From NCBI RefSeq assembly GCF_000238595.1, contig NZ_AGTS01000078.1, positions 124,001 through 188,000 of the forward strand: a stretch of 64,000 nt of DNA. The letters are read 5' to 3'. This DNA is from Acidovorax sp. NO-1. Its GTDB lineage: Bacteria; Pseudomonadota; Gammaproteobacteria; Burkholderiales; Burkholderiaceae_C. The position numbers and the translations under genes are program-made. Shown here piece by piece: positions 1 through 64,000 of the stretch (its first letter is position 1; every line of letters begins with the position of its first letter). A model generated the notes under the pieces. It was not told the origin of the DNA. It worked only from the letters and a program-made list of their open reading frames with translations, and made no database searches.

Positions 1-348
1 GCCTTCATCAAAAACGGCCTGCTGCTCAGGCGTCAGGGGCTCGTCTCCCATGATGGGCTCGGCATATCTGGCGCCCAGTGCCTCCGCGGCATTGGCATCA
101 AGCCTGCCTGAGATGGCTTGGTTCTTCATGGTGCGTTGCTGCTCTAACTTACCGGTTTCGGCTGCGTCGGTCTGGCGCGCCCAATCTGCCTTGAGCTTCA
201 TCTCAAACAGCAGCTCTTCCCGCCGGTCCATGATGGATGTGCGGCGTTTTTGTTCTGCATCCCGGTTTGCAATGGCTTGGTCTGCCAGTTGACCTACGGC
301 CTGCGCGCTGCCGGTCAGTGCGCCCGCGAAAAGTAATCCTGTGCCCAT
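1..348 (-). CDS. Unidentified mobile-element protein, C-terminus beyond left edge
   Basis: An open frame runs from an ATG at 346-348 to the left edge without a stop, giving the first 116 residues. A strong Shine-Dalgarno sequence (AAGGAGGA, 353-360) lies four bases before the ATG, which fixes the start. The first 20 residues are Gly/Ala-rich (MGTGLLFAGALTGSAQ...); the rest is charged and probably helical or coiled-coil, with many Glu, Arg, Lys and Gln. I do not recognise the family; phage internal or ejection-type proteins can look like this, but that is only an impression. It follows the relaxase gene on the same strand after about 60 bp, so it is probably part of the same mobile element. 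Confidence 0.6.
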   Translation of the reverse strand, partial: MGTGLLFAGALTGSAQAVGQLADQAIANRDAEQKRRTSIMDRREELLFEMKLKADWARQTDAAETGKLEQQRTMKNQAISGRLDANAAEALGARYAEPIMGDEPLTPEQQAVFDEG

Positions 349-408
349 GTGTTCCTCCTTGGGTGGATGGGGGTTGTTGTTGGTGTGGTGCTGGGGCTGG
401 TCATCGAT

Positions 409-1497
409 CTACATCCGCATGACCTCCCATCCGCGTTGACCACGGGCAGCGAGCGCATCAGCCACCCAGCCATCGGCCGCGGCTCGCTGGGTGCCCTTGG
501 GCTTCTCACTGCTGGGCACCCACTCGCCCAGCTCCTCGCACCACTGCCCGGCCGCCATGTCGTCATCACGGATGCGGGCAAAGGTCTGGTCGTGGTCGTC
601 GTCTGGTGTTGGTGCTGGCGCAGGCGCGTCGTCGGCCGCTCGGACTTGGGCCTCGCAGCTCGGCCGCTCTGCCGGGGAAATTGGCGCTTGAGATGGGGCG
701 AAACCTACACAGGATAGGTTTCGATCTTTTTGGGGCTTGAAACCTAGGTTTCGATCTTCCGCAGTCTTTTTGCCTTTGCTCGTGAAGACATCAGCCATGG
801 TGCGCAGCTTCTTGGACGGTTTCGCCACCTCCACCCCAAGGGCCTGCGCGAAGGGCTCAGGATCGCGCTCTATGGCCCCGCGCGCGGCCGCCCATGCCCC
901 ACTCCTCATGATGGGATCGCTGATCGCGTTCAGGCGTTGCAGCACGGCCGCAGCGAGCGCCGCCCGGCTGGTCCCATCGATGCGCGCGGCCTTCTTGAGC
1001 CCGAAGGATCGCCCGACCTCGCGGTAGAAGGCGTCTCGCATCTTCGCCAGCTCCGCCCGCGCCACCAGCGCAGAGCCGACCATGCGGCCATCGACCAGCG
1101 GCAGCACCAGCACATGGCAGTGGGGTGCGGCCTCGTCGTGGTGAACGTCAGCACTGAGGATGTGACCAGCCCCGAACCGGCGTTCGACCCATTCCACGCA
1201 CGCGACGAAGTACCGGCCGGTGTCTATCTGAGTGTCAGGTGGCAGGCTGAACAGCAGCTCGACGGCCTGCGCGTAGTCCTTGCGCAGCTTGTCCACGGCC
1301 ACGCCAGCCGCCGCCATGGTGGACAGCGCCAGCGCCGCCACCGTATCAGGCGTTGACGGCCCGCGCAGGTGCTGGTTCAGGTGCGACAGCGCCGGGTCTA
1401 TGTTGGCCCGTGCGCCGCGCTCGTTCTGACTGGCGCGCATGTTGTGGCGCGCCGCCATGACGATACTGGAAGGCTTGCGCCCGCCCCTCGTTGACAT
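409..1497 (-). CDS. MobV/Pre-type relaxase (mobilization protein), 362 aa
   Basis: Probable DNA-nicking relaxase that would start conjugative mobilization at an oriT. Near the N-terminus is an HNMR followed by a NID segment (about residues 18-33), resembling MobV motif I. Residues 119-128 read HHDEAAPHCH, matching the metal-binding HxDE..PHxH motif of the Mob/Pre family. The C-terminal third is low-complexity and acidic, with no recognised domain. I chose the ATG at 1497 (MSTRGG...) because it precedes the conserved region; an upstream ATG at 1572 would overlap the preceding gene. The gene lies 28 bp after the winged-helix-like gene on the same strand. Inverted repeats lie inside its 3' third. 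It carries no transfer machinery itself, so mobilization would need a helper conjugative element. Confidence 0.85.
   Translation of the reverse strand: MSTRGGRKPSSIVMAARHNMRASQNERGARANIDPALSHLNQHLRGPSTPDTVAALALSTMAAAGVAVDKLRKDYAQAVELLFSLPPDTQIDTGRYFVACVEWVERRFGAGHILSADVHHDEAAPHCHVLVLPLVDGRMVGSALVARAELAKMRDAFYREVGRSFGLKKAARIDGTSRAALAAAVLQRLNAISDPIMRSGAWAAARGAIERDPEPFAQALGVEVAKPSKKLRTMADVFTSKGKKTAEDRNLGFKPQKDRNLSCVGFAPSQAPISPAERPSCEAQVRAADDAPAPAPTPDDDHDQTFARIRDDDMAAGQWCEELGEWVPSSEKPKGTQRAAADGWVADALAARGQRGWEVMRM
700..752. repeat. Paired inverted repeats GAAACCTA/TAGGTTTC inside the relaxase gene
   Basis: GAAACCTA (700-707) and TAGGTTTC (715-722) form an inverted repeat with a 7-bp spacer. A perfect 14-bp palindrome GAAACCTAGGTTTC lies at 739-752. 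The segment TAGGTTTCGATCTT therefore occurs twice in direct orientation. The coded peptide repeats DRNL. The arrangement resembles a protein-binding array more than random coding sequence, but no function is known. Confidence 0.6.
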
Positions 1498-1525
1498 CCC
1501 GATGGTGCCAACGGAAAAAAACAGG

Positions 1526-1867
1526 CTACTCGCCACCCTGTTCTGATCCCAGCAGGGAACGGACCCGCGCAAGGTTCTTGGGCTCCGGCGCCACCCAGTA
1601 GCGTTTTACCGGCGTGTAACCGCGAGCCCCACGGGTGGGCACCCGCTCCCACTCGTCAAGAATCACGATGCCCTTTTTTCGCAGTTGCGACACCGTGCTG
1701 TTCAGGCAGTGGTCGCCGATGCGTTCAGCCTCAAATCGGTTGAGCGAATCGTGGGTCAGAGCCCGCAAAACGTCTTCCTCTTTGGTAGGCACCGCGGTAC
1801 ACTTTGCGTGTGTTTCGGTGGCCGTGTCTGTGTCGAGCAGCGCGGCCATTTTTTGTGCTTCGGTCAT
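1526..1867 (-). CDS. Winged-helix-like mobile-element protein, 113 aa
   Basis: The frame starts at ATG 1865-1867, preceded by GAGGGG about six bases upstream, and ends in TAG at 1526. The central region (KEEDVLRALTHDSLNRFEAER...STVSQLRKKGIVI) has the alternation expected of a winged-helix DNA-binding domain, ending in a beta-wing-like RGARGYTPVKRYWV. It starts 10 bp after the AlpA-like gene and lies 28 bp before the relaxase gene, so the three are probably cotranscribed. A role in controlling replication, excision or mobilization is a guess from position. The protein has no recognised catalytic motif. Confidence 0.7.
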   Translation of the reverse strand: MTEAQKMAALLDTDTATETHAKCTAVPTKEEDVLRALTHDSLNRFEAERIGDHCLNSTVSQLRKKGIVILDEWERVPTRGARGYTPVKRYWVAPEPKNLARVRSLLGSEQGGE

Positions 1868-1877
1868 GTGGCACCCC

Positions 1878-2090
1878 TCAGCTTGGGGAGTGCGAGCGAA
1901 TCCACTGGCGCACGTCGCCAGCTCGCCATGCGACAACACCCGGCAGCGGCCGAATAGGCTTCGGAAAGTCGGCATCCAACAGCCGATAGAAGCTAGACCG
2001 GGATACACCCAGCAGGCCGGGTTTGCCGGGCTTGTTGGTCAATTGCGAGACACGCAACAAGGCGTCGTCGTTGAGGGTTTCAGCGTTCAT
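1878..2090 (-). CDS. AlpA-family transcriptional regulator / excisionase-like protein, 70 aa
   Basis: Small MerR-like helix-turn-helix protein of the AlpA type, usually an activator of excision or a recombination directionality factor in P4-like elements. The core reads LGVSRSSFYRLLDADFPKP followed by a wing and a GDVRQWI ending, typical of the AlpA/Xis fold (VSRSTIYR...FPKPV...W...V..W). The length is normal for the family. It is in the same orientation as the integrase and immediately upstream of the winged-helix-like gene. A 147-bp gap separates it from the preceding 169-aa gene, which leaves room for its own promoter; an AT-rich stretch lies at 2155-2170. Confidence 0.85.
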   Translation of the reverse strand: MNAETLNDDALLRVSQLTNKPGKPGLLGVSRSSFYRLLDADFPKPIRPLPGVVAWRAGDVRQWIRSHSPS

Positions 2091-2236
2091 GGGACTCCTT
2101 TTTCCGGCATCGCGTCACAAACGCGCGATGCATCCCATGTAGGGTCCTCGTGTTCCTTGTAATAAATAAACGCCTGATATTCCCCCGCTCCGGTGCTTGT
2201 GCTGGCGCTGCCATTACAGGCGCCTTGCCTACTCCT

Positions 2237-2746
2237 TCAGCACCCCTCGGCCTCTTCCCTTGCGGCTTCCATCGCCTTCGCCCGTCCTTGGTAGTAAAGC
2301 GCCGGGATGTTCTTTTTATCCAGCATGGCCCGACTCTCACGCATCCCCAGCACCCGCGCCGTGTCCCTCAGCAGTGCCTCGACAGCCGCCGTCACTCCCA
2401 GCCCATCACGATCCATGCGCCGCGTCACGGCCTGATATGTGACCACGTCGAACCCTACCGGCCACAGCCTCTTACGCCCGCGCGTCTCCGCTTTTTTGCT
2501 CTGGTATTGCGCCAGCATCCCGCCCGGCTTGCCTCTTGGATTGCTTCGCCCCTTTGGCCTGCCCACCGGCCGCACAGAATCCCGCAGCACGACCAGCGCC
2601 AGCACCTCCCGCAAGCCGTGCGCCAGCTCCTCGGCATCCTCCAGTGACAAGCGCCCCGCGCTGTACTCTGCCTCCACCCATGCCGCCCGCTCCTCGATCT
2701 TTTCGAGTGCCGCAACAGTCGCTATTGGCAGGCGCCGCCGCTTCAT
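2237..2746 (-). CDS. Unknown mobile-element protein, 169 aa
   Basis: Its ATG overlaps the TGA of the integrase gene by four bases (2743-2746), so the two are translationally coupled. The protein is basic and probably helical. The N-terminal half has a Glu/Ala/Leu-rich helix (ALEKIEERAAWVEAEYSAG). The middle is Arg/Gly/Pro-rich (VGRPKGRSNPRGKPGG), as in DNA-binding linkers. The C-terminal part is again helical. I recognise no family. Given the coupling, an accessory role with the integrase or in element regulation is possible but unproven. Confidence 0.65.
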   Translation of the reverse strand: MKRRRLPIATVAALEKIEERAAWVEAEYSAGRLSLEDAEELAHGLREVLALVVLRDSVRPVGRPKGRSNPRGKPGGMLAQYQSKKAETRGRKRLWPVGFDVVTYQAVTRRMDRDGLGVTAAVEALLRDTARVLGMRESRAMLDKKNIPALYYQGRAKAMEAAREEAEGC

Positions 2747-3996
2747 GCCCCCGCCCTCATCGCCACCACGTTATCGGCTGGCACCTCTACGCGCGCCACG
2801 AATGCGGCCCACTCGGTCATCATCCGGCGTCGCTTGTCGAACAGGTCCGATCTGAAATAGGCGGCTTCGGTCTTGTCGCCGCGCACATGGGCGAGTGCGG
2901 CCTCCACCACGTCGCGCGGGTAGCTGGTGCGCTCGCCCGCCCAGTCCCGGAAAGTGGAGCGCAGGCCGTGCGGAACAGCCAGACGGCCCGCCGCGTCCTT
3001 GTAGCCCATGCGCCGCATGAGTTGGCTCATGGTCGCGTCGGACAGCTCGCCGCCGCGCACTGACGTAAACACCAGCTCGCTGCCCTCCATCCGTGGCGCC
3101 TTTGACAACAGCGCCAAGGCTGCATCGGACAAGGGGACTCGATGCTCCTTGCCGGCCTTCATACGCTCCTTTGGCAGCACCCACACCCCGGCCTTCATGT
3201 CGATTTCCGACCACGTGGCGCCGCGCACCTCGCCTGATCGCGCGGCCGTCAGTAAAGCGAATTCCAGAGCCAGCGCCCCGACTCCTTGATGCTGGCGAAG
3301 GTCCCGCAGGAAGGCACCCACCTCGCGCAGCATGACAGCCGGATGGTTCTCGCCCGCCTGAACCTTGGACGGCTTGGGGAGGAGCTTGTCCAAGTTGCCG
3401 CGCCACGTCGCCGGGTTCTCGCCCGACCGATGGCCCCGCACCTTGGCCCAATCAAGCACCAGCTCCATACGGCTGCGCAGCCGGGATGCCGTTTCGTTCT
3501 TCGTTGCCCAAATGGGTTCAAGCACTCGCAGGACGTGGGGCAGATTAATGTCCTTCACGTTCATCTTGCCGATGATAGGGTGGGCATACGTGGCGAGCGT
3601 GGCCTCCCACTGACTGCCATGCTTCGCGTTTTTCCAGCCGTCACGATGGGCCGCCACATAGCCCCGGGCTGCAGCCTCGAAGGTCAGCTCTTGCGCCTGC
3701 TTGGCAAGCAGCTCCGACAGCAGCGACTTTTTGTGTTCGATAGGGTCAACACCTCCAGCGATCTGGTCCCGGGTCTGCCGGGCCTTCTCATGTGCCTGCG
3801 CGAGCTTCACGGCCGGATACGGCCCCAAACCGATCTCGCGCCGCTTGGCGCCGACCTTGGCGCGCATGACCCAGCTCTTGGCGCCGCCCGGCGTCACTTG
3901 AAGGTACAGCCCCGGGACAGTGCCCACAGCGTGATACCCGGGAGCCTCCAGCCGCCCTACCTCCAGCGCCGTCAATGCCTTTGCAACCTTCGCCAT
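2743..3996 (-). CDS. Tyrosine-type integrase (P4-like, DUF4102 N-terminal domain), 417 aa
   Basis: Site-specific recombinase that integrates and excises the element. The N-terminal domain (residues 1-90) is the arm-binding DUF4102 type, with VPGLYLQVTPGGAKSW and IGLGPYPAVKLAQA segments. The central SAM-like core-binding domain spans about 105-210. The catalytic domain holds Arg253 (AARSGEVRG), His343-x-x-Arg346 (HGLRSTFRDW), His370 and the nucleophile Tyr380 (AAYFRSD); all expected active-site residues are present. I chose ATG 3996 (MAKVAK...) over an upstream ATG at 4080 because the family starts here and the upstream extension is not conserved-looking. Length is normal, so the enzyme looks intact. 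Confidence 0.95.
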   Translation of the reverse strand: MAKVAKALTALEVGRLEAPGYHAVGTVPGLYLQVTPGGAKSWVMRAKVGAKRREIGLGPYPAVKLAQAHEKARQTRDQIAGGVDPIEHKKSLLSELLAKQAQELTFEAAARGYVAAHRDGWKNAKHGSQWEATLATYAHPIIGKMNVKDINLPHVLRVLEPIWATKNETASRLRSRMELVLDWAKVRGHRSGENPATWRGNLDKLLPKPSKVQAGENHPAVMLREVGAFLRDLRQHQGVGALALEFALLTAARSGEVRGATWSEIDMKAGVWVLPKERMKAGKEHRVPLSDAALALLSKAPRMEGSELVFTSVRGGELSDATMSQLMRRMGYKDAAGRLAVPHGLRSTFRDWAGERTSYPRDVVEAALAHVRGDKTEAAYFRSDLFDKRRRMMTEWAAFVARVEVPADNVVAMRAGA

Positions 3997-4165
3997 CTGG
4001 CTTACCCCCCATGTAACCCGCCATAGATTCTTGGATCGCATGATACCGGGTGATACAGTCCGGGACAATAGAGCGCGCATTTTCTTTTGAAATCAACGGC
4101 TTAGGGGACACATGGGGCACGGCAGAAACGGCCCCGAGTAAGACACAGTCTCCGCCAGCACACAC
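3997..4165. other. Likely right junction region of the integrated element
   Basis: P4-type integrases usually lie next to one attachment site, so an att site is expected between the integrase start and the chromosomal genes that begin near 4200. No tRNA or tmRNA 3' end is visible here. The stretch contains short GC-rich repeats (ATACCGGGTGATACAG near 4042-4057) but no clear core. Without the left end of the element the direct repeat cannot be identified. Confidence 0.3.
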
Positions 4166-4195
4166 AAAAAAGGGCCTTCACGGCCCGTTTTCTTT
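4166..4195. terminator. Bidirectional-looking hairpin terminator
   Basis: GGGCC (4172-4176), loop TTCAC, GGCCC (4182-4186), flanked by A6 on the left and GTTTTCTTTT on the right. It could end minus-strand transcription of the small gene at 4215-4385 and plus-strand transcription coming from the left. Confidence 0.65.
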
Positions 4196-4214
4196 TCCCG
4201 GCTTCCCGACGGAC

Positions 4215-4385
4215 TCATCCGGCCTGACTGGCTCCCTGCCCGAGGGGTGTGAGCTCTTCGGGGCGGTAAACCGTATCGCTGTCAGCCAGCCGTATCCACA
4301 AGCCCGTGCGTTTGATGATGACGTAATCCACGCTGACCGTTCGGCCTTTATAAAGAAACTGCGCGCCAGGTTTGTACAAAATCAT
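4215..4385 (-). CDS. Small conserved-looking protein, 56 aa
   Basis: Begins MILYKPGAQFLYKGRTVSV and continues with DYVIIKRTGLWIRLADSDTVYRPEEL, a pattern of alternating beta-strands like small KOW/SH3-like or DUF proteins of betaproteobacteria. A longer frame open upstream (to 4766) has atypical composition, so the internal ATG at 4385 is the more plausible start, although no good ribosome-binding site precedes it. A terminator-like hairpin follows the stop on the minus strand. Function unknown. Confidence 0.5.
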   Translation of the reverse strand: MILYKPGAQFLYKGRTVSVDYVIIKRTGLWIRLADSDTVYRPEELTPLGQGASQAG

Positions 4386-4783
4386 TGTGCTTGTGTAGTC
4401 GGCTGCTATGGCCCTGTGATGGCAGGTTTGCTGACGCCCTGTATGTTGCCCACAAATGCGCATCGCCACATTGAACAACCGCAGAAACCAATAGCGCACT
4501 CGGGCTTTCGGAAGGGCTGCAGATTCCGCAGTCTCCGAACCCGGCCCAAAAAAAAGCCCGCAGGTTGCGGGCTGAACACTTGCGCGTTGCAAGCGGGAGG
4601 GATGTCGAGGGGGAATCGACGTCTGAATGGTAGGCCGCAGAATTCGCCCGGGATGTAGGACGCTTCTGATTTTTGTGCTCGTGCACATGCGGTTACGACT
4701 GGTGACCTGTGCAGGCGCGGTATGGGCGTCAGCGACGCCCGCATCCGTTATGGTGATGGCTTGCATTCAGGAGCATGTCACTT
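4386..4783. other. Intergenic stretch of about 400 bp
   Basis: No convincing gene. Open frames on both strands here have unusual composition and no ribosome-binding sites. The only clear structure is the terminator at 4548-4573. The sequence is less GC-rich than its right neighbours and may be an old element remnant. The end of the stretch holds the ribosome-binding site AGGAG (4769-4773) of the next gene. Confidence 0.5.
4548..4573 (-). terminator. Rho-independent terminator, minus strand
   Basis: AGCCCGCA (4555-4562), loop GGT, TGCGGGCT (4566-4573). A run of eight A on the plus strand (4548-4555) is the T tract when read on the minus strand. No recognised gene lies just upstream on that strand, so it may belong to an unannotated transcript from 4574-4780. 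Confidence 0.75.
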
Positions 4784-5122
4784 ATGAACCGACCCACCGC
4801 ATGGACTCTCGCATGCAGCCTGGCACTGGGCGCCGCCCTGGCAGGCTGCGCCAGCCCCGGGCCAGCACCTGCCCCGCCCGGCAGCCCGTCTGCCACCGCA
4901 CCAGCCCCGGCGCCCGCCACTGCGTGCAATGCACAGCCAGCCCAGTTTGCAGTGGGCCAGAACAGCACGGCGTCCGTCATGGAGTCCGCCCGGGTGCGCT
5001 CAGGCTCGCAAATGGCGCGCATCGTGCGGCCGGGGCAAATGGTGACCAAGGAGTTCAACGCCCAGCGCCTGAACTTGCAGGTAGACGCGAACGGCCGCAT
5101 CCTGGCGGTGACCTGCGGCTGA
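4784..5122 (+). CDS. I78-family peptidase inhibitor-like lipoprotein, 112 aa
   Basis: Probable outer-membrane or periplasmic lipoprotein. The signal peptide ends in a lipobox (ALAGC, Cys at about residue 22). A Pro/Ala-rich linker follows. The C-terminal domain (ACNAQPAQFAVGQ...ARIVRPGQMVTKEFNAQRLNL...) matches peptidase inhibitor I78 proteins, which inhibit serine proteases of the elastase/chymotrypsin type. I chose ATG 4784 because AGGAG at 4769-4773 is ten bases upstream; the ATG at 4775 would leave one base of spacing. The gene is convergent with hemW, with 35 bp between the stops. The inhibitor target is unknown. Confidence 0.8.
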   Translation: MNRPTAWTLACSLALGAALAGCASPGPAPAPPGSPSATAPAPAPATACNAQPAQFAVGQNSTASVMESARVRSGSQMARIVRPGQMVTKEFNAQRLNLQVDANGRILAVTCG

Positions 5123-5157
5123 CAGGAACACCTGCTGTCTGGCGGGCCACTTTTGGG

Positions 5158-6417
5158 TCAGTCCGCCAGAAACAGCTCCTGCAGATCGCTCAAAAAGTCA
5201 AAACCCCTCTCCGTGGGGCGCACATGCGTGAGGCTGCGCTCGATCAGCCCCTTGCGCTCGGCGGCCTCCAAGCCCCTGGCAACAGCAGTGACGGGCAGGC
5301 CAGTGCGGTCCATGAAGTCCTGCAGCGCAAACCCATCACGCAGCCGCAAGGCGTTGAGCATGTATTCAAACGGCAGCTCGGCGCGGCGCACGTCTTCGTC
5401 CTGCGCCATGGCCCGTCCAGCCAGCGCGTTATCCATATAGCGGGCGGGTTCCCGAAAGCGCACCTGCCGCACCACCCGGTGCGCAAAGCTCAGTTTGCTG
5501 TGCGCGCCCGCACCAATGCCCAGGTAGTCGCCAAACTGCCAGTAGTTAGTGTTATGGAAACACGCATGGCCTGGCAGCGCGTAGGCTGATATTTCGTAGC
5601 GCGCCATGCCCGCCTGGCCCGTCATCTCGGTGATGCGGTCGAGCATGGCGTAGGCCTGGTCGTCCTCGGGGATGGCTGGCGGAAACTTGGCGAAGTAGGT
5701 GTTGGGCTCGATGGTGAGGTGGTAGATGGAGATGTGCGGCGGCTTGAAGGCCAATGCCGTCAACATGTCCTGCTCCAGCTCCTGCGGCGTCTGGCCCGGC
5801 AGCGCGTACATGATGTCGAGGTTGTAGGTGTCAAACGACGCGGCGGCCTCTTCCACCGCCGCCATCGCCTGGGCGCGGTCATGCACGCGGCCCAGGGCCT
5901 TGAGGTGCTGGTCGTTGAAGCTTTGCACCCCCACCGACAGGCGCGTGACACCGGCCGCGCGGAAGGCGCGAAAGCGGTCTTTCTCGAACGTGCCGGGGTT
6001 GGCCTCCAGATTGATTTCGCAGTCGGGCGCAAGGAGCAGGCGGGCGCGGATGTCGCCGATCAGCCGGTCAATGGCGGCTGGTGAAAACAGGCTGGGCGTG
6101 CCACCGCCGATGAAGATGCTGTGCACCGTGCGGCCCCAGATGAGCGGCAGCGCGGCCTCCAGGTCGGCCATCAGCGCGTCGATGTAGCGCTGCTCGGGAA
6201 CCCCTGCATTGCCAGCCGCATCCCCGCCACCTTCGCGATACTCATGCGAGTTGAAGTCGCAGTACGGGCATTTCTTGAGGCACCACGGCAGGTGCACATA
6301 AAGCGACAACGGTGGCAGGCTTTGCAACTGCAGCAGGCCAGGGCGCATGTAGTGCTGGATGTCGCGCACCACGGCGGGTTCGGCCTCTGCCTGCGGCGTG
6401 ATCGGAATATGAACCAC
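5158..6417 (-). CDS. hemW: Radical SAM heme chaperone HemW, 419 aa
   Basis: HemW-type radical SAM protein, formerly annotated as oxygen-independent coproporphyrinogen III oxidase; family members bind and transfer heme. The CX3CX2C motif for the [4Fe-4S] cluster is CLKKCPYC (Cys46, Cys50, Cys53), followed by DFNSHE. The SAM-binding GGGTPS motif is at about 103-108 and the HemN C-terminal domain fills the last 120 residues. The CPYCDFNSH form is that of HemW, not of HemN. The gene is last in a minus-strand series, starting 14 bp after the rdgB stop, and is probably cotranscribed with it. Confidence 0.95.
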   Translation of the reverse strand: MVHIPITPQAEAEPAVVRDIQHYMRPGLLQLQSLPPLSLYVHLPWCLKKCPYCDFNSHEYREGGGDAAGNAGVPEQRYIDALMADLEAALPLIWGRTVHSIFIGGGTPSLFSPAAIDRLIGDIRARLLLAPDCEINLEANPGTFEKDRFRAFRAAGVTRLSVGVQSFNDQHLKALGRVHDRAQAMAAVEEAAASFDTYNLDIMYALPGQTPQELEQDMLTALAFKPPHISIYHLTIEPNTYFAKFPPAIPEDDQAYAMLDRITEMTGQAGMARYEISAYALPGHACFHNTNYWQFGDYLGIGAGAHSKLSFAHRVVRQVRFREPARYMDNALAGRAMAQDEDVRRAELPFEYMLNALRLRDGFALQDFMDRTGLPVTAVARGLEAAERKGLIERSLTHVRPTERGFDFLSDLQELFLAD

Positions 6418-6431
6418 GTTCAGTGCCCCTC

Positions 6432-7031
6432 TTACAGCCAGCGTTCACGCATCAGCGCCAGCATTTGCGCGGCCGAGCGGCCCCGGTGGCTGTGGGCGTT
6501 CTTCACTTCCACAGGCAGCTCGGCAAAGGTCTTGCCGAATTCGGGGATGAACATCACAGGGTCAAAACCAAATCCGTTGCTGCCCCGGGGTTCGGTGGTG
6601 ATCTCGCCCACCACCCGGCCCACGGCAATCAGCGGCTCCGGGTCTTGCGGGCTGCGCACGGCAACCAGGGTGCTGACCATGGCGGCGCGGCGGTTGGCGA
6701 CGCCCTGCAACTTCTCCAGCAGGGCGCGCACGTTGTTGTCGTCGCTCTTCTCGTAGCCAAACTGGGTGCAGTAGTAGGCGGTATCGACGCCCGGCAGGCC
6801 GCCAAAGGCATCCACACACATGCCGGCGTCATCCGCCAAGGCGGGCAGGCCGGTGTGGGCCGAGGCAAAGCGGGCTTTGGCCAAGGCATTCTCCACAAAC
6901 GTGCGAAATGGCTCTTCGGCCTCACCCACGCCCAGGTCGGCCTGGCGAACCAACTCGACCCCGAGTGGCGCGAACATGGACTGCAGCTCGGCCAGCTTGC
7001 CACGGTTGTTGGATGCTAGAACGATTTTCAT
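6432..7031 (-). CDS. rdgB: XTP/dITP diphosphatase RdgB, 199 aa
   Basis: House-cleaning nucleotidase that hydrolyses dITP, XTP and ITP to monophosphates, keeping deaminated purines out of DNA. The substrate-binding SNNRGKLAEL motif is at residues 7-16, and the catalytic DDAGMCVDAF segment follows at about 67-76. SHRGRSAAQML at the C-terminus is also typical. Length matches the family. A family A repeat copy lies directly upstream (7033-7084), between rph and rdgB. hemW follows after 14 bp. Confidence 0.95.
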   Translation of the reverse strand: MKIVLASNNRGKLAELQSMFAPLGVELVRQADLGVGEAEEPFRTFVENALAKARFASAHTGLPALADDAGMCVDAFGGLPGVDTAYYCTQFGYEKSDDNNVRALLEKLQGVANRRAAMVSTLVAVRSPQDPEPLIAVGRVVGEITTEPRGSNGFGFDPVMFIPEFGKTFAELPVEVKNAHSHRGRSAAQMLALMRERWL

Positions 7032-7032
7032 G

Positions 7033-7084
7033 ATTCAAATTGGCATCTAGCGCTTATCCAGCAAGCGCAAGCAGCTATCAATTA
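7033..7084 (+). repeat. Dispersed repeat family A, copy 1
   Basis: Contains AGCGCTTATCCAGCAAGCGC and AGCTAT, matching the other copies at 19790, 30150, 36352, 42955, 45021, 48265, 60465 and 63288. It sits between rph and rdgB. Confidence 0.75.
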
Positions 7085-7099
7085 GTGAGTATCAGCGGG

Positions 7100-7831
7100 T
7101 TACGGGGTTTGCAGCAGCGCCCGCTGCTGCAACTGCACCAGCTCTGCGATGCCTTTTTCGGCCAGCGTGAGCAATTGGTCCATCTCCGCCCGGTTAAACG
7201 CCACGCCTTCGGCCGTGCCCTGCACTTCCACAAAGTGGCCTGCGCCCGTCATCACCACGTTCATGTCCGTGTCGCAGTCCACGTCTTCCACATATTCAAG
7301 ATCCAGCAGCGGCGTGCCCTGCACGATGCCCACCGAGATGGCTGCCACCGGCTGCACCAGGGGGGACTGCGTGATCTTGCCGCTGGCCAGCAGCTGGTTG
7401 ACCGCATCCTGCGCTGCCACCCAGGCGCCGGTGATGGCAGCGGTGCGGGTGCCGCCATCGGCCTGGATCACGTCGCAATCGAGCTGGATGGTGCGCTCGC
7501 CCAGCAGCTTGAGGTCAAACACGGCCCGCATGCTGCGGCCGATGAGGCGCTGGATCTCTTGCGTGCGGCCGGTCTGCTTGCCGCGCGCGGCCTCGCGGTC
7601 ACTGCGGGTGTGGGTGGCGCGAGGCAACATGCCGTATTCGGCCGTGACCCAGCCCTCGCCGCTGCCGCGCTTGTGGGGCGGCACGCGCTCTTCCACCGAG
7701 GCGGTGCACAGCACCTTGGTGTTGCCGAACTCGATCAGCACCGAGCCCTCGGCGTGCATGGTGTAGTGGCGGGTGATGCGCACGGGGCGCAGCTGGTTGG
7801 CAGCGCGGTCGCCGGTGCGTTTAAAGGTCAT
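7100..7831 (-). CDS. rph: Ribonuclease PH, 243 aa
   Basis: Phosphorolytic 3'-5' exoribonuclease that trims tRNA 3' ends. The frame shows the conserved core: [17 protein letters not shown] (about 86-102), [19 protein letters not shown] (about 118-136) and the catalytic-site region [17 protein letters not shown] chose ATG 7831 (MTFKRTGDR...) because upstream in-frame sequence consists of the family B repeat and is not protein-like. The order PP2C gene, rph, rdgB, hemW on one strand suggests shared transcription, though repeats separate some of the genes. Confidence 0.95.
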
Positions 7832-7865
7832 AGCGTTCTTTCTTGATTCGTAGCGCAATCTATGC

Positions 7866-7983
7866 AACTGGCGCGCCCCCGGCCAGGGCCACCGCGCAAG
7901 GGCCGCCCCTCCGCGCTGGTGGCGTTCCCCTCCCCGGCGAAGCCGAGAGGAGGGGGAAGGCGCGAAGCGACTCAGGGGGAGGC
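7866..7983 (-). repeat. Dispersed GC-rich repeat family B, copy 1
   Basis: GC-rich element with the conserved parts CAAGGGCCGCCCC and AAGGCGCGAAGCGACTCAGG, present in the opposite orientation at 32508 and 36170 and in the same orientation at 46935 and 61548. It fills the gap between the PP2C gene and rph and includes a GGCGAAGCC-type stem. Confidence 0.75.
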
Positions 7984-8886
7984 TCAGGCTTTCCGTGCAG
8001 CAGAGCGGCGGATGGCTTCGTTGATCTCGGCGATGGACCGCTCGATGGCGGCATCGTCCAGGTCGTCCACCAGGCCATCGAGTGGCCCGGCCTGGATGGT
8101 GGACGCAAACACGTCGTCGCTGATGCTGTCGGTGGACACGCCCTGGGTGGACTCGAACGCGTCGGGCGTCTCCCACTCCAGCGCGATCACGGTCACGTTG
8201 TCGCTGCTGTCACCCGCCTTGCGCAGGGCGTCCTCCACCAGCTCGGGCACCGCGTGCGACACCGTGTTGCGGGCCAGCTGTTTGGCAATCTCCTCGTCGC
8301 TGAGCGTGCCCCACAGCCCATCCGAACACAGCAGAATGCGGTCGCCCTGCTCCAGGTACACCGGGCCGGTGATGTCATAGATGGGCTTGGTGGGCGAGCC
8401 CAGGCAGGTGAACAGCACGTTGCGATTGATGCGCTCCAGGCCGGGCGGTGGGGAGTTGCGCAGCTCCATGTAGGAGTGGTCGCGGGTGCGGGTCAGCAAA
8501 TCACCGTCGCGCACCATGTACAGCCGCGAATCGCCGCAATGCACCCAGGTGGCCGTGCCGCCCTGCAAAACCGCAGCCACCAGCGTGGTGCGCGGCGTGT
8601 CGAGCATGCCCTTGTCGGTGGCGTAACGCAGAATCTGGTGGTGCGCCGCCAGCAGCGCGCCCGACAGGAACTCCTGCACATCCTTGAGCTGCGGCTTGGC
8701 CTGGCGCTGGAACAGCGCGGAGATGGTCTGCAGCGCGATCTGCGCCGCCACTTCGCCTTCCGGGTGGCCACCCATGCCGTCGGCCAGCACAAACAGGCCC
8801 GATTCGCGCGTGTAGCAATAGCCCATGCGGTCTTCGTTCTTCTCGCGGCCACCACGGCGGCTGATCTGGAAAACCGAGAATTTCAT
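7984..8886 (-). CDS. PP2C-family Ser/Thr protein phosphatase, 300 aa
   Basis: Metal-dependent protein phosphatase that would remove phosphate from Ser/Thr residues. PP2C motifs appear in order: REKNEDR (about 14-20), DGMGGH (about 36-41), HCGDSRLY (about 116-123), LLCSDGLW (about 186-193) and [10 protein letters not shown] (about 226-235). These supply the metal-binding aspartates, so it looks active. After about residue 240 there is an acidic tail ([16 protein letters not shown]...) with no known domain. It lies 28 bp after the kinase gene, so the two form a kinase-phosphatase pair. No type VI secretion genes are nearby. Confidence 0.95.
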
Positions 8887-8914
8887 AGCGAATCACGCAA
8901 ACAGGGCGTCGTGT

Positions 8915-9931
8915 TCATTTGGGTTTGGCTCCGATACCGGTGGCTTCACCCACCTTTTGCACGTTTTTCTTGGTGTCGGACACCAGGGTGTCGAGCTGCA
9001 GGCGCATCTTCTCGGCCACCGTCAGTTTGGTGTAGCGGCGCTCGCCCTCGCGGCTGAGTTCCTTTTGCAGCGCAAATACCGACTGCGGGCGCGACAGCGG
9101 ATCGAGCGCCATGCACCACTCCACCACCTCGATAAGGTTGTCGGAGTACACGCCACGCAGCTTGGTCAAGGCCAGCGACAGGCGGTCCTTTTCGATGCGC
9201 TGGGGTGCCTCGTTGGGCGGAAAGCCTTGCATGCAGGCGTAGATGCAGGCACCAATCGCGTAAATATCGGTCCAGGGGCCCATGGACGAATCGCGCCGGT
9301 ACATCTCGGGGGCGGCAAAGCCGGGCGTGTACATCGGGCGGATGAAATTGCCCTCTTTGGACAGCACCTCGCGCGCGGCGCCAAAGTCGATCATCACGGC
9401 CTTGTTGTCGTCGGTGATGAAGATGTTGGCCGGCTTGATATCAAGATGCAGCATCTTGTGCTGGTGCACGATGCGCAGCCCGCGCAGCACTTCGTCGAAC
9501 AGCGAGCGGATGGTGGATTCGCGGAAGACCTTCTGCGTTTTCAGGTCCCGCGCGGTGATGATGAAGTCCTGCAGGGTCGCGCCCTCCAGGTAGTTCATCA
9601 CCATGTAGACGGTTTCGTTTTCGCGGAAGAAGTTGAGCACGCTCACCACAGAGGCGTGCGAGATCTGGGCCAGCGCCCGGCCTTCTTCAAAGAAGCTCTT
9701 GAGCCCCAGGCGGTAGAGCGAGAGTTTTTCGGACTGTACCTTGGGCAGCAGCTCGCCCGGTGCACGCGTGGCCAGCGAGGAGGGAAGGTATTCCTTGATG
9801 GCGACCTGCTGCCCTTCGGCGTCCAGGGCCAGATAGACCACACCAAAACCGCCCGATGACAACCGGCGCACCACGCGGTAGCCGCCTATTGCGGTATCGG
9901 GCGGCAAAGGAGCCGGCTTGATTTTTGACAT
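8915..9931 (-). CDS. Ser/Thr protein kinase, 338 aa
   Basis: Cytoplasmic Hanks-type kinase. The glycine-rich loop is SSGGFGVVYLA, the ATP-anchoring lysine lies in VAIKEYLP, the catalytic loop is HLDIKPANIF and the metal-binding motif is DFG in MIDFGAARE. The catalytic loop reads HLD rather than HRD, so it is a non-RD kinase and activation-loop control may differ. No membrane segment or sensor domain is visible; the last 60 residues are charged helix. I chose ATG 9931 (MSKIKPAPLP...) since the upstream 20 residues do not look conserved. The gene is divergent from yicC, with 75 bp between starts. Substrates are unknown. Confidence 0.92.
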   Translation of the reverse strand: MSKIKPAPLPPDTAIGGYRVVRRLSSGGFGVVYLALDAEGQQVAIKEYLPSSLATRAPGELLPKVQSEKLSLYRLGLKSFFEEGRALAQISHASVVSVLNFFRENETVYMVMNYLEGATLQDFIITARDLKTQKVFRESTIRSLFDEVLRGLRIVHQHKMLHLDIKPANIFITDDNKAVMIDFGAAREVLSKEGNFIRPMYTPGFAAPEMYRRDSSMGPWTDIYAIGACIYACMQGFPPNEAPQRIEKDRLSLALTKLRGVYSDNLIEVVEWCMALDPLSRPQSVFALQKELSREGERRYTKLTVAEKMRLQLDTLVSDTKKNVQKVGEATGIGAKPK

Positions 9932-10006
9932 ATTTTGCGAAGATGACTCGGGGGTGGAGCGGAACCCGGATAATCGCCGGATCGCAAGCAACCATCAAAA
10001 AGTCCA

Positions 10007-10924
10007 ATGCCAGTTTACAGCATGACCGGATACGCCAGCGCACAGCATGGCGCATCTGCCACTGGCGCTGAAAACGACACCCGCGCGCCCCAATCACGCA
10101 GACTGGGGCTGGAAATCCGCTCGGTCAACAGCCGCTTCCTGGACCTTTCGTTCCGCCTCCCCGATGAACTGCGCGCCATGGAGCCCGCGCTGCGCAGCCT
10201 GCTGACCGCCCGCCTCAAGCGCGGCAAGGTTGAAGTCCGCGCCGCCCTGGAGAACGAGGACAGCAACACCCTGCAGGACCCGCCCGCGCGGCTGCTGCAG
10301 CGGCTCAATTCTTTGCAGGATTCCGTCAAGGCATGGCTGCCGGCGGCGGCACCCCTCACGGTAGCTGACGCCCTGCGCCTGTGCGCCAACGCCCCATCCG
10401 GCTCTGAGGACTGGAGCGATGCGGTTCCTGCTTTGGCCGAAGAAGCCCTGACCGCCCTGATGGCCGCCCGCGAACGGGAGGGCAAGCGCCTGGCCACCAT
10501 GCTGCTGGACCGGGTCAAGCAATTGCGTGCCCTGGCCGAACAGGCCGTCCCCATGGTGCCGCTGCTGGTCGAGCAGCAACGGCTGCGCTTCATGGAGCGC
10601 TGGAAGGAAGCCATGGCGCTGACCGACGGCGCCACCCTGCCCGAGGCCGCCCGTGACCGCGCCCTGACCGAGGCCACGGCGTTTGCCATCCGCATTGATG
10701 TTGCCGAGGAAATCACCCGGCTGGACTCCCACCTGGACGAAATCGAACGCCTTCTCAAGAAAGGCGGCGAGGTGGGCAAGCGCCTGGACTTCCTGATCCA
10801 GGAGCTCCACCGCGAGGCCAATACGCTGGGCTCCAAATCAGCGGCCCTTGACCTGACCCGCATCAGCGTGGACATGAAAGTGCTGATCGAGCAAATGCGC
10901 GAGCAAGTTCAAAACATCGAATAA
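10007..10924 (+). CDS. yicC: YicC-family endoribonuclease, 305 aa
   Basis: Conserved YicC/YloC protein; the E. coli member has been described as an endoribonuclease affecting small RNA stability. The N-terminus has the signature MTGYAS (residues 6-11), and the C-terminal DUF1732-type region holds EEITRLDSHL, GKRLDFLIQELHREANTLGSK and the terminal MREQVQNIE. An insert of disordered sequence (residues 14-30) follows the first motif. It is the first gene of yicC-gmk-rpoZ-spoT; the 36-bp gap to gmk suggests cotranscription. Confidence 0.92.
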   Translation: MPVYSMTGYASAQHGASATGAENDTRAPQSRRLGLEIRSVNSRFLDLSFRLPDELRAMEPALRSLLTARLKRGKVEVRAALENEDSNTLQDPPARLLQRLNSLQDSVKAWLPAAAPLTVADALRLCANAPSGSEDWSDAVPALAEEALTALMAAREREGKRLATMLLDRVKQLRALAEQAVPMVPLLVEQQRLRFMERWKEAMALTDGATLPEAARDRALTEATAFAIRIDVAEEITRLDSHLDEIERLLKKGGEVGKRLDFLIQELHREANTLGSKSAALDLTRISVDMKVLIEQMREQVQNIE

Positions 10925-10960
10925 AACTCATTTTTTGATAGCGCTTCGCGCACATCAGCC

Positions 10961-11581
10961 ATGGACTATCCCGGAAATCTCATCGTAGTTGCGGCCCCCA
11001 GCGGCGCTGGCAAATCCAGCTTGGTCAAGGCCTTGCTGGAGCTGGACTCGCACGTCCACCTGTCAATCTCCCACACCACCCGCGCGCCGCGCGGGCAGGA
11101 AAAGCACGGCCGCGACTATTACTTTGCATCGCAATCAGAGTTCGATGCCATGGTGGAAGGCAACGCCTTCGTGGAGTGGGCGCACGTGCACGGCAACCGC
11201 TATGGCACCTCCAAGAAGGCGATCGAGGAGCGCATTGCCCAAGGCTCGGATGTGATTCTGGAAATCGACTTTCAGGGCGCGCTACAGATCAAGCAGGCTT
11301 TCGCCAATGCAATCCTCGTGTTTATCCTGCCGCCGAGCTGGGAAGAACTGCGTTCGCGCCTGGAGCGACGGGGCGAAGACTCCCCGGAAGTCATCGAAGT
11401 CCGTCTGAAGAATGCAGCCGAGGAGATGGCCCAGGTCAGCAAATTCGACTTCGTTATAATCAACGAGTTGTTTGAGCGCGCGCTTTTCGACCTGAAAGCC
11501 GTAGTTCACGCCCAGCGACTCAAGTACGCCGCCCAGCGCCGCGCCCGTGCTGACACCTTCCAGTCGCTCAATATCACCTGA
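10961..11581 (+). CDS. gmk: Guanylate kinase, 206 aa
   Basis: Phosphorylates GMP to GDP with ATP. The P-loop APSGAGKSS is at residues 12-20, GMP-binding residues lie around [19 protein letters not shown], and the adenine-binding region RLKNAAEEM appears near 155. Length is normal. A TATAAT hexamer lies in the coding sequence at 11455-11460 and may act as a promoter for rpoZ-spoT. rpoZ follows 16 bp after the stop, and the set yicC-gmk-rpoZ-spoT is common in proteobacteria, linking GMP supply to ppGpp metabolism. Confidence 0.96.
11455..11460 (+). promoter_or_regulatory. Possible internal -10 element upstream of rpoZ
   Basis: A perfect TATAAT inside gmk. It requires the rare Ile codon ATA in this GC-rich gene (GTT ATA ATC). 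No good -35 is visible; the hexamer 17 bp upstream is CAGGTC. Promoter activity is therefore uncertain. Confidence 0.35.
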
Positions 11582-11597
11582 ATCCCGGAGTAAAACG

Positions 11598-11801
11598 ATG
11601 GCACGCATCACCGTAGAAGACTGTCTGGAAAAGATCCCCAACCGCTTCCAGCTTGTGTTGGCCGCCACGTACCGTGCCCGCATGCTGAGCCAGGGCCATG
11701 CACCCCGGATCGAAAGCCGCAACAAGCCTGCAGTCACTGCCCTGCGCGAAATCGCCGAAGGCAAAGTGGGCCTTGAGATGCTCAAGAAGGTTCCTGGTTG
11801 A
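11598..11801 (+). CDS. rpoZ: RNA polymerase omega subunit, 67 aa
   Basis: Small RNA polymerase subunit that helps assemble beta' and, in proteobacteria, forms part of the ppGpp-binding site 1. The frame starts [20 protein letters not shown], the canonical omega N-terminus, and contains [16 protein letters not shown]. The ribosome-binding site is GGAG eight bases before ATG 11598. A strong terminator follows the stop, so spoT probably also needs its own promoter or read-through. Confidence 0.97.
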
Positions 11802-11827
11802 GGTTTTCTCGGGCGCAGCCCCAAACA

Positions 11828-11852
11828 GCACCGCAAAAGCGGTGCTTTTTTT
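11828..11852 (+). terminator. Rho-independent terminator after rpoZ
   Basis: GCACCGC (11828-11834), loop AAAA, GCGGTGC (11839-11845), then seven T. It lies between rpoZ and spoT. Confidence 0.9.
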
Positions 11853-11894
11853 GCCCCGAAGCGGTGTGGTGCGCTCCCGCGCTACATTTGAGGC

Positions 11895-14177
<2,283 letters not shown>

Positions 14178-14211
14178 ACGCGCACAGCGCGGTAAGCAGC
14201 GTCGCTAGCCT

Positions 14212-14251
14212 TAGCGTCCGGGAGAACTCAGCTCTGCCGGACGCTATTTTT
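14212..14251 (+). terminator. Terminator after spoT, overlapping the greB stop
   Basis: TAGCGTCCGG (14212-14221) pairs with CCGGACGCTA (14237-14246), followed by TTTTT. The T tract runs into the stop codon of convergent greB (14250-14252). The 15-base loop can itself pair GAG with CTC. Confidence 0.85.
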
Positions 14252-14816
14252 AATCCTCACGGTCGTTGCGTTGCGGATATTTCACTGACACCACTTCAAG
14301 ACTTCGAACACCTCCTGGAGTGGGGAGCAGGACTTCATCCCCTGTGCGCGCTTTCAATAGCGCACGCGCGACAGGGGAAATCCAACTCACCTGCAATTCG
14401 CGGCTGTCTGCCTCATCAATGCCCATGATGGTGACTGTGCGTTCTGTGCCTTCATCCTCGACGTAAGTAACCGTCGCGCCAAAAAACACCTGTTCGCTTC
14501 CCACGTGCTGGCTGGGATCAACCACTTCGGCAATTTCGAGCCGCTTGGTGAGAAATCGGATTCGCCGATCGATCTCTCGCAAACGCTTCTTGCCGTAGAG
14601 GTAGTCGCCGTTTTCAGACCGATCTCCATTGCTCGCAGCCCAGTGAACGGTTTCCACCACTTTGGGCCGCTCGTTGTCAATGAGGTTCAGCAGCTCATCA
14701 CGCAGGCGCGCGTATCCTGCTGGAGTGATGTAGTTCTTGCCGCCCGCAGGCAACGCAGGCAACACCAATTCATCCTCATCGGAAGCATCGGTTTCTTTGG
14801 TAAAGGCCTTGCTCAT
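14250..14816 (-). CDS. greB: Transcription elongation factor GreB, 188 aa
   Basis: Cleavage factor that rescues backtracked RNA polymerase. After a variable N-terminal extension of about 30 residues come the GreA/GreB coiled coil (NYITPAGYARLRDELLNL...GDRSENGDYLYGKKRLREIDRRIRFLTKRLE) with the acidic tip, and the C-terminal FKBP-like domain (VFFGATVTYVEDEGTERTV). The YGKKRLREIDRRIRFL segment is typical of GreB rather than GreA. Start ATG 14816 is preceded by AAGGGG. tRNA-Arg lies upstream on the same strand with a terminator between, so greB probably uses a short-leader promoter or read-through. Confidence 0.93.
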   Translation of the reverse strand: MSKAFTKETDASDEDELVLPALPAGGKNYITPAGYARLRDELLNLIDNERPKVVETVHWAASNGDRSENGDYLYGKKRLREIDRRIRFLTKRLEIAEVVDPSQHVGSEQVFFGATVTYVEDEGTERTVTIMGIDEADSRELQVSWISPVARALLKARTGDEVLLPTPGGVRSLEVVSVKYPQRNDRED

Positions 14817-14856
14817 GGCAGGTATCCCCTTCAGCGAAAACGCTGGGACAAATGAA

Positions 14857-14886
14857 AAAGCCTGCAATCTTGCGATTGCAGGCTTT
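14857..14886 (-). terminator. Terminator after tRNA-Arg
   Basis: A 13-bp perfect stem AAAGCCTGCAATC/GATTGCAGGCTTT with a 4-base loop, followed on the minus strand by more T. It lies seven bases past the tRNA 3' end. Confidence 0.85.
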
Positions 14887-14892
14887 AAACAT

Positions 14893-14969
14893 TGGTGCGG
14901 CTGGCAGGAATCGAACCCACGACCCCTTGGTTCGTAGCCAAGTACTCTATCCAGCTGAGCTACAGCCGC
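14893..14969 (-). tRNA. tRNA-Arg (ACG)
   Basis: A 77-nt cloverleaf including an encoded CCA. The acceptor stem is GCGGCTG/CAGCCGC, the D-arm reads GCTCAGCTGGATAGAGT, the anticodon loop is CTACGAA (anticodon ACG, read as ICG after deamination), and the T-arm has GTTCGATTC. It reads CGU, CGC and CGA Arg codons. Confidence 0.95.
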
Positions 14970-14979
14970 TAAGCTTTGA

Positions 14980-14985
14980 ATTATA
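14980..14985 (-). promoter_or_regulatory. -10 element of the tRNA-Arg promoter
   Basis: A perfect TATAAT on the minus strand, ending 11 bases before the first tRNA base. The -35 region near 15003-15008 is poor (CAAGGG). Confidence 0.6.
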
Positions 14986-15174
14986 GCATGATTTCTTGGC
15001 GACCCTTGAAATCAATTTTTAACTGACACCTACCGCGTTGGCCTGGCCAGCAAAAATACAAATCAATGCAGCCTTAGATTGTAATGCACTGGAGCGACTC
15101 CAAAAAAGAAAGGCGCTCATCGCAAAAAAGAAAGCTGGCTGCGATCCTGTTGATCGCCCATTCGGATGAATGGG

Positions 15175-15251
15175 TGGTAGGGCGTGTTGGACTTGAACCA
15201 ACGACCAAAGGATTATGAGTCCTCTGCTCTAACCAACTGAGCTAACGCCCC
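15175..15251 (-). tRNA. tRNA with CAT anticodon (Met, or Ile2)
   Basis: A 77-nt cloverleaf with an encoded CCA. The acceptor is GGGGCGT/ACGCCCT, the D-arm reads TAGCTCAGTTGGTTAGAGC, the anticodon loop CTCATAA gives CAT, and the T-arm has GTTCAAGTC. It lacks the initiator-type anticodon stem GGG/CCC, so it is not initiator Met. The body resembles Ile2 (lysidine-modified) tRNAs as well as elongator Met; I cannot separate these by eye. Confidence 0.9.
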
Positions 15252-15302
15252 AAGCCATGCTCCAGCGCTATACAACGGGGCAAGCGCCGTATTGTAGGGG
15301 CT

Positions 15303-16307
15303 TTACTTGCGGTAACTGAGGGCGTTGGACACCAGCTTTGATGTGATGTCCACGATTTGGATCATGCGGTCGTATGGCATGCGCGTGGGACCGATCACGC
15401 CCAACGTCCCGACCACTTTGCCATCCACCTCATAGGGCGCACTGACGACAGACAGTTCCTCGAACGGCACCACATGGCTTTCACCGCCAATGTAGATGCG
15501 CACCCCTTCAGCCTGGCTGGAGATATCCAGCAACCGCAGAATCTGGGTCTTTTGCTCGAACAGATCGAATGCACGCCGCAGGTTGCCCATGTCGCTGGAG
15601 AAATCGCTTACCGCCAGCAGGTTCCTCTCGCCAGAAATCACGACCTCGTCTTGTGCCTGAGACAGGGCCTCGGACCCCACATTCACCGCAGCTTGCATGA
15701 GCGAAGCAATCTCGCCGCGCAGCACATCCACCTCAGATTTCAGTCGCTCACGTACCTGCTCCATTGCAAGCCCGGCGTAATGCGCGTTCAGAAAGTTGGA
15801 AGCCTCGATAAGTTGCGACTGGGAGTAGTCCACATCCGTGAAGATCACACGATTCTGAACGTCTCCCTCTGGCGAAACGATGATGACCAAAAACCGCCGC
15901 TCGGACAGCCTCAAGAACTCAATGTGGCGGAACACCGACGTTCTGCGAGGCGCCATCACGACACCCACGAACTGCGAAAGACTGGACAGCAACTGCGCAG
16001 CGTTGGCGATCACCTTCTGCGGCTGTTCGGGCGCTAGCTGGGGAGGGGTCAGGGGGTCCCGCTGCACTGTCAGCATGGTGTCCACAAACAGCCTATAGCC
16101 TCGTGCCGTGGGAATGCGACCAGCTGACGTGTGGGGGCTGGCGATCAGCCCCAGCTCCTCCAGATCCGCCATGACGTTTCGGATGGTGGCTGGAGACAAA
16201 TCCAGCCCGGACGCGCGCGACAAGGTGCGGGATCCGACAGGCTGCCCATCGGCGATATAGCGCTCGACCAGCGCTTTGAGCAACAACTTGGCACGGTCAT
16301 CGAGCAT
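15303..16307 (-). CDS. hrcA: Heat-inducible transcription repressor HrcA, 334 aa
   Basis: Repressor that binds CIRCE operators in front of groE/dnaK-type operons. The N-terminal winged helix reads [22 protein letters not shown], followed by [19 protein letters not shown] and [18 protein letters not shown]. The rest is the GAF-like HrcA dimerization domain ending in [23 protein letters not shown]. Length is normal. No CIRCE inverted repeat is visible near its own start, so autoregulation is not evident. It is divergent from nadK with only 28 bp between the two start codons and has no ribosome-binding site, which is unusual. Confidence 0.96.
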
Positions 16308-16335
16308 GGGATGATTTTAATGATGTAATTTCGTG
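16308..16335. promoter_or_regulatory. Very short divergent hrcA-nadK gap with -10-like hexamers
   Basis: On the plus strand TGTAAT (16324-16329) ends six bases before the nadK ATG. On the minus strand TAAAAT (16314-16319) ends six bases before the hrcA ATG. This would fit leaderless transcription in both directions. No consensus -35 elements are seen at standard spacing. Confidence 0.35.
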
Positions 16336-17232
16336 ATGACGTCCAATTTCCGCCATGTCGCACTCATAGGCAAGTACCAAGCTTCTTCGGCGGGCTCCAT
16401 CGGTGAAAGCTCCCGTCTGGCCCTGGAAGACATCGCCCATTTTCTAGAGCGCCAGGGTTGCGAAGTGATGCTGGAAGCTGAGACCGCAAGCAACACCGGG
16501 CTCACACACTATCCAGTCCTGAATGTAGACGAGATAGGCAGTCGGTGCGATTTGGGCCTGGTGGTCGGGGGTGACGGCACCATGCTGGGCATAGGTCGGC
16601 GGCTCGCCCGGTTTGGGACGCCCCTGATCGGCATCAACCAGGGACGGCTTGGCTTTATCACCGACATTCCTTTCGATACCTATCAGGCCACTCTGCCCCC
16701 CATGCTTCAGGGTGAATACGAGGAAGACTTGCGACCGCTGATGCACGCTACGGTCGTGCGCGACGAGCGCGTCGTCTTCGAAGCCCTCGCGATGAACGAT
16801 GTTGTTGTGAACCGAGGCGCGACTTCAGGCATGGTGGAATTGCGGGTCGAGGTCGGCGGGCGATTTGTGGCGAACCAACGCGCAGACGGACTCATCATCG
16901 CCTCACCCACAGGGTCAACGGCGTATTCGCTGTCAGCCGGTGGTCCCATGCTTCACCCCTCTATTCCCGGATGGGTGCTGGTGCCCATCGCCCCCCATAC
17001 GCTGTCCAATCGACCGATTGTTCTGTCGGATGCCACCGAGGTGGCGGTTGAGGTTGTGAGTGGTCGGGATGTCAGTGCCAATTTTGACATGCAGTCGCTG
17101 GCCTCACTACTGCATGGCGACCGCATTCTGGTGAAAAGGTCAGAGCACTGCGTGCGGTTTCTCCATCCTCAAGGCTGGAACTACTTTGCCACTCTGCGCA
17201 AAAAATTGCGCTGGAATGAAGGGGGTTCCTGA
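16336..17232 (+). CDS. nadK: NAD kinase, 298 aa
   Basis: Phosphorylates NAD to NADP. The ATP-binding motif GGDGTMLG is at about residues 76-83, the NE/D motif is MNDVVVNRG and the glycine-rich [16 protein letters not shown] segment lies near 190. Length is normal. A GTG directly precedes the ATG (16333), giving an alternative start one codon earlier. No Shine-Dalgarno sequence precedes either; a leaderless mRNA is possible. The stop is followed within 3 bp by recN, so nadK-recN-rapZ looks like one operon. Confidence 0.96.
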
Positions 17233-17234
17233 CC

Positions 17235-18905
17235 ATGGCGCTGCGGCGGATCACTTTGCAGGACTTCGTCATTGTCCAGACCTTGGATCTGGAGTTGCAA
17301 ACAGGCTTCACGGTGTTGACGGGTGAAACTGGCGCGGGGAAGTCGATCCTGATCGACGCTGTCCAACTGGCGCTCGGGGCGCGCGCAGATGCGGGCGTGG
17401 TGCGCGAAGGCGCATCCCGTGCCGACATCAGTGCCGAGTTCGACTGCCCGGCCGCAGCGCAACCGTGGCTCGACGAAGCAGGCTTCGAGTCGGGCGACAC
17501 CCTGCTGTTGCGCCGCACGATCGACGCGCAGGGCAAGAGCCGGGCATGGGTGAACGGAACGCCGGCAACCGCCACACAGCTGCGGGCGCTGGGCGACATG
17601 CTGCTTGACATCCACGGCCAGCATGCCTGGCAAAGCCTGACCCGCCCCGATTCGGTGCGCGAACTGCTCGACGCCTATGCTGGCCTGAGCCAGGCTGACG
17701 TGACGATGCACTGGAGCCGATGGCGTGCCGACCAGAAAACGCTGCAGCAGGCGCGGCAGGACCAGGCCACACTGCAGCAGGAACGCGAGCGGCTGCAGTG
17801 GCAGATCGGCGAGCTGGACAAGCTCGCGCCTGCCGCAGACGAATGGGAAGAGCTGGAAGCGCAGCACAAGCGCCTGTCGCATGCGCAGGCGCTGATGGAG
17901 GGTGCGCAGGCCGCGCTCCAGGTGCTGCAGGACGACGACGCTGGCGCGCTGGCAGCCCTCACCCGCGCACATTCCCTGCTGCACGGGCAGGAAGATATCG
18001 AGCCCGAATTCGCCAACCTGGCCGACATCCTCTCGTCCTGCCTTGCGCAGGCCGGTGACGTGGCCCACTCGCTGCAGCTGTATCTGCGCCATGCCGACAT
18101 GGACCCCCAGCGCCTTGCGGAACTTGACGCCCGCATCTCCTCCTGGATGACCCTGGCGCGCCGGTACCGCCGCACGCCTGCGGAGCTGCCCGCCCTGCTC
18201 CAGGGCTGGAAAGACGAGATGCGCCGCCTGGACGCCGCGACCGATCTGGCACAACTGGAGGCTGCCGAAGCTGCCAGCGCCAAGGCCTATCACGCTGCGG
18301 CCCGCACCCTGTCGCAGGCGCGGGCCAAGGCGGCGCCCCGCCTCTCGGCCGCCATCACGCATGCCATGCAGGGCCTGGGCATGGAGGGGGGCAAGTTCGA
18401 GGTCTCCGTGGCCAAGCTGGCCGAGCCCGCTGCGCATGGGATCGACGATGTCGAGTTCCTGGTGGCGGGGCACCCCGGCATGTCGCCACGCCCCATCGGC
18501 AAGGTGGCGTCGGGCGGCGAGCTCTCCCGCATCTCGCTGGCGATCTCGGTCACGACCAGCCAGCTAGGTGCCGCGCCCACGCTCATCTTCGACGAGGTGG
18601 ACTCTGGCGTGGGCGGTGCGGTGGCCGAGACGGTGGGACGCCTCATGCAGCTGCTGGGCAGCGACCGGCAGGTGCTGGCCGTGACGCATCTGCCGCAGGT
18701 GGCATCCTGCGCGCACCACCATCTCAAGGTGATCAAGCGCAAGCAGGCCGAAGGCACGACCAGCAGCGTCCAGCCCATCCAGGGTGAAGTGCGCGTAGCC
18801 GAGATCGCCCGCATGCTGGGCGGCGAGAAGTCCACCGAAACCACTCTGGCGCATGCGCGCGAAATGCTGGAGCTGGCGGACGCAGCGGTGGAAAGGGCGC
18901 GGTGA
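17235..18905 (+). CDS. recN: DNA repair protein RecN, 556 aa
   Basis: SMC-like ATPase acting at double-strand breaks. The Walker A motif [13 protein letters not shown] is at about residues 30-42, long coiled-coil arms rich in Gln, Ala and Leu span about 150-360, the ABC signature is [12 protein letters not shown] (about 425-436) and Walker B is [12 protein letters not shown]. Length matches the family. Only two bases separate it from nadK, and its stop overlaps the rapZ start by one base (TGATG), so it is coupled to both. No LexA-type operator stands out upstream. Confidence 0.96.
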
Positions 18906-19771
18906 TGGCAACGCTTGAGATCGTGGTGATCACCGGCATGTCCGGATCGGGCAAGTCGGTGGCCCTGCACGCGCTCGAGGACGCGGGCTACTACTGCGTC
19001 GACAACCTGCCGCCCGAGCTGTTGCCCGCCTTCGTCGCGCTGGAGCACCGCCACCACGGCAACCGGCTGGCCATCGCGATGGACGTGCGCAGCGCCACGT
19101 CGTTGCACCAGGTGCCGCAGGAATTGAACCGGCTGCGCAGCGAGGGCGTTTCGGTGCACTCGATCTTCCTCGACGCTACGATCGACACCCTGGTGCGGCG
19201 CTTTTCGGAAACGCGGCGCCGCCACCCGCTGTCGCACGCGGACCTGCAGCAGGGACGCAAGGCGCTGGTGCAGATCATCGAGGTGGAGCGCGAATTGCTC
19301 GCCGCGCTTCGCGAGCAATCCCATGTGATAGACACCAGCACCATCCGCGCCTCGCAGCTGCAAAGCTACGTCAAGGGGCTGATGGCCGCCACGCCGGGCC
19401 AGCTCACGCTGGTGTTCCAGTCCTTCGCGTTCAAACGCGGCATTCCGATGGATGCGGACTACGTGTTCGATGTGCGCATGCTGCCCAACCCCCACTACGA
19501 GCCCGCGCTGCGCGACCTGACCGGGCAGGACGCCCCGGTGGCCGACTTCCTGCGCCAGCAGCCCGAGGTGGCGCTGATGCAGCAGCACATCGAGAACTTC
19601 CTGGCGCACTGGCTGGAGATGCTCGACCGCAACCACCGCAGCTATGTCACGGTGGCCATCGGCTGCACCGGCGGCCAGCACCGCTCGGTGTACCTGGTGG
19701 AACGGCTGGCAGAGGCGTTCAGCAGCCGCTGGCCAGCCCTGCGCAGGCACCGGGAAATGGATGGTCGATAG
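18905..19771 (+). CDS. rapZ: RNase adapter protein RapZ, 288 aa
   Basis: P-loop nucleotide-binding protein; in E. coli it directs RNase E to the small RNA GlmZ and so controls glucosamine-6-phosphate synthesis. Walker A is GMSGSGKS (about 11-18), followed by [19 protein letters not shown], a family signature. The C-terminal domain has [19 protein letters not shown] and the terminal [15 protein letters not shown]. The ATG overlaps the recN stop codon by one base. A repeat lies just past the stop, separating it from convergent mutY. Betaproteobacterial members lack a proven GlmZ partner. Confidence 0.95.
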
Positions 19772-19789
19772 TCCGCTCAAACATGCTTG

Positions 19790-19855
19790 ATGCTATTATT
19801 TTAATAGCTGTTCGCGCATACCAGATAAGCGCTGAAGGCCAATTTGACTTGAATT
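19790..19855 (-). repeat. Dispersed repeat family A, copy 2
   Basis: GCTATTATTTTAATAGC inverted repeat, followed by AAGCGCTGAAGGCCAATTTG. It lies between the convergent rapZ and mutY genes. Confidence 0.75.
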
Positions 19856-19862
19856 CCGGCGT

Positions 19863-20933
19863 TTACCAGAGCTGTGCCTGCGTCGCCTCGAGCAGCTTGC
19901 GTATCGGCGCCGGCAAACCGATCGCATCCCACTGATCCAGCGCGAACCAGCTGCCCTCTTCCAGGGGCCGCTCCGGCAACGCCCCCGACACGAGCACCGG
20001 ATGCAGGTGCAGGTCGCGGTGGGTGAGCACATGCACGAAAGGCTGCAGCTCCCCGATCTCCAGGCGGGCCCCTTCGCGCAGCGATTCCACACTGCGGTGC
20101 AGTGCCGCGCTGTCCTCAAACACCGGCACGCAATGCATGCCAGCCCAGATGCCACTGGCGGGACGCTTCTGCAACCAGGCTTGCCCGCGCTCGTTCTTGA
20201 GCAGCAGCAACTGCCACGACTCCGACCTGCGCGAGAGCTTACGCGTGCGCACCGGGTACTTCTCGGGGTTGCCCGCAAGAAAAGCGACACAACCTCCATT
20301 CAAGGGACACTGCCCGCACAGGGGCACCCGTGGGGAGCACACGGTAGCGCCCAAGTCCATCAGCCCTTGCGTATACCGGGGCATGGCATTGCCCAGATCT
20401 TCCTGCGGCAGGAGTTCTTGTGCCCGGTCCCACAGAAGGCGTTCGTTTCGCTGCTGCGCCAGATCGGCATCAAAACCCAGGTAGCGGGTCAGCACCCGGC
20501 GCACATTGGCATCGAGAATCGGAACCCGCTCGGAAAAGCAAAACGCCGCGATAGCCCCTGCCGTGGAGCGACCGATGCCAGGGAGTGTGGCAAGCGCCTC
20601 GGCGCTGCGCGGAAAGGCACCTCCGTGCTCGGCCACCACCTGCTGTGCGCAACGGTGCAGGTTGCGAGCCCGCGTGTAGTAGCCAAGCCCGCTCCACAAC
20701 CCCATCACCTCGTCTTCTGGCGCAGTGGCAAGGGCGCGCACATCGGGAAACCTTGCGAGGAATCGCGCGTAATAGTCAAGCACCGTGGCAACCTGGGTCT
20801 GCTGCAGCATGATTTCGGACAGCCAGACCCGGTACGGATCCCGCGTCTGTTGCCAAGGCAGGTGGTTGCGGCCGTGAGATGCCTGCCATGCGACCACGAG
20901 TGAGGCTGCGCCCTCCCGCCCCCCGTCGCTCAT
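19863..20933 (-). CDS. mutY: A/G-specific adenine glycosylase MutY, 356 aa
   Basis: Removes adenine mispaired with 8-oxoguanine. The helix-hairpin-helix glycosylase domain has MLQQTQVATV (catalytic Glu in the preceding SEIM), LPGIGRSTAGAIAAF, and the catalytic Asp in PILDANV. The [4Fe-4S] cluster motif CSPRVPLCGQCPLNGGC is complete. The C-terminal Nudix-like 8-oxoG recognition domain follows from about 240. It overlaps the end of the dynamin-like gene by four bases (ATGA, 20930-20933), so both are cotranscribed from upstream. Together with mutM (22998-23813) it places both 8-oxoG repair glycosylases within 4 kb. Confidence 0.96.
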   Translation of the reverse strand: MSDGGREGAASLVVAWQASHGRNHLPWQQTRDPYRVWLSEIMLQQTQVATVLDYYARFLARFPDVRALATAPEDEVMGLWSGLGYYTRARNLHRCAQQVVAEHGGAFPRSAEALATLPGIGRSTAGAIAAFCFSERVPILDANVRRVLTRYLGFDADLAQQRNERLLWDRAQELLPQEDLGNAMPRYTQGLMDLGATVCSPRVPLCGQCPLNGGCVAFLAGNPEKYPVRTRKLSRRSESWQLLLLKNERGQAWLQKRPASGIWAGMHCVPVFEDSAALHRSVESLREGARLEIGELQPFVHVLTHRDLHLHPVLVSGALPERPLEEGSWFALDQWDAIGLPAPIRKLLEATQAQLW

Positions 20934-22891
20934 GCAGGTACCAATTGCCGATCCGATGTCACGGGGTCAAGGCCGGGCACAGCAACCAGCTGGGAGGTCA
21001 ACTCCTGCAGCCTCTGCTCCAGCGCAATCAGCTCATCCTCGCTCGCTTCAATTTCTGCGATGCGCTCCACCAAACCGCTGGCTGCCTGTTGAATGCGGTC
21101 TACAGCTTCGATGCGACGCGCGAAGCTGCGTCGCCGCTCCCTCAACTGGGCGTCCAGTTGGGCTGTAGCGGATTTACTCCAGAGTTCAAGATCGTTCGCC
21201 GCCGATTCGTACACAGTGCGCAGACGCATGGCCAGAGCGCGAACCAGACGTTCCGCAAACTCGGGCTGGGCGAGCTTCAATGCGTTGCCCATGCCAAGGT
21301 ACTGCAGATGACTCTGTTCAATCTGACTCAGATCATGCGTGAAGTGCTCCAGTTGCGGAGGCGAGGGGACCTGCAGAGAAAAACCAAACTCGGCATTGAG
21401 TTGCCTGAAGGTTCCACCCAGCATCGCTTGGATCTCGGTGCCTGAAGCCTGCGCCTTGTCCAGCGTACCGCGCAACTTGTCGAACGTTTGAAGGTAAATT
21501 TTCTTTACACCCAGCTTGAGCCCTTTTTGCTGCAGGGTCTGCGCCAACTCTGCAAGCTCGACTTTGAGCGCCTTGGCACCCAGCTGCTGAAACACATCTC
21601 GAAGCAGCTTCAGGTGGACTGCACGGACCGCCTGAATTTTGGAAGTGCTCAGGTCAAACTCCCGCTGCTCCTGCTCGATGCGGTGCCGCATCGATTCAAT
21701 GACGGACGCATTCTTGCCGCGCAGGCTTCGCAATTCAGCCATCTGGTCGTCGAGATCTCGACGTCGGATGTTGATGGCCCGGGAAGTCTCCGTGCGCAAA
21801 CTGGCCACACCATTGGCCACAGCCGCCCGCAAGATGGATTGCCGCCGACCCATGATGCCCTTGGCCAGCGCCTCTTCCAGAACAGGCAGGCCGCTGGTTT
21901 CGAGCAGAAGATCGTCAGCAGTGATCTTGGCAACCAACCCTTTCTGCGCTGACACGGGGACAACCCTCTCCAACGGCACACCGAGCATCTCTGCAGACGT
22001 GCTGCACTGGCGCTCCATCTGCGCGTGCACCTGCTCTGCAGAATTGAGCGTATCCCACAAGGTGTCGATCTTGTTGAGCACCACCAAGCGGGCATCCATG
22101 CTGTCGGCCGAGATCGCCAGATGCTCTCGCCAGATGGAAAGATCAGACCGGGTCACTCCGGTGTCTGCACTCAGGATGAAAACAACCGCATGCGCCTGCG
22201 GGATCAGGTTGACGGTAAGTTCAGGTTCAGCACCCACCGCATTCAGGCCGGGTGTATCCAGAATGACCAACCCCTGTTTGAGCAAAGGATGCGGAATATT
22301 GATGAGGGCGTGGCGCCACATCGGCACCTCCACCAACCCCTGCGCATCAGGGACCGGATTCTCATCGGTCAAGTCATCGTGCCAGAAGCCCAATGCCCGC
22401 GCATTGTCCAGACTAACCTTTCTGACTTCCGCCACTTTTTCGAGCGCCTTGGCGATCTGGTCCGCATTACCGACATCCAGGGGAATTTCCAGCCACCGGT
22501 CCGTCTTGACCCGCCACTCCGCCAGGCTCTGCATCTGCAGTCGGGTTTCAATCGGCAGCAATCGAAGGCTGGGCACCACGCTGGCGTCGTATCCGAGTTC
22601 GGTGGGGCACATGGTGGTGCGCCCTGCACTCGCAGGCATGATGCGGCGGCCATAGTCTGCAAAGAAGATCGCATTGATCAACTCGGACTTGCCGCGCGAA
22701 AATTCAGCCACAAACGCCACCATGACCTTGTCGCTACGAACCTGCTCCTCCAGGCGCTGCAACCGCTCCTGGACAGCCGAATCCATGAGTTCGTGCGAGG
22801 ACATCCACTCGGCCAGCCGCTTGAGTTGCTGGGCGAACTCCCGCCGCCAGGCACCATGCTGGTCGAACTGTTCGTTGAATGAAGGTCCCAC
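20930..22891 (-). CDS. Bacterial dynamin-like GTPase, 653 aa
   Basis: Dynamin-family GTPase. The P-loop is EFSRGKSELINAI (about 63-75), switch I has an RTTMCPTEL segment, the G3 motif is LDTPGLNA and the G4 motif is LNKID. The second half is helical, with coiled-coil predictions around SLRGKNASVIESMRHRIEQEQ and ELWSKSATAQLDAQLRER; no transmembrane helix is evident. Such proteins in other bacteria act on membranes, but the function of this subfamily is not known to me. It is translationally coupled to mutY, which makes a link to DNA repair or stress protection worth testing. A probable extended -10 promoter lies at 22939-22947. Confidence 0.85.
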   Translation of the reverse strand: MGPSFNEQFDQHGAWRREFAQQLKRLAEWMSSHELMDSAVQERLQRLEEQVRSDKVMVAFVAEFSRGKSELINAIFFADYGRRIMPASAGRTTMCPTELGYDASVVPSLRLLPIETRLQMQSLAEWRVKTDRWLEIPLDVGNADQIAKALEKVAEVRKVSLDNARALGFWHDDLTDENPVPDAQGLVEVPMWRHALINIPHPLLKQGLVILDTPGLNAVGAEPELTVNLIPQAHAVVFILSADTGVTRSDLSIWREHLAISADSMDARLVVLNKIDTLWDTLNSAEQVHAQMERQCSTSAEMLGVPLERVVPVSAQKGLVAKITADDLLLETSGLPVLEEALAKGIMGRRQSILRAAVANGVASLRTETSRAINIRRRDLDDQMAELRSLRGKNASVIESMRHRIEQEQREFDLSTSKIQAVRAVHLKLLRDVFQQLGAKALKVELAELAQTLQQKGLKLGVKKIYLQTFDKLRGTLDKAQASGTEIQAMLGGTFRQLNAEFGFSLQVPSPPQLEHFTHDLSQIEQSHLQYLGMGNALKLAQPEFAERLVRALAMRLRTVYESAANDLELWSKSATAQLDAQLRERRRSFARRIEAVDRIQQAASGLVERIAEIEASEDELIALEQRLQELTSQLVAVPGLDPVTSDRQLVPA

Positions 22892-22938
22892 TTTGCTCCC
22901 AGAGATCTAAGAATGACCTGCGCGGCAGGCATACACAA

Positions 22939-22947
22939 AATATAGCA
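22939..22947 (-). promoter_or_regulatory. Extended -10 element for the dynamin-mutY unit
   Basis: On the minus strand the sequence reads TGCTATATT, an extended -10, located about 48 bp upstream of the dynamin-like start codon. The -35 region is not recognisable. Confidence 0.45.
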
Positions 22948-22997
22948 TCGACCGCTCGTGGCCTATCATCGAATGGGGAATTCGTGCATCGCCCGAG

Positions 22998-23813
22998 TCA
23001 AGGCCGCTGGCACGCCGGGCAGAAATAGCTGCTCCTTTGACCTTGGCGCAACACCTTTATGGGCGTGCCACACACATGGCATGGCGCTCCATCTCGTCCA
23101 TAGACGCTGGTCTGGTTCTGGAAATGGCCCGCCACTCCTTCTGCGCTGGAAAAATCGCGCAGCGTGCTGCCCCCCATGGAAACGGCCCGCGCCAGTACTG
23201 TCCGAATGGCGGCGTGCAGTTTTTGTGCCCGTACAGGTCCGATACGCGCGGCACTGGTCGTCGGGCGGATACCGGCCATAAAAAGCACTTCGGAAGCATA
23301 GATATTGCCCACGCCCACCACCAGCCGACCCGCCAGGAGCAACTGTTTGATGGGCATGCGGCTCTTTTTCAGCCCGGCCTGAAAAGCTGTGAGCGAGAAC
23401 TCGTCGGACAGCGGCTCCATTCCAAGGCCGTCCAGAAGTTTCATCGCAACGGGGTCTTGCTCCCCATGAACGTACACCACGGCTCCAAACCGGCGTGGGT
23501 CATGCAGTCGCAGTGTGCCCCGTGTGGTCAGCATCTCGAAATGATCATGGACCCCAGCAGGTGGCAATCCCCCACCGAAGCGCAGGCTGCCCGACATCCC
23601 CAGATGCACGAGCAGTAGTCCACCACTCGTATCAGCCAGCAAATATTTGCCGCGCCGGCGCAGCCCCACGACCTCTTGCCCCACCAAATCCTGGGGTGCA
23701 CAACCCAAAGGCCAACGCAAGGGTTTCCCGAGAGTGACTGCCTCAATGCGCGCGCCCCTGATCGGCTCGGCCAAGCTGAGGCGTGTCACTTCCACTTCGG
23801 GCAACTCAGGCAT
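22998..23813 (-). CDS. mutM: Formamidopyrimidine-DNA glycosylase MutM (Fpg), 271 aa
   Basis: Excises 8-oxoguanine and other oxidised purines and cleaves the abasic site. The N-terminus is PELPEVEV with the catalytic Pro2 and Glu3. The family lysine lies in RRGKYLL. The helix-two-turn-helix segment has [19 protein letters not shown], and the C-terminal zinc finger is [11 protein letters not shown]...SSYFCPAC with all four cysteines. Length is normal. It is divergent from the TPR-protein gene with only 29 bp between starts, so promoters must overlap the coding sequences or each other. Confidence 0.97.
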
Positions 23814-23842
23814 ACAAAGGGCCCGACGACGGGTTTAGAGGC

Positions 23843-25621
23843 ATGGATTATTATGGCCCGATGGTGCTACTTCACAGCTTTCGGATTGCCGCTTTGACAA
23901 CAGTGGTTGCGGTAACCGTCCACTCGGCATGGGCGCAAAAGACGGGCAGTGAAACAATCGACGTCATCGGCAAACCCCAGGTAGCGTCCGGTTCCGCCTT
24001 GGACGCAGAGTTGTTTTACGAGATCTTCCTGGGCGAACTCAGCACCCGCACGGGCGACCCCGGCGCGGGCTACGCTTTCATGCTGGAAGCTGCACGCCGC
24101 AGCGCCGACGGCCAGCTCTACCAAAGAGCTGCGGATATCGCACTGCAGTCACGATCAGGTGAGCATGCCCTTGCGGCCGCCAAAGCATGGAAAGAAGCAC
24201 TCCCCGAGTCGCGCGAAGCAAACCGCTACGTACTCCAGATTCTGATTGCGCTCAATCGCATCGGCGAAACCAGTGATCTGTTACGCCAGGAACTTGCCCA
24301 GGCCCCCCCCCGCACCAAAGCCTCAACGCTGTCTGCGCTGCCGCAGATGTATGGCCGTGCGAGTGAAAAAGTCCTCGCCGCAAAAGTGGTGGAGTCAGCC
24401 CTGGTGGATGAACTCGCACATCCAGCCACTGGTCCCGTAGCCTGGGTCTCCCTGGGGCGTCTGCGATTGGCGGCTGGAGACCGAGCCGGCGCGCTGCACG
24501 CCGCGCAGCAGGCACAGGCACTCGACGACGCCAATGAAGGCGCTGCCAGGCTGGCGTTGGATCTGATGGAGGAAAACACACCCGAGGCCGAAGCACTGGC
24601 AGCAAAGTCCCTTGCCAAGCAACCGGTACCTGAGTTGCGCATGTCGTACGCACGGGTTCTTTTGGGCCTGCAGCGTTATTCCGACGCGCGACAGCAAATG
24701 GAATACGTGACAAAGGAAAAGCCCGATGCTCTGGAAGCTTGGCTCGTCCTGGCCACGCTGCAAGTGCAGGACAACCAGCTCCCTCAGGCGGAAATTGCGC
24801 TTGGGCGCTACATGGACCTGCTTTCCTCCGCTACCGATGCACAAGTTCGTCAGAGGGGACTTACCCAAGCGTATCTTCTGCATGCGCAGATCGCGGAGAA
24901 AAAACAGGATTTCACCGCAGCAGAAGCGTGGCTCAACCGCATCGACAACGCTGACGAAGTGTTTGGTGCCCAAACCCGCCGCGCCTCGCTGCTGGCGCGT
25001 CAAGGCAAAGTGGCGCAGGCACGGGCGCTCCTGCGCGATCTGCCGGGGACATCATCGGATGACAAGCGCACGAAGCTGGCCGCAGAGGTTCAACTCTTGC
25101 GCAACCTGCAGCTGTTCAAGGAGGCTTACGAAGTTCAGACTGAGCTCGTGACACTCGCGCCCGATGACGCGGAGCTGGTCTACGACCAAGCCATGCTTGC
25201 GGAGAAAGCCGGCCAGCCGGACACCATGGAGCAATTGCTGCGTCAGATCATTGCCCAAAACCCTCAATACCACCATGCCTACAACGCTCTGGGTTACTCG
25301 CTCGCAGACCGGGGCGTGAGGCTGGAAGAAGCCAAACAGCTCATTCTCAAGGCGCTCGAGTTTGCGCCCTCCGACCCGTTCATCACCGATAGCCTCGGCT
25401 GGGTGGAATTTCGCCTGGGCAACAAGAGTGAAGCCAGGCGGCACCTGGAAGCCGCTTACAAGGCACGTCCCGATGTCGAAATTGCGGCGCATCTGGGTGA
25501 AGTGCTGTGGAGCCTCGGTGACAAGGACGCTGCCATGAAGATCTGGAGAGAAGGATTGAGAACCAGCCCCGGCAACGAAACCTTGAAAGAAACGCTGGCA
25601 CGCCTCGGAGTGAACCTTTGA
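23843..25621 (+). CDS. Periplasmic TPR-repeat protein, 592 aa
   Basis: Exported tetratricopeptide-repeat protein. The signal peptide is within MVLLHSFRIAALTTVVAVTV...AWA, cleaved near residue 32. About ten TPR-like helices follow, with clear units such as PQYHHAYNALGYSLADRG and DPFITDSLGWVEFRLGN. I chose ATG 23843, preceded by AGAGG; ATG 23861 is an alternative that starts at the hydrophobic segment. Its stop overlaps the lolB start by one base, and the arrangement TPR-lolB-ispE is conserved in betaproteobacteria, which suggests a role in envelope biogenesis, though its partner is unknown. Confidence 0.88.
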   Translation: MDYYGPMVLLHSFRIAALTTVVAVTVHSAWAQKTGSETIDVIGKPQVASGSALDAELFYEIFLGELSTRTGDPGAGYAFMLEAARRSADGQLYQRAADIALQSRSGEHALAAAKAWKEALPESREANRYVLQILIALNRIGETSDLLRQELAQAPPRTKASTLSALPQMYGRASEKVLAAKVVESALVDELAHPATGPVAWVSLGRLRLAAGDRAGALHAAQQAQALDDANEGAARLALDLMEENTPEAEALAAKSLAKQPVPELRMSYARVLLGLQRYSDARQQMEYVTKEKPDALEAWLVLATLQVQDNQLPQAEIALGRYMDLLSSATDAQVRQRGLTQAYLLHAQIAEKKQDFTAAEAWLNRIDNADEVFGAQTRRASLLARQGKVAQARALLRDLPGTSSDDKRTKLAAEVQLLRNLQLFKEAYEVQTELVTLAPDDAELVYDQAMLAEKAGQPDTMEQLLRQIIAQNPQYHHAYNALGYSLADRGVRLEEAKQLILKALEFAPSDPFITDSLGWVEFRLGNKSEARRHLEAAYKARPDVEIAAHLGEVLWSLGDKDAAMKIWREGLRTSPGNETLKETLARLGVNL

Positions 25622-26157
25622 TGCGGGACGGGAAATCAATACCCTTGGTCCGCCAGGAGTTTCTGCATGGCCCCCAGCGGCTTTGGGGGGCCCTCTTGCT
25701 GTTTTTCAGTGCGTTCTGGCTGGCCGGCTGTGCGCAGCCGGTCAAGATGCCGGGCAATGATGCGGATATGTGGAGTGGGCGCATTGCCCTGCAGGTGGAA
25801 GAGCAGCCATCTCAATCATTCTCTGCAATATTTGAGTTGCGGGGCAATGCGCAAAGCGGTGAACTCGTGCTGGTGAGCCCGCTGGGCAATCGCTTTGCGC
25901 AGCTGGAGTGGAAAGACGGACACGCACAGCTGACGAGCGCCCAGGAGACTCGGACCTCCGACTCACTGGACGCCCTTTTGCAGGAGGCCACCGGGACCCG
26001 GATTCCTGTTGCTGCGTTATTCGGGTGGCTCAAGGGCGAACATTCCACCATTCCTGGCTGGAGCGCAGACCTCTCTGCACTGGAGGACGGACGCCTCGTG
26101 GCGCGCCGCGATGACCCCGCTCCGAAGGCAACGCTACGGATTGCGCTGACGCGCTAG
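25621..26157 (+). CDS. lolB: Outer-membrane lipoprotein insertion protein LolB, 178 aa
   Basis: Lipoprotein that accepts lipoproteins from LolA and places them in the outer membrane. The signal peptide ends in the lipobox WLAGC (Cys about residue 40). The mature domain fits LolB: MWSGRIALQVEEQPSQSFSAIFEL, then LVSPLGNRFAQLEW and VAALFGWLKG. The start ATG overlaps the TGA of the TPR gene. The N-terminus before the hydrophobic segment is long (about 22 residues), so an internal start is conceivable, but no better ribosome-binding site is seen. ispE follows 37 bp downstream. Confidence 0.9.
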   Translation: MRDGKSIPLVRQEFLHGPQRLWGALLLFFSAFWLAGCAQPVKMPGNDADMWSGRIALQVEEQPSQSFSAIFELRGNAQSGELVLVSPLGNRFAQLEWKDGHAQLTSAQETRTSDSLDALLQEATGTRIPVAALFGWLKGEHSTIPGWSADLSALEDGRLVARRDDPAPKATLRIALTR

Positions 26158-26194
26158 CCTGGCCCCTGATGTTCGTTCGCTGACCGTTTCTGCC

Positions 26195-27061
26195 ATGCAA
26201 TCGCTGTATGACGTGCCCGCTCCGGCCAAACTCAACCTTTTTCTGCATATCACGGGGCGAAGGGCGGATGGCTACCACCTGCTGCAGTCGGTCTTCATGC
26301 TGATCGACTGGTGCGATACGCTTCATTTCGAACGCACCGCAGGAAGCGGCATCACGCGCGAAGATCTGGGCGCCACCACTCTGCCGGACCTGGATCTTTC
26401 ACTGAGAGCCGCCCACGCGTTGCAGCAAGCCACCGGGTGCAAGTTGGGCGCACACATTGGTGTATTGAAAAGCATCCCGGCGCAGGCAGGCATGGGAGGA
26501 GGCTCGTCGGATGCCGCCACTACCTTGCTGGCCCTCAACAAGCTGTGGAATCTGGAACTGCCCCGTTCAGCACTTGAAACCATCGGCCTGAGCATTGGCG
26601 CAGATGTTCCGTTTTTTTTAAGAGGCCGCAACGCGTGGGTCGAGGGAATTGGTGAGACAATCACGCCGCTTGAGAAAGCACAGCAAATACCGCAAGCGCG
26701 TTTCGTCGTTGTGAAGCCGGCAGCAGGTTTGGAGACAAAAGCAATTTTTTCTTCACCCGATTTGAAACGCGATTCAGATAGTGCTACAATCTTAGGCTTT
26801 GCTGCAGCACACTTTGACTTCGGTCGAAATGACTTCCAGCCGGTTGCCCAGGCACTTTGCCCCGACGTTTCTGAAGCCATTGAATGGCTCCGGCTTCGCG
26901 GATTGCAAGGCCGGATGACAGGCTCGGGCAGTGCGGTGTTTGCGCAAATGTCACACGATGCTGACTTGAGAGAGCCTCCCCAGGGCTGGCAAGTCAGGGA
27001 ATGTGCAAATCTGATGGTTCATCCTCTGGCAGGCTGGGCATCAGGTGAGAATTTGGGTTGA
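26195..27061 (+). CDS. ispE: 4-diphosphocytidyl-2-C-methyl-D-erythritol kinase, 288 aa
   Basis: GHMP kinase of the MEP isoprenoid pathway; phosphorylates CDP-methylerythritol. The N-terminus has PAPAKLNLFLHI with the substrate lysine, the ATP-binding loop is GMGGGSSDAATTL (about 98-110), and the third GHMP motif is MTGSGSAVFA near 245. Length matches the family. A sigma-70-like promoter is embedded at 26762-26790 and would serve the tRNA-Gln-prs transcript downstream. tRNA-Gln starts 24 bp after the stop. Confidence 0.96.
   Translation: MQSLYDVPAPAKLNLFLHITGRRADGYHLLQSVFMLIDWCDTLHFERTAGSGITREDLGATTLPDLDLSLRAAHALQQATGCKLGAHIGVLKSIPAQAGMGGGSSDAATTLLALNKLWNLELPRSALETIGLSIGADVPFFLRGRNAWVEGIGETITPLEKAQQIPQARFVVVKPAAGLETKAIFSSPDLKRDSDSATILGFAAAHFDFGRNDFQPVAQALCPDVSEAIEWLRLRGLQGRMTGSGSAVFAQMSHDADLREPPQGWQVRECANLMVHPLAGWASGENLG
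26762..26790 (+). promoter_or_regulatory. Probable sigma-70 promoter inside ispE
   Basis: TTGAAA (26762-26767), a 17-bp spacer and TACAAT (26785-26790), preceded by TGC as an extended -10. It lies about 300 bp upstream of tRNA-Gln and could drive tRNA-Gln, prs and rplY. In E. coli the prs transcript also starts far upstream of prs. Confidence 0.65.
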
Positions 27062-27085
27062 TTGTCTTCGGCAGTCGACCTGTGT

Positions 27086-27162
27086 AGGGGAGTCGCCAAG
27101 CTGGTTAAGGCACCGGATTTTGATTCCGGCATGCGAAGGTTCGAATCCTTCTTCCCCTGCCA
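27086..27162 (+). tRNA. tRNA-Gln (TTG)
   Basis: A 77-nt cloverleaf including an encoded CCA. The acceptor is AGGGGAG/TTCCCCT, the anticodon stem-loop is CCGGA-TTTTGAT-TCCGG with anticodon TTG, and the T-loop is TTCGAAT. It sits between ispE and prs, as in many betaproteobacteria. Confidence 0.96.
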
Positions 27163-27165
27163 AAC

Positions 27166-27190
27166 GCTTTCCGCGTACGGGCTTTTTTTT
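27166..27190 (+). terminator. Weak terminator-like hairpin after tRNA-Gln
   Basis: A short imperfect stem CCG-CGTA-CGG extended by GC pairs, followed by eight T (27183-27190). It may release part of the tRNA transcripts before prs. Confidence 0.4.
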
Positions 27191-27208
27191 CAGACTGCTG
27201 GGACGCTC

Positions 27209-28183
27209 ATGCAAGCCAACCACCCCGACTTCATGGTTTTCACCGGCAATGCCAACCCTGGCATGGCAGCTGAAATTGCCCAACACCTCGGCACCACTTT
27301 GGGTGCTGCCGACGTGGGCCGGTTCTCCGACGGTGAAGTCACCGTTGAAATCAAGCAAAACGTGCGCGCACGTGATGTTTTCGTGGTGCAGTCCACCTGC
27401 GCACCCACCAACGAAAACCTCATGGAACTGCTGATCATGGTCGATGCGCTCAAGCGCGCGTCGGCTGAACGCATCAGCGCCGTGATCCCCTACTTCGGCT
27501 ACGCCCGCCAGGACCGCCGCCCTCGCTCCACCCGTGTTCCGATCACCGCCAAGGTGGTTGCCAACATGTTGCAGGCGGTGGGTGTGGCACGCGTGCTGAC
27601 CATGGATCTCCATGCCGACCAGATCCAGGGGTTCTTTGACATCCCGGTGGACAACATCTACGCGTCGCCGGTGCTGCTGGGCGATCTGCGCCAGAAAAAT
27701 TATGAAGACCTGATTGTGGTCTCCCCCGACGTCGGTGGCGTCGTGCGCGCCCGCGCGCTGGCCAAGCAGCTCAACTGCGACCTGGCCATCATCGACAAGC
27801 GCCGCCCCAAGGCCAATGTTTCCGAAGTGATGCATGTGATCGGCGAGATCGAAGGCCGCAACTGCGTGATCATGGACGACATGATCGACACCGCCGGTAC
27901 GCTGGTGAAAGCGGCCGAAGTGCTCAAGGAGCGTGGCGCCAAGAAGGTGTACGCCTACTGCACACACCCTATTTTTTCCGGCCCCGCCATTGAGCGCATT
28001 GCCCAGGGCAGTGCACTGGATGAAGTGGTGGTCACCAACACGATCCCCTTGAACGACAACGCAAGGGGTTGCACCAAGATTCGCCAGTTGTCTGTGGCCC
28101 CGCTGATCGCAGAGACGATCCAGCGCATTGCCAAGGGCGAATCGGTGATGAGTCTGTTCTCGGACCAGGACAATCTGTTCTGA
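27209..28183 (+). CDS. prs: Ribose-phosphate pyrophosphokinase, 324 aa
   Basis: Makes PRPP from ribose-5-phosphate and ATP for purine, pyrimidine, histidine and NAD synthesis. The ATP-binding flexible region reads [19 protein letters not shown], the metal/ribose site has [13 protein letters not shown], and the PRPP-binding motif is [19 protein letters not shown] chose ATG 27209 ([16 protein letters not shown]), since upstream in-frame sequence is tRNA-Gln. Length is normal for class I enzymes. It is followed by two hairpins and rplY. Confidence 0.97.
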
Positions 28184-28184
28184 C

Positions 28185-28238
28185 ACGCTCCCCCGGGAGC
28201 GTTGCAGCCGGATTGCACGCAGGCCTCCTTCGGGAGGC
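28185..28238 (+). terminator. Two hairpins between prs and rplY
   Basis: ACGCTCCC-CC-GGGAGCGT (28185-28202) directly after the prs stop and GCCTCC-TTCG-GGAGGC (28223-28238). Neither has a long T tract; they may terminate weakly or protect the prs mRNA end. Confidence 0.5.
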
Positions 28239-28343
28239 TTGTCTGTTCGGGAGCAATGCGCAGGCCTGCCGCCATGAAGGCGTCACAGGTCTTTTTTAAT
28301 CGGGGTAGGACTGGTCGCGGTCTACCCTTTTCAGGAGCTAACT

Positions 28344-28979
28344 ATGAACTTCGTCGCTTTTGAGCGCGCCAAGCAGGGTACGGGTGCGAGCCGCCGTCTG
28401 CGCAATTCGGGCAAGACGCCTGGCATCGTCTACGGTGGCACCACCGAACCCCAACTGATCGAGCTGGACCACAACGCACTGTGGCATGCCTTGAAGAAGG
28501 AAGCTTTCCACTCCAGCGTGCTGGACATGGAAGTCGCCGGCACCACGTCCAAGGTGCTGCTGCGCGACGTGCAATACCACCCCTTCAAGCAACTCGTGCT
28601 GCACATCGACTTCCAGCGCGTGGACGAAAAAACCAAGCTGCACATGAAGGTGCCACTGCACTTCTCCGGCGCAGAAGAATCGCCAGCCGTCAAGGTCGAC
28701 AAGTGCATGATCAACCCGGTCGTGAACGAACTGGACGTGACCTGCATGCCGTCTGACCTGCCAGAGTTCATTGCCGTGGACCTGTCCAAGCTGGAAAAGG
28801 GCACGTCCCTGCACCTGAAGGACATCAAGCTGCCCAAGGGCGTGGTGGCCAAGGTCCGTGGTGGCCAGAACAACAACCCCGTGCTGGTGTCCGTGGTGCC
28901 TCCCGTCGTGGTCGTGGAAACCCCTGCCGAAGCCGCTCCTGCAGCCGACGCCAAGGGCAAGGGCAAGGGCAAGAAGTAA
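28344..28979 (+). CDS. rplY: 50S ribosomal protein L25 (CTC form), 211 aa
   Basis: 5S rRNA-binding ribosomal protein with the extended general-stress (CTC/TL5) C-terminal domain. The N-terminal L25 part (residues 1-95) contains [16 protein letters not shown]...GIVYGG and [23 protein letters not shown]. The beta-rich C-terminal domain runs to about 185. The tail is Ala- and Lys-rich (KGKGKGKK). The ribosome-binding site is AGGAG seven bases before the ATG. A strong terminator follows at 29045. Confidence 0.96.
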
Positions 28980-29044
28980 TCCTTCAACGGACAGCTTCGC
29001 TCTCCCGCACGGTCAGGCTTGCCCCGGCAAGACTGGCCCGAGTT

Positions 29045-29071
29045 ACGGCCCACCTTGTGTGGGCCGTTTTT
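29045..29071 (+). terminator. Rho-independent terminator after rplY
   Basis: ACGGCCCAC (29045-29053), 5-base loop, GTGGGCCGT (29059-29067) and a T tract. Confidence 0.85.
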
Positions 29072-29174
29072 CATTACCAACGTTGCAGGCCAGACACCCC
29101 ACCCAGGCCACAGTTGTGCCAGACACGCGGACTGTCCGGTTTCGCCGTGCCTTGGCCCACAGATAATCCGACAG

Positions 29175-29783
29175 ATGATCAAGCTGTTTGTAGGCCTTGG
29201 AAACCCGGGGCCCGACTACGAGGCCACCCGTCACAATGCAGGGTTCTGGTGGATTGACGCCCTGGCCCGCGAGCTCAAGACCACCCTGGTGCCCGAGCGC
29301 AGCTACCACGGGCTGGTGGCGCGCACCACGGTGCATGGCCAGAGCGTATGGCTGCTGCAGCCGCAGACCTTCATGAACCTCTCAGGCAAGTCGGTGGCAT
29401 CCCTTGCGCGGTTCTTCAAGATCCTGCCCGAAGAAATCCTGGTGGCGCACGACGAACTCGACATCCCACCCGGCCAGGTCAAGCTCAAGCGCGGCGGCAG
29501 CCACGCCGGACACAATGGCCTGCGGGACATCCACGGGCAACTCGGCTCACCCGATTACTGGCGCCTGCGCATCGGCATCGGCCACCCCGGTGTGAAAAGC
29601 GAAGTGGCCAACTGGGTGCTCAAAAAACCGTCTCCCGACCAGCGCACGCTGATCGAAGACTGCATTGCCCATTCCCTCAAAGCCTGCCCGGCCCTGCTGG
29701 CTGGCGAGATGGACAAGGCGACCTTGCTCATCCACACCACGAAACCGCCCCGGCCAAAGCCCCCGCGCCCGGCGGAAGACTGA
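29175..29783 (+). CDS. pth: Peptidyl-tRNA hydrolase, 202 aa
   Basis: Releases tRNA from prematurely dropped peptidyl-tRNA. The N-terminal signature [18 protein letters not shown] includes the catalytic His (residue 21). Other family motifs are [15 protein letters not shown] and [14 protein letters not shown] chose ATG 29175 ([11 protein letters not shown]), the standard family start; the upstream open frame is not protein-like. A Pro/Lys-rich tail extends beyond the usual end. The gene follows rplY, a common linkage, but behind a terminator. Confidence 0.96.
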
Positions 29784-29810
29784 AACGCCTCGCAAAACAC
29801 CCCACCGCCC

Positions 29811-30098
29811 ATGAACGACAACGAACTCCGACGCGCCCGCTGGGCGATTCGCACCTTCGGATGGCTGGCGGTCCTGTTTGGCCTGCTGCTCATGGCATGG
29901 AACTGGCAGGCGCTGCAGCGCCCCGACATCGCCATGCGCTGTCAGCAGGAGCTCACCACCTCCGACGAATGCAAGCGCACCGGCATCTATGCTGGCGCCG
30001 TGTTTGCCCTCCTGGGCCTGCCCCTGGTGTGCGTACGCAAATCGTGGCTCAACCGCCACCTGCGCCGGTCCAACTACTTGCCGGATTCCGTTCAATGA
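29811..30098 (+). CDS. Small membrane protein of unknown function, 95 aa
   Basis: Two predicted membrane helices: LAVLFGLLLMAWNWQAL (about 19-35) and YAGAVFALLGLPLVCV (about 59-75). Between them is a loop with two cysteines (MRCQQELTTSDECK) that could pair if it faces the periplasm. It starts 27 bp after pth and may be cotranscribed. I do not recognise a family. Confidence 0.7.
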   Translation: MNDNELRRARWAIRTFGWLAVLFGLLLMAWNWQALQRPDIAMRCQQELTTSDECKRTGIYAGAVFALLGLPLVCVRKSWLNRHLRRSNYLPDSVQ

Positions 30099-30149
30099 AT
30101 GGAAAGAAAGAAGGAAGGAAGCCGCGACGGCGGGAAAACGAAATACTAC

Positions 30150-30208
30150 TGATTTAATAGCTGCTGGCGCTTGCTGCATAAGCGCTGAGGGCTGATTTGG
30201 CTTGCAAT
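30150..30208 (-). repeat. Dispersed repeat family A, copy 3
   Basis: AATAGCTGCTGGCGCTTG followed by AAGCGCTGAGGGCTGATTTG, immediately before the ferredoxin stop codon (convergent). Confidence 0.75.
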
Positions 30209-30209
30209 C

Positions 30210-31628
<1,419 letters not shown>

Positions 31629-31634
31629 TTTGCC

Positions 31635-32507
31635 ATGAGCGCCGCCCTCCCCGCCACCCCTCCCGTTGTTGCGCCCGGCTGGCTGTACCGAGCGCTGCGC
31701 CACCGCAGCTTCGTCATTGGCGCCGTGCTCTCGCTGCTGCTGGTCCTGGCGGCCGCCCTCTCGCTGGTCTGGACGCCCTGGTCGCCCTACGAGATGGACC
31801 TGGCCAACAAGCTGCAACCACCCACTGGCACACACTGGCTGGGCACCGATGCCTTTGGGCGCGATGTCGCCTCGCTGCTGCTGGTGGGCGCGCGCAACTC
31901 CATCCTGGTGGGCGTGATCGCCGTGGGCATTGGCCTGACCATTGGCACGGCGCTGGGCCTGCTGGCGGCGGCCAAGCGCGGCTGGGTGGAAGAGCTGATC
32001 ATGCGGCTGGCAGACTTCACGTTCGCCTTTCCCGCCATCCTCTCGGCCATCATGATGACGGCGGTGTTCGGCGCGGGCATCGTCAACTCCATCATCGCCA
32101 TCGGCATCTTCAACATCCCCACGTTCGCACGCGTCACGCGCGCATCGGCCAACGCCGTGTGGTCGCGCGAATACATCCTGGCCTCGCGCGCCTGCGGCAA
32201 GGGCAGCTGGCGCATTACGCTGGAACACGTGCTGCCCAACATCCTGTCGGTGCTCATCGTGCAGGCCACCATCCAGTTCGCCATCGCCATCCTGGCCGAA
32301 GCCGCCCTGTCGTACCTGGGCCTGGGCACCCAGCCGCCCCAACCCTCCTGGGGCCGTATGCTCAGTGAAGCGCAGACGCTGATGTTCCAGGCTCCGCTGC
32401 TGGCCGTCTGGCCTGGCATGGCGATTGCGCTGGCAGTGCTGGGGCTCAACCTGCTGGGTGACGGGCTGCGTGATTTGCTCGACCCCCGCCTCTCGAGGAA
32501 GAGATGA
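31635..32507 (+). CDS. Peptide-type ABC transporter permease, DppC-like, 290 aa
   Basis: Second permease of the importer. The N-terminal OppC_N segment is followed by the conserved HWLGTDAFGRDVASLLLVGARNS (about 72-94). The EAA loop is SREYILASRACGKGSWRITLEHVLPN, and the family end NLLGDGLRDLLDPR is intact. It starts 6 bp after the first permease. A family B repeat copy separates it from the ATPase genes within what should be one operon. Confidence 0.93.
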   Translation: MSAALPATPPVVAPGWLYRALRHRSFVIGAVLSLLLVLAAALSLVWTPWSPYEMDLANKLQPPTGTHWLGTDAFGRDVASLLLVGARNSILVGVIAVGIGLTIGTALGLLAAAKRGWVEELIMRLADFTFAFPAILSAIMMTAVFGAGIVNSIIAIGIFNIPTFARVTRASANAVWSREYILASRACGKGSWRITLEHVLPNILSVLIVQATIQFAIAILAEAALSYLGLGTQPPQPSWGRMLSEAQTLMFQAPLLAVWPGMAIALAVLGLNLLGDGLRDLLDPRLSRKR

Positions 32508-32625
32508 CACCCCCTGAGTCGCTTCGCGCCTTCCCCCTCTCTCGCTTCGCGGGAGGGGGACGCCCCCAGTGCGGCGGGGCGGCCCTTGCACGGGGGCGCT
32601 GGCCCGGGTCGCGCCAGTTTCACTG
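32508..32625 (+). repeat. Dispersed GC-rich repeat family B, copy 2
   Basis: CTGAGTCGCTTCGCGCC...GGGGCGGCCCTTGC, inserted between the second permease gene and the first ATPase gene. Confidence 0.75.
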
Positions 32626-32674
32626 GCCCATTTTGCTGAGATGAAATTACTGCGAACGATGACGATCCCCTGCC

Positions 32675-33712
32675 ATGCCACTGCTTGAAGTCTCCGACCT
32701 CCGCATCCGCCTGCAGACGCACCGGGGCCCGGCCGATGCCGTGCGCGGCGTGAGCTTTTCGCTGGCGCGCGGTGAAACCCTGGGCCTGATTGGTGAATCG
32801 GGTTGCGGCAAGTCCATCACTGCCATGTCGCTCATGGGCCTGCTGCCTGACAGCGCACAGGTCACCGGCAGCATCCGCTTTGACGGGCAGGAACTGGTGG
32901 GCCGCACCGATGCACAGATGTGCCAGATGCGCGGCAACCGCATGGGCATGGTGTTCCAGGAGCCCATGACGGCCCTGAACCCCGTGCACACCATTGGCCG
33001 CCAGGTGGCAGAGCCGCTGCGCCTGCACCGGGGCATGAACGCAACAGCCGCACGCACCGAAGCGATTGCACTGCTGGACCGCGTGGGCATCCCCAACGCC
33101 GCACAGCGCTTTGACGCCTATCCGCACCAGTTCTCGGGCGGGCAACGCCAGCGCATCACCATCGCCATGGCGCTGGCCTGCGGGCCAGACCTGCTGATTG
33201 CCGACGAGCCCACCACAGCGCTCGATGTGACCATCCAGCAGCAGATCCTGGACCTCATCAGCGATCTGGTGGCCGAGCGCAACATGGCGCTGATCCTGAT
33301 CTCGCACGACCTCGGGGTGATCTCGCAGAACGTGGACCGCATGATGGTGATGTACGGCGGCAGCGTGGTCGAAAGCGGCTCCACCGCCTCGGTTTTTTCT
33401 GCCATGGCGCACCCCTACACGCGAGGCCTGTTTGCCGCACGGCCCCACCTGGGTGCTGTGCATGCGCCCGGGCAACGCCCGCGCCTGTCCACCATTCCGG
33501 GCACAGTGCCCGAGCTGGTGGACCTGCCCGCAGGCTGCCCCTTTGCAGGGCGCTGCAGCTACACGGTGGATGCCTGTCACCACGAGGTGCCACCCGCCAC
33601 GCTGGTGGCTACGGACGAAGATGGTGATCACGAAGTGCGCTGCCTTCGGAGCGAGGCCATTGCCGAAGCGCAAAGTGCTGGCGTGCGGACCACTGCCGAG
33701 GGGGCCGCATGA
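32675..33712 (+). CDS. Peptide-type ABC transporter ATPase, DppD-like, 345 aa
   Basis: Nucleotide-binding subunit. Walker A is [12 protein letters not shown] (about 44-55), the Q-loop lies in [12 protein letters not shown], the signature is [12 protein letters not shown] and Walker B is [12 protein letters not shown], followed by the H-loop in LISHDLGVI. The C-terminal oligopeptide-transporter extension contains [15 protein letters not shown], with cysteines as in Dpp/Opp ATPases. It overlaps the next ATPase gene by four bases (ATGA). Confidence 0.95.
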
Positions 33713-34569
33713 CCTCAGCCCAGCCCACCGCGCACCTGCTCCAGGTCACCGACCTGGTGCGCGAATACACGCTGCCGCGCGAGCACCTGTTTCACCCGCC
33801 GGGCAAGGTACATGCGCTCAATGGCGTCAGCTTTTCGATTGCCTCTGGCCGCAGCCTGGGCATCGTCGGCGAATCGGGGTCGGGCAAGTCCACCCTGGCA
33901 CGGCTGGTGATGGCGCTGGATGCGCCCACCTCCGGCACGGTAGAGCTGCTGGGCCGCAACCTGCACCAGCTGCCCGCAGGGCAACTGCGCCAGGCGCGTC
34001 GCGATTTTCAGATGGTGTTCCAGGACCCGTACGGTTCGCTGGACCCGCGCCAGACCGTGGAGCGCATCGTGACCGAACCACTGCAGGCGCAAGGCCAGAC
34101 CACGCGCGCCGAGCAGCGCGAGCAGGCCGGGGAGGTGCTGTCGCAAGTGGGCCTGCGCACCAACGACCTCTCCAAGTACCCGCACGAATTTTCGGGCGGC
34201 CAGCGCCAGCGCATTGCCATTGCGCGGGCCCTCATCACCCGGCCCCGCCTCATCGTGGCCGATGAACCCGTGAGCGCGCTCGACGTGTCGGTGCAGGCCC
34301 AGGTGCTGAACCTGATGCAGGACCTGCAGCAGCAGTCCGGCATCACCTACATGCTGATCAGCCACGACCTCGCGGTGGTCAACCACCTGTGCGACGAAGT
34401 GGTGGTGCTGTACCAGGGGCGCATCGTGGAACGGGGAGCGCCCGGCGAGCTGTTCCGCAACGCCCAGCACCCTTACACCCAGGCACTGGTGGGCGCCGTG
34501 CCGCAGGTGCAGCCGGGCCGCGCACGCGCACGCCGGGCAGCGGCTGCTGCCGCAGCAACAAACGGATAA
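33709..34569 (+). CDS. Peptide-type ABC transporter ATPase, DppF-like, 286 aa
   Basis: Second nucleotide-binding subunit. Walker A is GESGSGKSTLAR, followed by the Q-loop in MVFQDPYGSLDPR, the signature [12 protein letters not shown], Walker B LIVADEPVSALD and the H-loop in LISHDLAVV. The C-terminus lacks the cysteine-rich extension and ends in an Arg/Ala-rich tail. The start overlaps the previous gene. The substrate-binding protein gene begins about 105 bp later; a short CCGCAATTGCGG palindrome (34612-34623) lies in between. Confidence 0.95.
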   Translation: MTSAQPTAHLLQVTDLVREYTLPREHLFHPPGKVHALNGVSFSIASGRSLGIVGESGSGKSTLARLVMALDAPTSGTVELLGRNLHQLPAGQLRQARRDFQMVFQDPYGSLDPRQTVERIVTEPLQAQGQTTRAEQREQAGEVLSQVGLRTNDLSKYPHEFSGGQRQRIAIARALITRPRLIVADEPVSALDVSVQAQVLNLMQDLQQQSGITYMLISHDLAVVNHLCDEVVVLYQGRIVERGAPGELFRNAQHPYTQALVGAVPQVQPGRARARRAAAAAAATNG

Positions 34570-34674
34570 CCCGGGTTGCACGCGATGGTGTAGAAAGCTT
34601 TGTGTGCCCTCACCGCAATTGCGGCGGGCCCTGCTCTGGTTTTTTTGTCTGGTTATTGTCTGGAGACTCCCACC

Positions 34675-36165
34675 ATGTTGAACCGCCGTACCGTCCTTGC
34701 CACTGGCGCCATCGCCGCCGTGCCTCTGTCCACCCCGCTCGCCGCCCTGGCGCAAGGCCGAAAAGATGCGGTGACGCTGGCGATGACGCTGGAGCCCCCA
34801 GGCCTGGACCCGACCGCCGGTGCGGCATCGGCCATTGCTGAAATCGTGCACTACAACATCTTCGAGACGCTCACCAAGATCAACGCCGACGGCAGCGTGT
34901 CGCCGCTGCTGGCCGAGAGCTGGGAAGTCTCGCCCGACCTCAAGACCTACACCTTCAAGCTGCGCCGGGGCGTGAAGTTCAGCAACGGCGAGCCCTTCAC
35001 CGCCGCCGCCGTGAAGTTTTCGTTCGACCGCGCAGCAGGCGAAAAAAGCACCAACAAGGACAAGCGCACCTTTGCGGGCCTCACCACGCAGGTGGTGGAC
35101 GACTACACCGTGGTGCTGCTCAACAAGGAGATCGACCCCGACCTGCTCTTCGTGCTGGGCCAGGCCACCTCCATCATCGTGGAGCCCAAAAGCGCAGACA
35201 CCAACGCCAACAAGCCCGTGGGCACCGGCCCCTACCAGCTGCAGGCGTGGAACAAGGGCTCATCGGTGGTGCTGACGGCCTGGAACGGTTTCCGCGCCCC
35301 GGCCACCATCCGGATCAAGCGCGCCACGTTCCGCTTCATCTCCGACCCCGCCGCGCAGGTGGCCGCGCTGCTGGCAGGCGATGTGGACGCCTTCCCACGC
35401 GTCACACCGCGCAGCGTCGCGCAGTTCAAGGCCAACCCCAAGTTCCAGGTGGTGGTGAGCGGCTCGCGCGCCAAGACCATCCTGGCCATCAACAATGCCA
35501 AGAAGCCGCTCGACGACGTGCGCGTGCGCCGCGCCATTGCCGCCGCCGTGGACCGCAAGGCCGTGATCGAAGGTGCTGGCGACGGCTACGGCGCGCCCAT
35601 CGGCAGCCACTATGTGCCCGGCGCGTTCGGCTATGTGGACACCACGGGCATCAACCCCTTCGATCCCGAAAAGGCCAGGAAACTGCTGGCCGAAGCCGGC
35701 ATCAAGACGCCGCTGGAGCTGACCATGACGCTGCCCCCCACGCCTTACGCCCGCCAGGGTGGCGAGGTGGTGGCCGCCCAGCTGGCCAAGGTGGGCATCA
35801 TCGCCAAGATCCAGAACGTGGAATGGGCCCAGTGGCTCAGCGGCACCTACGGCAACAAGAACTACGACCTGACCATCATCAGCCACGTAGAGCCGTTCGA
35901 CCTGGCCAACTTCACCAAGCCCGACTACTACTGGGGCTACAAGTCCGCCAAGTTCAACGATCTGTTCGACCAGATCAAGAACGCCGCCCGCCCTGCCGAC
36001 CGCGCACGGCTGCTGGGCGAAGCGCAGCGCCTGCTGGCTGAGGACGCGGTGCACGGTTTCCTGTATTCCAACCAGTGGATCACGGTGGCCAACAAGAACC
36101 TCAAGGGCCTGTGGAAAGACATGCCCGTGTTCGCGAATGACCTGTCGGCCCTGTCGTGGAGTTGA
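34675..36165 (+). CDS. ABC transporter substrate-binding protein, SBP family 5, 496 aa
   Basis: Periplasmic receptor of the importer. The signal peptide MLNRRTVLATGAIAAVPLS...AALA has a twin arginine, so Tat export is possible. The mature protein shows the family 5 pattern: LEPPGLDPTAGAAS, IFETLTKINADG, LAESWEVSPDLKTYTFKLRRGVKFSNGEPF and the C-terminal LAEDAVHGFLYSNQW. GGAGA lies ahead of ATG 34675. Placing the receptor last, after its own leader, would allow higher expression. Family 5 receptors bind peptides, nickel, glutathione or others; I cannot choose. Confidence 0.93.
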   Translation: MLNRRTVLATGAIAAVPLSTPLAALAQGRKDAVTLAMTLEPPGLDPTAGAASAIAEIVHYNIFETLTKINADGSVSPLLAESWEVSPDLKTYTFKLRRGVKFSNGEPFTAAAVKFSFDRAAGEKSTNKDKRTFAGLTTQVVDDYTVVLLNKEIDPDLLFVLGQATSIIVEPKSADTNANKPVGTGPYQLQAWNKGSSVVLTAWNGFRAPATIRIKRATFRFISDPAAQVAALLAGDVDAFPRVTPRSVAQFKANPKFQVVVSGSRAKTILAINNAKKPLDDVRVRRAIAAAVDRKAVIEGAGDGYGAPIGSHYVPGAFGYVDTTGINPFDPEKARKLLAEAGIKTPLELTMTLPPTPYARQGGEVVAAQLAKVGIIAKIQNVEWAQWLSGTYGNKNYDLTIISHVEPFDLANFTKPDYYWGYKSAKFNDLFDQIKNAARPADRARLLGEAQRLLAEDAVHGFLYSNQWITVANKNLKGLWKDMPVFANDLSALSWS

Positions 36166-36169
36166 GATC

Positions 36170-36300
36170 GGACACCCCCCTGAGTCGCTTCGCGCCTTCC
36201 CCCGCTCTCGCATGGCTGCGCCATGCGGGCAGGGGGACGCAGCCCTCGCTGCGGGGCGGCCCTTGCTCGGCTGCCTGCGACTGGGCCGTGCCAGTATCCA
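36170..36300 (+). repeat. Dispersed GC-rich repeat family B, copy 3
   Basis: CTGAGTCGCTTCGCGCC...GGGGCGGCCCTTGC plus a central GGCTGCGCCATGC-type stem. It lies five bases after the binding-protein stop. Confidence 0.75.
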
Positions 36301-36351
36301 GGGCTACGAGCGGTGCCAGCGCGTTGGATACCTGAAATGCACGGAGCCATT

Positions 36352-36410
36352 AGCTCCTAAATAGATAGCTTCCAGCGCTTTACCAATAAGCGCTGGCGGC
36401 CTTTTTTATT
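36352..36410 (-). repeat. Dispersed repeat family A, copy 4, with terminator-like end
   Basis: AGATAGCTTCCAGCGCTT and AAGCGCTGGCGGCC. The 9-bp stem CCAGCGCTT/AAGCGCTGG (36372-36396) is followed by TTTTTT at 36402-36407. Confidence 0.75.
36372..36407 (+). terminator. Terminator formed by repeat family A copy 4
   Basis: A 9-bp stem with a 7-base loop and six T 5 bases after the stem, between the binding-protein gene and the amidase gene. Confidence 0.6.
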
Positions 36411-36432
36411 GATAAAACTTCCCACCCCCGCC

Positions 36433-37845
36433 ATGACCGCCTTGCACGACCTCCCCGCCCACGACCTGGTGGCAGCCTACCGCCAGCGCACGCTGTCCCC
36501 CGTCGAGGTCACACAGGCCGTGCTGGCACACATCGAGCGCTGGGAGCCGCACATCAAAGCCACCTACCTGCTGCGCCCCGAGGTGGCGCTGGCCCATGCC
36601 CGTGCCTCCGAGGCCCGCTGGCTGCGCGGCGAGCTCCAGGGAGCCCTCGACGGCGTGCCCGCAACCATCAAGGAGAACATCGCCACGCAGGGCGACGCGA
36701 CCCCGCTGGGCACGGCCGCGGTCGAGCTGGTGCCCGCCGCAACCGATGCGCCGCCCGCCGCCCGCATGCGCGAGGCGGGCGCCGTCATCGTGGCCAAGAC
36801 CACCATGCCCGACTACGGCATGCTGTCCTCGGGCCTGTCCACCTTCCACCCGCTGTCGCGCAACCCCTGGGACCTGAGCAAGGGCCCGGGCGGCTCCAGC
36901 GCCGGTGGTGGCGCTGCGGCAGCTGCAGGCTACGGCCCGCTGCACATCGGTACCGACATTGGTGGCTCGCTGCGGCTGCCCGCCAGCTGGTGCGGCATCT
37001 TCAGTTTGAAGCCCAGCCTGGGCCGCATCCCCATCGACCCACCCTACACGGGCCGCGCCGCCGGCCCCATGACACGCACAGTGGCCGACGCCGCGCTGAT
37101 GATGCAGGTGCTGAGCCAGCCCGACGCGCGCGACAGCATGAGCCTGCCCTACCAGGACATCGCCTGGAGCCAGTTCAACACGCTGGCCGGGCGCACGCGC
37201 AGCCTGCAAGGTTTGAAGATAGGCCTGCTGCTGGACGCAGGCTGCGGCCTTCCCGTAGAGCCTGAAGTAAAAGCCGCCGTGGAGCGCGCGGCCCGGCTCA
37301 TGGAGGCTGCAGGCGCCACCATCGTGCCCATGCGGCCTTTCATGACCCAGGCCATGCTCGACGGCATGGACCATTTCTGGCGCATGCGCTCGCACATCGA
37401 CATGCAGGCCCTGCCTGCGGCGCGGCGCGACAAGGTGCTGCCCTACATCCGCACCTGGGCCGACAGCGCTGCGGGCATGAGCGGTGCTGAAGTCTTCAAC
37501 GCCAGCCACCAGTTCCACCTGACGCGGGTCAACACCGTCAAGGCCTGCAGTGCGTTTGACTACGTCATCTCGCCGGTGGCGCCCAACGTGGCCTTCCAGG
37601 CCGAGCTGCCCTCGCCCACCAACGACCCGCTTCGCCCACTCGAGCACATCGGCTTCACCGTGCCGTTCAACATGTCCGAGCAGCCCGCTGCTTCCGTCAA
37701 TTGCGGCTACACCACCACCGGCCTGCCCATCGGCCTGCAGATTGCGGGCGCGCGCTTTGACGACCTGGGCGTGCTGCAGGTGGCCCGTGCGTTCGAGCTG
37801 ATCCGCGACCCCCAGAGGCCCTGGCCACAGCCGCCCGCGGGCTAA
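36433..37845 (+). CDS. Amidase-signature family hydrolase, 470 aa
   Basis: Hydrolyses a carboxamide. The Ser-cisSer-Lys triad is visible: Lys80 (PATIKEN), Ser155 in GPGGSSAGGG, and the nucleophile Ser179 in IGTDIGGSLRLPA. The C-terminal region has CGYTTTGLPIGLQIAG, typical of family members. Length is normal. No signal peptide, so it acts in the cytoplasm. Its place right after a peptide-type importer suggests it degrades an imported amide or dipeptide, but the repeat-derived terminator in between argues for a separate transcript. The exact substrate is not predictable. Confidence 0.92.
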   Translation: MTALHDLPAHDLVAAYRQRTLSPVEVTQAVLAHIERWEPHIKATYLLRPEVALAHARASEARWLRGELQGALDGVPATIKENIATQGDATPLGTAAVELVPAATDAPPAARMREAGAVIVAKTTMPDYGMLSSGLSTFHPLSRNPWDLSKGPGGSSAGGGAAAAAGYGPLHIGTDIGGSLRLPASWCGIFSLKPSLGRIPIDPPYTGRAAGPMTRTVADAALMMQVLSQPDARDSMSLPYQDIAWSQFNTLAGRTRSLQGLKIGLLLDAGCGLPVEPEVKAAVERAARLMEAAGATIVPMRPFMTQAMLDGMDHFWRMRSHIDMQALPAARRDKVLPYIRTWADSAAGMSGAEVFNASHQFHLTRVNTVKACSAFDYVISPVAPNVAFQAELPSPTNDPLRPLEHIGFTVPFNMSEQPAASVNCGYTTTGLPIGLQIAGARFDDLGVLQVARAFELIRDPQRPWPQPPAG

Positions 37846-37942
37846 CCGCGGGCGTGCCGGTGCGGCGTTGGCGGTAACCTTGCGCACTGGCAGGCTGTCG
37901 CTGGCGCACGCACACACACACTCACCGGCGGCCCAGGGTCTG

Positions 37943-37966
37943 CCCCACCCCACCCCACAACACCCC
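37943..37966 (-). other. Potential G-quadruplex motif (G4 runs) on the minus strand
   Basis: The plus strand has four CCCC runs at 37943, 37948, 37953 and 37963 with loops of 1, 1 and 6 bases. The minus strand can thus form a G-quadruplex with four-tetrad runs. It lies 18 bp before the next start codon, in a C/A-only leader. Confidence 0.6.
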
Positions 37967-37984
37967 ACCACACCACCCTACCGA

Positions 37985-38593
37985 ATGGACACCTTCATCC
38001 TGGCCATCCTGATCGCTGCGGGCACCTACATGCTCAACGCCAAGGAGCAGCGCAAGCGCATCGCACTGCTGGGCAGCCACCTGGCCAACTACCAGATCGA
38101 AAAACTCATGGAGGCCCTGACCGAGGGCTACCTGCGTGCGCTGGGCGAAAGCACCGATGAGCGCCGCAGCCAGATCTGGAGCCTGCTCAGCACCACCGAA
38201 TCGCAACTCACCGAGCAATTCAGCCGGCTCGCCGCAGAATTCGCGAAAGAACCCGAGCCCGATACCCGGGTCAGCCGCCTGGCCATGGCGATCCCCTTCG
38301 CGGAGAAAATTTTGCCCAGCTACACCTTTGACATGCGCAAGGCCCTGGCCATCCACGCGCGCGGCATCGCGCATGTGGTGCAGAACACCGGCCACCTGGC
38401 GCCCAAAGACCGCGCCTTCATGATGTCGGCCGAGCTGTTCCTCATGCAGCACACCTGCCACTGGTTCTGCAAGTCCAAAACCATCGCCACCGCCCGCATG
38501 CTGGCGCGCCACCAGACCCCGCACGAGCAGCTCGTGGCCTCGGTGTCTGCCGAAACGCGCAACGCGTACCTGGCCCTCATCAAAGGCGGCTGA
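37985..38593 (+). CDS. Membrane-anchored protein of unknown function, 202 aa
   Basis: Starts with one hydrophobic segment (TFILAILIAAGTYML, about 3-17) followed by a mostly helical soluble domain (EQRKRIALLGSHLANYQIEKLMEALTEGYLRALGES). No recognised motif. The leader has no Shine-Dalgarno sequence and is a C/A-rich low-complexity tract. The next gene starts 17 bp after the stop, so the pair may be one transcript. Confidence 0.7.
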   Translation: MDTFILAILIAAGTYMLNAKEQRKRIALLGSHLANYQIEKLMEALTEGYLRALGESTDERRSQIWSLLSTTESQLTEQFSRLAAEFAKEPEPDTRVSRLAMAIPFAEKILPSYTFDMRKALAIHARGIAHVVQNTGHLAPKDRAFMMSAELFLMQHTCHWFCKSKTIATARMLARHQTPHEQLVASVSAETRNAYLALIKGG

Positions 38594-38610
38594 GCCACAC
38601 ACAAGGCCCT

Positions 38611-39966
38611 ATGCCATCCTCCAAGCAGACCCGCACGACCGACAGCCTGGGCAACCCCGTCACGCTGCACGACCAGGCCAGCGCGGCCGCGCTGAATGAC
38701 TTTGTGGAAGGCTTCATCGCTTGCGAAGCCCGCGCGGTGAACGTGCTGAACGCGGCGGCCGACACCAGCCCCATCGTGCAAGCCAGCTGCGCCGCCCTGC
38801 ACATGTTTGCCGAGTCGGCCAACGCCCCGCGCAACGCCCGCCCCTTCATCGACCAGGCCCTGGCCCGTGCCGCAGAGGCCAGCGAGCGTGAGCAGCGCTT
38901 TGTGGCCGCCATCGCCGCGTGGGTGGATGGCGACCTGCCCCGCGCCATCGCGCTGCACGAGGAGCAAGCCCGCCTGCACCCGCGCGACCTCGCCTCCCTC
39001 AAGCTCGGTCAATACCATTTGTTCAACCGGGGCGACTCGCCCGGCATGCTGCGCCTGGCGCTGCAGGCCCTGCCCGCTGCGGCCGAGGTGCCCTACCTGC
39101 ACGGCATGCTCGCCTTTGGCTGGGAGCAATGCCACCGCCTGCAAGAGGCCGAGGCCGCCGCACGCCACGCCATCACCCTGTGCCGTAAAGAACCCTGGGC
39201 CCACCACGCGCTGGCCCACGTCATGCTGACCCAGGGCCGTATCCGCGAAGGTACCGATTTCATGGCCAGCGTCAGCGACACATGGACGGGCCTGAACTCC
39301 TTCATGGTCACGCACAACTGGTGGCACCAGGCGCTGTTCCTGCTGGAGCAGGGCCGCCACGCCGAGGTGCTGGCGCTCTACGACCAGCACGTGTGGGGCG
39401 TGGTCAAGGAATACACGCAGGACCAGATCAACGCCGTGTCACTGCTCGCCCGGCTGGAGCTGGCGGGCGTGGATGTCGGCGACCGCTGGAGCGACGTGGC
39501 CGACCACCTGGCACTGCGCCTGGCCGACCATGTGTTGCCGTTTCTGGACCTGCAATACCTCTACGGCCTGGCCCGCGCTGGCCGCATGGAGGCCGCACGC
39601 ACTCTGCAAGACAACATCGCAGCCCACGCCGCCACCCGCACCGAGGCGCATGAGCGCACCGTGTGGCAGCAGGTGTGTGTGCCCGCCGCACACGGCCTGC
39701 TGGCGCACGCGGATGGCAATTGGGCGACGGCGGTGGAGAAACTGGGTGTGGCCCTGCCCCGGCTGGTGGAAATTGGCGGCAGCCATGCGCAGCGGGATCT
39801 GTTTCACCAGATCTGGCTGGATGCGCTGCAGCGCAATGGGCAGTGGGCGGCGGTGCAGAACGTATTGCAGCCGATGGTGAATGCGCAGCCGGAGTCGGTG
39901 CGGTTGGCGCGGCAGGTGGGGGCGGTCAATACAGCATTGGGGTTACCAAACCAGCAAGTTGGGTAA
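38611..39966 (+). CDS. TPR-like helical-repeat protein, 451 aa
   Basis: Cytoplasmic protein of repeated helical pairs similar to tetratricopeptide repeats, for example LHMFAESANAPRNARPFIDQALARAAEASE and CHRLQEAEAAARHAITLC. The segment AHVMLTQGRIREGTDFM and LYGLARAGRMEAARTLQDN also fit. No signal peptide and no catalytic motif. It resembles uncharacterised StaR-like or TPR proteins often found beside amidohydrolase genes, but I am not certain. It may be cotranscribed with the preceding gene (17-bp gap). Confidence 0.8.
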   Translation: MPSSKQTRTTDSLGNPVTLHDQASAAALNDFVEGFIACEARAVNVLNAAADTSPIVQASCAALHMFAESANAPRNARPFIDQALARAAEASEREQRFVAAIAAWVDGDLPRAIALHEEQARLHPRDLASLKLGQYHLFNRGDSPGMLRLALQALPAAAEVPYLHGMLAFGWEQCHRLQEAEAAARHAITLCRKEPWAHHALAHVMLTQGRIREGTDFMASVSDTWTGLNSFMVTHNWWHQALFLLEQGRHAEVLALYDQHVWGVVKEYTQDQINAVSLLARLELAGVDVGDRWSDVADHLALRLADHVLPFLDLQYLYGLARAGRMEAARTLQDNIAAHAATRTEAHERTVWQQVCVPAAHGLLAHADGNWATAVEKLGVALPRLVEIGGSHAQRDLFHQIWLDALQRNGQWAAVQNVLQPMVNAQPESVRLARQVGAVNTALGLPNQQVG

Positions 39967-40054
39967 CGACTGTCACACCAAGATACAGCTCAGACGGCGC
40001 GTTGAACCGTTTCCGCAGATGTCCGGAAATGACAATCAAGCGCTTTGAAACTTC

Positions 40055-41092
40055 ATGCTGACTGGTTGGCTGCGTTACTCCCCGCACCCGTGTGCTACAG
40101 AGAGCGCCTCAGGCGAACCGTCGGCAACTCCCATGCCTCTCGTCATTTCCAGTCAGCCTGCTGGTCCACGCTTTTTCATCACTGCCGAGGCGGAGATGCC
40201 AACCATCGTGGTCACCGCGACCCTGCAAAATCAGCCCATGCCAGCAGGCTCAGCTCCCATTTACGAATGGTCGGCCACCCTGGCATTTGACGGTAGTTCA
40301 CCAGCTACCAGTGCCACCTTTGGCGGCGGAAGAAGCACACAGCACAGCCGCATCGCGCCGCAAGTCAGTGCCAGCGCCAGTTGGCGAATTCCTTTCACCG
40401 AAGTGCGCGGTGGCGTTTTGAATGTACAAGTCATCCTGCGCGTCGGCGGCACAGAGCAGCGCGCCCAGGCGACGTGGACCATTGCGGGCACCAACCCCAC
40501 TGGCACAGCCATACGCGCCTTTGCCAACAGCATCGGTGCCAACCGCGCGGTGTTCCGGAAAAAGATGCGCCAGGAAAGCTCGCTCCAACAGTTCCGAACG
40601 CCTGGTAACTGGCCGAAGTACAGCAGCGATGGCCTTGGCGGAGTGGGTTTGTGCCAGCTCACACGCCCCACACCCACCGCCGATCAAACCTGGAGCTGGA
40701 AAGAGAACGTACGTGGCGGCTGGGCGCTGTACCTGGAAAAAGAGCGCATTGCCCGCGCTTACCCTCGCAACGTGCGCAGCGGAGAGCGCTTTCGCAATCT
40801 GGTCACCGCATGGAACCGCGCACGCACGGCGCAGGGGCTCCCGGTCTTACCTGTCGAATTACCTGACTACACCCCGGAGCAACTTGAGCTGGACACGCTG
40901 CGCGGCTTCAACGGATATGCCAATGGCCTGCATGAATACAGGGTTCGACTGGAAAATGGTGCTTTATTCGTAACGCTCGATCCCAGCGGCCAGCGGGGAT
41001 TTGCCGAATGGGAGCGCGTACCCGTAGCCGCCCGGGGTACGGTAGGCGACCCCAACTACGTGGAAAACGTGCTGGCCCAATCGGACTTCTGA
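40055..41092 (+). CDS. Lysozyme-fold (SLT-like) protein without signal peptide, 345 aa
   Basis: Probable peptidoglycan-degrading protein. The central domain has QESSLQQF (catalytic Glu about residue 174) and GLGGVGLCQLT (about 193-203), the ES...GLMQ pattern of soluble lytic transglycosylases, plus WSWKENVRGGWALYLEK, matching the third motif. The N-terminal 140 residues look like an immunoglobulin-type beta domain. No export signal is present, so delivery to the periplasm must be by other means, if it happens. An alternative start is ATG 40133. Neither start has a clear ribosome-binding site. The gene is less GC-rich than its neighbours. A lipoprotein gene follows within 3 bp. Confidence 0.75.
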   Translation: MLTGWLRYSPHPCATESASGEPSATPMPLVISSQPAGPRFFITAEAEMPTIVVTATLQNQPMPAGSAPIYEWSATLAFDGSSPATSATFGGGRSTQHSRIAPQVSASASWRIPFTEVRGGVLNVQVILRVGGTEQRAQATWTIAGTNPTGTAIRAFANSIGANRAVFRKKMRQESSLQQFRTPGNWPKYSSDGLGGVGLCQLTRPTPTADQTWSWKENVRGGWALYLEKERIARAYPRNVRSGERFRNLVTAWNRARTAQGLPVLPVELPDYTPEQLELDTLRGFNGYANGLHEYRVRLENGALFVTLDPSGQRGFAEWERVPVAARGTVGDPNYVENVLAQSDF

Positions 41093-41094
41093 AC

Positions 41095-42198
41095 GTGCTG
41101 ACAACTTCTGATCCCGCTCCCACCCGCCCACGCGGTCTGCTAGCTGTCTCTGGCGTACTGGCCTTTTCATGGCTTCTGACTGCGTGCTCCCCGCAGAACG
41201 CAAGCACCGCAGCTCCAGCACTTGATCACCAGGCACCCGAAGGCGAAGAAACGGCACAACACATGTATGTGGTGTATTGCAATGGCTCCGTGGATCACCT
41301 TGATCTGGCCAAGCAGACAAAGGTATCTGGGTTCCAGCTGGCAGACCGCAGCGGCCTCCCTCCCGCTGTGGCCAAGTTGCCGGGAGCAGGTGTGCGTCCC
41401 GACAGTTGCCTGGCACGTCCGGTCACATTGGCAGATCCCAACCACCAGGGCAGCGGGACGGCTTTCATCGTTGCGTCAGCGCAGTGGCTGCGCGACGACA
41501 CCAGCGGGCGCAAGCCTTACAGCCTCCTCAACTTTTCAGTGCCTGCATGGACCTTGCAAGGCCAACGGGACCTGGGCACCTTTGATGTACTCAACGGAAC
41601 ACCGCCCAGAATCACCCAGGGAGCCGACGGGCAGCTGAAGCCCCAACCGGCTGAAATCGACCCTGCCGTTGAGCTCCGTGCCGAGCTCCAGCAATACCCG
41701 GATGCCGCAACGTGGACATTTGCCACCCCGCTCGCGGCATCGGCAAACACCGTGCTCATCGCATACACCGCATCTCAAGACACCCAGGGCGTGGCTTATG
41801 CGCTTTTGCACCGCATGCAGCGCAGCGCCGTACGGATCGAGGGTGTGCCTGGCAACGACCCAGAGCCCGCTCTCACGCTGGCACCCGGTGGGCAACATGT
41901 TCTGTACTCGGTGCGTGCTTTCTCCTCACACCAGGGCCGCCAGCAACTCACGGCCACAGGCGAGCTGAGACTCTACGGAGCAGACGGCAAGCTGCTCAGC
42001 CAGCAAACCGATGAACGCGTGGCGGGAGACTGGCATCCCATCGCGCTGACCCCCCAAGGATTGGCCGTGTACACCGACCGACGCAGCAACTACCGCTTTG
42101 TGTCACTGGGGCACAAGTTTGGCGTGGAGCCCGTGCAAGACTCCAACAGCGATGACCTGGACGGTACCCGCCCGGGCGTGATCTATGCGGGCGGGTAA
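41095..42198 (+). CDS. Lipoprotein of unknown function, 367 aa
   Basis: Starts with GTG 41095, two bases after the previous stop. The N-terminus has a signal peptide with lipobox WLLTAC (about residue 31). The mature part is beta-rich, with segments such as LLNFSVPAWTLQGQRDLGTFDVLNG and a C-terminal run of strands (ALTPQGLAVYTDRRSNYRFVSLGH) that suggest a propeller-like or all-beta fold. I know no family. The tight coupling with the lysozyme-fold gene suggests that the products work together, for example as effector and protecting protein, which is an inference only. Confidence 0.75.
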   Translation: MLTTSDPAPTRPRGLLAVSGVLAFSWLLTACSPQNASTAAPALDHQAPEGEETAQHMYVVYCNGSVDHLDLAKQTKVSGFQLADRSGLPPAVAKLPGAGVRPDSCLARPVTLADPNHQGSGTAFIVASAQWLRDDTSGRKPYSLLNFSVPAWTLQGQRDLGTFDVLNGTPPRITQGADGQLKPQPAEIDPAVELRAELQQYPDAATWTFATPLAASANTVLIAYTASQDTQGVAYALLHRMQRSAVRIEGVPGNDPEPALTLAPGGQHVLYSVRAFSSHQGRQQLTATGELRLYGADGKLLSQQTDERVAGDWHPIALTPQGLAVYTDRRSNYRFVSLGHKFGVEPVQDSNSDDLDGTRPGVIYAGG

Positions 42199-42212
42199 AC
42201 CACCAGGCCCCC

Positions 42213-42884
42213 TTACCGCACCACCAACTTGGTCTGGTCATACACCGGCTGCTCCGGCAAATCCGCCAGGTGCCGCACGTCGGCCCAGTCCAGCACCTCC
42301 ACCGCATCGCCCTGCACTCGCACGCGGTTGAAACCCGCATTAGGAATGTCGCTCTGGCGCGGACCATCCAGCCCCGTGCCCCGGGCGGTGCGCCAGATCA
42401 TGTCGAGCACGCCGCCGTGGGTGACCACCATCACGGTCTGGCCGCTGTGCTGCTGGGCGATGCGGTACACGGCGTCCATCACGCGGGTGTGGAACTGGCG
42501 GGTGGTCTCGCCGCCGGGCATGGCGTAGTCGGCTTCAAAGCGCAGCCATTGGGCCCAGGCATCGGCGTGCTCCAGCTTGACGTCGTCCACGCGTTTGCCG
42601 TCCACCACGCCAAAGGCCTGCTCGCGCAGGGCGCTGTCGGTCAGGGTGTCGATGCGGGCCTGGGGGAACAGCACCTGCAGGCTGGGCGTGGCGGTCTGCT
42701 GGGTGCGGATGAGGTCGCTGCAGACCAGGTGGTCCACCACCAGCTGATCAAAGGCCAGGCGCTCGGCAAGCCGCCGGGCCTGTTCGTGGCCGGTGGCGTT
42801 GAGAGGTACATCCACGTGGCCCTGAAAGCGCAGTTCGCGGTTCCAGTCGGTCTCGCCGTGGCGGATGAGGATGAGTTCGGTCAT
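42213..42884 (-). CDS. Histidine phosphatase (phosphoglycerate-mutase-like), 223 aa
   Basis: Branch 1 histidine phosphatase. The phosphohistidine motif is LIRHGETDWN (RHG, about 7-9) and the second catalytic His lies in MVVTHGGVLDMIWR. CSDLIRTQQTA and FGVVDGKR also fit the family. Likely acts on a phosphorylated small molecule; phosphoglycerate mutase or alpha-ribazole phosphatase annotation would be over-precise. ATG 42884 (MTELILIRHGE) is the family start. A probable promoter (TTGCAA, 16 bp, GATAAT) lies upstream. Confidence 0.92.
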   Translation of the reverse strand: MTELILIRHGETDWNRELRFQGHVDVPLNATGHEQARRLAERLAFDQLVVDHLVCSDLIRTQQTATPSLQVLFPQARIDTLTDSALREQAFGVVDGKRVDDVKLEHADAWAQWLRFEADYAMPGGETTRQFHTRVMDAVYRIAQQHSGQTVMVVTHGGVLDMIWRTARGTGLDGPRQSDIPNAGFNRVRVQGDAVEVLDWADVRHLADLPEQPVYDQTKLVVR

Positions 42885-42929
42885 GGGGCGTGCGGGATGC
42901 GTTACAGGGTGCGTTGGGGGGCTGCCACC

Positions 42930-42957
42930 ATTATCGAACGTATGCACAGCATTGCAA
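42930..42957 (-). promoter_or_regulatory. Probable promoter of the histidine-phosphatase gene
   Basis: On the minus strand TTGCAA (42952-42957), a 16-bp spacer and GATAAT (42930-42935), 46 bp before the start codon. The -35 lies at the edge of repeat family A copy 5. Confidence 0.5.
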
Positions 42958-43013
42958 GCTGTTTTGGCCTCCAGCGCTTATGCAGCAAGCGCCAGCAGCT
43001 ATTATTTTTATAA
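42955..43013 (+). repeat. Dispersed repeat family A, copy 5
   Basis: TTGGCCTCCAGCGCTTATGC, AAGCGCCAGCAGCTATTA and a T-rich end. It lies between the small secreted-protein gene and the histidine-phosphatase gene, both on the minus strand. Confidence 0.75.
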
Positions 43014-43076
43014 CACCTCCCTGGTGCCATGGGCTGGCAGTGGCAGTGGCCGTTGCCGCCACTGCTGTTGCTTGCG

Positions 43077-43307
43077 CTACCGCATGGGCACGATGAGCAC
43101 CTTGCGCCGGGGCTGGCAGCCCGGGCCTGCGTAGGCTTCGCTGTCGCGCTCCCAGCCGGGGCCGGGCGATGTTTGCGCGCAGATGCGCACACCATCCACC
43201 TTGCTGCGCCAGTAGTACCACGGGGCGGGCGCAGCCCATGCAGCCGCGCCCAGGGCCGAGAGCGCCAGCACCACGGTTGCCGCCGCAAGGCCCTTGTCCA
43301 GGTTCAC
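43077..43307 (-). CDS. Small secreted protein, 76 aa
   Basis: Starts with GTG 43305-43307, overlapping the TGA of the restored frame of the preceding DUF945 gene (43304-43306). The signal peptide (LAAATVVLALSALGAAAWA) is cleaved near residue 25. The mature part of about 50 residues is rich in Trp, Tyr, Arg and Pro and has two cysteines (VRICAQT and GPGCQPR). Translational coupling to the DUF945 gene supports it as real. Function unknown. Confidence 0.65.
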   Translation of the reverse strand: MNLDKGLAAATVVLALSALGAAAWAAPAPWYYWRSKVDGVRICAQTSPGPGWERDSEAYAGPGCQPRRKVLIVPMR

Positions 43308-44802
43308 CGGCGCCCCATCGGCACGGCGATTTCCTTGCCGTTGAGTACGACCTTGCCGTTTTCCATGCGCACCGCGCTGACCAGATGGGCACCGTCCTGC
43401 TGAACGAACCCTTGGGCCTGGGCCATGCCCAGCATCGCTTCGAGGTGCTGGGGCGGGGGGCCTTGTCGCCGGCGGCCTGCGCCAGGCGGGGCAGCCAGGC
43501 CTTGGGCATGCGCAGGCTGGCGTGCAGGGCACCGCTCTTGAGCAGGGCCGGGCCCCAGGCGCCTTCTGCCACTTGCTGGGCATCGGGCATGCTTTTGATT
43601 TCCACACCGTACTGCAGCTCGCCCTGTTCGCCGTCCACCTTGGCCGTGAGCTTCATGGCGTAGGCAGGCAGGGCCGCCACAAATTGGGGCACAGCCTCCA
43701 TCAGCGACGCGACCCCGGGCATTTCCGCTGCGGCAGAAAGCGCGGTGTCCGCGTCGCTCTTGTCCGTGTCGCTCTTGTAGGCGTCGGCCAGCGCTTTTTG
43801 CACCAGTTTCACGGCCTCGACGTCAATGCGGCTCACGGTTTCGTTCAGCTCCACCGACTCCAGCGCGACGGAGCCCACGCTGCCCGTGCCCCGCAGGGTG
43901 CTGACCCAGCCCAGGTGCCCGCCGTTGCGTGCAATGGTGACGCCGTACGTCAGATCCTGCAGAGCCACCAGCGGCCCGGGCGCAGCACCAGCGCCTGCCG
44001 CTGCACCCGCGCGCGTGACCGTGAGTTTGCCTACGGTGCCCGAGCCCTCGCCAGGCGCCAGCAGCCACAGGCCGTCCTGGAAGTGCACCTTGAAGTCGCC
44101 TTTCATGCCCTGCATGGCGAAGGTATAGCGCTCGGCCTCGCCGGCATCTGCGGCGGGCTCGTCGTCGTTGTCGTCCGCGTCATCGGCCGGTGGCTGCGAC
44201 TGCACGGTGATCTCGGGCCAGGCAAAGTCGCCGCTCAGGCGGCTGCGGTCGGCGTTCAGCGTCATCTGGTAGGTGAGAGGCTGCCAGCGCACCAGGTCTG
44301 CGCCCTCGCCCACCTCGCCGGCAGGCCATGCGAACGCCATGTCGTGGCTGCCCGTGAGGTGGCGCACCGTGGTCAGCGTGGGGGCGCTGACCTTGGCAAA
44401 CGCCTTGCGCATGTTGTCGTCCACACCCTCCACGGCGCCGATGCGCGTCTCGATCACCGCTGCCGCCGGGCGCCAGCCGGCCAGCGGGCCGTGCCGCACC
44501 GTGTTCTCCACCGTGATGCGGATGGGCCGCGGCGCCACCGCGGGGGCGGCGTTGTCTTCGTCATCCCATTCGTCTTCTTCGGCGGCGGGCGGCGTCCAAT
44601 GCAGCACCAGCTGGCCCTGTGACGACCAGAACCCCTTGGTGTACTGCTGCGACACCAGCACCTCGGGGCCCAGGAGCTTGCGCACGTCGTTCAGCGCCTG
44701 TGCGTAGGCGCTGTGCGCCTGCTCACCGAAATACCAGGTTGCGCCGCCATAGCCTGCAACCACCAGCACCGCTGCGGTGCCCCACACTGCTTTCTTGTTC
44801 AT
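43304..44802 (-). pseudogene. YdgA/DUF945-family protein, one-base frameshift
   Basis: The N-terminal 447 residues fit the YdgA family: membrane anchor KKAVWGTAAVLVVAGYGGATWYFG, then a large beta-rich periplasmic region with VENTVRHGPLAGWR (the HGP segment is family-typical). After AQAAGDKAP at about 43460 the frame becomes nonsense, while another frame reads HLEAMLGMAQAQGFVQQDGA...NGKEIAVPMG and stops at 43304. Adding one base to the C6 run (plus-strand G6, 43455-43460) restores a protein of 499 residues, close to the 502 of E. coli YdgA. It is a real frameshift, a phase-variable tract or an assembly error. A ribosome-binding site (AGGAAAAG) precedes the start. Confidence 0.85.
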
Positions 44803-45103
44803 TTCTTTTCCTGTCGTTGGATCGCTTCGCCCTCCCTCCCGTGGAAGAGCCGTGGCGAGAATAGCAGCGGGCTGCGTGCTGGGGTGCTGCGGCCCGGGGC
44901 AACGCAGTTCATCTGTTGTGCGCTGCCGACGTGACTGTTTCTCTCTGTTTCACTTTGGTGTGGCGGGCAGGGGGTGGCTTTACGGGTGCAGCCTTGCCAA
45001 GGCGACAAATTTTTGGGTGTTTTTTGGGGCCTGGCGCTTTACCAGCAAGCGCCAACAGCTATATTTTTTATAGCTTTTGACTCTGTGCACTCGCCACCGC
45101 AGG
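44803..45103. other. Intergenic stretch of about 300 bp
   Basis: Between the divergent-end DUF945 start and the DUF429 stop. It contains repeat family A copy 6 at its right end and no credible gene. Confidence 0.6.
45021..45080 (+). repeat. Dispersed repeat family A, copy 6
   Basis: GGGGCCTGGCGCTTTACCAG, CAAGCGCCAACAGCTATA and the inverted repeat AGCTATATTTTTTATAGCT. Confidence 0.75.
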
Positions 45104-45946
45104 TCAGGCCGTCACGATCCAGCCTTCCAGCGGGTCCAGCCCCGGCGGCAGGCCATACAGGGCATCACCACCTTCCCCATGGCGCTGCTGGGCCCAGGCC
45201 GCTTGCAGCAGGCACAGCACAGCGTCCAGGCTGTCGCCGCTGGCGTCTTCCACCAGCGCATCGCGCTGGGCGTGGCTGAGCTTGAGGCGCAGGCCCAGGC
45301 GGGTCTGGCCCAGCTCCAGCGCGTTGACCAGGTCCTTGCGGGCGATGAGGCGGTCGGGGGTCTGCTTGGCGCGGTCGTCGCTTTTGTAGCTGCGCCGCTG
45401 CAGCACCTCGCGCGCGAGCAGGCCGGGGTAGGCCTCCAGCGCCACGCGGCGGGGGTCGCCTGCGTGCAGGCCGGGCAGGTGCACACCCGCGTCCAGCAGC
45501 AGCGGCAGGCCCGCGTGCAGCATGTAGGCCACGGGCGGGTTCACCCATTTCATGGAGGGGCTGGAGCCTGCGGGCCCGTCGGTGGCGCGGTGGGCAAACT
45601 TGCCGCCCACGGGGCGCGCGCTGCAAAAGCCTGCAAACGCATCGCGGATCTGCGCGCGGCTGAGGGCGCGGTAGTGCTGCATGCAGGCGAGCCAGTCGGT
45701 GGGCCAGCCGAGGGCCTGCACCAGCTCGCGTGGCAGGCCAAAGGGCAGATCGAATCCGCCCACCCAGTCGCCGGGCTGCGCCAGCCATTGGCCGAACGCG
45801 GCCAGGGTGTCGAACGGCTGCAGCGTGGTGAGCACCACGCGCGCGCCCTGGCGCTGGCCCAGCGCCAGCACGATGGGTTTGCGCCGCGTGGGGCTGCTGG
45901 AGAAGTCGCAGCCCAGCAGCAGGGATTGTGGTGCGGCGGCCGTCAT
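45104..45946 (-). CDS. DUF429-family protein, 280 aa
   Basis: Predicted RNase H-like protein of the DUF429 family. Acidic positions fit this fold: GCDFSSSP near the N-terminus (first Asp), WVGGFDLPFGLPRELV (about 61-76) and the C-terminal DASGDSLDAVLCLLQAAW (last Asp). EAYPGLLAR also recurs in the family. No substrate is known. I chose ATG 45946; it overlaps the TGA of the upstream EamA gene by four bases, so the pair is coupled. Confidence 0.82.
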   Translation of the reverse strand: MTAAAPQSLLLGCDFSSSPTRRKPIVLALGQRQGARVVLTTLQPFDTLAAFGQWLAQPGDWVGGFDLPFGLPRELVQALGWPTDWLACMQHYRALSRAQIRDAFAGFCSARPVGGKFAHRATDGPAGSSPSMKWVNPPVAYMLHAGLPLLLDAGVHLPGLHAGDPRRVALEAYPGLLAREVLQRRSYKSDDRAKQTPDRLIARKDLVNALELGQTRLGLRLKLSHAQRDALVEDASGDSLDAVLCLLQAAWAQQRHGEGGDALYGLPPGLDPLEGWIVTA

Positions 45947-46824
45947 CCCAAGGCCAGCGCCGTCACACCCGCCGCGATGCACAGCGCGCCAACAATGCGC
46001 GCCACGCGGTCACCCTCGCCCAGCAGGTGACCACCGATGAGGGCAGCAAACAGCATGGACACCTCACGCGCCGGGGCCACGTGCGACATGGGGGCCTGCT
46101 GCATGGCATACAGCACCAGCACATAGGCCACAGGGCTCACCACAGCCACCAGCAGCGCAAAACGCCACTGCGCCAGCCACAGCGTGCGGGCGGTGGGCAG
46201 GTCGCGCAGCACCACGGGCGCCAGCAGGCCCACGCGCACAAAGTTGCCCATGTAGTCGACAAGGATGGGCGACATCAGCAAGAACTTGACGGCATAGCCA
46301 TCCACCACCGTGTAGCTGGCGATGAAAGCGCCGGTGAGCAGGCCATACGCAATGCCTTTGTGCACACGCTGGCGCGCCGCCGGATCGTGCGCCGCGCGCA
46401 GCAGCCCCGGCCCACCGGCAATCAGGAACACCCCGCCGACCACGCCTGAAATGCCCAGAGCGCCCAGCGCCGATATCTGCTCGCCCAGCAGCGTGATGGC
46501 CACCAGCGACGACAGCAGCGGCCCCGAGCCCCGCGCCAGCGGGTAGACCACGGTGAGGTCCGCCACACGGTAGCCGCGAAGCAAGATGACAAAGTACGCC
46601 ACATGCAGCAGTCCGCTGGCGACCACAAAGCCCCACTCCACCGCGCCCCACAGCGGCACCGCGTCGCGCCCCAGATACCAGCCCAGCGGCGCCCACACGA
46701 CCATCATGATCACCGAGGTGAAGAACGCAAACCGAGAGTCGCCCCCGGCCTTCTTGGCCACGATGTTCCAGCACGCGTGAATGAGGCCGGCGAGGATGAT
46801 GAGGGCGAAGGCGGTGAAGGTCAC
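45943..46824 (-). CDS. EamA/DMT-family transporter, 293 aa
   Basis: Ten predicted membrane helices in two EamA repeats, starting FALIILAGLIHACWNIVAKKAG, with the typical end of each repeat (TVVYPLARGSGPLLSSLVAITLLGE and APAREVSMLFAALIGGHLLGEG). Family members export or import metabolites such as amino acids; the substrate is unknown. It is coupled to the DUF429 gene. Confidence 0.92.
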   Translation of the reverse strand: MTFTAFALIILAGLIHACWNIVAKKAGGDSRFAFFTSVIMMVVWAPLGWYLGRDAVPLWGAVEWGFVVASGLLHVAYFVILLRGYRVADLTVVYPLARGSGPLLSSLVAITLLGEQISALGALGISGVVGGVFLIAGGPGLLRAAHDPAARQRVHKGIAYGLLTGAFIASYTVVDGYAVKFLLMSPILVDYMGNFVRVGLLAPVVLRDLPTARTLWLAQWRFALLVAVVSPVAYVLVLYAMQQAPMSHVAPAREVSMLFAALIGGHLLGEGDRVARIVGALCIAAGVTALALG

Positions 46825-46934
46825 GGGTCAGAAAGAGAGAGGGCTTGAATGCAAAAAGCCGCAGCGCCATGGCGACTGCGGCTTGATGTGGCCTAAAGAG
46901 TTTATCGATTCAAGGGCTGCGTACCGCCCACAAC

Positions 46935-47068
46935 GCCCGCCACTGGCACGGCCCAGACAAGCGGCCACCGTGCAAGGGCCGCCCCGCCGCACCGGTGGCG
47001 TCCCCCCGCCCGCAACGCGCAGCGGTGCGAGAGCGGGGGGAAGGCGCGCAGCGCCTCAGGGGGGTGAT
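46935..47068 (-). repeat. Dispersed GC-rich repeat family B, copy 4
   Basis: CAAGGGCCGCCCCGCCGCAC...AAGGCGCGCAGCGCCTCAGG, between the BLUF and EamA genes. It lies just before the BLUF stop. Confidence 0.75.
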
Positions 47069-47070
47069 CT

Positions 47071-47493
47071 CTATGCTCTTCCGATGATGGAGGCGGTGGC
47101 CATCAACTCTTCAAGCAGCGCAAACGACACCTTGCCCGACACCGAATACGGGTCCAGCTCGGGCTTCTCCGAGTATTTCAGCAGGATGGAGTGGTTGATC
47201 TTGGAGAGGTTGACCTGGCCCATCGTCCAGCCGCCAAAGCGGCGCTCGGCGATTTCTTCGTAGTGCAGCAGCTCCACATTCTTGTGGCGCGGGTCGCGCT
47301 GGATGTGGCCGTACAGCTCATTGACCGCAGAGCGCCCGCCCTCGATGGCCTGCAGGAACACGCCCCCGCCGTAGCACAGCACGCCGGTGATGCCGCTGCC
47401 GGGGTTGTGCTGTCGGGACTGGGTGAGGATGGCTTCGATGGCGGCGGGCGAGGTGTCGACCGCGCGGCTGGCGTAAAGCAGACGTACCAACAT
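47071..47493 (-). CDS. BLUF-domain blue-light sensor, 140 aa
   Basis: Short FAD-binding photoreceptor of the BLUF family. The residues that form the flavin hydrogen-bond network are present: Tyr7 (RLLYAS), Asn30 (QHNPGSGITG) and Gln48 (VFLQAIEG). Trp89 and Met91 (GGWTMG) match the semi-conserved pair in AppA. The protein is a single BLUF domain with a short C-terminal helix and no output domain, so it would act through a partner. It starts 2 bp after the folE stop, so both genes are cotranscribed. Confidence 0.95.
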   Translation of the reverse strand: MLVRLLYASRAVDTSPAAIEAILTQSRQHNPGSGITGVLCYGGGVFLQAIEGGRSAVNELYGHIQRDPRHKNVELLHYEEIAERRFGGWTMGQVNLSKINHSILLKYSEKPELDPYSVSGKVSFALLEELMATASIIGRA

Positions 47494-47495
47494 GG

Positions 47496-48224
47496 TCAGT
47501 TCTTTCCAGGGATGAGGGACAAAAACTCACGGCGCAGGGCGCTGTCCTTGAGGAACACGCCACGCATCACCGAATTGATCATCTTGCTGTCCATGTCGCG
47601 CACACCGCGCCAGGACATGCAAAAGTGGCTGGCCTCCATCACGATGGCCAGGCCGTCGGGCTGGGTCTTTTCCATGATGAGGTCGGCCAGCTGCACCACG
47701 GCTTCTTCTTGGATCTGGGGGCGGCCCATGATCCAGTCCACCAGGCGCGCGTATTTGGACAGGCCGATCACGTTGGTGTGCTCGTTGGGCATCACGCCGA
47801 TCCAGATCTTGCCGATGACGGGGCAGAAATGGTGGCTGCAGGCGCTGCGCACGGTGAGCGGGCCCACGATCATCAGCTCGTTCAGGTGCTCGGCGTTCGG
47901 GAACTCGGTGATCGGGGGCTGCGTGACGTAGCGGCCCTTGAACACCTCGTTGAGGTACATCTTGGCCACGCGGCGCGCGGTGTTGTTGGTGTTGTGGTCT
48001 CCGGCCGTGTCGATCACCAAGCTGTCCAGCACGCCCTGCATCTTGACCTCGACTTCGTCCAGCAGCTTCTCCAGCTCGCCGGGCTCGATGAACTCGGCGA
48101 TGTTGTCGTTGGCATGAAAGCGTTTGCGCGACGCGTTGATCCGCTCGCGGATCTTCACGGATACGGGGGTGCCTTCTTCATCCGGCAGGGTGGTCGTCAT
48201 AGCGGCGGCGGGTTGACTGGACAT
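47496..48224 (-). CDS. folE: GTP cyclohydrolase I, 242 aa
   Basis: Converts GTP to 7,8-dihydroneopterin triphosphate, the first step of tetrahydrofolate and tetrahydrobiopterin synthesis. Zinc-site and catalytic residues lie in VRSACSHHFCPVIGKIWIG and FCMSWRGVRD (second Cys). Family segments VIGLSKYARLVDWIMGRPQIQE and AVVQLADLIM are intact. I chose ATG 48224 since TAGG lies nine bases upstream; ATG 48233 and 48197 are alternatives. The N-terminal 25 residues are non-conserved. BLUF follows after 2 bp. Confidence 0.95.
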   Translation of the reverse strand: MSSQPAAAMTTTLPDEEGTPVSVKIRERINASRKRFHANDNIAEFIEPGELEKLLDEVEVKMQGVLDSLVIDTAGDHNTNNTARRVAKMYLNEVFKGRYVTQPPITEFPNAEHLNELMIVGPLTVRSACSHHFCPVIGKIWIGVMPNEHTNVIGLSKYARLVDWIMGRPQIQEEAVVQLADLIMEKTQPDGLAIVMEASHFCMSWRGVRDMDSKMINSVMRGVFLKDSALRREFLSLIPGKN

Positions 48225-48264
48225 GAGCGGCATCCTACCAGCGAACGTGGAGCTGCAGATTTAA

Positions 48265-48325
48265 AGGGTTTTAGGCCCCTAGCGCTTGCTGGACAAGCGC
48301 AAGTAGCTATATTTTATATAGCAAA
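48265..48325 (+). repeat. Dispersed repeat family A, copy 7
   Basis: TAGGCCCCTAGCGCTTGCTG, CAAGCGCAAGTAGCTATA and the palindrome GCTATATAAAATATAGC (minus strand). It lies in the folE upstream region and offers promoter-like AT-rich sequence. Confidence 0.75.
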
Positions 48326-48362
48326 CAATTCAACGCACGCTAGCACGCACACACGCCTGGGC

Positions 48363-49622
48363 TCAATACCGGTTGCCGGTGATCCACAGGGCCAGCCGCA
48401 TCAGGCCAAACGCCACGCGGTCGAGCGCCCGCTGGCGCAGGGGGCGGCCTGCATAGCGCGCCGGGTCCATGCGGCGCCCCGCATGCTGCATGGCGTGCAC
48501 CAGTCGCTGGCGCAGGTCAGTGGCAAAGGCGGCGTCTTCCACCACCACGTTGGCTTCGCGCGCCAGCAGCAGGCTCAGGGGGTCGAGGTTGGACGAGCCC
48601 ACCGTGGCCCAGGGTTTGTCGCCCAGCGCGTCGATCACGGCCACCTTGGCATGCAGAAAGCTGGGCGCGTATTCATGGATCTCCACACCGGCCTCCAGCA
48701 GCGCGCCATACACCGGCCGCGCCGCGTGGTACTGCATGAAATATTCATAGCGCCCCTGCAGCAGCAGGCGCACGCGCACGCCCCGGCGCGCGGCCATCAC
48801 CAGCGCGCGGCGCAGCTTGCCGCCGGGCATGAAATACGCGTTGGCAATGATGACCTCGTGCCGCGCCGCGCCGATGGCCTTGCGGTAGGCCTTCTCGATG
48901 CGGCTGCGGTTGCGCACGTTGTCGCGAAGCACCAGCGCGGCCCGCATGGGCGGCCCCGCCTCGGCGGCCCGCACCGCATGCTTGGCGGCGCTGGCCGCGC
49001 GCAGGGCCTGCAAGGCCTCGGGCAGGCGGCGCTGGCGCGCATCGCGCACCGCCTGCATGCGCCACCACAGCTGGTCCATCGTCTCGCTGGCCGGCGCCAC
49101 CAGGCTGCCGGTGGCCTGCACGGCAAAGTCAAACCGCGGGGCGTCCAGCGGGCCGTGGTTGGGGTCGTGAAAATCATCCAGCACGTTGATGCCGCCACAA
49201 AACAGCACGTGGCCGTCCACCACACACAGCTTGCGGTGCAGCCTGCGCCAGCGGTGCGGCAGCAGCAGCCCCAGCGGGCCCAGCGGCGAGTACACGCGGT
49301 ATTGCACACCGGCCGCCTGCAGGCGCTGTGCCCAGGTGGGGGGCAAGTTGCCGGTGCCCACCCCATCCACCACCAGGTGGGTGCGCACGCCGCGTCCGGC
49401 AGCGCGTATCAACGCTTCAGCCACGGCGGCGCCGGCGCCGGTGAAGTCGAAAATGTAGGTCTCGAACTGAATGTCCGACAGCGCCGCATCCATGGCTTCG
49501 ATGAGGGCGGGAAACAGCTCCTCGGCCCCTTGCAGCAGCCGCACCTGGTGGTCGTCGGCAAATTCAGATCCGCGAAGCAGGACAGGCTTTTTCTTCACGG
49601 GGTCATAGCCGGAATTCAGCAA
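48363..49622 (-). CDS. clsB: Cardiolipin synthase, ClsB-like phospholipase D family, 419 aa
   Basis: Membrane-associated phospholipid synthase with two HKD motifs: HRKLCVVDGHVLFCGGIN (about 128-145) and HAKVAVIDALGDKPWATVGSSN (about 325-346). Each His-x-Lys-x4-Asp is intact. No N-terminal membrane helices, which fits ClsB rather than ClsA. The start overlaps the end of the upstream endonuclease/phosphatase-family gene by 20 bp; the same linkage is seen for E. coli ybhP-clsB. Confidence 0.93.
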   Translation of the reverse strand: MLNSGYDPVKKKPVLLRGSEFADDHQVRLLQGAEELFPALIEAMDAALSDIQFETYIFDFTGAGAAVAEALIRAAGRGVRTHLVVDGVGTGNLPPTWAQRLQAAGVQYRVYSPLGPLGLLLPHRWRRLHRKLCVVDGHVLFCGGINVLDDFHDPNHGPLDAPRFDFAVQATGSLVAPASETMDQLWWRMQAVRDARQRRLPEALQALRAASAAKHAVRAAEAGPPMRAALVLRDNVRNRSRIEKAYRKAIGAARHEVIIANAYFMPGGKLRRALVMAARRGVRVRLLLQGRYEYFMQYHAARPVYGALLEAGVEIHEYAPSFLHAKVAVIDALGDKPWATVGSSNLDPLSLLLAREANVVVEDAAFATDLRQRLVHAMQHAGRRMDPARYAGRPLRQRALDRVAFGLMRLALWITGNRY

Positions 49623-50340
49623 TCAGTGGCAGGTGGTCGGACATGCGCCACCAGATGCGGCCGCGCGGCACGTGCAGCGACAGCGGCGTAAGGCCCCGCA
49701 CGTACACATGGTCCAGCTGGGCCAGGGGCAGCCGCGCGGGGTAGGTGAAGGCCCGGGGTGCATCAAATTCGTACAGCGCAAAGCCTGCCAGCATGCGCTT
49801 GATCTGCAGGCCCCAGTCGTTGAAGTCGCCGGCCACCACCAGGGGCGTGCCCGGTGGCACCTCGCGCTCGATGAAGCGCTGCAGGCGTTCGATCTGCCGG
49901 ATGCGGCTGCCGGGGATCAGCCCCAGGTGCACCACGATCACATGCACGCGGCGGCCGTGCGCGTCCACCTCCACATGCAGCAGGCCACGCTGCTCGAAGC
50001 GGTGGTCCGAAATGTCTTCGTGCTGGTGGCCGATCACGGGCCAGCGCGAAAGCAGCGCGTTGCCATGTTCGCCGTGCTTGGTGATGGCGTTGGTGCGGTA
50101 CACGGCCTCGTAGCCCTCGGGCGCCAGGAACTCGGCCTGGGGCAACTCGGGCCAGCGCTGGAAGTAGGCCTGCTCGCGGCGGTGCAGCTTGCGCACCTCC
50201 TGCAGGCAGACGATGTCGGCGTCGAGCTGCTCTACCGCAAGACCCAGGTTGTGGATCTCCAGCCGCCGCACCGGCCCGATGCCCTGCACGCCCTTGTGGA
50301 TGTTGTAGGTCGCCACCCGCAGAATATCGTCATGTTCCAT
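49603..50340 (-). CDS. Endonuclease/exonuclease/phosphatase-family protein, YbhP-like, 245 aa
   Basis: Metal-dependent hydrolase fold. Motifs present: RVATYNIHKG (about 9-18), CLQEVRKL with the catalytic Glu (about 45-52), VVVHLGLIPGSRIRQIERL, VVAGDFNDWG (about 168-177) and the final SDHLPLIAEF. It resembles E. coli YbhP, which is linked to clsB. The substrate is unknown, perhaps a phospholipid or nucleic acid. I chose ATG 50340 (MEHDDILRV); upstream in-frame sequence lies in the nudB gene on the same strand. Confidence 0.88.
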   Translation of the reverse strand: MEHDDILRVATYNIHKGVQGIGPVRRLEIHNLGLAVEQLDADIVCLQEVRKLHRREQAYFQRWPELPQAEFLAPEGYEAVYRTNAITKHGEHGNALLSRWPVIGHQHEDISDHRFEQRGLLHVEVDAHGRRVHVIVVHLGLIPGSRIRQIERLQRFIEREVPPGTPLVVAGDFNDWGLQIKRMLAGFALYEFDAPRAFTYPARLPLAQLDHVYVRGLTPLSLHVPRGRIWWRMSDHLPLIAEFRL

Positions 50341-50390
50341 GACCCGATTGTGTCGCAAGCGCCCGGCGGCATGCCGCGCAGTCTCGCCGC

Positions 50391-50867
50391 TCAGTTGCCC
50401 CGCACAAATCGGGGGAGCAGAAGGCAGGCTTCGGCGTTGGACGCCGAAAAACAGGTGTCCGCCGCAGCCTGCCAGGGCAGCCACTGCCAGGCATCGTGCT
50501 CGCGCGGGTTGAGCACCACGGGCGTGCCCCGGGGCACGCACAGCCCGAACACCCGCTCGCGGTTGCGCACCACGCCCGGGGCGTAGCGGTGCAGCCACTG
50601 CGGCCAGATGTCGTAGATGTTCTCCAGCGCCCAGTCGGTCAGCGCGCAGCCGGACGCACCGGTGTCGATGCCGGTTTCTTCTGCCACCTCGCGCCGCGCC
50701 GTGTCTTCAAACGGCTCCTGCGGGTGGTCCTTGCTCCCGGTGACGGACTGCCAATGCCCGTCGCCGCCGGTGCGCCGTATCAGCAGCACCTCAAGATCGG
50801 GGGTGTGGATGACGACCAGCACCGACTCCGGAATTTTCCAGGGCCGCGGCGGCTGCGCAGGCTCCAT
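50391..50867 (-). CDS. nudB: Dihydroneopterin triphosphate diphosphatase NudB, 158 aa
   Basis: Nudix hydrolase of the folate pathway, acting on the product of FolE. The Nudix box reads GSKDHPQEPFEDTARREVAE ETGI (about 43-66), with the REVAEETGI core intact. The start MEPAQPPRPWKIPESVLVVI and the WPQWLHRYAPGVVRNRERVF segment match NudB. Only 6 bp follow the CsgG-like gene. folE lies about 2.2 kb downstream on the same strand, so two folate steps share this neighbourhood. Confidence 0.9.
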   Translation of the reverse strand: MEPAQPPRPWKIPESVLVVIHTPDLEVLLIRRTGGDGHWQSVTGSKDHPQEPFEDTARREVAEETGIDTGASGCALTDWALENIYDIWPQWLHRYAPGVVRNRERVFGLCVPRGTPVVLNPREHDAWQWLPWQAAADTCFSASNAEACLLLPRFVRGN

Positions 50868-50873
50868 GGCGGG

Positions 50874-51704
50874 CTACCCACCCCGGGTGCGTGTGGCGGC
50901 CGGGCCTGCCGTGGGCACCGGCGGGGGCAGCTCCTTGGCCTGCAATGCCCGGGCCTGAACCACCAGCTGGTTGTGCGCATCCAGGAACGCTGCGGCAATG
51001 ACCTTGCCTTCGTTGGTATTGCTCCAGCCCGCGCCGGCGGCGCCTCCGAGCCTGCCCAGTACCAGCCCGCCCACACCCAGGTCGGTGGTGCGTGCGGCGC
51101 CGGTGGCGGCCGCAACCTGCTCCGTGGTTTCGTTGTCTGACAACAAAAGGGCCGTCTGCGCCTCCTTGAACCTGACCTGCTCCACGATGCCGGCCAGCCC
51201 CGCGATGTCGCGCAGCACCGGAAGCATGGCGATCACGCCCCCCAGCCCGCGCCCGGCGTCCTGCTCGCTGAAGGTGAGGCTGGGTGTGAGCGTGTACTGC
51301 GCCTCATAGCCCCGGCCCTTGGCCACCGTGGAGTTCTGCTGGCGCAGCACCCCCGATTCCTTGAGCTCCTGCTCGCGTACGGTGGCGCGCAGGCCCGCGC
51401 CACGGTCCACCACGCGGAAACACCCGCTTTGCTGGGCCAGCAGTTTCACCAGAGGCACAGGCGACGGCGGAAGCTGGTAGGCCGCACCGTAGGTGTAGCC
51501 GTGCGGGTTTTCAGCCAGCGCCACCGTGGCCACGGGTGCATCGCAACGCAGCAGCTCTTTGGCGGCGTTGTGCGCTCCTTGCGGGCCCGCCGAGCCGGTG
51601 ACCACGGAGCCGCCCTGGCCGAGCTCGGTCTTCTTTTCGCCACAGGCCGCGAGGGCCAGCAGCACCGCGCCCACGCAAAAGACCTGGAGGTTCATGAAGC
51701 GCAT
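50874..51704 (-). CDS. CsgG/HfaB-like lipoprotein, 276 aa
   Basis: Signal peptide with lipobox ALAAC (Cys about residue 21). The mature part fits the CsgG family: LLAQQSGCFRVVDRGAGLRATVREQELKESG (about 88-118) and YTLTPSLTFSEQDAGRGLGG. CsgG forms outer-membrane secretion pores for curli, but other members have unknown roles, and no curli genes are seen. AAAGGAAA precedes ATG 51704 as a ribosome-binding site. It heads the series CsgG-like, nudB, YbhP-like and clsB on the minus strand. Confidence 0.82.
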   Translation of the reverse strand: MRFMNLQVFCVGAVLLALAACGEKKTELGQGGSVVTGSAGPQGAHNAAKELLRCDAPVATVALAENPHGYTYGAAYQLPPSPVPLVKLLAQQSGCFRVVDRGAGLRATVREQELKESGVLRQQNSTVAKGRGYEAQYTLTPSLTFSEQDAGRGLGGVIAMLPVLRDIAGLAGIVEQVRFKEAQTALLLSDNETTEQVAAATGAARTTDLGVGGLVLGRLGGAAGAGWSNTNEGKVIAAAFLDAHNQLVVQARALQAKELPPPVPTAGPAATRTRGG

Positions 51705-51732
51705 GAAGGGTTTCCTTTCAGTACCGGCGAAG

Positions 51733-51768
51733 AAAAAAGCGGCAGGGGCCTGAGGCCCTTGCCGCTTT
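51733..51768 (-). terminator. Terminator after aspS
   Basis: A 15-bp stem with one mismatch (AAAGCGGCA...TGCCGCTTT) and a 3-base loop, followed on the minus strand by TTTTC. It ends the aspS transcript before the CsgG-like gene. Confidence 0.85.
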
Positions 51769-51818
51769 CGGTGCGATGCCACCACGGTGCATCCGATGGT
51801 TCCGGCCAGGGCGCCGGA

Positions 51819-53633
51819 TCAGACCGCCTTGACCGCGTCGATGTTGCGCAGGCGAATGTGCAGCTCGCGCAACTGCTTTTCGTCCACGGGCGAAGGCGCC
51901 TGCGTGAGCAGGTCCTGCGCACGCTGGGTCTTGGGGAAGGCAATCACGTCGCGGATCGACTCCGCACCGGTCATCAACGTGATGAGGCGGTCCAGGCCGA
52001 ACGCCAGGCCACCGTGCGGGGGCGCGCCGTACTGCAGGGCATCGAGCAGGTAGCCGAACTTGGCCTGTGCGTCTTCAGGCGTGATCTTGAGCGCATCAAA
52101 CACCTTCTTTTGCACATCGGCGCGGTGGATACGCACCGAGCCACCACCCAGCTCCCAGCCGTTGAGCACCATGTCGTAGGCCTTGGCAATGCACTTGCCG
52201 GGATCGGTGGCCATGAACTCTTCGTGGCCGTCCTTGGGGCTGGTGAAGGGGTGGTGCACGGCCGTCCAGCGGTCTTCTTCCTCGTCGTGCTCGAACATGG
52301 GGAAGTCCACAACCCACAGCGGGGCCCAGCGGTTCTCGAACAGGCCGTTTTTCTTGCCGAACTCGCTGTGACCGATCTTCAGGCGCAGCGCGCCGATGGC
52401 GTCGTTGACGATCTTTTCCTTGTCGGCTCCGAAGAAGATCAAATCGCCATTCTGCGCGCCCGAGCGCTTGAGCACCTCGGCCAGCGCTGCGTCGTGGATG
52501 TTCTTGACGATGGGAGACTGCAGGCCATCGCGGCCCTTGGACAGGTCGTTGACGCGGATGTAGGCCAGTCCCTTGGCGCCGTAGATCTTCACGAACTCGG
52601 TGTAGGCATCGATCTCGCCGCGGCTGATGCCGCCGCTCTCGGCCGAGCCACCGGGCACGCGCAGGGCCACCACGCGGCCGCCCTTCATGTTGGCAGCGCC
52701 GGAAAACACCTTGAACTCCACGTCCTTCATCACCTCGGTCAGCTCGGTGAATTCAAGCTTCACGCGCAGATCGGGCTTGTCGGAGCCGAAGCGGTGCGCC
52801 GCCTCCTGGTAGGTCATGATGGGGAATTCGCCCAAGTCCACATCCAGCTGCGTCTTGAACACCTCGGTGATCATGCGCTGGAAGATGGCGCGGATTTCTT
52901 CCTCGTTCAGGAACGAGGTCTCGCAGTCGATCTGGGTGAATTCGGGCTGGCGGTCGGCGCGCAGGTCTTCATCACGGAAGCACTTGGTGATCTGGTAGTA
53001 GCGGTCGTAGCCGGCCACCATCAGCATCTGCTTGTAGAGCTGGGGCGACTGGGGCAGCGCGAAGAACTGGCCGTCATGCACGCGGCTCGGCACGAGGTAG
53101 TCGCGCGCGCCCTCGGGCGTGCTCTTGCCCAGCATGGGCGTTTCAATGTCGATGAAGCCTTCCGCGTCCAGGAAGTTGCGCACCTGGATGGCGGTCTTGT
53201 AGCGCAGCATCATGTTGCGCTGCATGTGCGGGCGGCGCAGGTCCATCACCCGGTGCGTGAGGCGGGTGGTCTCGGACAGGTTCTCGTCATCCATCTGGAA
53301 CGGAGGCGTGACCGAGGGGTTGAGCACCTTGAGCTCGTGGCACAGCACTTCGATCTGGCCGCTCTTGAGCTTGTCGTTGGTGGTGCCAGCCGGGCGCGGG
53401 CGCACCAGGCCCACCACCTGCACGCAGAATTCGTTGCGCACGTCTTCGGCCGTCTTGAACATCTCGGCGCGATCAGGGTCGCACACCACCTGCACATGGC
53501 CCTCGCGGTCGCGCAGGTCGATGAAGATCACACCACCATGGTCGCGGCGGCGATTGACCCAGCCGCACAGGGAAACGGTTTGGCCCATCAGGGCTTCGGT
53601 CACAAGACCGCAATAGTGGGAACGCATGGCCAT
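51819..53633 (-). CDS. aspS: Aspartyl-tRNA synthetase, 604 aa
   Basis: Class II aminoacyl-tRNA synthetase. The N-terminal OB-fold is visible in [25 protein letters not shown]. Motif 2 is in [22 protein letters not shown], and motif 3 is in [15 protein letters not shown]. The GAD insertion domain is in the middle (about 295-420). Betaproteobacterial AspRS often also charges tRNA-Asn, repaired by GatCAB; this cannot be decided here. GGAAG lies before ATG 53633; ATG 53627 is an alternative. It lies 40 bp after the DUF502 gene on the same strand. Confidence 0.97.
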
Positions 53634-53673
53634 GGCAGAAACTTCCGGCGCCCAAGGGGCGCGTTAAAGGGAT

Positions 53674-54297
53674 TTACTTACTGTGGGAAACGAGCGTCGG
53701 GTCAGCCGGAGCGACGACACCCATCGAAACAATGTATTTGAGGGCAGCGTCCACGCTCATGTCGAGCTCGACGCAGTCGCTCTTGCGCAGCATCACGAAA
53801 TACCCGCCCGTGGGGTTGGGCGTGGTGGGCACATACACACTCACGAATTCGTCACGCAGGTAGGCCGCCACTTCGCCGTTGGGCGCGCCGGTGACAAAGG
53901 CCAGGGTCCAGACACCCTCGCGTGGCCACTGGATCAGAACCGCCTTGCGAAAGGCGTTGCCGCTCTCCGAAAACAGTGTGTCCGACACCTGCTTGACACT
54001 GGAATAGATCGAGCGCACCACGGGAATGCGGTGCACCACCGCATCCCCCCACTGCACCAGCTTGCGGCCTGCAAAGTTGCTGGCAATGGCCCCGACCACG
54101 AGGAGGATCAGCAGCGTGAGCACCACGCCAAAGCCGGGAACGTGAAAACCGATCAGCCGGTCAGGATGCCATGCAACGGGCAGGATTTGCAGGGTCTGAT
54201 CCAGGGTGCTCACAATCCAGTGGAGCACCCAGGCCGTGATGACACCGGGCACGATGACCAGAAGGCCTGTCAAGAGCCATTTGCGCAAGGCAGCCAT
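53674..54297 (-). CDS. DUF502-family membrane protein, 207 aa
   Basis: Two N-terminal membrane helices: WLLTGLLVIVPGVITAWVLHWI (about 7-28) and FGVVLTLLILLVVGAIASN (about 56-74). The conserved DUF502 core RIPVVRSIYSSVKQVSDTLF follows. The rest is a soluble domain with VYVPTTPNPTGGYF, another family signature. Function unknown; commonly found in front of aspS in this family. It starts 9 bp after the FmdB gene, so fmdB-DUF502-aspS is likely one operon. Confidence 0.9.
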   Translation of the reverse strand: MAALRKWLLTGLLVIVPGVITAWVLHWIVSTLDQTLQILPVAWHPDRLIGFHVPGFGVVLTLLILLVVGAIASNFAGRKLVQWGDAVVHRIPVVRSIYSSVKQVSDTLFSESGNAFRKAVLIQWPREGVWTLAFVTGAPNGEVAAYLRDEFVSVYVPTTPNPTGGYFVMLRKSDCVELDMSVDAALKYIVSMGVVAPADPTLVSHSK

Positions 54298-54306
54298 GCA
54301 GGGGAC

Positions 54307-54645
54307 TCAGTTCGCCGAAGGGGTAGAAGAAGCTGCCGAACTGCCGCCAACGCTTGTGCCAGCTGCGCTGGAAACTTCTTTTTTAGGAGCATCTCCAGCG
54401 CTTGCCGTGTCGCTCTTCGTCTCGGACTTGTTTTCCGCTGCGGGGGCGGAACTGCCGCCGCTGCCCCCCCGAAAGTCTGTGACGTACCAGCCCGAGCCCT
54501 TGAGCTGGAAGCCGGCCGCAGTGACCTGCTTGGAAAATGCCTCCGCGCCGCAGGCGGGGCACACCGTCAGGGGAGCATCAGAGATTTTTTGCAGCACATC
54601 CTTGGCATGGCCGCAGGAGCCGCATTTGTAGGCGTAAATAGGCAT
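54307..54645 (-). CDS. FmdB-family zinc-ribbon protein, 112 aa
   Basis: The N-terminal zinc ribbon is MPIYAYKCGSCGHAKDVLQK...CPACG, with four cysteines (CX2C...CX2C). The segment AAGFQLKGSGWYVTDF is characteristic. The C-terminal 45 residues are a Ser/Ala/Lys-rich disordered tail. Regulatory role is presumed in the family, but not proven. A TATAAT (54679-54684) lies about 35 bp upstream. Confidence 0.9.
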   Translation of the reverse strand: MPIYAYKCGSCGHAKDVLQKISDAPLTVCPACGAEAFSKQVTAAGFQLKGSGWYVTDFRGGSGGSSAPAAENKSETKSDTASAGDAPKKEVSSAAGTSVGGSSAASSTPSAN

Positions 54646-54678
54646 GTCAGTGTGTTGAGGGAAAGTGCAAAACCCTCA

Positions 54679-54684
54679 ATTATA
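54679..54684 (-). promoter_or_regulatory. -10 element of the fmdB-DUF502-aspS unit
   Basis: A perfect TATAAT on the minus strand, 34 bp before the fmdB ATG. The -35 17 bp upstream is GGCTTG, a weak match. Confidence 0.5.
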
Positions 54685-54731
54685 GGCGGCATGCCCATCC
54701 TCAAGCCCCGCGCGCCGGCGCGGGGCCGGCA

Positions 54732-56183
54732 TCAGGCGGCGCTGCCTTCGTAGTGCGTCACATGGCCCTTGTGGTCATCGACCCACTGCGGCGCGAGCGA
54801 GCCGCCCACCATACCGACGAGAGCCGCCAGCACGCCTGCCAGTTGCTGCGGGAAAGCCTCGGACAGCATGGGGCTGGCCACAAACAGCAGCCACACACCC
54901 AGCCCCATCGCCACGGCCAGTATCGCGCCCTGCGTGGTGGCGCGCTTCCAGTACAGACCAAACACCAGCGGGACAAACGCCCCGACCAGCGGCACCTGGT
55001 AAGCGCCCGACACCAGCTCATAGATCGACGTACCCTGCATGGTGATGGCGTAGGTCAGCACGCAGGCGGTGAACACGAGCACGGAAATGCGCATGGCCTT
55101 GAGCGTCTGGGCATCCGTCATGCCGGGCCGCAGGTTGTGCAGGATGTTTTCCACAAAGGTGGTGGAAGGTGCCAGCAACGTGGCAGAAGCCGTGGACATG
55201 ATGGCCGACAGCAGGGCGCCAAAGAAGGCGATCTGCAGGAACATCGGCATGCGTTCCATCACCAGCGTAGGCAAGACCTTCTGCGGATCATCCTTGAGCA
55301 GCGCCTGCGCAGTCTCGGGCATGACAAGCACGGCCGCCACGACGACAAACATGGGAATGAAGGCAAACAGCAGATACAGCACGCCGCCGATCACCGGGCC
55401 CGTGCGCGCCGTCTCGGCGCTGTTGGATGACATCACGCGCTGGAACACGTCCTGCTGCGGTATGGAGCCGAGCATCATCGTGATGGCTGCGGCGAAGAAG
55501 AATGTCCAGTCCTTGAGGCCGCCCGTGGGGAAGAACTGGAACTTGCCTTCACGTGCCGCGTATTCGACCACCTTGCCCGCGCCGCCCGCCAGGTCAGCGG
55601 CATACCAGGCGATGGCCAGCAGCCCCAGGGCGATCACGATCATCTGCACAAAATCCGTCATGGCCACCGACCACATGCCGCCGTAGAGCGTATAGATCAG
55701 CACGATGGCCGTTCCAATGACCATGCCCATGGTGATGGAGACGTAGCCCTGGGTCAGCAGGTTGAACACCAGGCCCAGCGCCGTGATCTGTGCGGCGACC
55801 CAGCCCAGGTAGCTGAACATGATGATGGCCGAGCAGGCCACCTCGATCACGCGCCCATACCGCTGGCGGTAGTAGTCACCCAGGGTGATGAGGTTCTTCT
55901 TGTAGAGCTTGTAGGCAAAAAAGAGGCCCACCAGAATCAGGCACATGGAGGCGCCAAACGGGTCCTCCACCACCGAGCCCAGGCCCCCGTCCACAAACCG
56001 TGCCGAGACGCCCAGCACGGTTTCCGAGCCAAACCAGGTGGCAAAGGTGGTTGCGATCACCACCGCCAGGGGCAGGCTGCGGCCCGCCACCGCGTAGTCG
56101 GCCGTGTTGTGCACGCGTGTGGCGGCATACAGCCCAATCCCGATCGAGGCCAGCAGGTACAGAACGATGAAGGTGATCAGCAT
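54732..56183 (-). CDS. Sodium:solute symporter, 483 aa
   Basis: SSS-family transporter with about 13 membrane helices, starting LITFIVLYLLASIGIGLYAA. Family features include RSLPLAVVIATTFATWFGSETVLG, VAMTDFVQMIVI and AAITMMLGSIPQQDVFQRVMSS. The substrate could be proline, pantothenate, or another organic solute; I cannot decide. I chose ATG 56183, with GGAG seven bases upstream. It is a single gene, divergent from nothing and with ubiB upstream on the same strand after a 170-bp gap. Confidence 0.93.
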   Translation of the reverse strand: MLITFIVLYLLASIGIGLYAATRVHNTADYAVAGRSLPLAVVIATTFATWFGSETVLGVSARFVDGGLGSVVEDPFGASMCLILVGLFFAYKLYKKNLITLGDYYRQRYGRVIEVACSAIIMFSYLGWVAAQITALGLVFNLLTQGYVSITMGMVIGTAIVLIYTLYGGMWSVAMTDFVQMIVIALGLLAIAWYAADLAGGAGKVVEYAAREGKFQFFPTGGLKDWTFFFAAAITMMLGSIPQQDVFQRVMSSNSAETARTGPVIGGVLYLLFAFIPMFVVVAAVLVMPETAQALLKDDPQKVLPTLVMERMPMFLQIAFFGALLSAIMSTASATLLAPSTTFVENILHNLRPGMTDAQTLKAMRISVLVFTACVLTYAITMQGTSIYELVSGAYQVPLVGAFVPLVFGLYWKRATTQGAILAVAMGLGVWLLFVASPMLSEAFPQQLAGVLAALVGMVGGSLAPQWVDDHKGHVTHYEGSAA

Positions 56184-56352
56184 GGCGCCGCTCCGAAACT
56201 CCAAGGAAGGTTGCAAAAAGCAGGTGCGCCCCGGCCTTGCTCCTTCGAGGCGCCGAGGCCCCTGCAGACCCAGGGGTGACAGCTTTGTGACGGGACACGT
56301 AACAAAAGTTGGTGCGGATTATGAAGGCAACTTCCGTGCCGTTCGCCCCACT

Positions 56353-57918
56353 TCAGAAAATCCGCAGCCGGACAAACAGCTGCATCGCCAGAAGGCCCAG
56401 CACAAAACCTACTCCCCCGTAAATGATGGACTGAAGCAGCCGGTTGGTGCGGTGCTGGGCTTCGAGCAATTCGCGCAATGCATGCTGCTGGGTGGTGGGG
56501 CGCTGCCGCAGGGCGTCATAGACCAGGCGCGGCAGCTCGGGCAGCATCTTTGCGTAGTGCGGCGCTTCAGCGCGGAGTTCGCGCCACAGGCGCTGGGGTC
56601 CCATCTGCTCAAGCATCCATTTTTCGAGAAAAGGCTTGGCGGTGCTCCACAGGTCGAGTTCAGGGTCAAGCTCGCGGCCCAGGCCCTCGATGTTGAGCAG
56701 GGTCTTTTGCAGCAGCACAAGCTGCGGCTGGATTTCCACCTGAAAGCGGCGGGAGGTCTGGAACAGCCGCATGAGCACCATGCCCAGCGAGATTTCCTTG
56801 AGCGGCCGGTCGAAATACGGCTCGCACACCGCGCGGATGGCCGATTCGAGATCGTTCACGCGCGTCTCAGGCGGTACCCAGCCGCTTTCGATGTGCAGCT
56901 CGGCCACACGCTTGTAGTCGCGCCGGAAGAACGCCACGAAGTTCTGCGCCAGGTACTCCTTGTCCACTTCCGTGAGCGTGCCCACGATGCCGAAGTCGAG
57001 CGAGATGTAGCGCCCGAACGTGGCCGGGTCCAGGCTCACCTGGATATTGCCCGGGTGCATGTCGGCATGGAAAAAGCCGTCACGGAAAACCTGGGTGAAG
57101 AAGATGGTGACGCCGTCGCGCGCGAGTTTGGGAATGTCCACCCCGGCGTCGCGCAGGCGCTCGATCTGGCTGATGGGCACGCCATTCATGCGCTGCATCA
57201 CCATCACTTCGGCGTGGCAGAAGTCCCAGAAGATCTCGGGGATCAGCACCAGGTCCAGCCCCTGCATGTTGCGGCGCAGCTGGGCGGCGTTGGCGGCCTC
57301 TTTTACCAGGTCCAGCTCGTCATGCAGGTAGTTGTCGAACTCTGCCACGACTTCGCGAGGCTTGAGGCGCTTACCATCCGCAGACAGGCTCTCGACCCAC
57401 CCGGCCATCATGCGCATGAGGCTCAGGTCCTTTTCGATCACCGGCAGCATGCCCGGACGCAGGACCTTCACCGCGACTTCGCGCTCCAGCCCCTGGCGGT
57501 CACGGAGCGTGGCGAAATGCACCTGCGCAATGGAAGCACTGGCCACTGGCACCCGGTCAAAAGACGTGAAGACTTCATCCACGGGACGGCGAAACGCCCG
57601 TTCGATGGTGGCAATGGCTATGTTGGGGTCAAAAGGCGGGACCCGGTCCTGCAGGCGGGCCAGCTCGTCGGCGATGTCGGGGGGCAGAAGGTCGCGGCGC
57701 GTCGAGAGCACCTGGCCAAACTTGACGAAGATGGGGCCCAGGCTCTCCAGCGCCTCGCGCAGCCGCTGTCCGCGTGGCGCATCCAGCTTGCGCCCCACCG
57801 ACAGCACGCGCGAGATCATGCGCAGCCACGGCTTTTGAAAGCTGTCGAGCAGCAAGCCGTCAAGGCCAAACCGGAACACCACCCACAAGATGGCTGCCCC
57901 GCGCAGGAAACGCTTCAT
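56353..57918 (-). CDS. ubiB: Ubiquinone biosynthesis ATPase/kinase-like protein UbiB, 521 aa
   Basis: ABC1/ADCK-like atypical kinase of coenzyme Q synthesis. The family KxGQ motif is [16 protein letters not shown] (about 64-79), then [14 protein letters not shown] and VAVKVLRPG with the ATP-site lysine. The catalytic-loop equivalent is [11 protein letters not shown] and the DFG equivalent is SLDFGIVG. Two C-terminal membrane helices ([20 protein letters not shown]) anchor it to the inner membrane. Its ATG overlaps the ubiJ stop by four bases. Confidence 0.96.
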
Positions 57919-58517
57919 GCGTCGGCCCGGTCAACGCCGGAGGTCGGCGACAGTGGCGGCGTGGCAGGCGGCACCGGCGCGTTGGCGCTTGCGGGCATGC
58001 GCGCGCCCACAAACTGGCGCAGCGCCTGGGCAGCCCGGCGGGCGAACTGCCCCAGCGTGTGCGCGGGCGCGTCACCGATCACGCGGGCAAGGTCTTCTTC
58101 CACATCCCAGCGCACGTGGTCCACCAGCCAGTTGATTTCTGCCGCCAGTTGCACGTCGCCTTCAATGCGAATGGCCGGCTTGTCGCCGCGCAGCGCGGAC
58201 TGTGCCAGGCTGAGCGCAGAGGTGTCGGTCACTTCAAGCCGCAGATCCGGCACAGCGGATTCGGGGGCCAGGTTGAACAGGCCTGCGGGCGTAATCACCA
58301 GGGCCAGCGAGTACGCACGCCACTGCACCCGTGCGATGCGTCCCTTGTGGCGCACAAGGCGGTCCGTGGCCTCTTTTTCCTGCATCAGCACGTGGTTGAG
58401 GAACAGCACCATCCGTTGCTGCATCTCGTGCACAAGCCACTGCGGTGGCTGCGGGCCGGCGGCCAGGCGCTCAAAGAGGCCGTTCAGAAAAGGAAAAGGG
58501 GACTGTGGTGTTGCCAT
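57915..58517 (-). CDS. ubiJ: Ubiquinone biosynthesis accessory factor UbiJ, 200 aa
   Basis: SCP2-domain lipid-binding protein that, with UbiK, organises the soluble Ubi complex. The SCP2-like domain runs from about residue 15 to 120 and ends in [33 protein letters not shown]. The Pro/Ala-rich tail ([15 protein letters not shown]) is disordered. Position directly before ubiB and near ubiE supports the call. Confidence 0.9.
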
Positions 58518-58572
58518 AGTCCCCGATTATTCCCTGAACTCGGATAGCCCCACAGCAGGGGGCTTTCCGTGG

Positions 58573-59586
58573 TTACTGCAGGGCCTGCACGCCTGCCACC
58601 AGCCAGCCGGTGCCGCCCGCCTTGGGCTTGGTCATGTTCCAGACCTCGCGGAAGGGGCTGGGGCCCGCGGAAGGCTCTTCGCGGATCATTCCCGAGAACT
58701 CGACGCTGGCCATGTAGCCATCGCCCAGGTCTTCAATACCCAGCAGCTGGGCTTCGATCATCACCACGTCCGTGAGGTTGGGTTGCGCCCCGCGGTGCTC
58801 CTCGCGTTCTGCCAGCTGGGTGCGGATCTCCTCGAGCATGCTGTCGGTCATCATCGAGCGCAGCGTGGAGATGTCCGAACGGTCCCAGGCGGCCTGCAAG
58901 GTGACGAAGTTGCGCTTGGCCGCTGTCAGGAAACCTTCGGCATCAAAATCGGCCGGCACGCCCCAGTTCTGCGAACCGGAAAGGCCCGATCCAATCACCA
59001 CGCCGGAGCTTGCACCCACCTGTCCGGTGCGCGATGCATCAAAGGCCATGCTGCTGCGCTCCCAGGGGCGTGCGGAGGCGTCGTTGCCCACGTTGTTGGG
59101 GCTGTACTGTGGAGGCACCTGGGCCGCCGCCGGGGTGGCGGCGCCACCCGCGCCCTGGAAAGCCAGCGGCGAGCCACCAGCCATGTTGCCGCCCTGGCGC
59201 GCGCGCATCACCATCTTGAAGATCGCAAAGGCCAGCATGGCAAACAGGGCGATCATGAGGATCTGACCGAACCCTTCGCCCAGGCCGAGCGAGCTGGCCA
59301 GCCATGCCAGGCCCAGGCCAGCGGCCAGGCCACCGAGCATCGCGCCCCAGGGCTTCTTGGCTGCCGCAGCGGCAGGCGCAGCACCCGCAGTCGCAGGCTT
59401 GGCGGCCGTGTTCGTGGCGTTCTGGGCCGGAGCGCCCGGCGTCGCGGGGGGCGTTGCCGAATCACGCTGGGTCACGTTGCTGGACTGCTTGCCCATCGAC
59501 TTGCCGCCACCCAACCGCTTGGCATCCGCGTCGGCGTGTGCAAACGCCAGCATTGCCACCAACACCACAGACCACAGTTTCATCAT
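58573..59586 (-). CDS. Tim44-like domain protein, 337 aa
   Basis: Signal peptide (MKLWSVVLVAMLAFAHADA), then a low-complexity linker rich in Ala, Pro, Thr and Asn, one or two membrane helices (MLGGLAAGLGLAWLASSLGL and ILMIALFAMLAFAIFKMVM) and a C-terminal Tim44-like domain (FDAEGFLTAAKRNFVTLQAAWDRSDISTLRSMMTD). GGAGAAG precedes ATG 59586. It is conserved between ubiE and ubiJ in this family, but a role in ubiquinone synthesis is not established. Confidence 0.88.
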   Translation of the reverse strand: MMKLWSVVLVAMLAFAHADADAKRLGGGKSMGKQSSNVTQRDSATPPATPGAPAQNATNTAAKPATAGAAPAAAAAKKPWGAMLGGLAAGLGLAWLASSLGLGEGFGQILMIALFAMLAFAIFKMVMRARQGGNMAGGSPLAFQGAGGAATPAAAQVPPQYSPNNVGNDASARPWERSSMAFDASRTGQVGASSGVVIGSGLSGSQNWGVPADFDAEGFLTAAKRNFVTLQAAWDRSDISTLRSMMTDSMLEEIRTQLAEREEHRGAQPNLTDVVMIEAQLLGIEDLGDGYMASVEFSGMIREEPSAGPSPFREVWNMTKPKAGGTGWLVAGVQALQ

Positions 59587-59635
59587 GACTTCTCCGTCTC
59601 CGTTAATCCATCCGAGCGCTGCAACACGCAGCCGC

Positions 59636-60367
59636 TCAGCACTTGATTCCAACATGCAAGGCAACAATTCCGCCTGTCATGTTGTGATAGTCCACATGCC
59701 CAAAACCATTTTTTTGCATGAGGCTTTTGAGCTCTTCCTGCCCCGGGTGCATGCGGATGGACTCGGCCAGGTAGCGGTAGCTGGCGTCGTCGCCCGCCAC
59801 CAGCTTGCCAAGCTGGGGCAGCACCTTGAACGAATACCAGTCGTACACCTTCGAAAGCGGCTTGGCCACCTTGGAAAATTCGAGCACCAGCAGCTTGCCA
59901 CCCGGCTTGAGCACGCGGCACATCTCGGCAATGGCCTGGTCCTTGTGGGTCATGTTGCGCAGGCCAAAGGCCACACTCACCACGTCGAAATGCGCGTCAG
60001 GAAACGGCAGCTTCTCGGCGTCGCACACCAGCGTCGGCAGCACCACACCCGCATCGATGAGGCGGTCACGCCCCACCCGCAACATGGCTTCGTTGATGTC
60101 GGTGTGCACCACCCGGCCCGACGCCCCCACCTTTTTGGAGAACGCCAGCGCCAGGTCGCCCGTGCCACCCGCAATGTCGAGCACCTGGCTGCCTTCGCCG
60201 AGGTTGGCCACCATCACGGTGTAGGCCTTCCAGGCACGGTGCAGACCGGCCGACATGAGGTCGTTCATCACGTCGTATTTGGAGGCCACAGAGTCGAACA
60301 CGCCCCGCACGCGGCGTGCCTTCTCCTGCTCGTCCACCGACTGAAAACCAAAATGCGTGGTGCTCAT
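59636..60367 (-). CDS. ubiE: Ubiquinone/menaquinone methyltransferase UbiE, 243 aa
   Basis: C-methyltransferase acting on the benzoquinone or naphthoquinone ring in ubiquinone synthesis. The SAM site is [12 protein letters not shown] (about 64-75). UbiE signatures are [17 protein letters not shown] (about 31-47) and [27 protein letters not shown] 60367 gives [11 protein letters not shown], the family start. It heads ubiE, Tim44-like, ubiJ, ubiB on the minus strand. A family A repeat lies upstream. Confidence 0.96.
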
Positions 60368-60464
60368 AAGAATCATGCTAGGCGCGTGTACGCCCGAGGT
60401 ACAGCGACAACCCCGCACTGAAACGGGGCATGTGTCGCAATTTGGACAACGCTATTGAAACAAA

Positions 60465-60520
60465 ACCGGCCGCCAGCGCAATCAGGTATTGCGCCGATAG
60501 CTATATTTTCAATAGCACCT
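60465..60520 (-). repeat. Dispersed repeat family A, copy 8 (degenerate)
   Basis: GCCGATAGCTATATTTTC and AATAGCACC match the AT-rich half of the family. The AGCGC half is degraded. It lies between ubiE and the DUF971 gene. Confidence 0.6.
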
Positions 60521-60582
60521 TGGTGCACAGGGACATGCGCGGCTTTACGCGCAGGGCCCTCGCAGAGCGCGGTCAGGCGCCT

Positions 60583-61005
60583 TCAGTGGCTGCCACAGGC
60601 ATGGCCTCCACCACCGCCCTTGGGCGCCATGGGCGCATCGCGGTCGGCACCGGCAGCAGCCAGCCGCTCGACATACTGGGCCCACAGCGCATCCTGCTGC
60701 TGGCCCAGTTCGTAAAGATAGTCCCAGCTGAAGATGCCGCTGTCGTGCCCGTCCGAGAACGTGGGCTTGACCGCGTAGTTGCCCACTGGCTCCAGATTGA
60801 CCAGCGCCACATTGCGCTTGCCCGTCTGCAGCACCTCCTGCCCCGGGCCGTGGCCCTGCACTTCGGCCGAGGGGGAGTACACGCGCATCAGCTCGAACGG
60901 AATGCGGAACGTGGCGCCATCCGAAAATCCCACCTCCAGCACGCGCGACTGCTCATGCACCGTCAGGGCCTGCGGCGTGGGCGCACCCGTTTTCAAACCT
61001 GCCAT
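60583..61005 (-). CDS. DUF971-domain protein, 140 aa
   Basis: Small protein with the DUF971/GBBH-like N-terminal fold (LEVGFSDGATFRIPFELMRVYSPSAEVQGHG, about 23-53, and VGNYAVKPTFSDGHDSGIFSWDYLYELG). The C-terminus is GGGGGHACGSH, a Cys/His cluster that could bind metal. Related domains occur in gamma-butyrobetaine hydroxylase and Fe-S proteins. The precise role is unknown. It lies upstream of ubiE on the same strand, as in many betaproteobacteria. Confidence 0.88.
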   Translation of the reverse strand: MAGLKTGAPTPQALTVHEQSRVLEVGFSDGATFRIPFELMRVYSPSAEVQGHGPGQEVLQTGKRNVALVNLEPVGNYAVKPTFSDGHDSGIFSWDYLYELGQQQDALWAQYVERLAAAGADRDAPMAPKGGGGGHACGSH

Positions 61006-61084
61006 GGAATCACCTTGAGAAAACTGTTGTCAGAAACGACGGCTGCCATTGTCCCACCCGTCCCGGCGCACGCTGCCAGCAAGG

Positions 61085-61516
61085 TTACCGGGCGGCCCAC
61101 TGCGCCAACTTGGACTGCAGGTAGGCCTCCAGCGCGGGCAGCAGGGCCTGCACAGCAGCCTCTTGCGCAGCCGGGCTGGGCCGCTGCGCAGTGGCCCATA
61201 CGGGCGCGGGGAAGTGGCTGTCCCAGTCAAACCGCGCAATCACGTGCCAGTGCAGGTGCGGCACCATGTTGCCCAGCGCCGCGATGTTGACCTTGGCGGG
61301 CGAGAGGTGCTGGCGCAGGCCCTGTTCCACCAGCGCCACGGCCTCCATGCAGTGCACGCGGTCCGCGGCGGCCAGGTCCGAGAACTCGGCCACATGCGCG
61401 TTCCAGACCACGCGGTAGAAGGCAGGGAAACCCGCCTCCTGCGCGCGGATGACACGCAGGCGCTCGCCGCGCCAGACCAAGGCACCACCGTCATCGGTAC
61501 AGAGGGGACAGCTCAT
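61085..61516 (-). CDS. HIT-family hydrolase, 143 aa
   Basis: Histidine-triad nucleotide-binding protein. The triad is HLHWHVIARF (about 96-105), with the catalytic second His; the start CPLCTDDGGALVWRGERLRVI fits. The WxTxQRP-type segment near 114-124 is typical of bacterial HIT proteins acting as diadenosine or adenosine phosphoramidate hydrolases. Substrate is not certain. It lies 80 bp upstream of the DUF971 gene on the same strand. Confidence 0.92.
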   Translation of the reverse strand: MSCPLCTDDGGALVWRGERLRVIRAQEAGFPAFYRVVWNAHVAEFSDLAAADRVHCMEAVALVEQGLRQHLSPAKVNIAALGNMVPHLHWHVIARFDWDSHFPAPVWATAQRPSPAAQEAAVQALLPALEAYLQSKLAQWAAR

Positions 61517-61547
61517 TCAGACAGCTCCCCAAAGCTTTTCACGTCAC

Positions 61548-61748
61548 GTACCGCACGAAACTGGCGCGACCGCAAGCGAGGGACATCGAGCAAGGGCCGC
61601 CCCGCAGTGAGGGCGTCGCCCCCCTCCCGCGCAGCGAGAGAGGGGCTGAGGGCCGCGGCTCCAAGCCTGCCAGCGCAGGCTTGGACGGCCCCGAAGAGCT
61701 GTCGCCTCTGGCGGCTGCACCGAGGCGCGGAGCGACTCAAGAGGAGCT
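61548..61748 (-). repeat. Dispersed GC-rich repeat family B, copy 5, with insertion
   Basis: GAGCAAGGGCCGCCCCGCAG ... GGCGCGGAGCGACTCAAGAG. About 80 bp of extra sequence (61645-61725), including the hairpin AAGCCTGC-CAGC-GCAGGCTT, lies between the two conserved halves. It fills the gap between the dehydrogenase and HIT genes. Confidence 0.7.
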
Positions 61749-61752
61749 TCAT

Positions 61753-64000
61753 TTACACCAAGACCCGTTCGATGCCGCCGTTGTTGGCCTGTTGCACGTA
61801 TTCGGGCATCCAGTTCTCGCCCAAGATCTCCCGCGCCATCTCGACCACGATGTAGTCGGCTTCGAGCAAGCCGTTGTTCAGGTCGCCTTCGTAGCGGTTC
61901 AGGCCCTGCAGACAGCTGGGGCAGCTGGTGAGGATCTTCACGTTGGCCTGCGCATCCACGGCGCCGCTGGCACGCAGGGCGGCTTCGCCCTTTCGGATTT
62001 CTTCTTCCTTGCGAAAGCGCACCTGGGTCGAGATGTCGGGCCGCGTCACGCCCAGGGTGCCGGACTCCCCGCAGCAGCGCTCGCTCTTCAAGACCTGCTC
62101 GCCCACCAGCGCCTTCACGGTTTTCATCGAGTCCTGCAGCTTCATGGGGTTGTGGCAGGGCTCGTGGTACAGGTAGGCGCCCTTGCCCTGCAGGCTCACG
62201 CCCTTTTCCAGCAGGTATTCGTGGATGTCGATGATGCGGCTGCCCGGGAAGATCTTGTCAAACTCGTAGCCCTGCAGCTGGTCATAGCAGGTGCCGCAGC
62301 TCACCACCACGGTCTTGATATCAAGGTAGTTGAGCGTGTTGGCCACCCGATGAAAGAGCACCCGGTTGTCGGTGATCATCTTCTCGGCCTTGTCGAACTG
62401 GCCGCTACCGCGCTGCGGGTAGCCGCAGCACAGATAACCCGGTGGCAGCACCGTCTGCACCCCGGTGTGCCACAGCATGGCCTGCGTCGCCAGGCCCACC
62501 TGGCTGAACAAACGCTCCGACCCACAGCCGGGGAAATAGAACACCGCCTCCGTCTCGGCCGTGGTGGCCTTGGGGTTGCGGATGATCGGGACGTAGTCCT
62601 TGTCCTCGATGTCGAGCAGCGCACGCGCCGTCTTCTTGGGCAGGCCACCGGGAAGCTTCTTGTTGATGAAGTGGATCACCTGCTCCTTGATGGGCGCGGT
62701 GCCCACCGTGGCGGGCGGCTTGGCCGTTTGCTTGCGGCCCACCTTGCGCAAGAGTTGAACGGCCAGGCGCTGGGCCTTGAAGCCCACGTCCACCATCGCC
62801 GAACGCATGAACTTGATGGTGTCCGGGTTGGTGGCGTTGAGCATGGTCATCGCCAGCGCGTTGCCGGGGCGGAAGCTCTTCTTGCCCATCTTGCGCAGCA
62901 GGTTGCGCATGTTCATGGTGACATCGCCAAAGTCGATCTTCACCGGGCAGGGGCTCTCGCACTTGTGGCACACCGTGCAGTGGTCGGCCACGTCCTCGAA
63001 CTCTTGCCAGTGCTTGATGCTCACGCCCCGGCGGGTCTGCTCTTCGTACAGGAAGGCTTCGACCAGCAGCGACGTTGCCAGGATCTTGTTGCGCGGGCTG
63101 TACAGCAGGTTGGCGCGTGGCACATGCGTGGCGCACACGGGCTTGCACTTGCCGCAGCGCAGGCAGTCCTTGACGCTGTCGGCAATGGCGCCGATGTCGC
63201 TCTGCTGCATGATCAGCGACTCATGCCCCATCAGGCCAAAGCTCGGCGTGTAGGCGTTGGTCAGGTCGGAGTACATCAGCGAATCTGAAGCCAAATTGGC
63301 CTCCAGCGCTTTCGGGGATTGCGCAAGCAGCTCCTTATTTCGTAGCAACTTGCCTTTGTTGAAGCGCCCCTGCGGATCCACGCGCTGCTTGTACTCGGCA
63401 AACGGGCGCAGCTCTTCGTCGGTCAGAAACTCCAGCTTGGTGATGCCAATGCCATGCTCGCCCGAGATCACACCGTCCAGGCTGCGCGCCAGCACCATGA
63501 TGCGTTCGACCGCCTGGTGCGCCGTCTGCAGCATTTCATAGTCATCACTGTTGACGGGCAGGTTGGTGTGCACATTGCCGTCGCCCGCGTGCATGTGCAG
63601 AGCCACCCACACGCGGCCCTTGAGCACACGCTTGTGGATGGCAGTGACTTCATCCAGCAGCGGCTTGAAGGCCGCGCCCGCAAAAATCGTCTGCAGCGGT
63701 GCGCGCAGCTGCGTCTTCCAGCTGGCGCGCAGGGTGTGGTCCTGCAGCTGCGGGAAGAGTGTTTCCACGTTCTGCAGCCAGCCGGACCACAGGGCGCGCA
63801 CCTCGGCCACCAGGGCAATGGCCTGCGCCACGCGGTCTTCCAGCAGCTCGGCCGACGGGATTTCGCTCGCGTCGTCCTGCTTGCCCAGGGGCAGGTTGCC
63901 GCGCTCGAAGAAGTCGGTGAGCGCATCGCACAGCTTGATCTTGTTGCGCAAGCTCAGTTCGATGTTGATGCGCTCGATGCCGTCGGTGTATTCGGCCATG
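61753..64000 (-). CDS. Large FAD-linked oxidase / Fe-S oxidoreductase (DUF3683 type), partial at right edge
   Basis: C-terminal three-quarters of a fused flavo-Fe-S dehydrogenase. The part nearest the right edge is the C-terminal FAD-oxidase domain (VWVALHMHAGDGNVHTNLPVN, VISGEHGIGITKLEFL). Two [4Fe-4S] ferredoxin motifs follow: CLRCGKCKPVCATH and CTVCHKCESPCP. Then come two cysteine-rich CCG domains (FPGCGSERLF, CCGYP; SCGTCYDQL, HEPCHNP, CCGESG). This is the D-lactate/glycolate/2-hydroxyacid dehydrogenase architecture, with electrons going to the quinone pool. An insertion of about 25 residues at 63280-63350 is encoded by a family A repeat. The true start lies beyond the window. Confidence 0.93.
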   Translation of the reverse strand, partial: MAEYTDGIERINIELSLRNKIKLCDALTDFFERGNLPLGKQDDASEIPSAELLEDRVAQAIALVAEVRALWSGWLQNVETLFPQLQDHTLRASWKTQLRAPLQTIFAGAAFKPLLDEVTAIHKRVLKGRVWVALHMHAGDGNVHTNLPVNSDDYEMLQTAHQAVERIMVLARSLDGVISGEHGIGITKLEFLTDEELRPFAEYKQRVDPQGRFNKGKLLRNKELLAQSPKALEANLASDSLMYSDLTNAYTPSFGLMGHESLIMQQSDIGAIADSVKDCLRCGKCKPVCATHVPRANLLYSPRNKILATSLLVEAFLYEEQTRRGVSIKHWQEFEDVADHCTVCHKCESPCPVKIDFGDVTMNMRNLLRKMGKKSFRPGNALAMTMLNATNPDTIKFMRSAMVDVGFKAQRLAVQLLRKVGRKQTAKPPATVGTAPIKEQVIHFINKKLPGGLPKKTARALLDIEDKDYVPIIRNPKATTAETEAVFYFPGCGSERLFSQVGLATQAMLWHTGVQTVLPPGYLCCGYPQRGSGQFDKAEKMITDNRVLFHRVANTLNYLDIKTVVVSCGTCYDQLQGYEFDKIFPGSRIIDIHEYLLEKGVSLQGKGAYLYHEPCHNPMKLQDSMKTVKALVGEQVLKSERCCGESGTLGVTRPDISTQVRFRKEEEIRKGEAALRASGAVDAQANVKILTSCPSCLQGLNRYEGDLNNGLLEADYIVVEMAREILGENWMPEYVQQANNGGIERVLV
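63288..63340 (+). repeat. Dispersed repeat family A, copy 9, inside a coding sequence
   Basis: CAAATTGGCCTCCAGCGCTT and GCGCAAGCAGCTCCTTATT match the family. On the coding strand it reads KELLAQSPKALEANLAS with no stop. Confidence 0.7.

Follow-up and report, generated by a model that had tools for sequence, protein, structure and literature searches.

A dispersed palindromic repeat probably captured in frame at the domain seam of an Acidovorax dehydrogenase: evidence for a recurrent process in the Comamonadaceae

In an Acidovorax dehydrogenase, a 66-nt copy of a dispersed, multi-copy, two-hairpin repeat, here called element A, has in all probability inserted at the seam between the FAD-oxidase and ferredoxin parts of the protein and been kept there as a spacer, a reading to which we assign a probability of roughly 0.88. 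The interpretation proposed in an earlier note on this DNA, that an intergenic repeat was inserted and retained as a linker, is supported in part: it appears right in kind but too narrow, the dehydrogenase representing one old case of a recurrent process. The window referred to throughout is the whole stretch of 64,000 nucleotides that was analysed.

Results

Element A and its copy in the dehydrogenase gene

The consensus of element A, approximately TTGCTAttaAATTgATAGCTGCTtGCGCTTGatGGATAAGCGCTgGAGGCCAATTTGGCTT, comprises a short hairpin, then a longer hairpin, and then a tail. Its dispersed copies in the window are given in Table 1, and the genome to which the window belongs holds at least 150 matches to a covariance model of the element (R1), in the structure of which the hairpin is present. 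R1 was trained on seven window copies with the copy in the gene excluded, and in a search of the whole 5-Mb genome it recovers the gene copy (G000:C84:187286-187348) at 48.8 bits with an E value of 9.6e-8. We also used an ungapped matrix of 68 columns. Of the 30 genome copies with the best scores it was built from 29, which include five window copies and exclude the gene copy. On this matrix the gene copy scores 63.1 bits and the eight other window copies 37.2-94.5 bits, while the next site in the window, setting aside weak opposite-strand echoes of known copies, scores -6.3 bits. Synonymous recodings of the gene's own peptide score -6.5 +/- 8.7 bits and none of 300 reaches the score of the gene copy. 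The match is thus better than chance, and the DNA of the segment belongs to the repeat family to which it had been assigned; two direct-repeat families of the window already include the dehydrogenase copy. Translation of the minus-strand ORF gave the frame and peptide that the earlier note had described. The span it had reported, 63280..63350, was correct in location, with the exact bounds narrowing to those in Table 1.

Table 1. Element A copies, family-B copies, dehydrogenase features in the window and element A captures in other genes
Feature	Position or locus	Strand	Details
Captured element A copy, 66 nt	63283..63348	-	Residues 218-239 (LLRNKELLAQSPKALEANLASD); R1, matrix, synonymous null
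Element A dispersed copy	7025..7092	-	Matrix 87.1 bits
Element A dispersed copy	19790..19857	+	Matrix 94.5 bits
Element A dispersed copy	30143..30210	+	Matrix 88.4 bits
Element A dispersed copy	36351..36418	+	Matrix 61.1 bits
Element A dispersed copy	42949..43016	-	Matrix 84.8 bits
Element A dispersed copy	45009..45076	-	Matrix 61.0 bits
Element A dispersed copy	48257..48324	-	Matrix 76.3 bits
Element A dispersed copy, weaker	60451..60518	-	Matrix 37.2 bits; between two minus-strand ORFs
Family-B copy	7863-7979		
Family-B copy	32510-32622		
Family-B copy	36173-36298		
Family-B copy	46963-47066		
Family-B copy	61576-61645		
Dehydrogenase, C-terminal 748 residues	61753..63999	-	ORF; full open frame in genome 1346 codons
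FAD-oxidase_C domain	63346..63648	-	Residues 118-218, Pfam; ends where element A insert begins
Fer4_8, first 4Fe-4S dicluster domain after linker	62935..63174	-	Residues 276-355, Pfam
CCG domain of dehydrogenase	Residues 486-575	-	Pfam
DUF3400 domain of dehydrogenase	Residues 701-748	-	Pfam
Element A capture, MoeA	L145		Length gain, 33 vs 4 residues against solved homolog (29)
Element A capture, TrmJ	L279		Length gain, 28 vs 6 residues against solved homolog (22)
Element A capture, GluQRS	L304		Length gain, 69 vs 34 residues against solved homolog
Element A capture, HI0933-type flavoprotein	L279		Modest gain, 8 residues
Element A capture, LpdA lipoyl-domain linker	L295		Modest gain, 12 in linker, 8 opposite element
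Element A capture, MutL interdomain region	L269		Accepted frame
Element A capture, CobS	L277		Accepted frame
Element A capture, metallo-beta-lactamase-fold protein	L298		Accepted frame

It could be argued that the long linker is no more than a common kind of variable spacer which resembles element A by chance or convergence, as the protein varies greatly in this segment and unrelated linkers of equal length exist in relatives. For the gene in the window, however, this is refuted by the R1, matrix and recoding results, and when this test is applied to homologous linkers that lack the element, they behave like their own synonymous null. We regard such an origin as extremely improbable.

The host enzyme and its domain seam

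A Pfam scan covering the 748 residues inside the window (the N-terminal part, where a DUF3683 region would lie, is beyond the window end) found FAD-oxidase_C, 4Fe-4S, CCG and DUF3400 domains in one chain, which fits a FAD-oxidase/ferredoxin fusion dehydrogenase. PDB alignments of the protein stop at query residues 219-220, reaching residue 458 of 464 in 9qgz and 471 of 471 in 8jdc. These are solved GlcD-type and D-lactate dehydrogenase chains which themselves end or nearly end at this point, and since the FAD-oxidase_C domain ends at residue 218, the insert lies at the seam of two fused parts. An AlphaFold model made with a 38-row alignment has a mean pLDDT of 57, and in it residues 211-381 form one segment below 50. 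An Rfam search of positions 60000-64000 gave two matches only, both under gathering scores and judged to be chance.

Empty sites in other families

In an order-level search the dehydrogenase was matched at E 1e-60 in 107 of 150 genomes, and many of the matches from other families stop at query residues 220-224 and restart at 243-246. Twenty other-family loci were fetched, of which 19 could be read by the motif VDP..YTPSF; the stretch measures 26 residues in 15 of these and 30 in two, while lengths of 24 and 38 residues occur once each. In the window dehydrogenase it measures 48 residues, exceeding the common form by 22 (66 nt), which is the length of element A. The earlier note had stated that relatives run from GKL almost straight to DL..AYTPSF, and this is right for most readable other-family homologs (15 of 19); it had also put the linker at about 25 residues, where the gain is borne out but amounts to 22. 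Empty sites in other families together with an insert of the element's own length support the view that a dispersed palindromic repeat was captured in frame and became a linker. These sites are old comparisons, which counts against this explanation, and among the 45 loci of the element-bearing genus group an untouched short site was not found in a close relative. By inspection, the 38-residue form of the linker (e.g. L025) resembles a 30-bp deletion between the element's GGCCAATTTG and native GCCGATTTGACC.

Distribution within the Comamonadaceae

The dehydrogenase was found in all 47 genomes of the genus that were searched and in 282 of 299 genomes of the family. We examined 216 family loci, 204 of them distinct (the tree set of 207 rows held three genomes twice), and took a matrix score of -20 as the linker cut-off, a value of our own choice. 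Linkers from 100 of the 204 distinct homologs score above it. In 98 of the 100, element A has the same frame and an offset of 0 relative to the Leu codon that follows GK, with 87 of the 98 scoring above 0 and GAG standing at the TAG position in 96. Linkers between -20 and 0 also beat nearly all of their own synonymous recodings (the weakest is L183, 3/200), and those without element A score like their own synonymous null, providing an internal negative control.

The earlier note had named the same segment in distant genera as something that would refute capture. The segment is indeed present in other genera of the same family (the 98 distinct homologs), while most homologs from other families are without it. 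As it is carried as recognisable repeat DNA, above synonymous recodings, its sharing dates the capture and does not refute it, and the common offset and frame suggest that the capture is probably old.

In the genus group of the window, 39 of 45 loci score above 0, one scores -16 and five score about -70, four of these five having an unrelated linker of equal length and one a short linker. In the Acidovorax relatives L020, L021, L023 and L026 the 48-residue linker has G+C-rich codons and no repeat signal, and is replaced or fully recoded. Element A is found in the linker of most Acidovorax, of Giesbergeria (L109) and Comamonas granuli (L126), and of part of Rhodoferax (e.g. L095, L131, L138) and Polaromonas (e.g. 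L081, L104). Paracidovorax is mixed, four named species scoring -23 to -42 and the group members L035 and L036 scoring 18 and 11. The element was not seen in the examined linkers of Ramlibacter, Caenimonas, Limnohabitans, Caldimonas, Comamonas testosteroni and Variovorax, in some of those of Polaromonas and Rhodoferax (L077, L085, L103), or in those of Hydrogenophaga except L140 (score 10), a metagenome-assembled genome which carries that label and groups elsewhere on the tree.

With no more than 36 matches scored per genome, R1 copies at E 1e-5 occur in 38 of 145 family genomes and in 36 of 141 genera. Presence in the linker follows copy number: 18 of 22 genomes with at least five dispersed copies have an element-bearing linker, against 5 of 42 with none (Fisher p 4e-8, kinship ignored). 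This comparison draws on 73 genomes with both kinds of data and leaves out 9 with 1-4 copies; 20 of the zero-copy genomes are named as such, and the rest, from the same draw and not among the 38 with matches, were taken as zero. The five repeat-like linkers in zero-copy genomes must be fossils or false positives, and one of them (L236), at the odd offset of 51, is not counted as element-bearing. Three genomes (G048, G117, G173) hold 12-22 scored copies and a dehydrogenase linker now without element A, which they may have lost.

Other repeats in the same linker

In other genera this linker has taken in at least two further families of dispersed repeats. In G175 (L232) it consists of a palindrome that matches its own genome 77 times (both strands, site included), the best of the others being 97% identical. 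In G060 and G107 (L201, L231) the linker consists of a family-B repeat, for which 10 and 5 matches, sites included, were counted there and 6 in the genome of the window; in L201 this repeat follows a remnant of element A. A third other family is probably present in G116 (L197), a weaker case, where a longer palindrome has 9 matches; the site itself, matched on both strands, accounts for two, and the others are partial.

Family B is a second dispersed repeat family of the window, rich in G+C, and its copies there (Table 1) occur in inverted and direct orientation and by look resemble the repeat captured in G060 and G107. Long A+T-rich linkers of 63 and 70 residues in VDP..YTPSF were observed at this place in L233 and L236 (G155, G077).

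One capture or several

The steps by which the dehydrogenase could have gained its linker may be set out as follows. A 66-nt copy of element A would have inserted at the seam, and a length divisible by three would have left the frame beyond it intact. The usual stops of the element are read as sense codons in the gene copy. With extra residues tolerated at the seam, the insert would have drifted as a near-neutral linker, which some lineages would later have shortened, lost or replaced.

We infer that two large Comamonadaceae clades owe the insert to a single old capture in their common ancestor, and the order of insertion and stop loss is likewise an inference. On a quick tree, which does not distinguish gain from loss, the linker must have changed state at least 21 times, and more than one capture is therefore possible. 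We prefer a single old event followed by many losses because the same GAG replaces TAG in nearly all of the same-offset linkers. Repeated independent insertion of element A at the seam, as a preferred or merely tolerant site, would be compatible with capture. It would accord with the number of state changes, with the entry of other repeat families into the same linker, and with L248 (G081), in which element A is displaced by 24 nt into the linker, the stop is replaced differently, and which is likely to be a shifted second insertion, captured independently. Nevertheless, the shared offset, frame and GAG are easier to understand with one origin, and the extragenic copies of the genome itself overwhelmingly carry TAG at codon 6 (see below). 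We therefore consider repeated insertion of element A rather unlikely as the general history and retain a single old capture.

Captures in other genes, frames and stops

In all, 139 distinct copies of element A above 10 bits were scored, from the window, from L141-L170 and from 40 stretches of its own genome. Fourteen open frames passed a coding filter and eight were accepted, with one more added that the filter had missed, so that about nine of the 139 copies sit in coding frames. The original observation is confirmed as real and was understated. The statement that the repeat is otherwise seen only between genes is true of the window, where only the dehydrogenase copy passed the filter, but is wrong genome-wide, and the capture is not a one-off, since element A is also in frame in several other genes of the same genome.

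Length gains against solved homologs are given in Table 1; for the MutL, CobS and metallo-beta-lactamase-fold captures such a gain was not shown. The MoeA insert is present in all 13 genomes with a match (14 were searched) at 27-98 bits, one of them in another genus, and the TrmJ insert in 14 of 14 genomes at 15-80 bits, two of them in other genera. As these inserts are common to relatives at high scores, a high score is no sign of youth. The candidate captures in L306, L297, L149 (UbiA, 38.7 bits), L150 (two frames) and L305 were not accepted, and a frame in L293 was rejected as it does not look like a gene. A further frame in L150, near the end of a flavoprotein, did not pass the coding filter. 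A segment of a CobC-like phosphatase (LQRCELLAQSLKALRPDLTS, L277:1339-1406) scores 29.9 bits as element A and has rare codons. Yet this segment seems to match a native conserved stretch, and it may represent either overwriting by element A or a chance match.

In the dehydrogenase frame element A usually has stops at codons 5, 6, 13 and 21, all of which are sense codons in the gene copy. Of the 128 copies first scored as extragenic, 2 lack stops in this frame, and both of these proved to sit in open frames that look coding; for the remaining five frames the number of stop-free copies ranges from 6 to 60. The survival of a stop-bearing insert is therefore a difficulty that counts against our best explanation. 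Codon 6 is TAG in 123 of 126 extragenic copies and GAG in the other three. GAG is carried by the three accepted forward-frame captures, those in the dehydrogenase, TrmJ (14 of 14 genomes) and the metallo-beta-lactamase-fold protein. The extragenic GAG copy in L293, whose upstream frame is not gene-like, is open over its first 20 codons, and so nearly stop-free source copies exist.

These counts also bear on the direction of transfer. If the dispersed repeat had arisen from a coding segment such as that of the dehydrogenase and had spread outward, the fit of its first codons to native LLR, the possible fit of its end to native ADLT, and the peptide ELLAL common to some captured copies would find an explanation. 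Yet TAG stands in the dehydrogenase frame of almost all extragenic copies, most other-family homologs are without the segment, and the copies captured by other genes include ones read in different frames or from the opposite strand. A spread outward from the gene is accordingly very unlikely, and insertion into the gene is the direction that we favour.

Drift rate and retained codons

Only pairs whose two copies each reach 25 bits or more entered the divergence counts. The dehydrogenase element differs by 0.258 per site, against 0.249 at the fourfold sites of the rest, in 630 Acidovorax-group pairs, and by 0.307 against 0.290 in a wider set of 741 pairs. The corresponding values are 0.301 and 0.291 for MoeA and 0.310 and 0.361 for TrmJ (78 pairs each). 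Drift at about the fourfold rate indicates that the captured DNA behaves as a tolerated spacer. DNA-level constraint on the whole captured copy was rejected, as synonymous identity of the segment within the genus group is average (rank 392 of 718 windows) and divergence equals the fourfold rate. Plain neutrality, however, does not explain the four codons TTG CTA CGA AAT at the domain seam (window 63337-63348), which are kept across genera beyond what codon usage predicts: CTA is retained in 60 of the 98 linkers, CGA in 80 and AAT in 93, with usages of 2%, 3% and 17%, respectively.

The retention of these rare codons could mean that the insert persists because it has a role itself, such as timing folding by means of slow or rare codons or a messenger hairpin, and this would be compatible with capture. 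The second Leu codon (CTN) has a third base other than A in 37 cases; in 33 of these the base is C or T, which could pair with the G of GAG. Counted on the tree, A changed to C 10 times and to T and to G 4 times each. On the other side stand the overall divergence and the average synonymous identity given above, and the many relatives that do without the insert. Retention for such a function seems unlikely, and the tolerated spacer remains our reading of the captured copy as a whole.

Discussion

Relation to known repeats

In behaviour, the closest precedent for element A, which is a repeat of its own, is the Rickettsia palindromic elements (RPE), described in the available parts of PMC10969869 and PMC3733652 as small palindromic repeats in frame inside unrelated housekeeping genes; the original reports are the Ogata papers cited there. 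Like the RPE, element A is multi-copy, short and palindromic and lies in frame in unrelated genes, with length gain in the dehydrogenase, MoeA, TrmJ and GluQRS. It differs in being 66 nt long rather than about 150 and in using several frames and both strands where RPE, so far as the available descriptions go, encode a conserved peptide. Furthermore, most scored copies of element A are extragenic and its host is a G+C-rich betaproteobacterium, the likeness being one of behaviour. Acidovorax is not known to be obligately intracellular. According to PMC10969869, known cases of palindromic repeats captured in frame come chiefly from Rickettsia, and the main texts of PMC3733652 and PMC12306157, in the parts available, contain no mention of Acidovorax, Comamonas or Rhodoferax. 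The literature searched, which left most subscription papers outside its coverage, yielded no report of in-frame capture of element A.

A spaced motif of Acidovorax ebreus, GCTTAT(N)5AAGCG, is reported in the available part of PMC5217627 with 114 copies, 107 intergenic and 5 in genes. It is present in 60 of the 139 element A copies and in 4 places of the window, and very probably represents the core of element A. What that part of the source describes is a statistical motif pair, without the full element, in-frame capture or a protein consequence. The Polaromonas motif given there, ATAGCT(N)22CAAAAG (125 copies, 18 in genes), may be related to element A.

With REP sequences and bacterial MITEs element A shares its short, multi-copy, hairpin-forming nature and its location mostly between genes. 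However, at about 66 nt it is longer than REP sequences (14-40 nt) and its consensus, on inspection, has no GTAG or CGTC tag at the ends, and whereas MITEs have terminal inverted repeats of 15-30 bp, its ends TTGCTATT and TTTGGCTT are, by inspection, not inverted repeats. The enterobacterial RU-1, RU-2 and RU-3 are likewise small mobile repeats also found inside genes, but they measure 103-168 bp and occur in other hosts, and are set apart by description in the available part of PMC2759123. No partner transposase was established for element A among the Y1 transposase-like genes (L356-L360) looked at in four genomes, one each in G000, G015 and G181 and two in G165. A copy of 59.8 bits lies near one of the five (L358), so that a Y1 transposase as the mover of element A is a possible lead.

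Meaning for the family

Capture in the Comamonadaceae is repeated, affects conserved housekeeping enzymes, and includes cases common to species and genera (dehydrogenase, MoeA, TrmJ). Differences in linker length within this family can be repeat fossils, which is a warning, and a linker that has held several repeat families offers a natural test of how spacers are gained from non-coding DNA. More tentatively, and with the balance in our view against it, a coding-competent sub-lineage of element A may exist, with GAG for TAG at codon 6 and a peptide of approximately LLxxKELLALDGxALEAKN, placed in the reading frame of three or more unrelated genes (dehydrogenase, TrmJ and the metallo-beta-lactamase-fold protein), while the dehydrogenase seam would act as a standing landing pad for successive repeat families in different genera. 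If this is true, the linkers of one protein would record which repeats once invaded each lineage.
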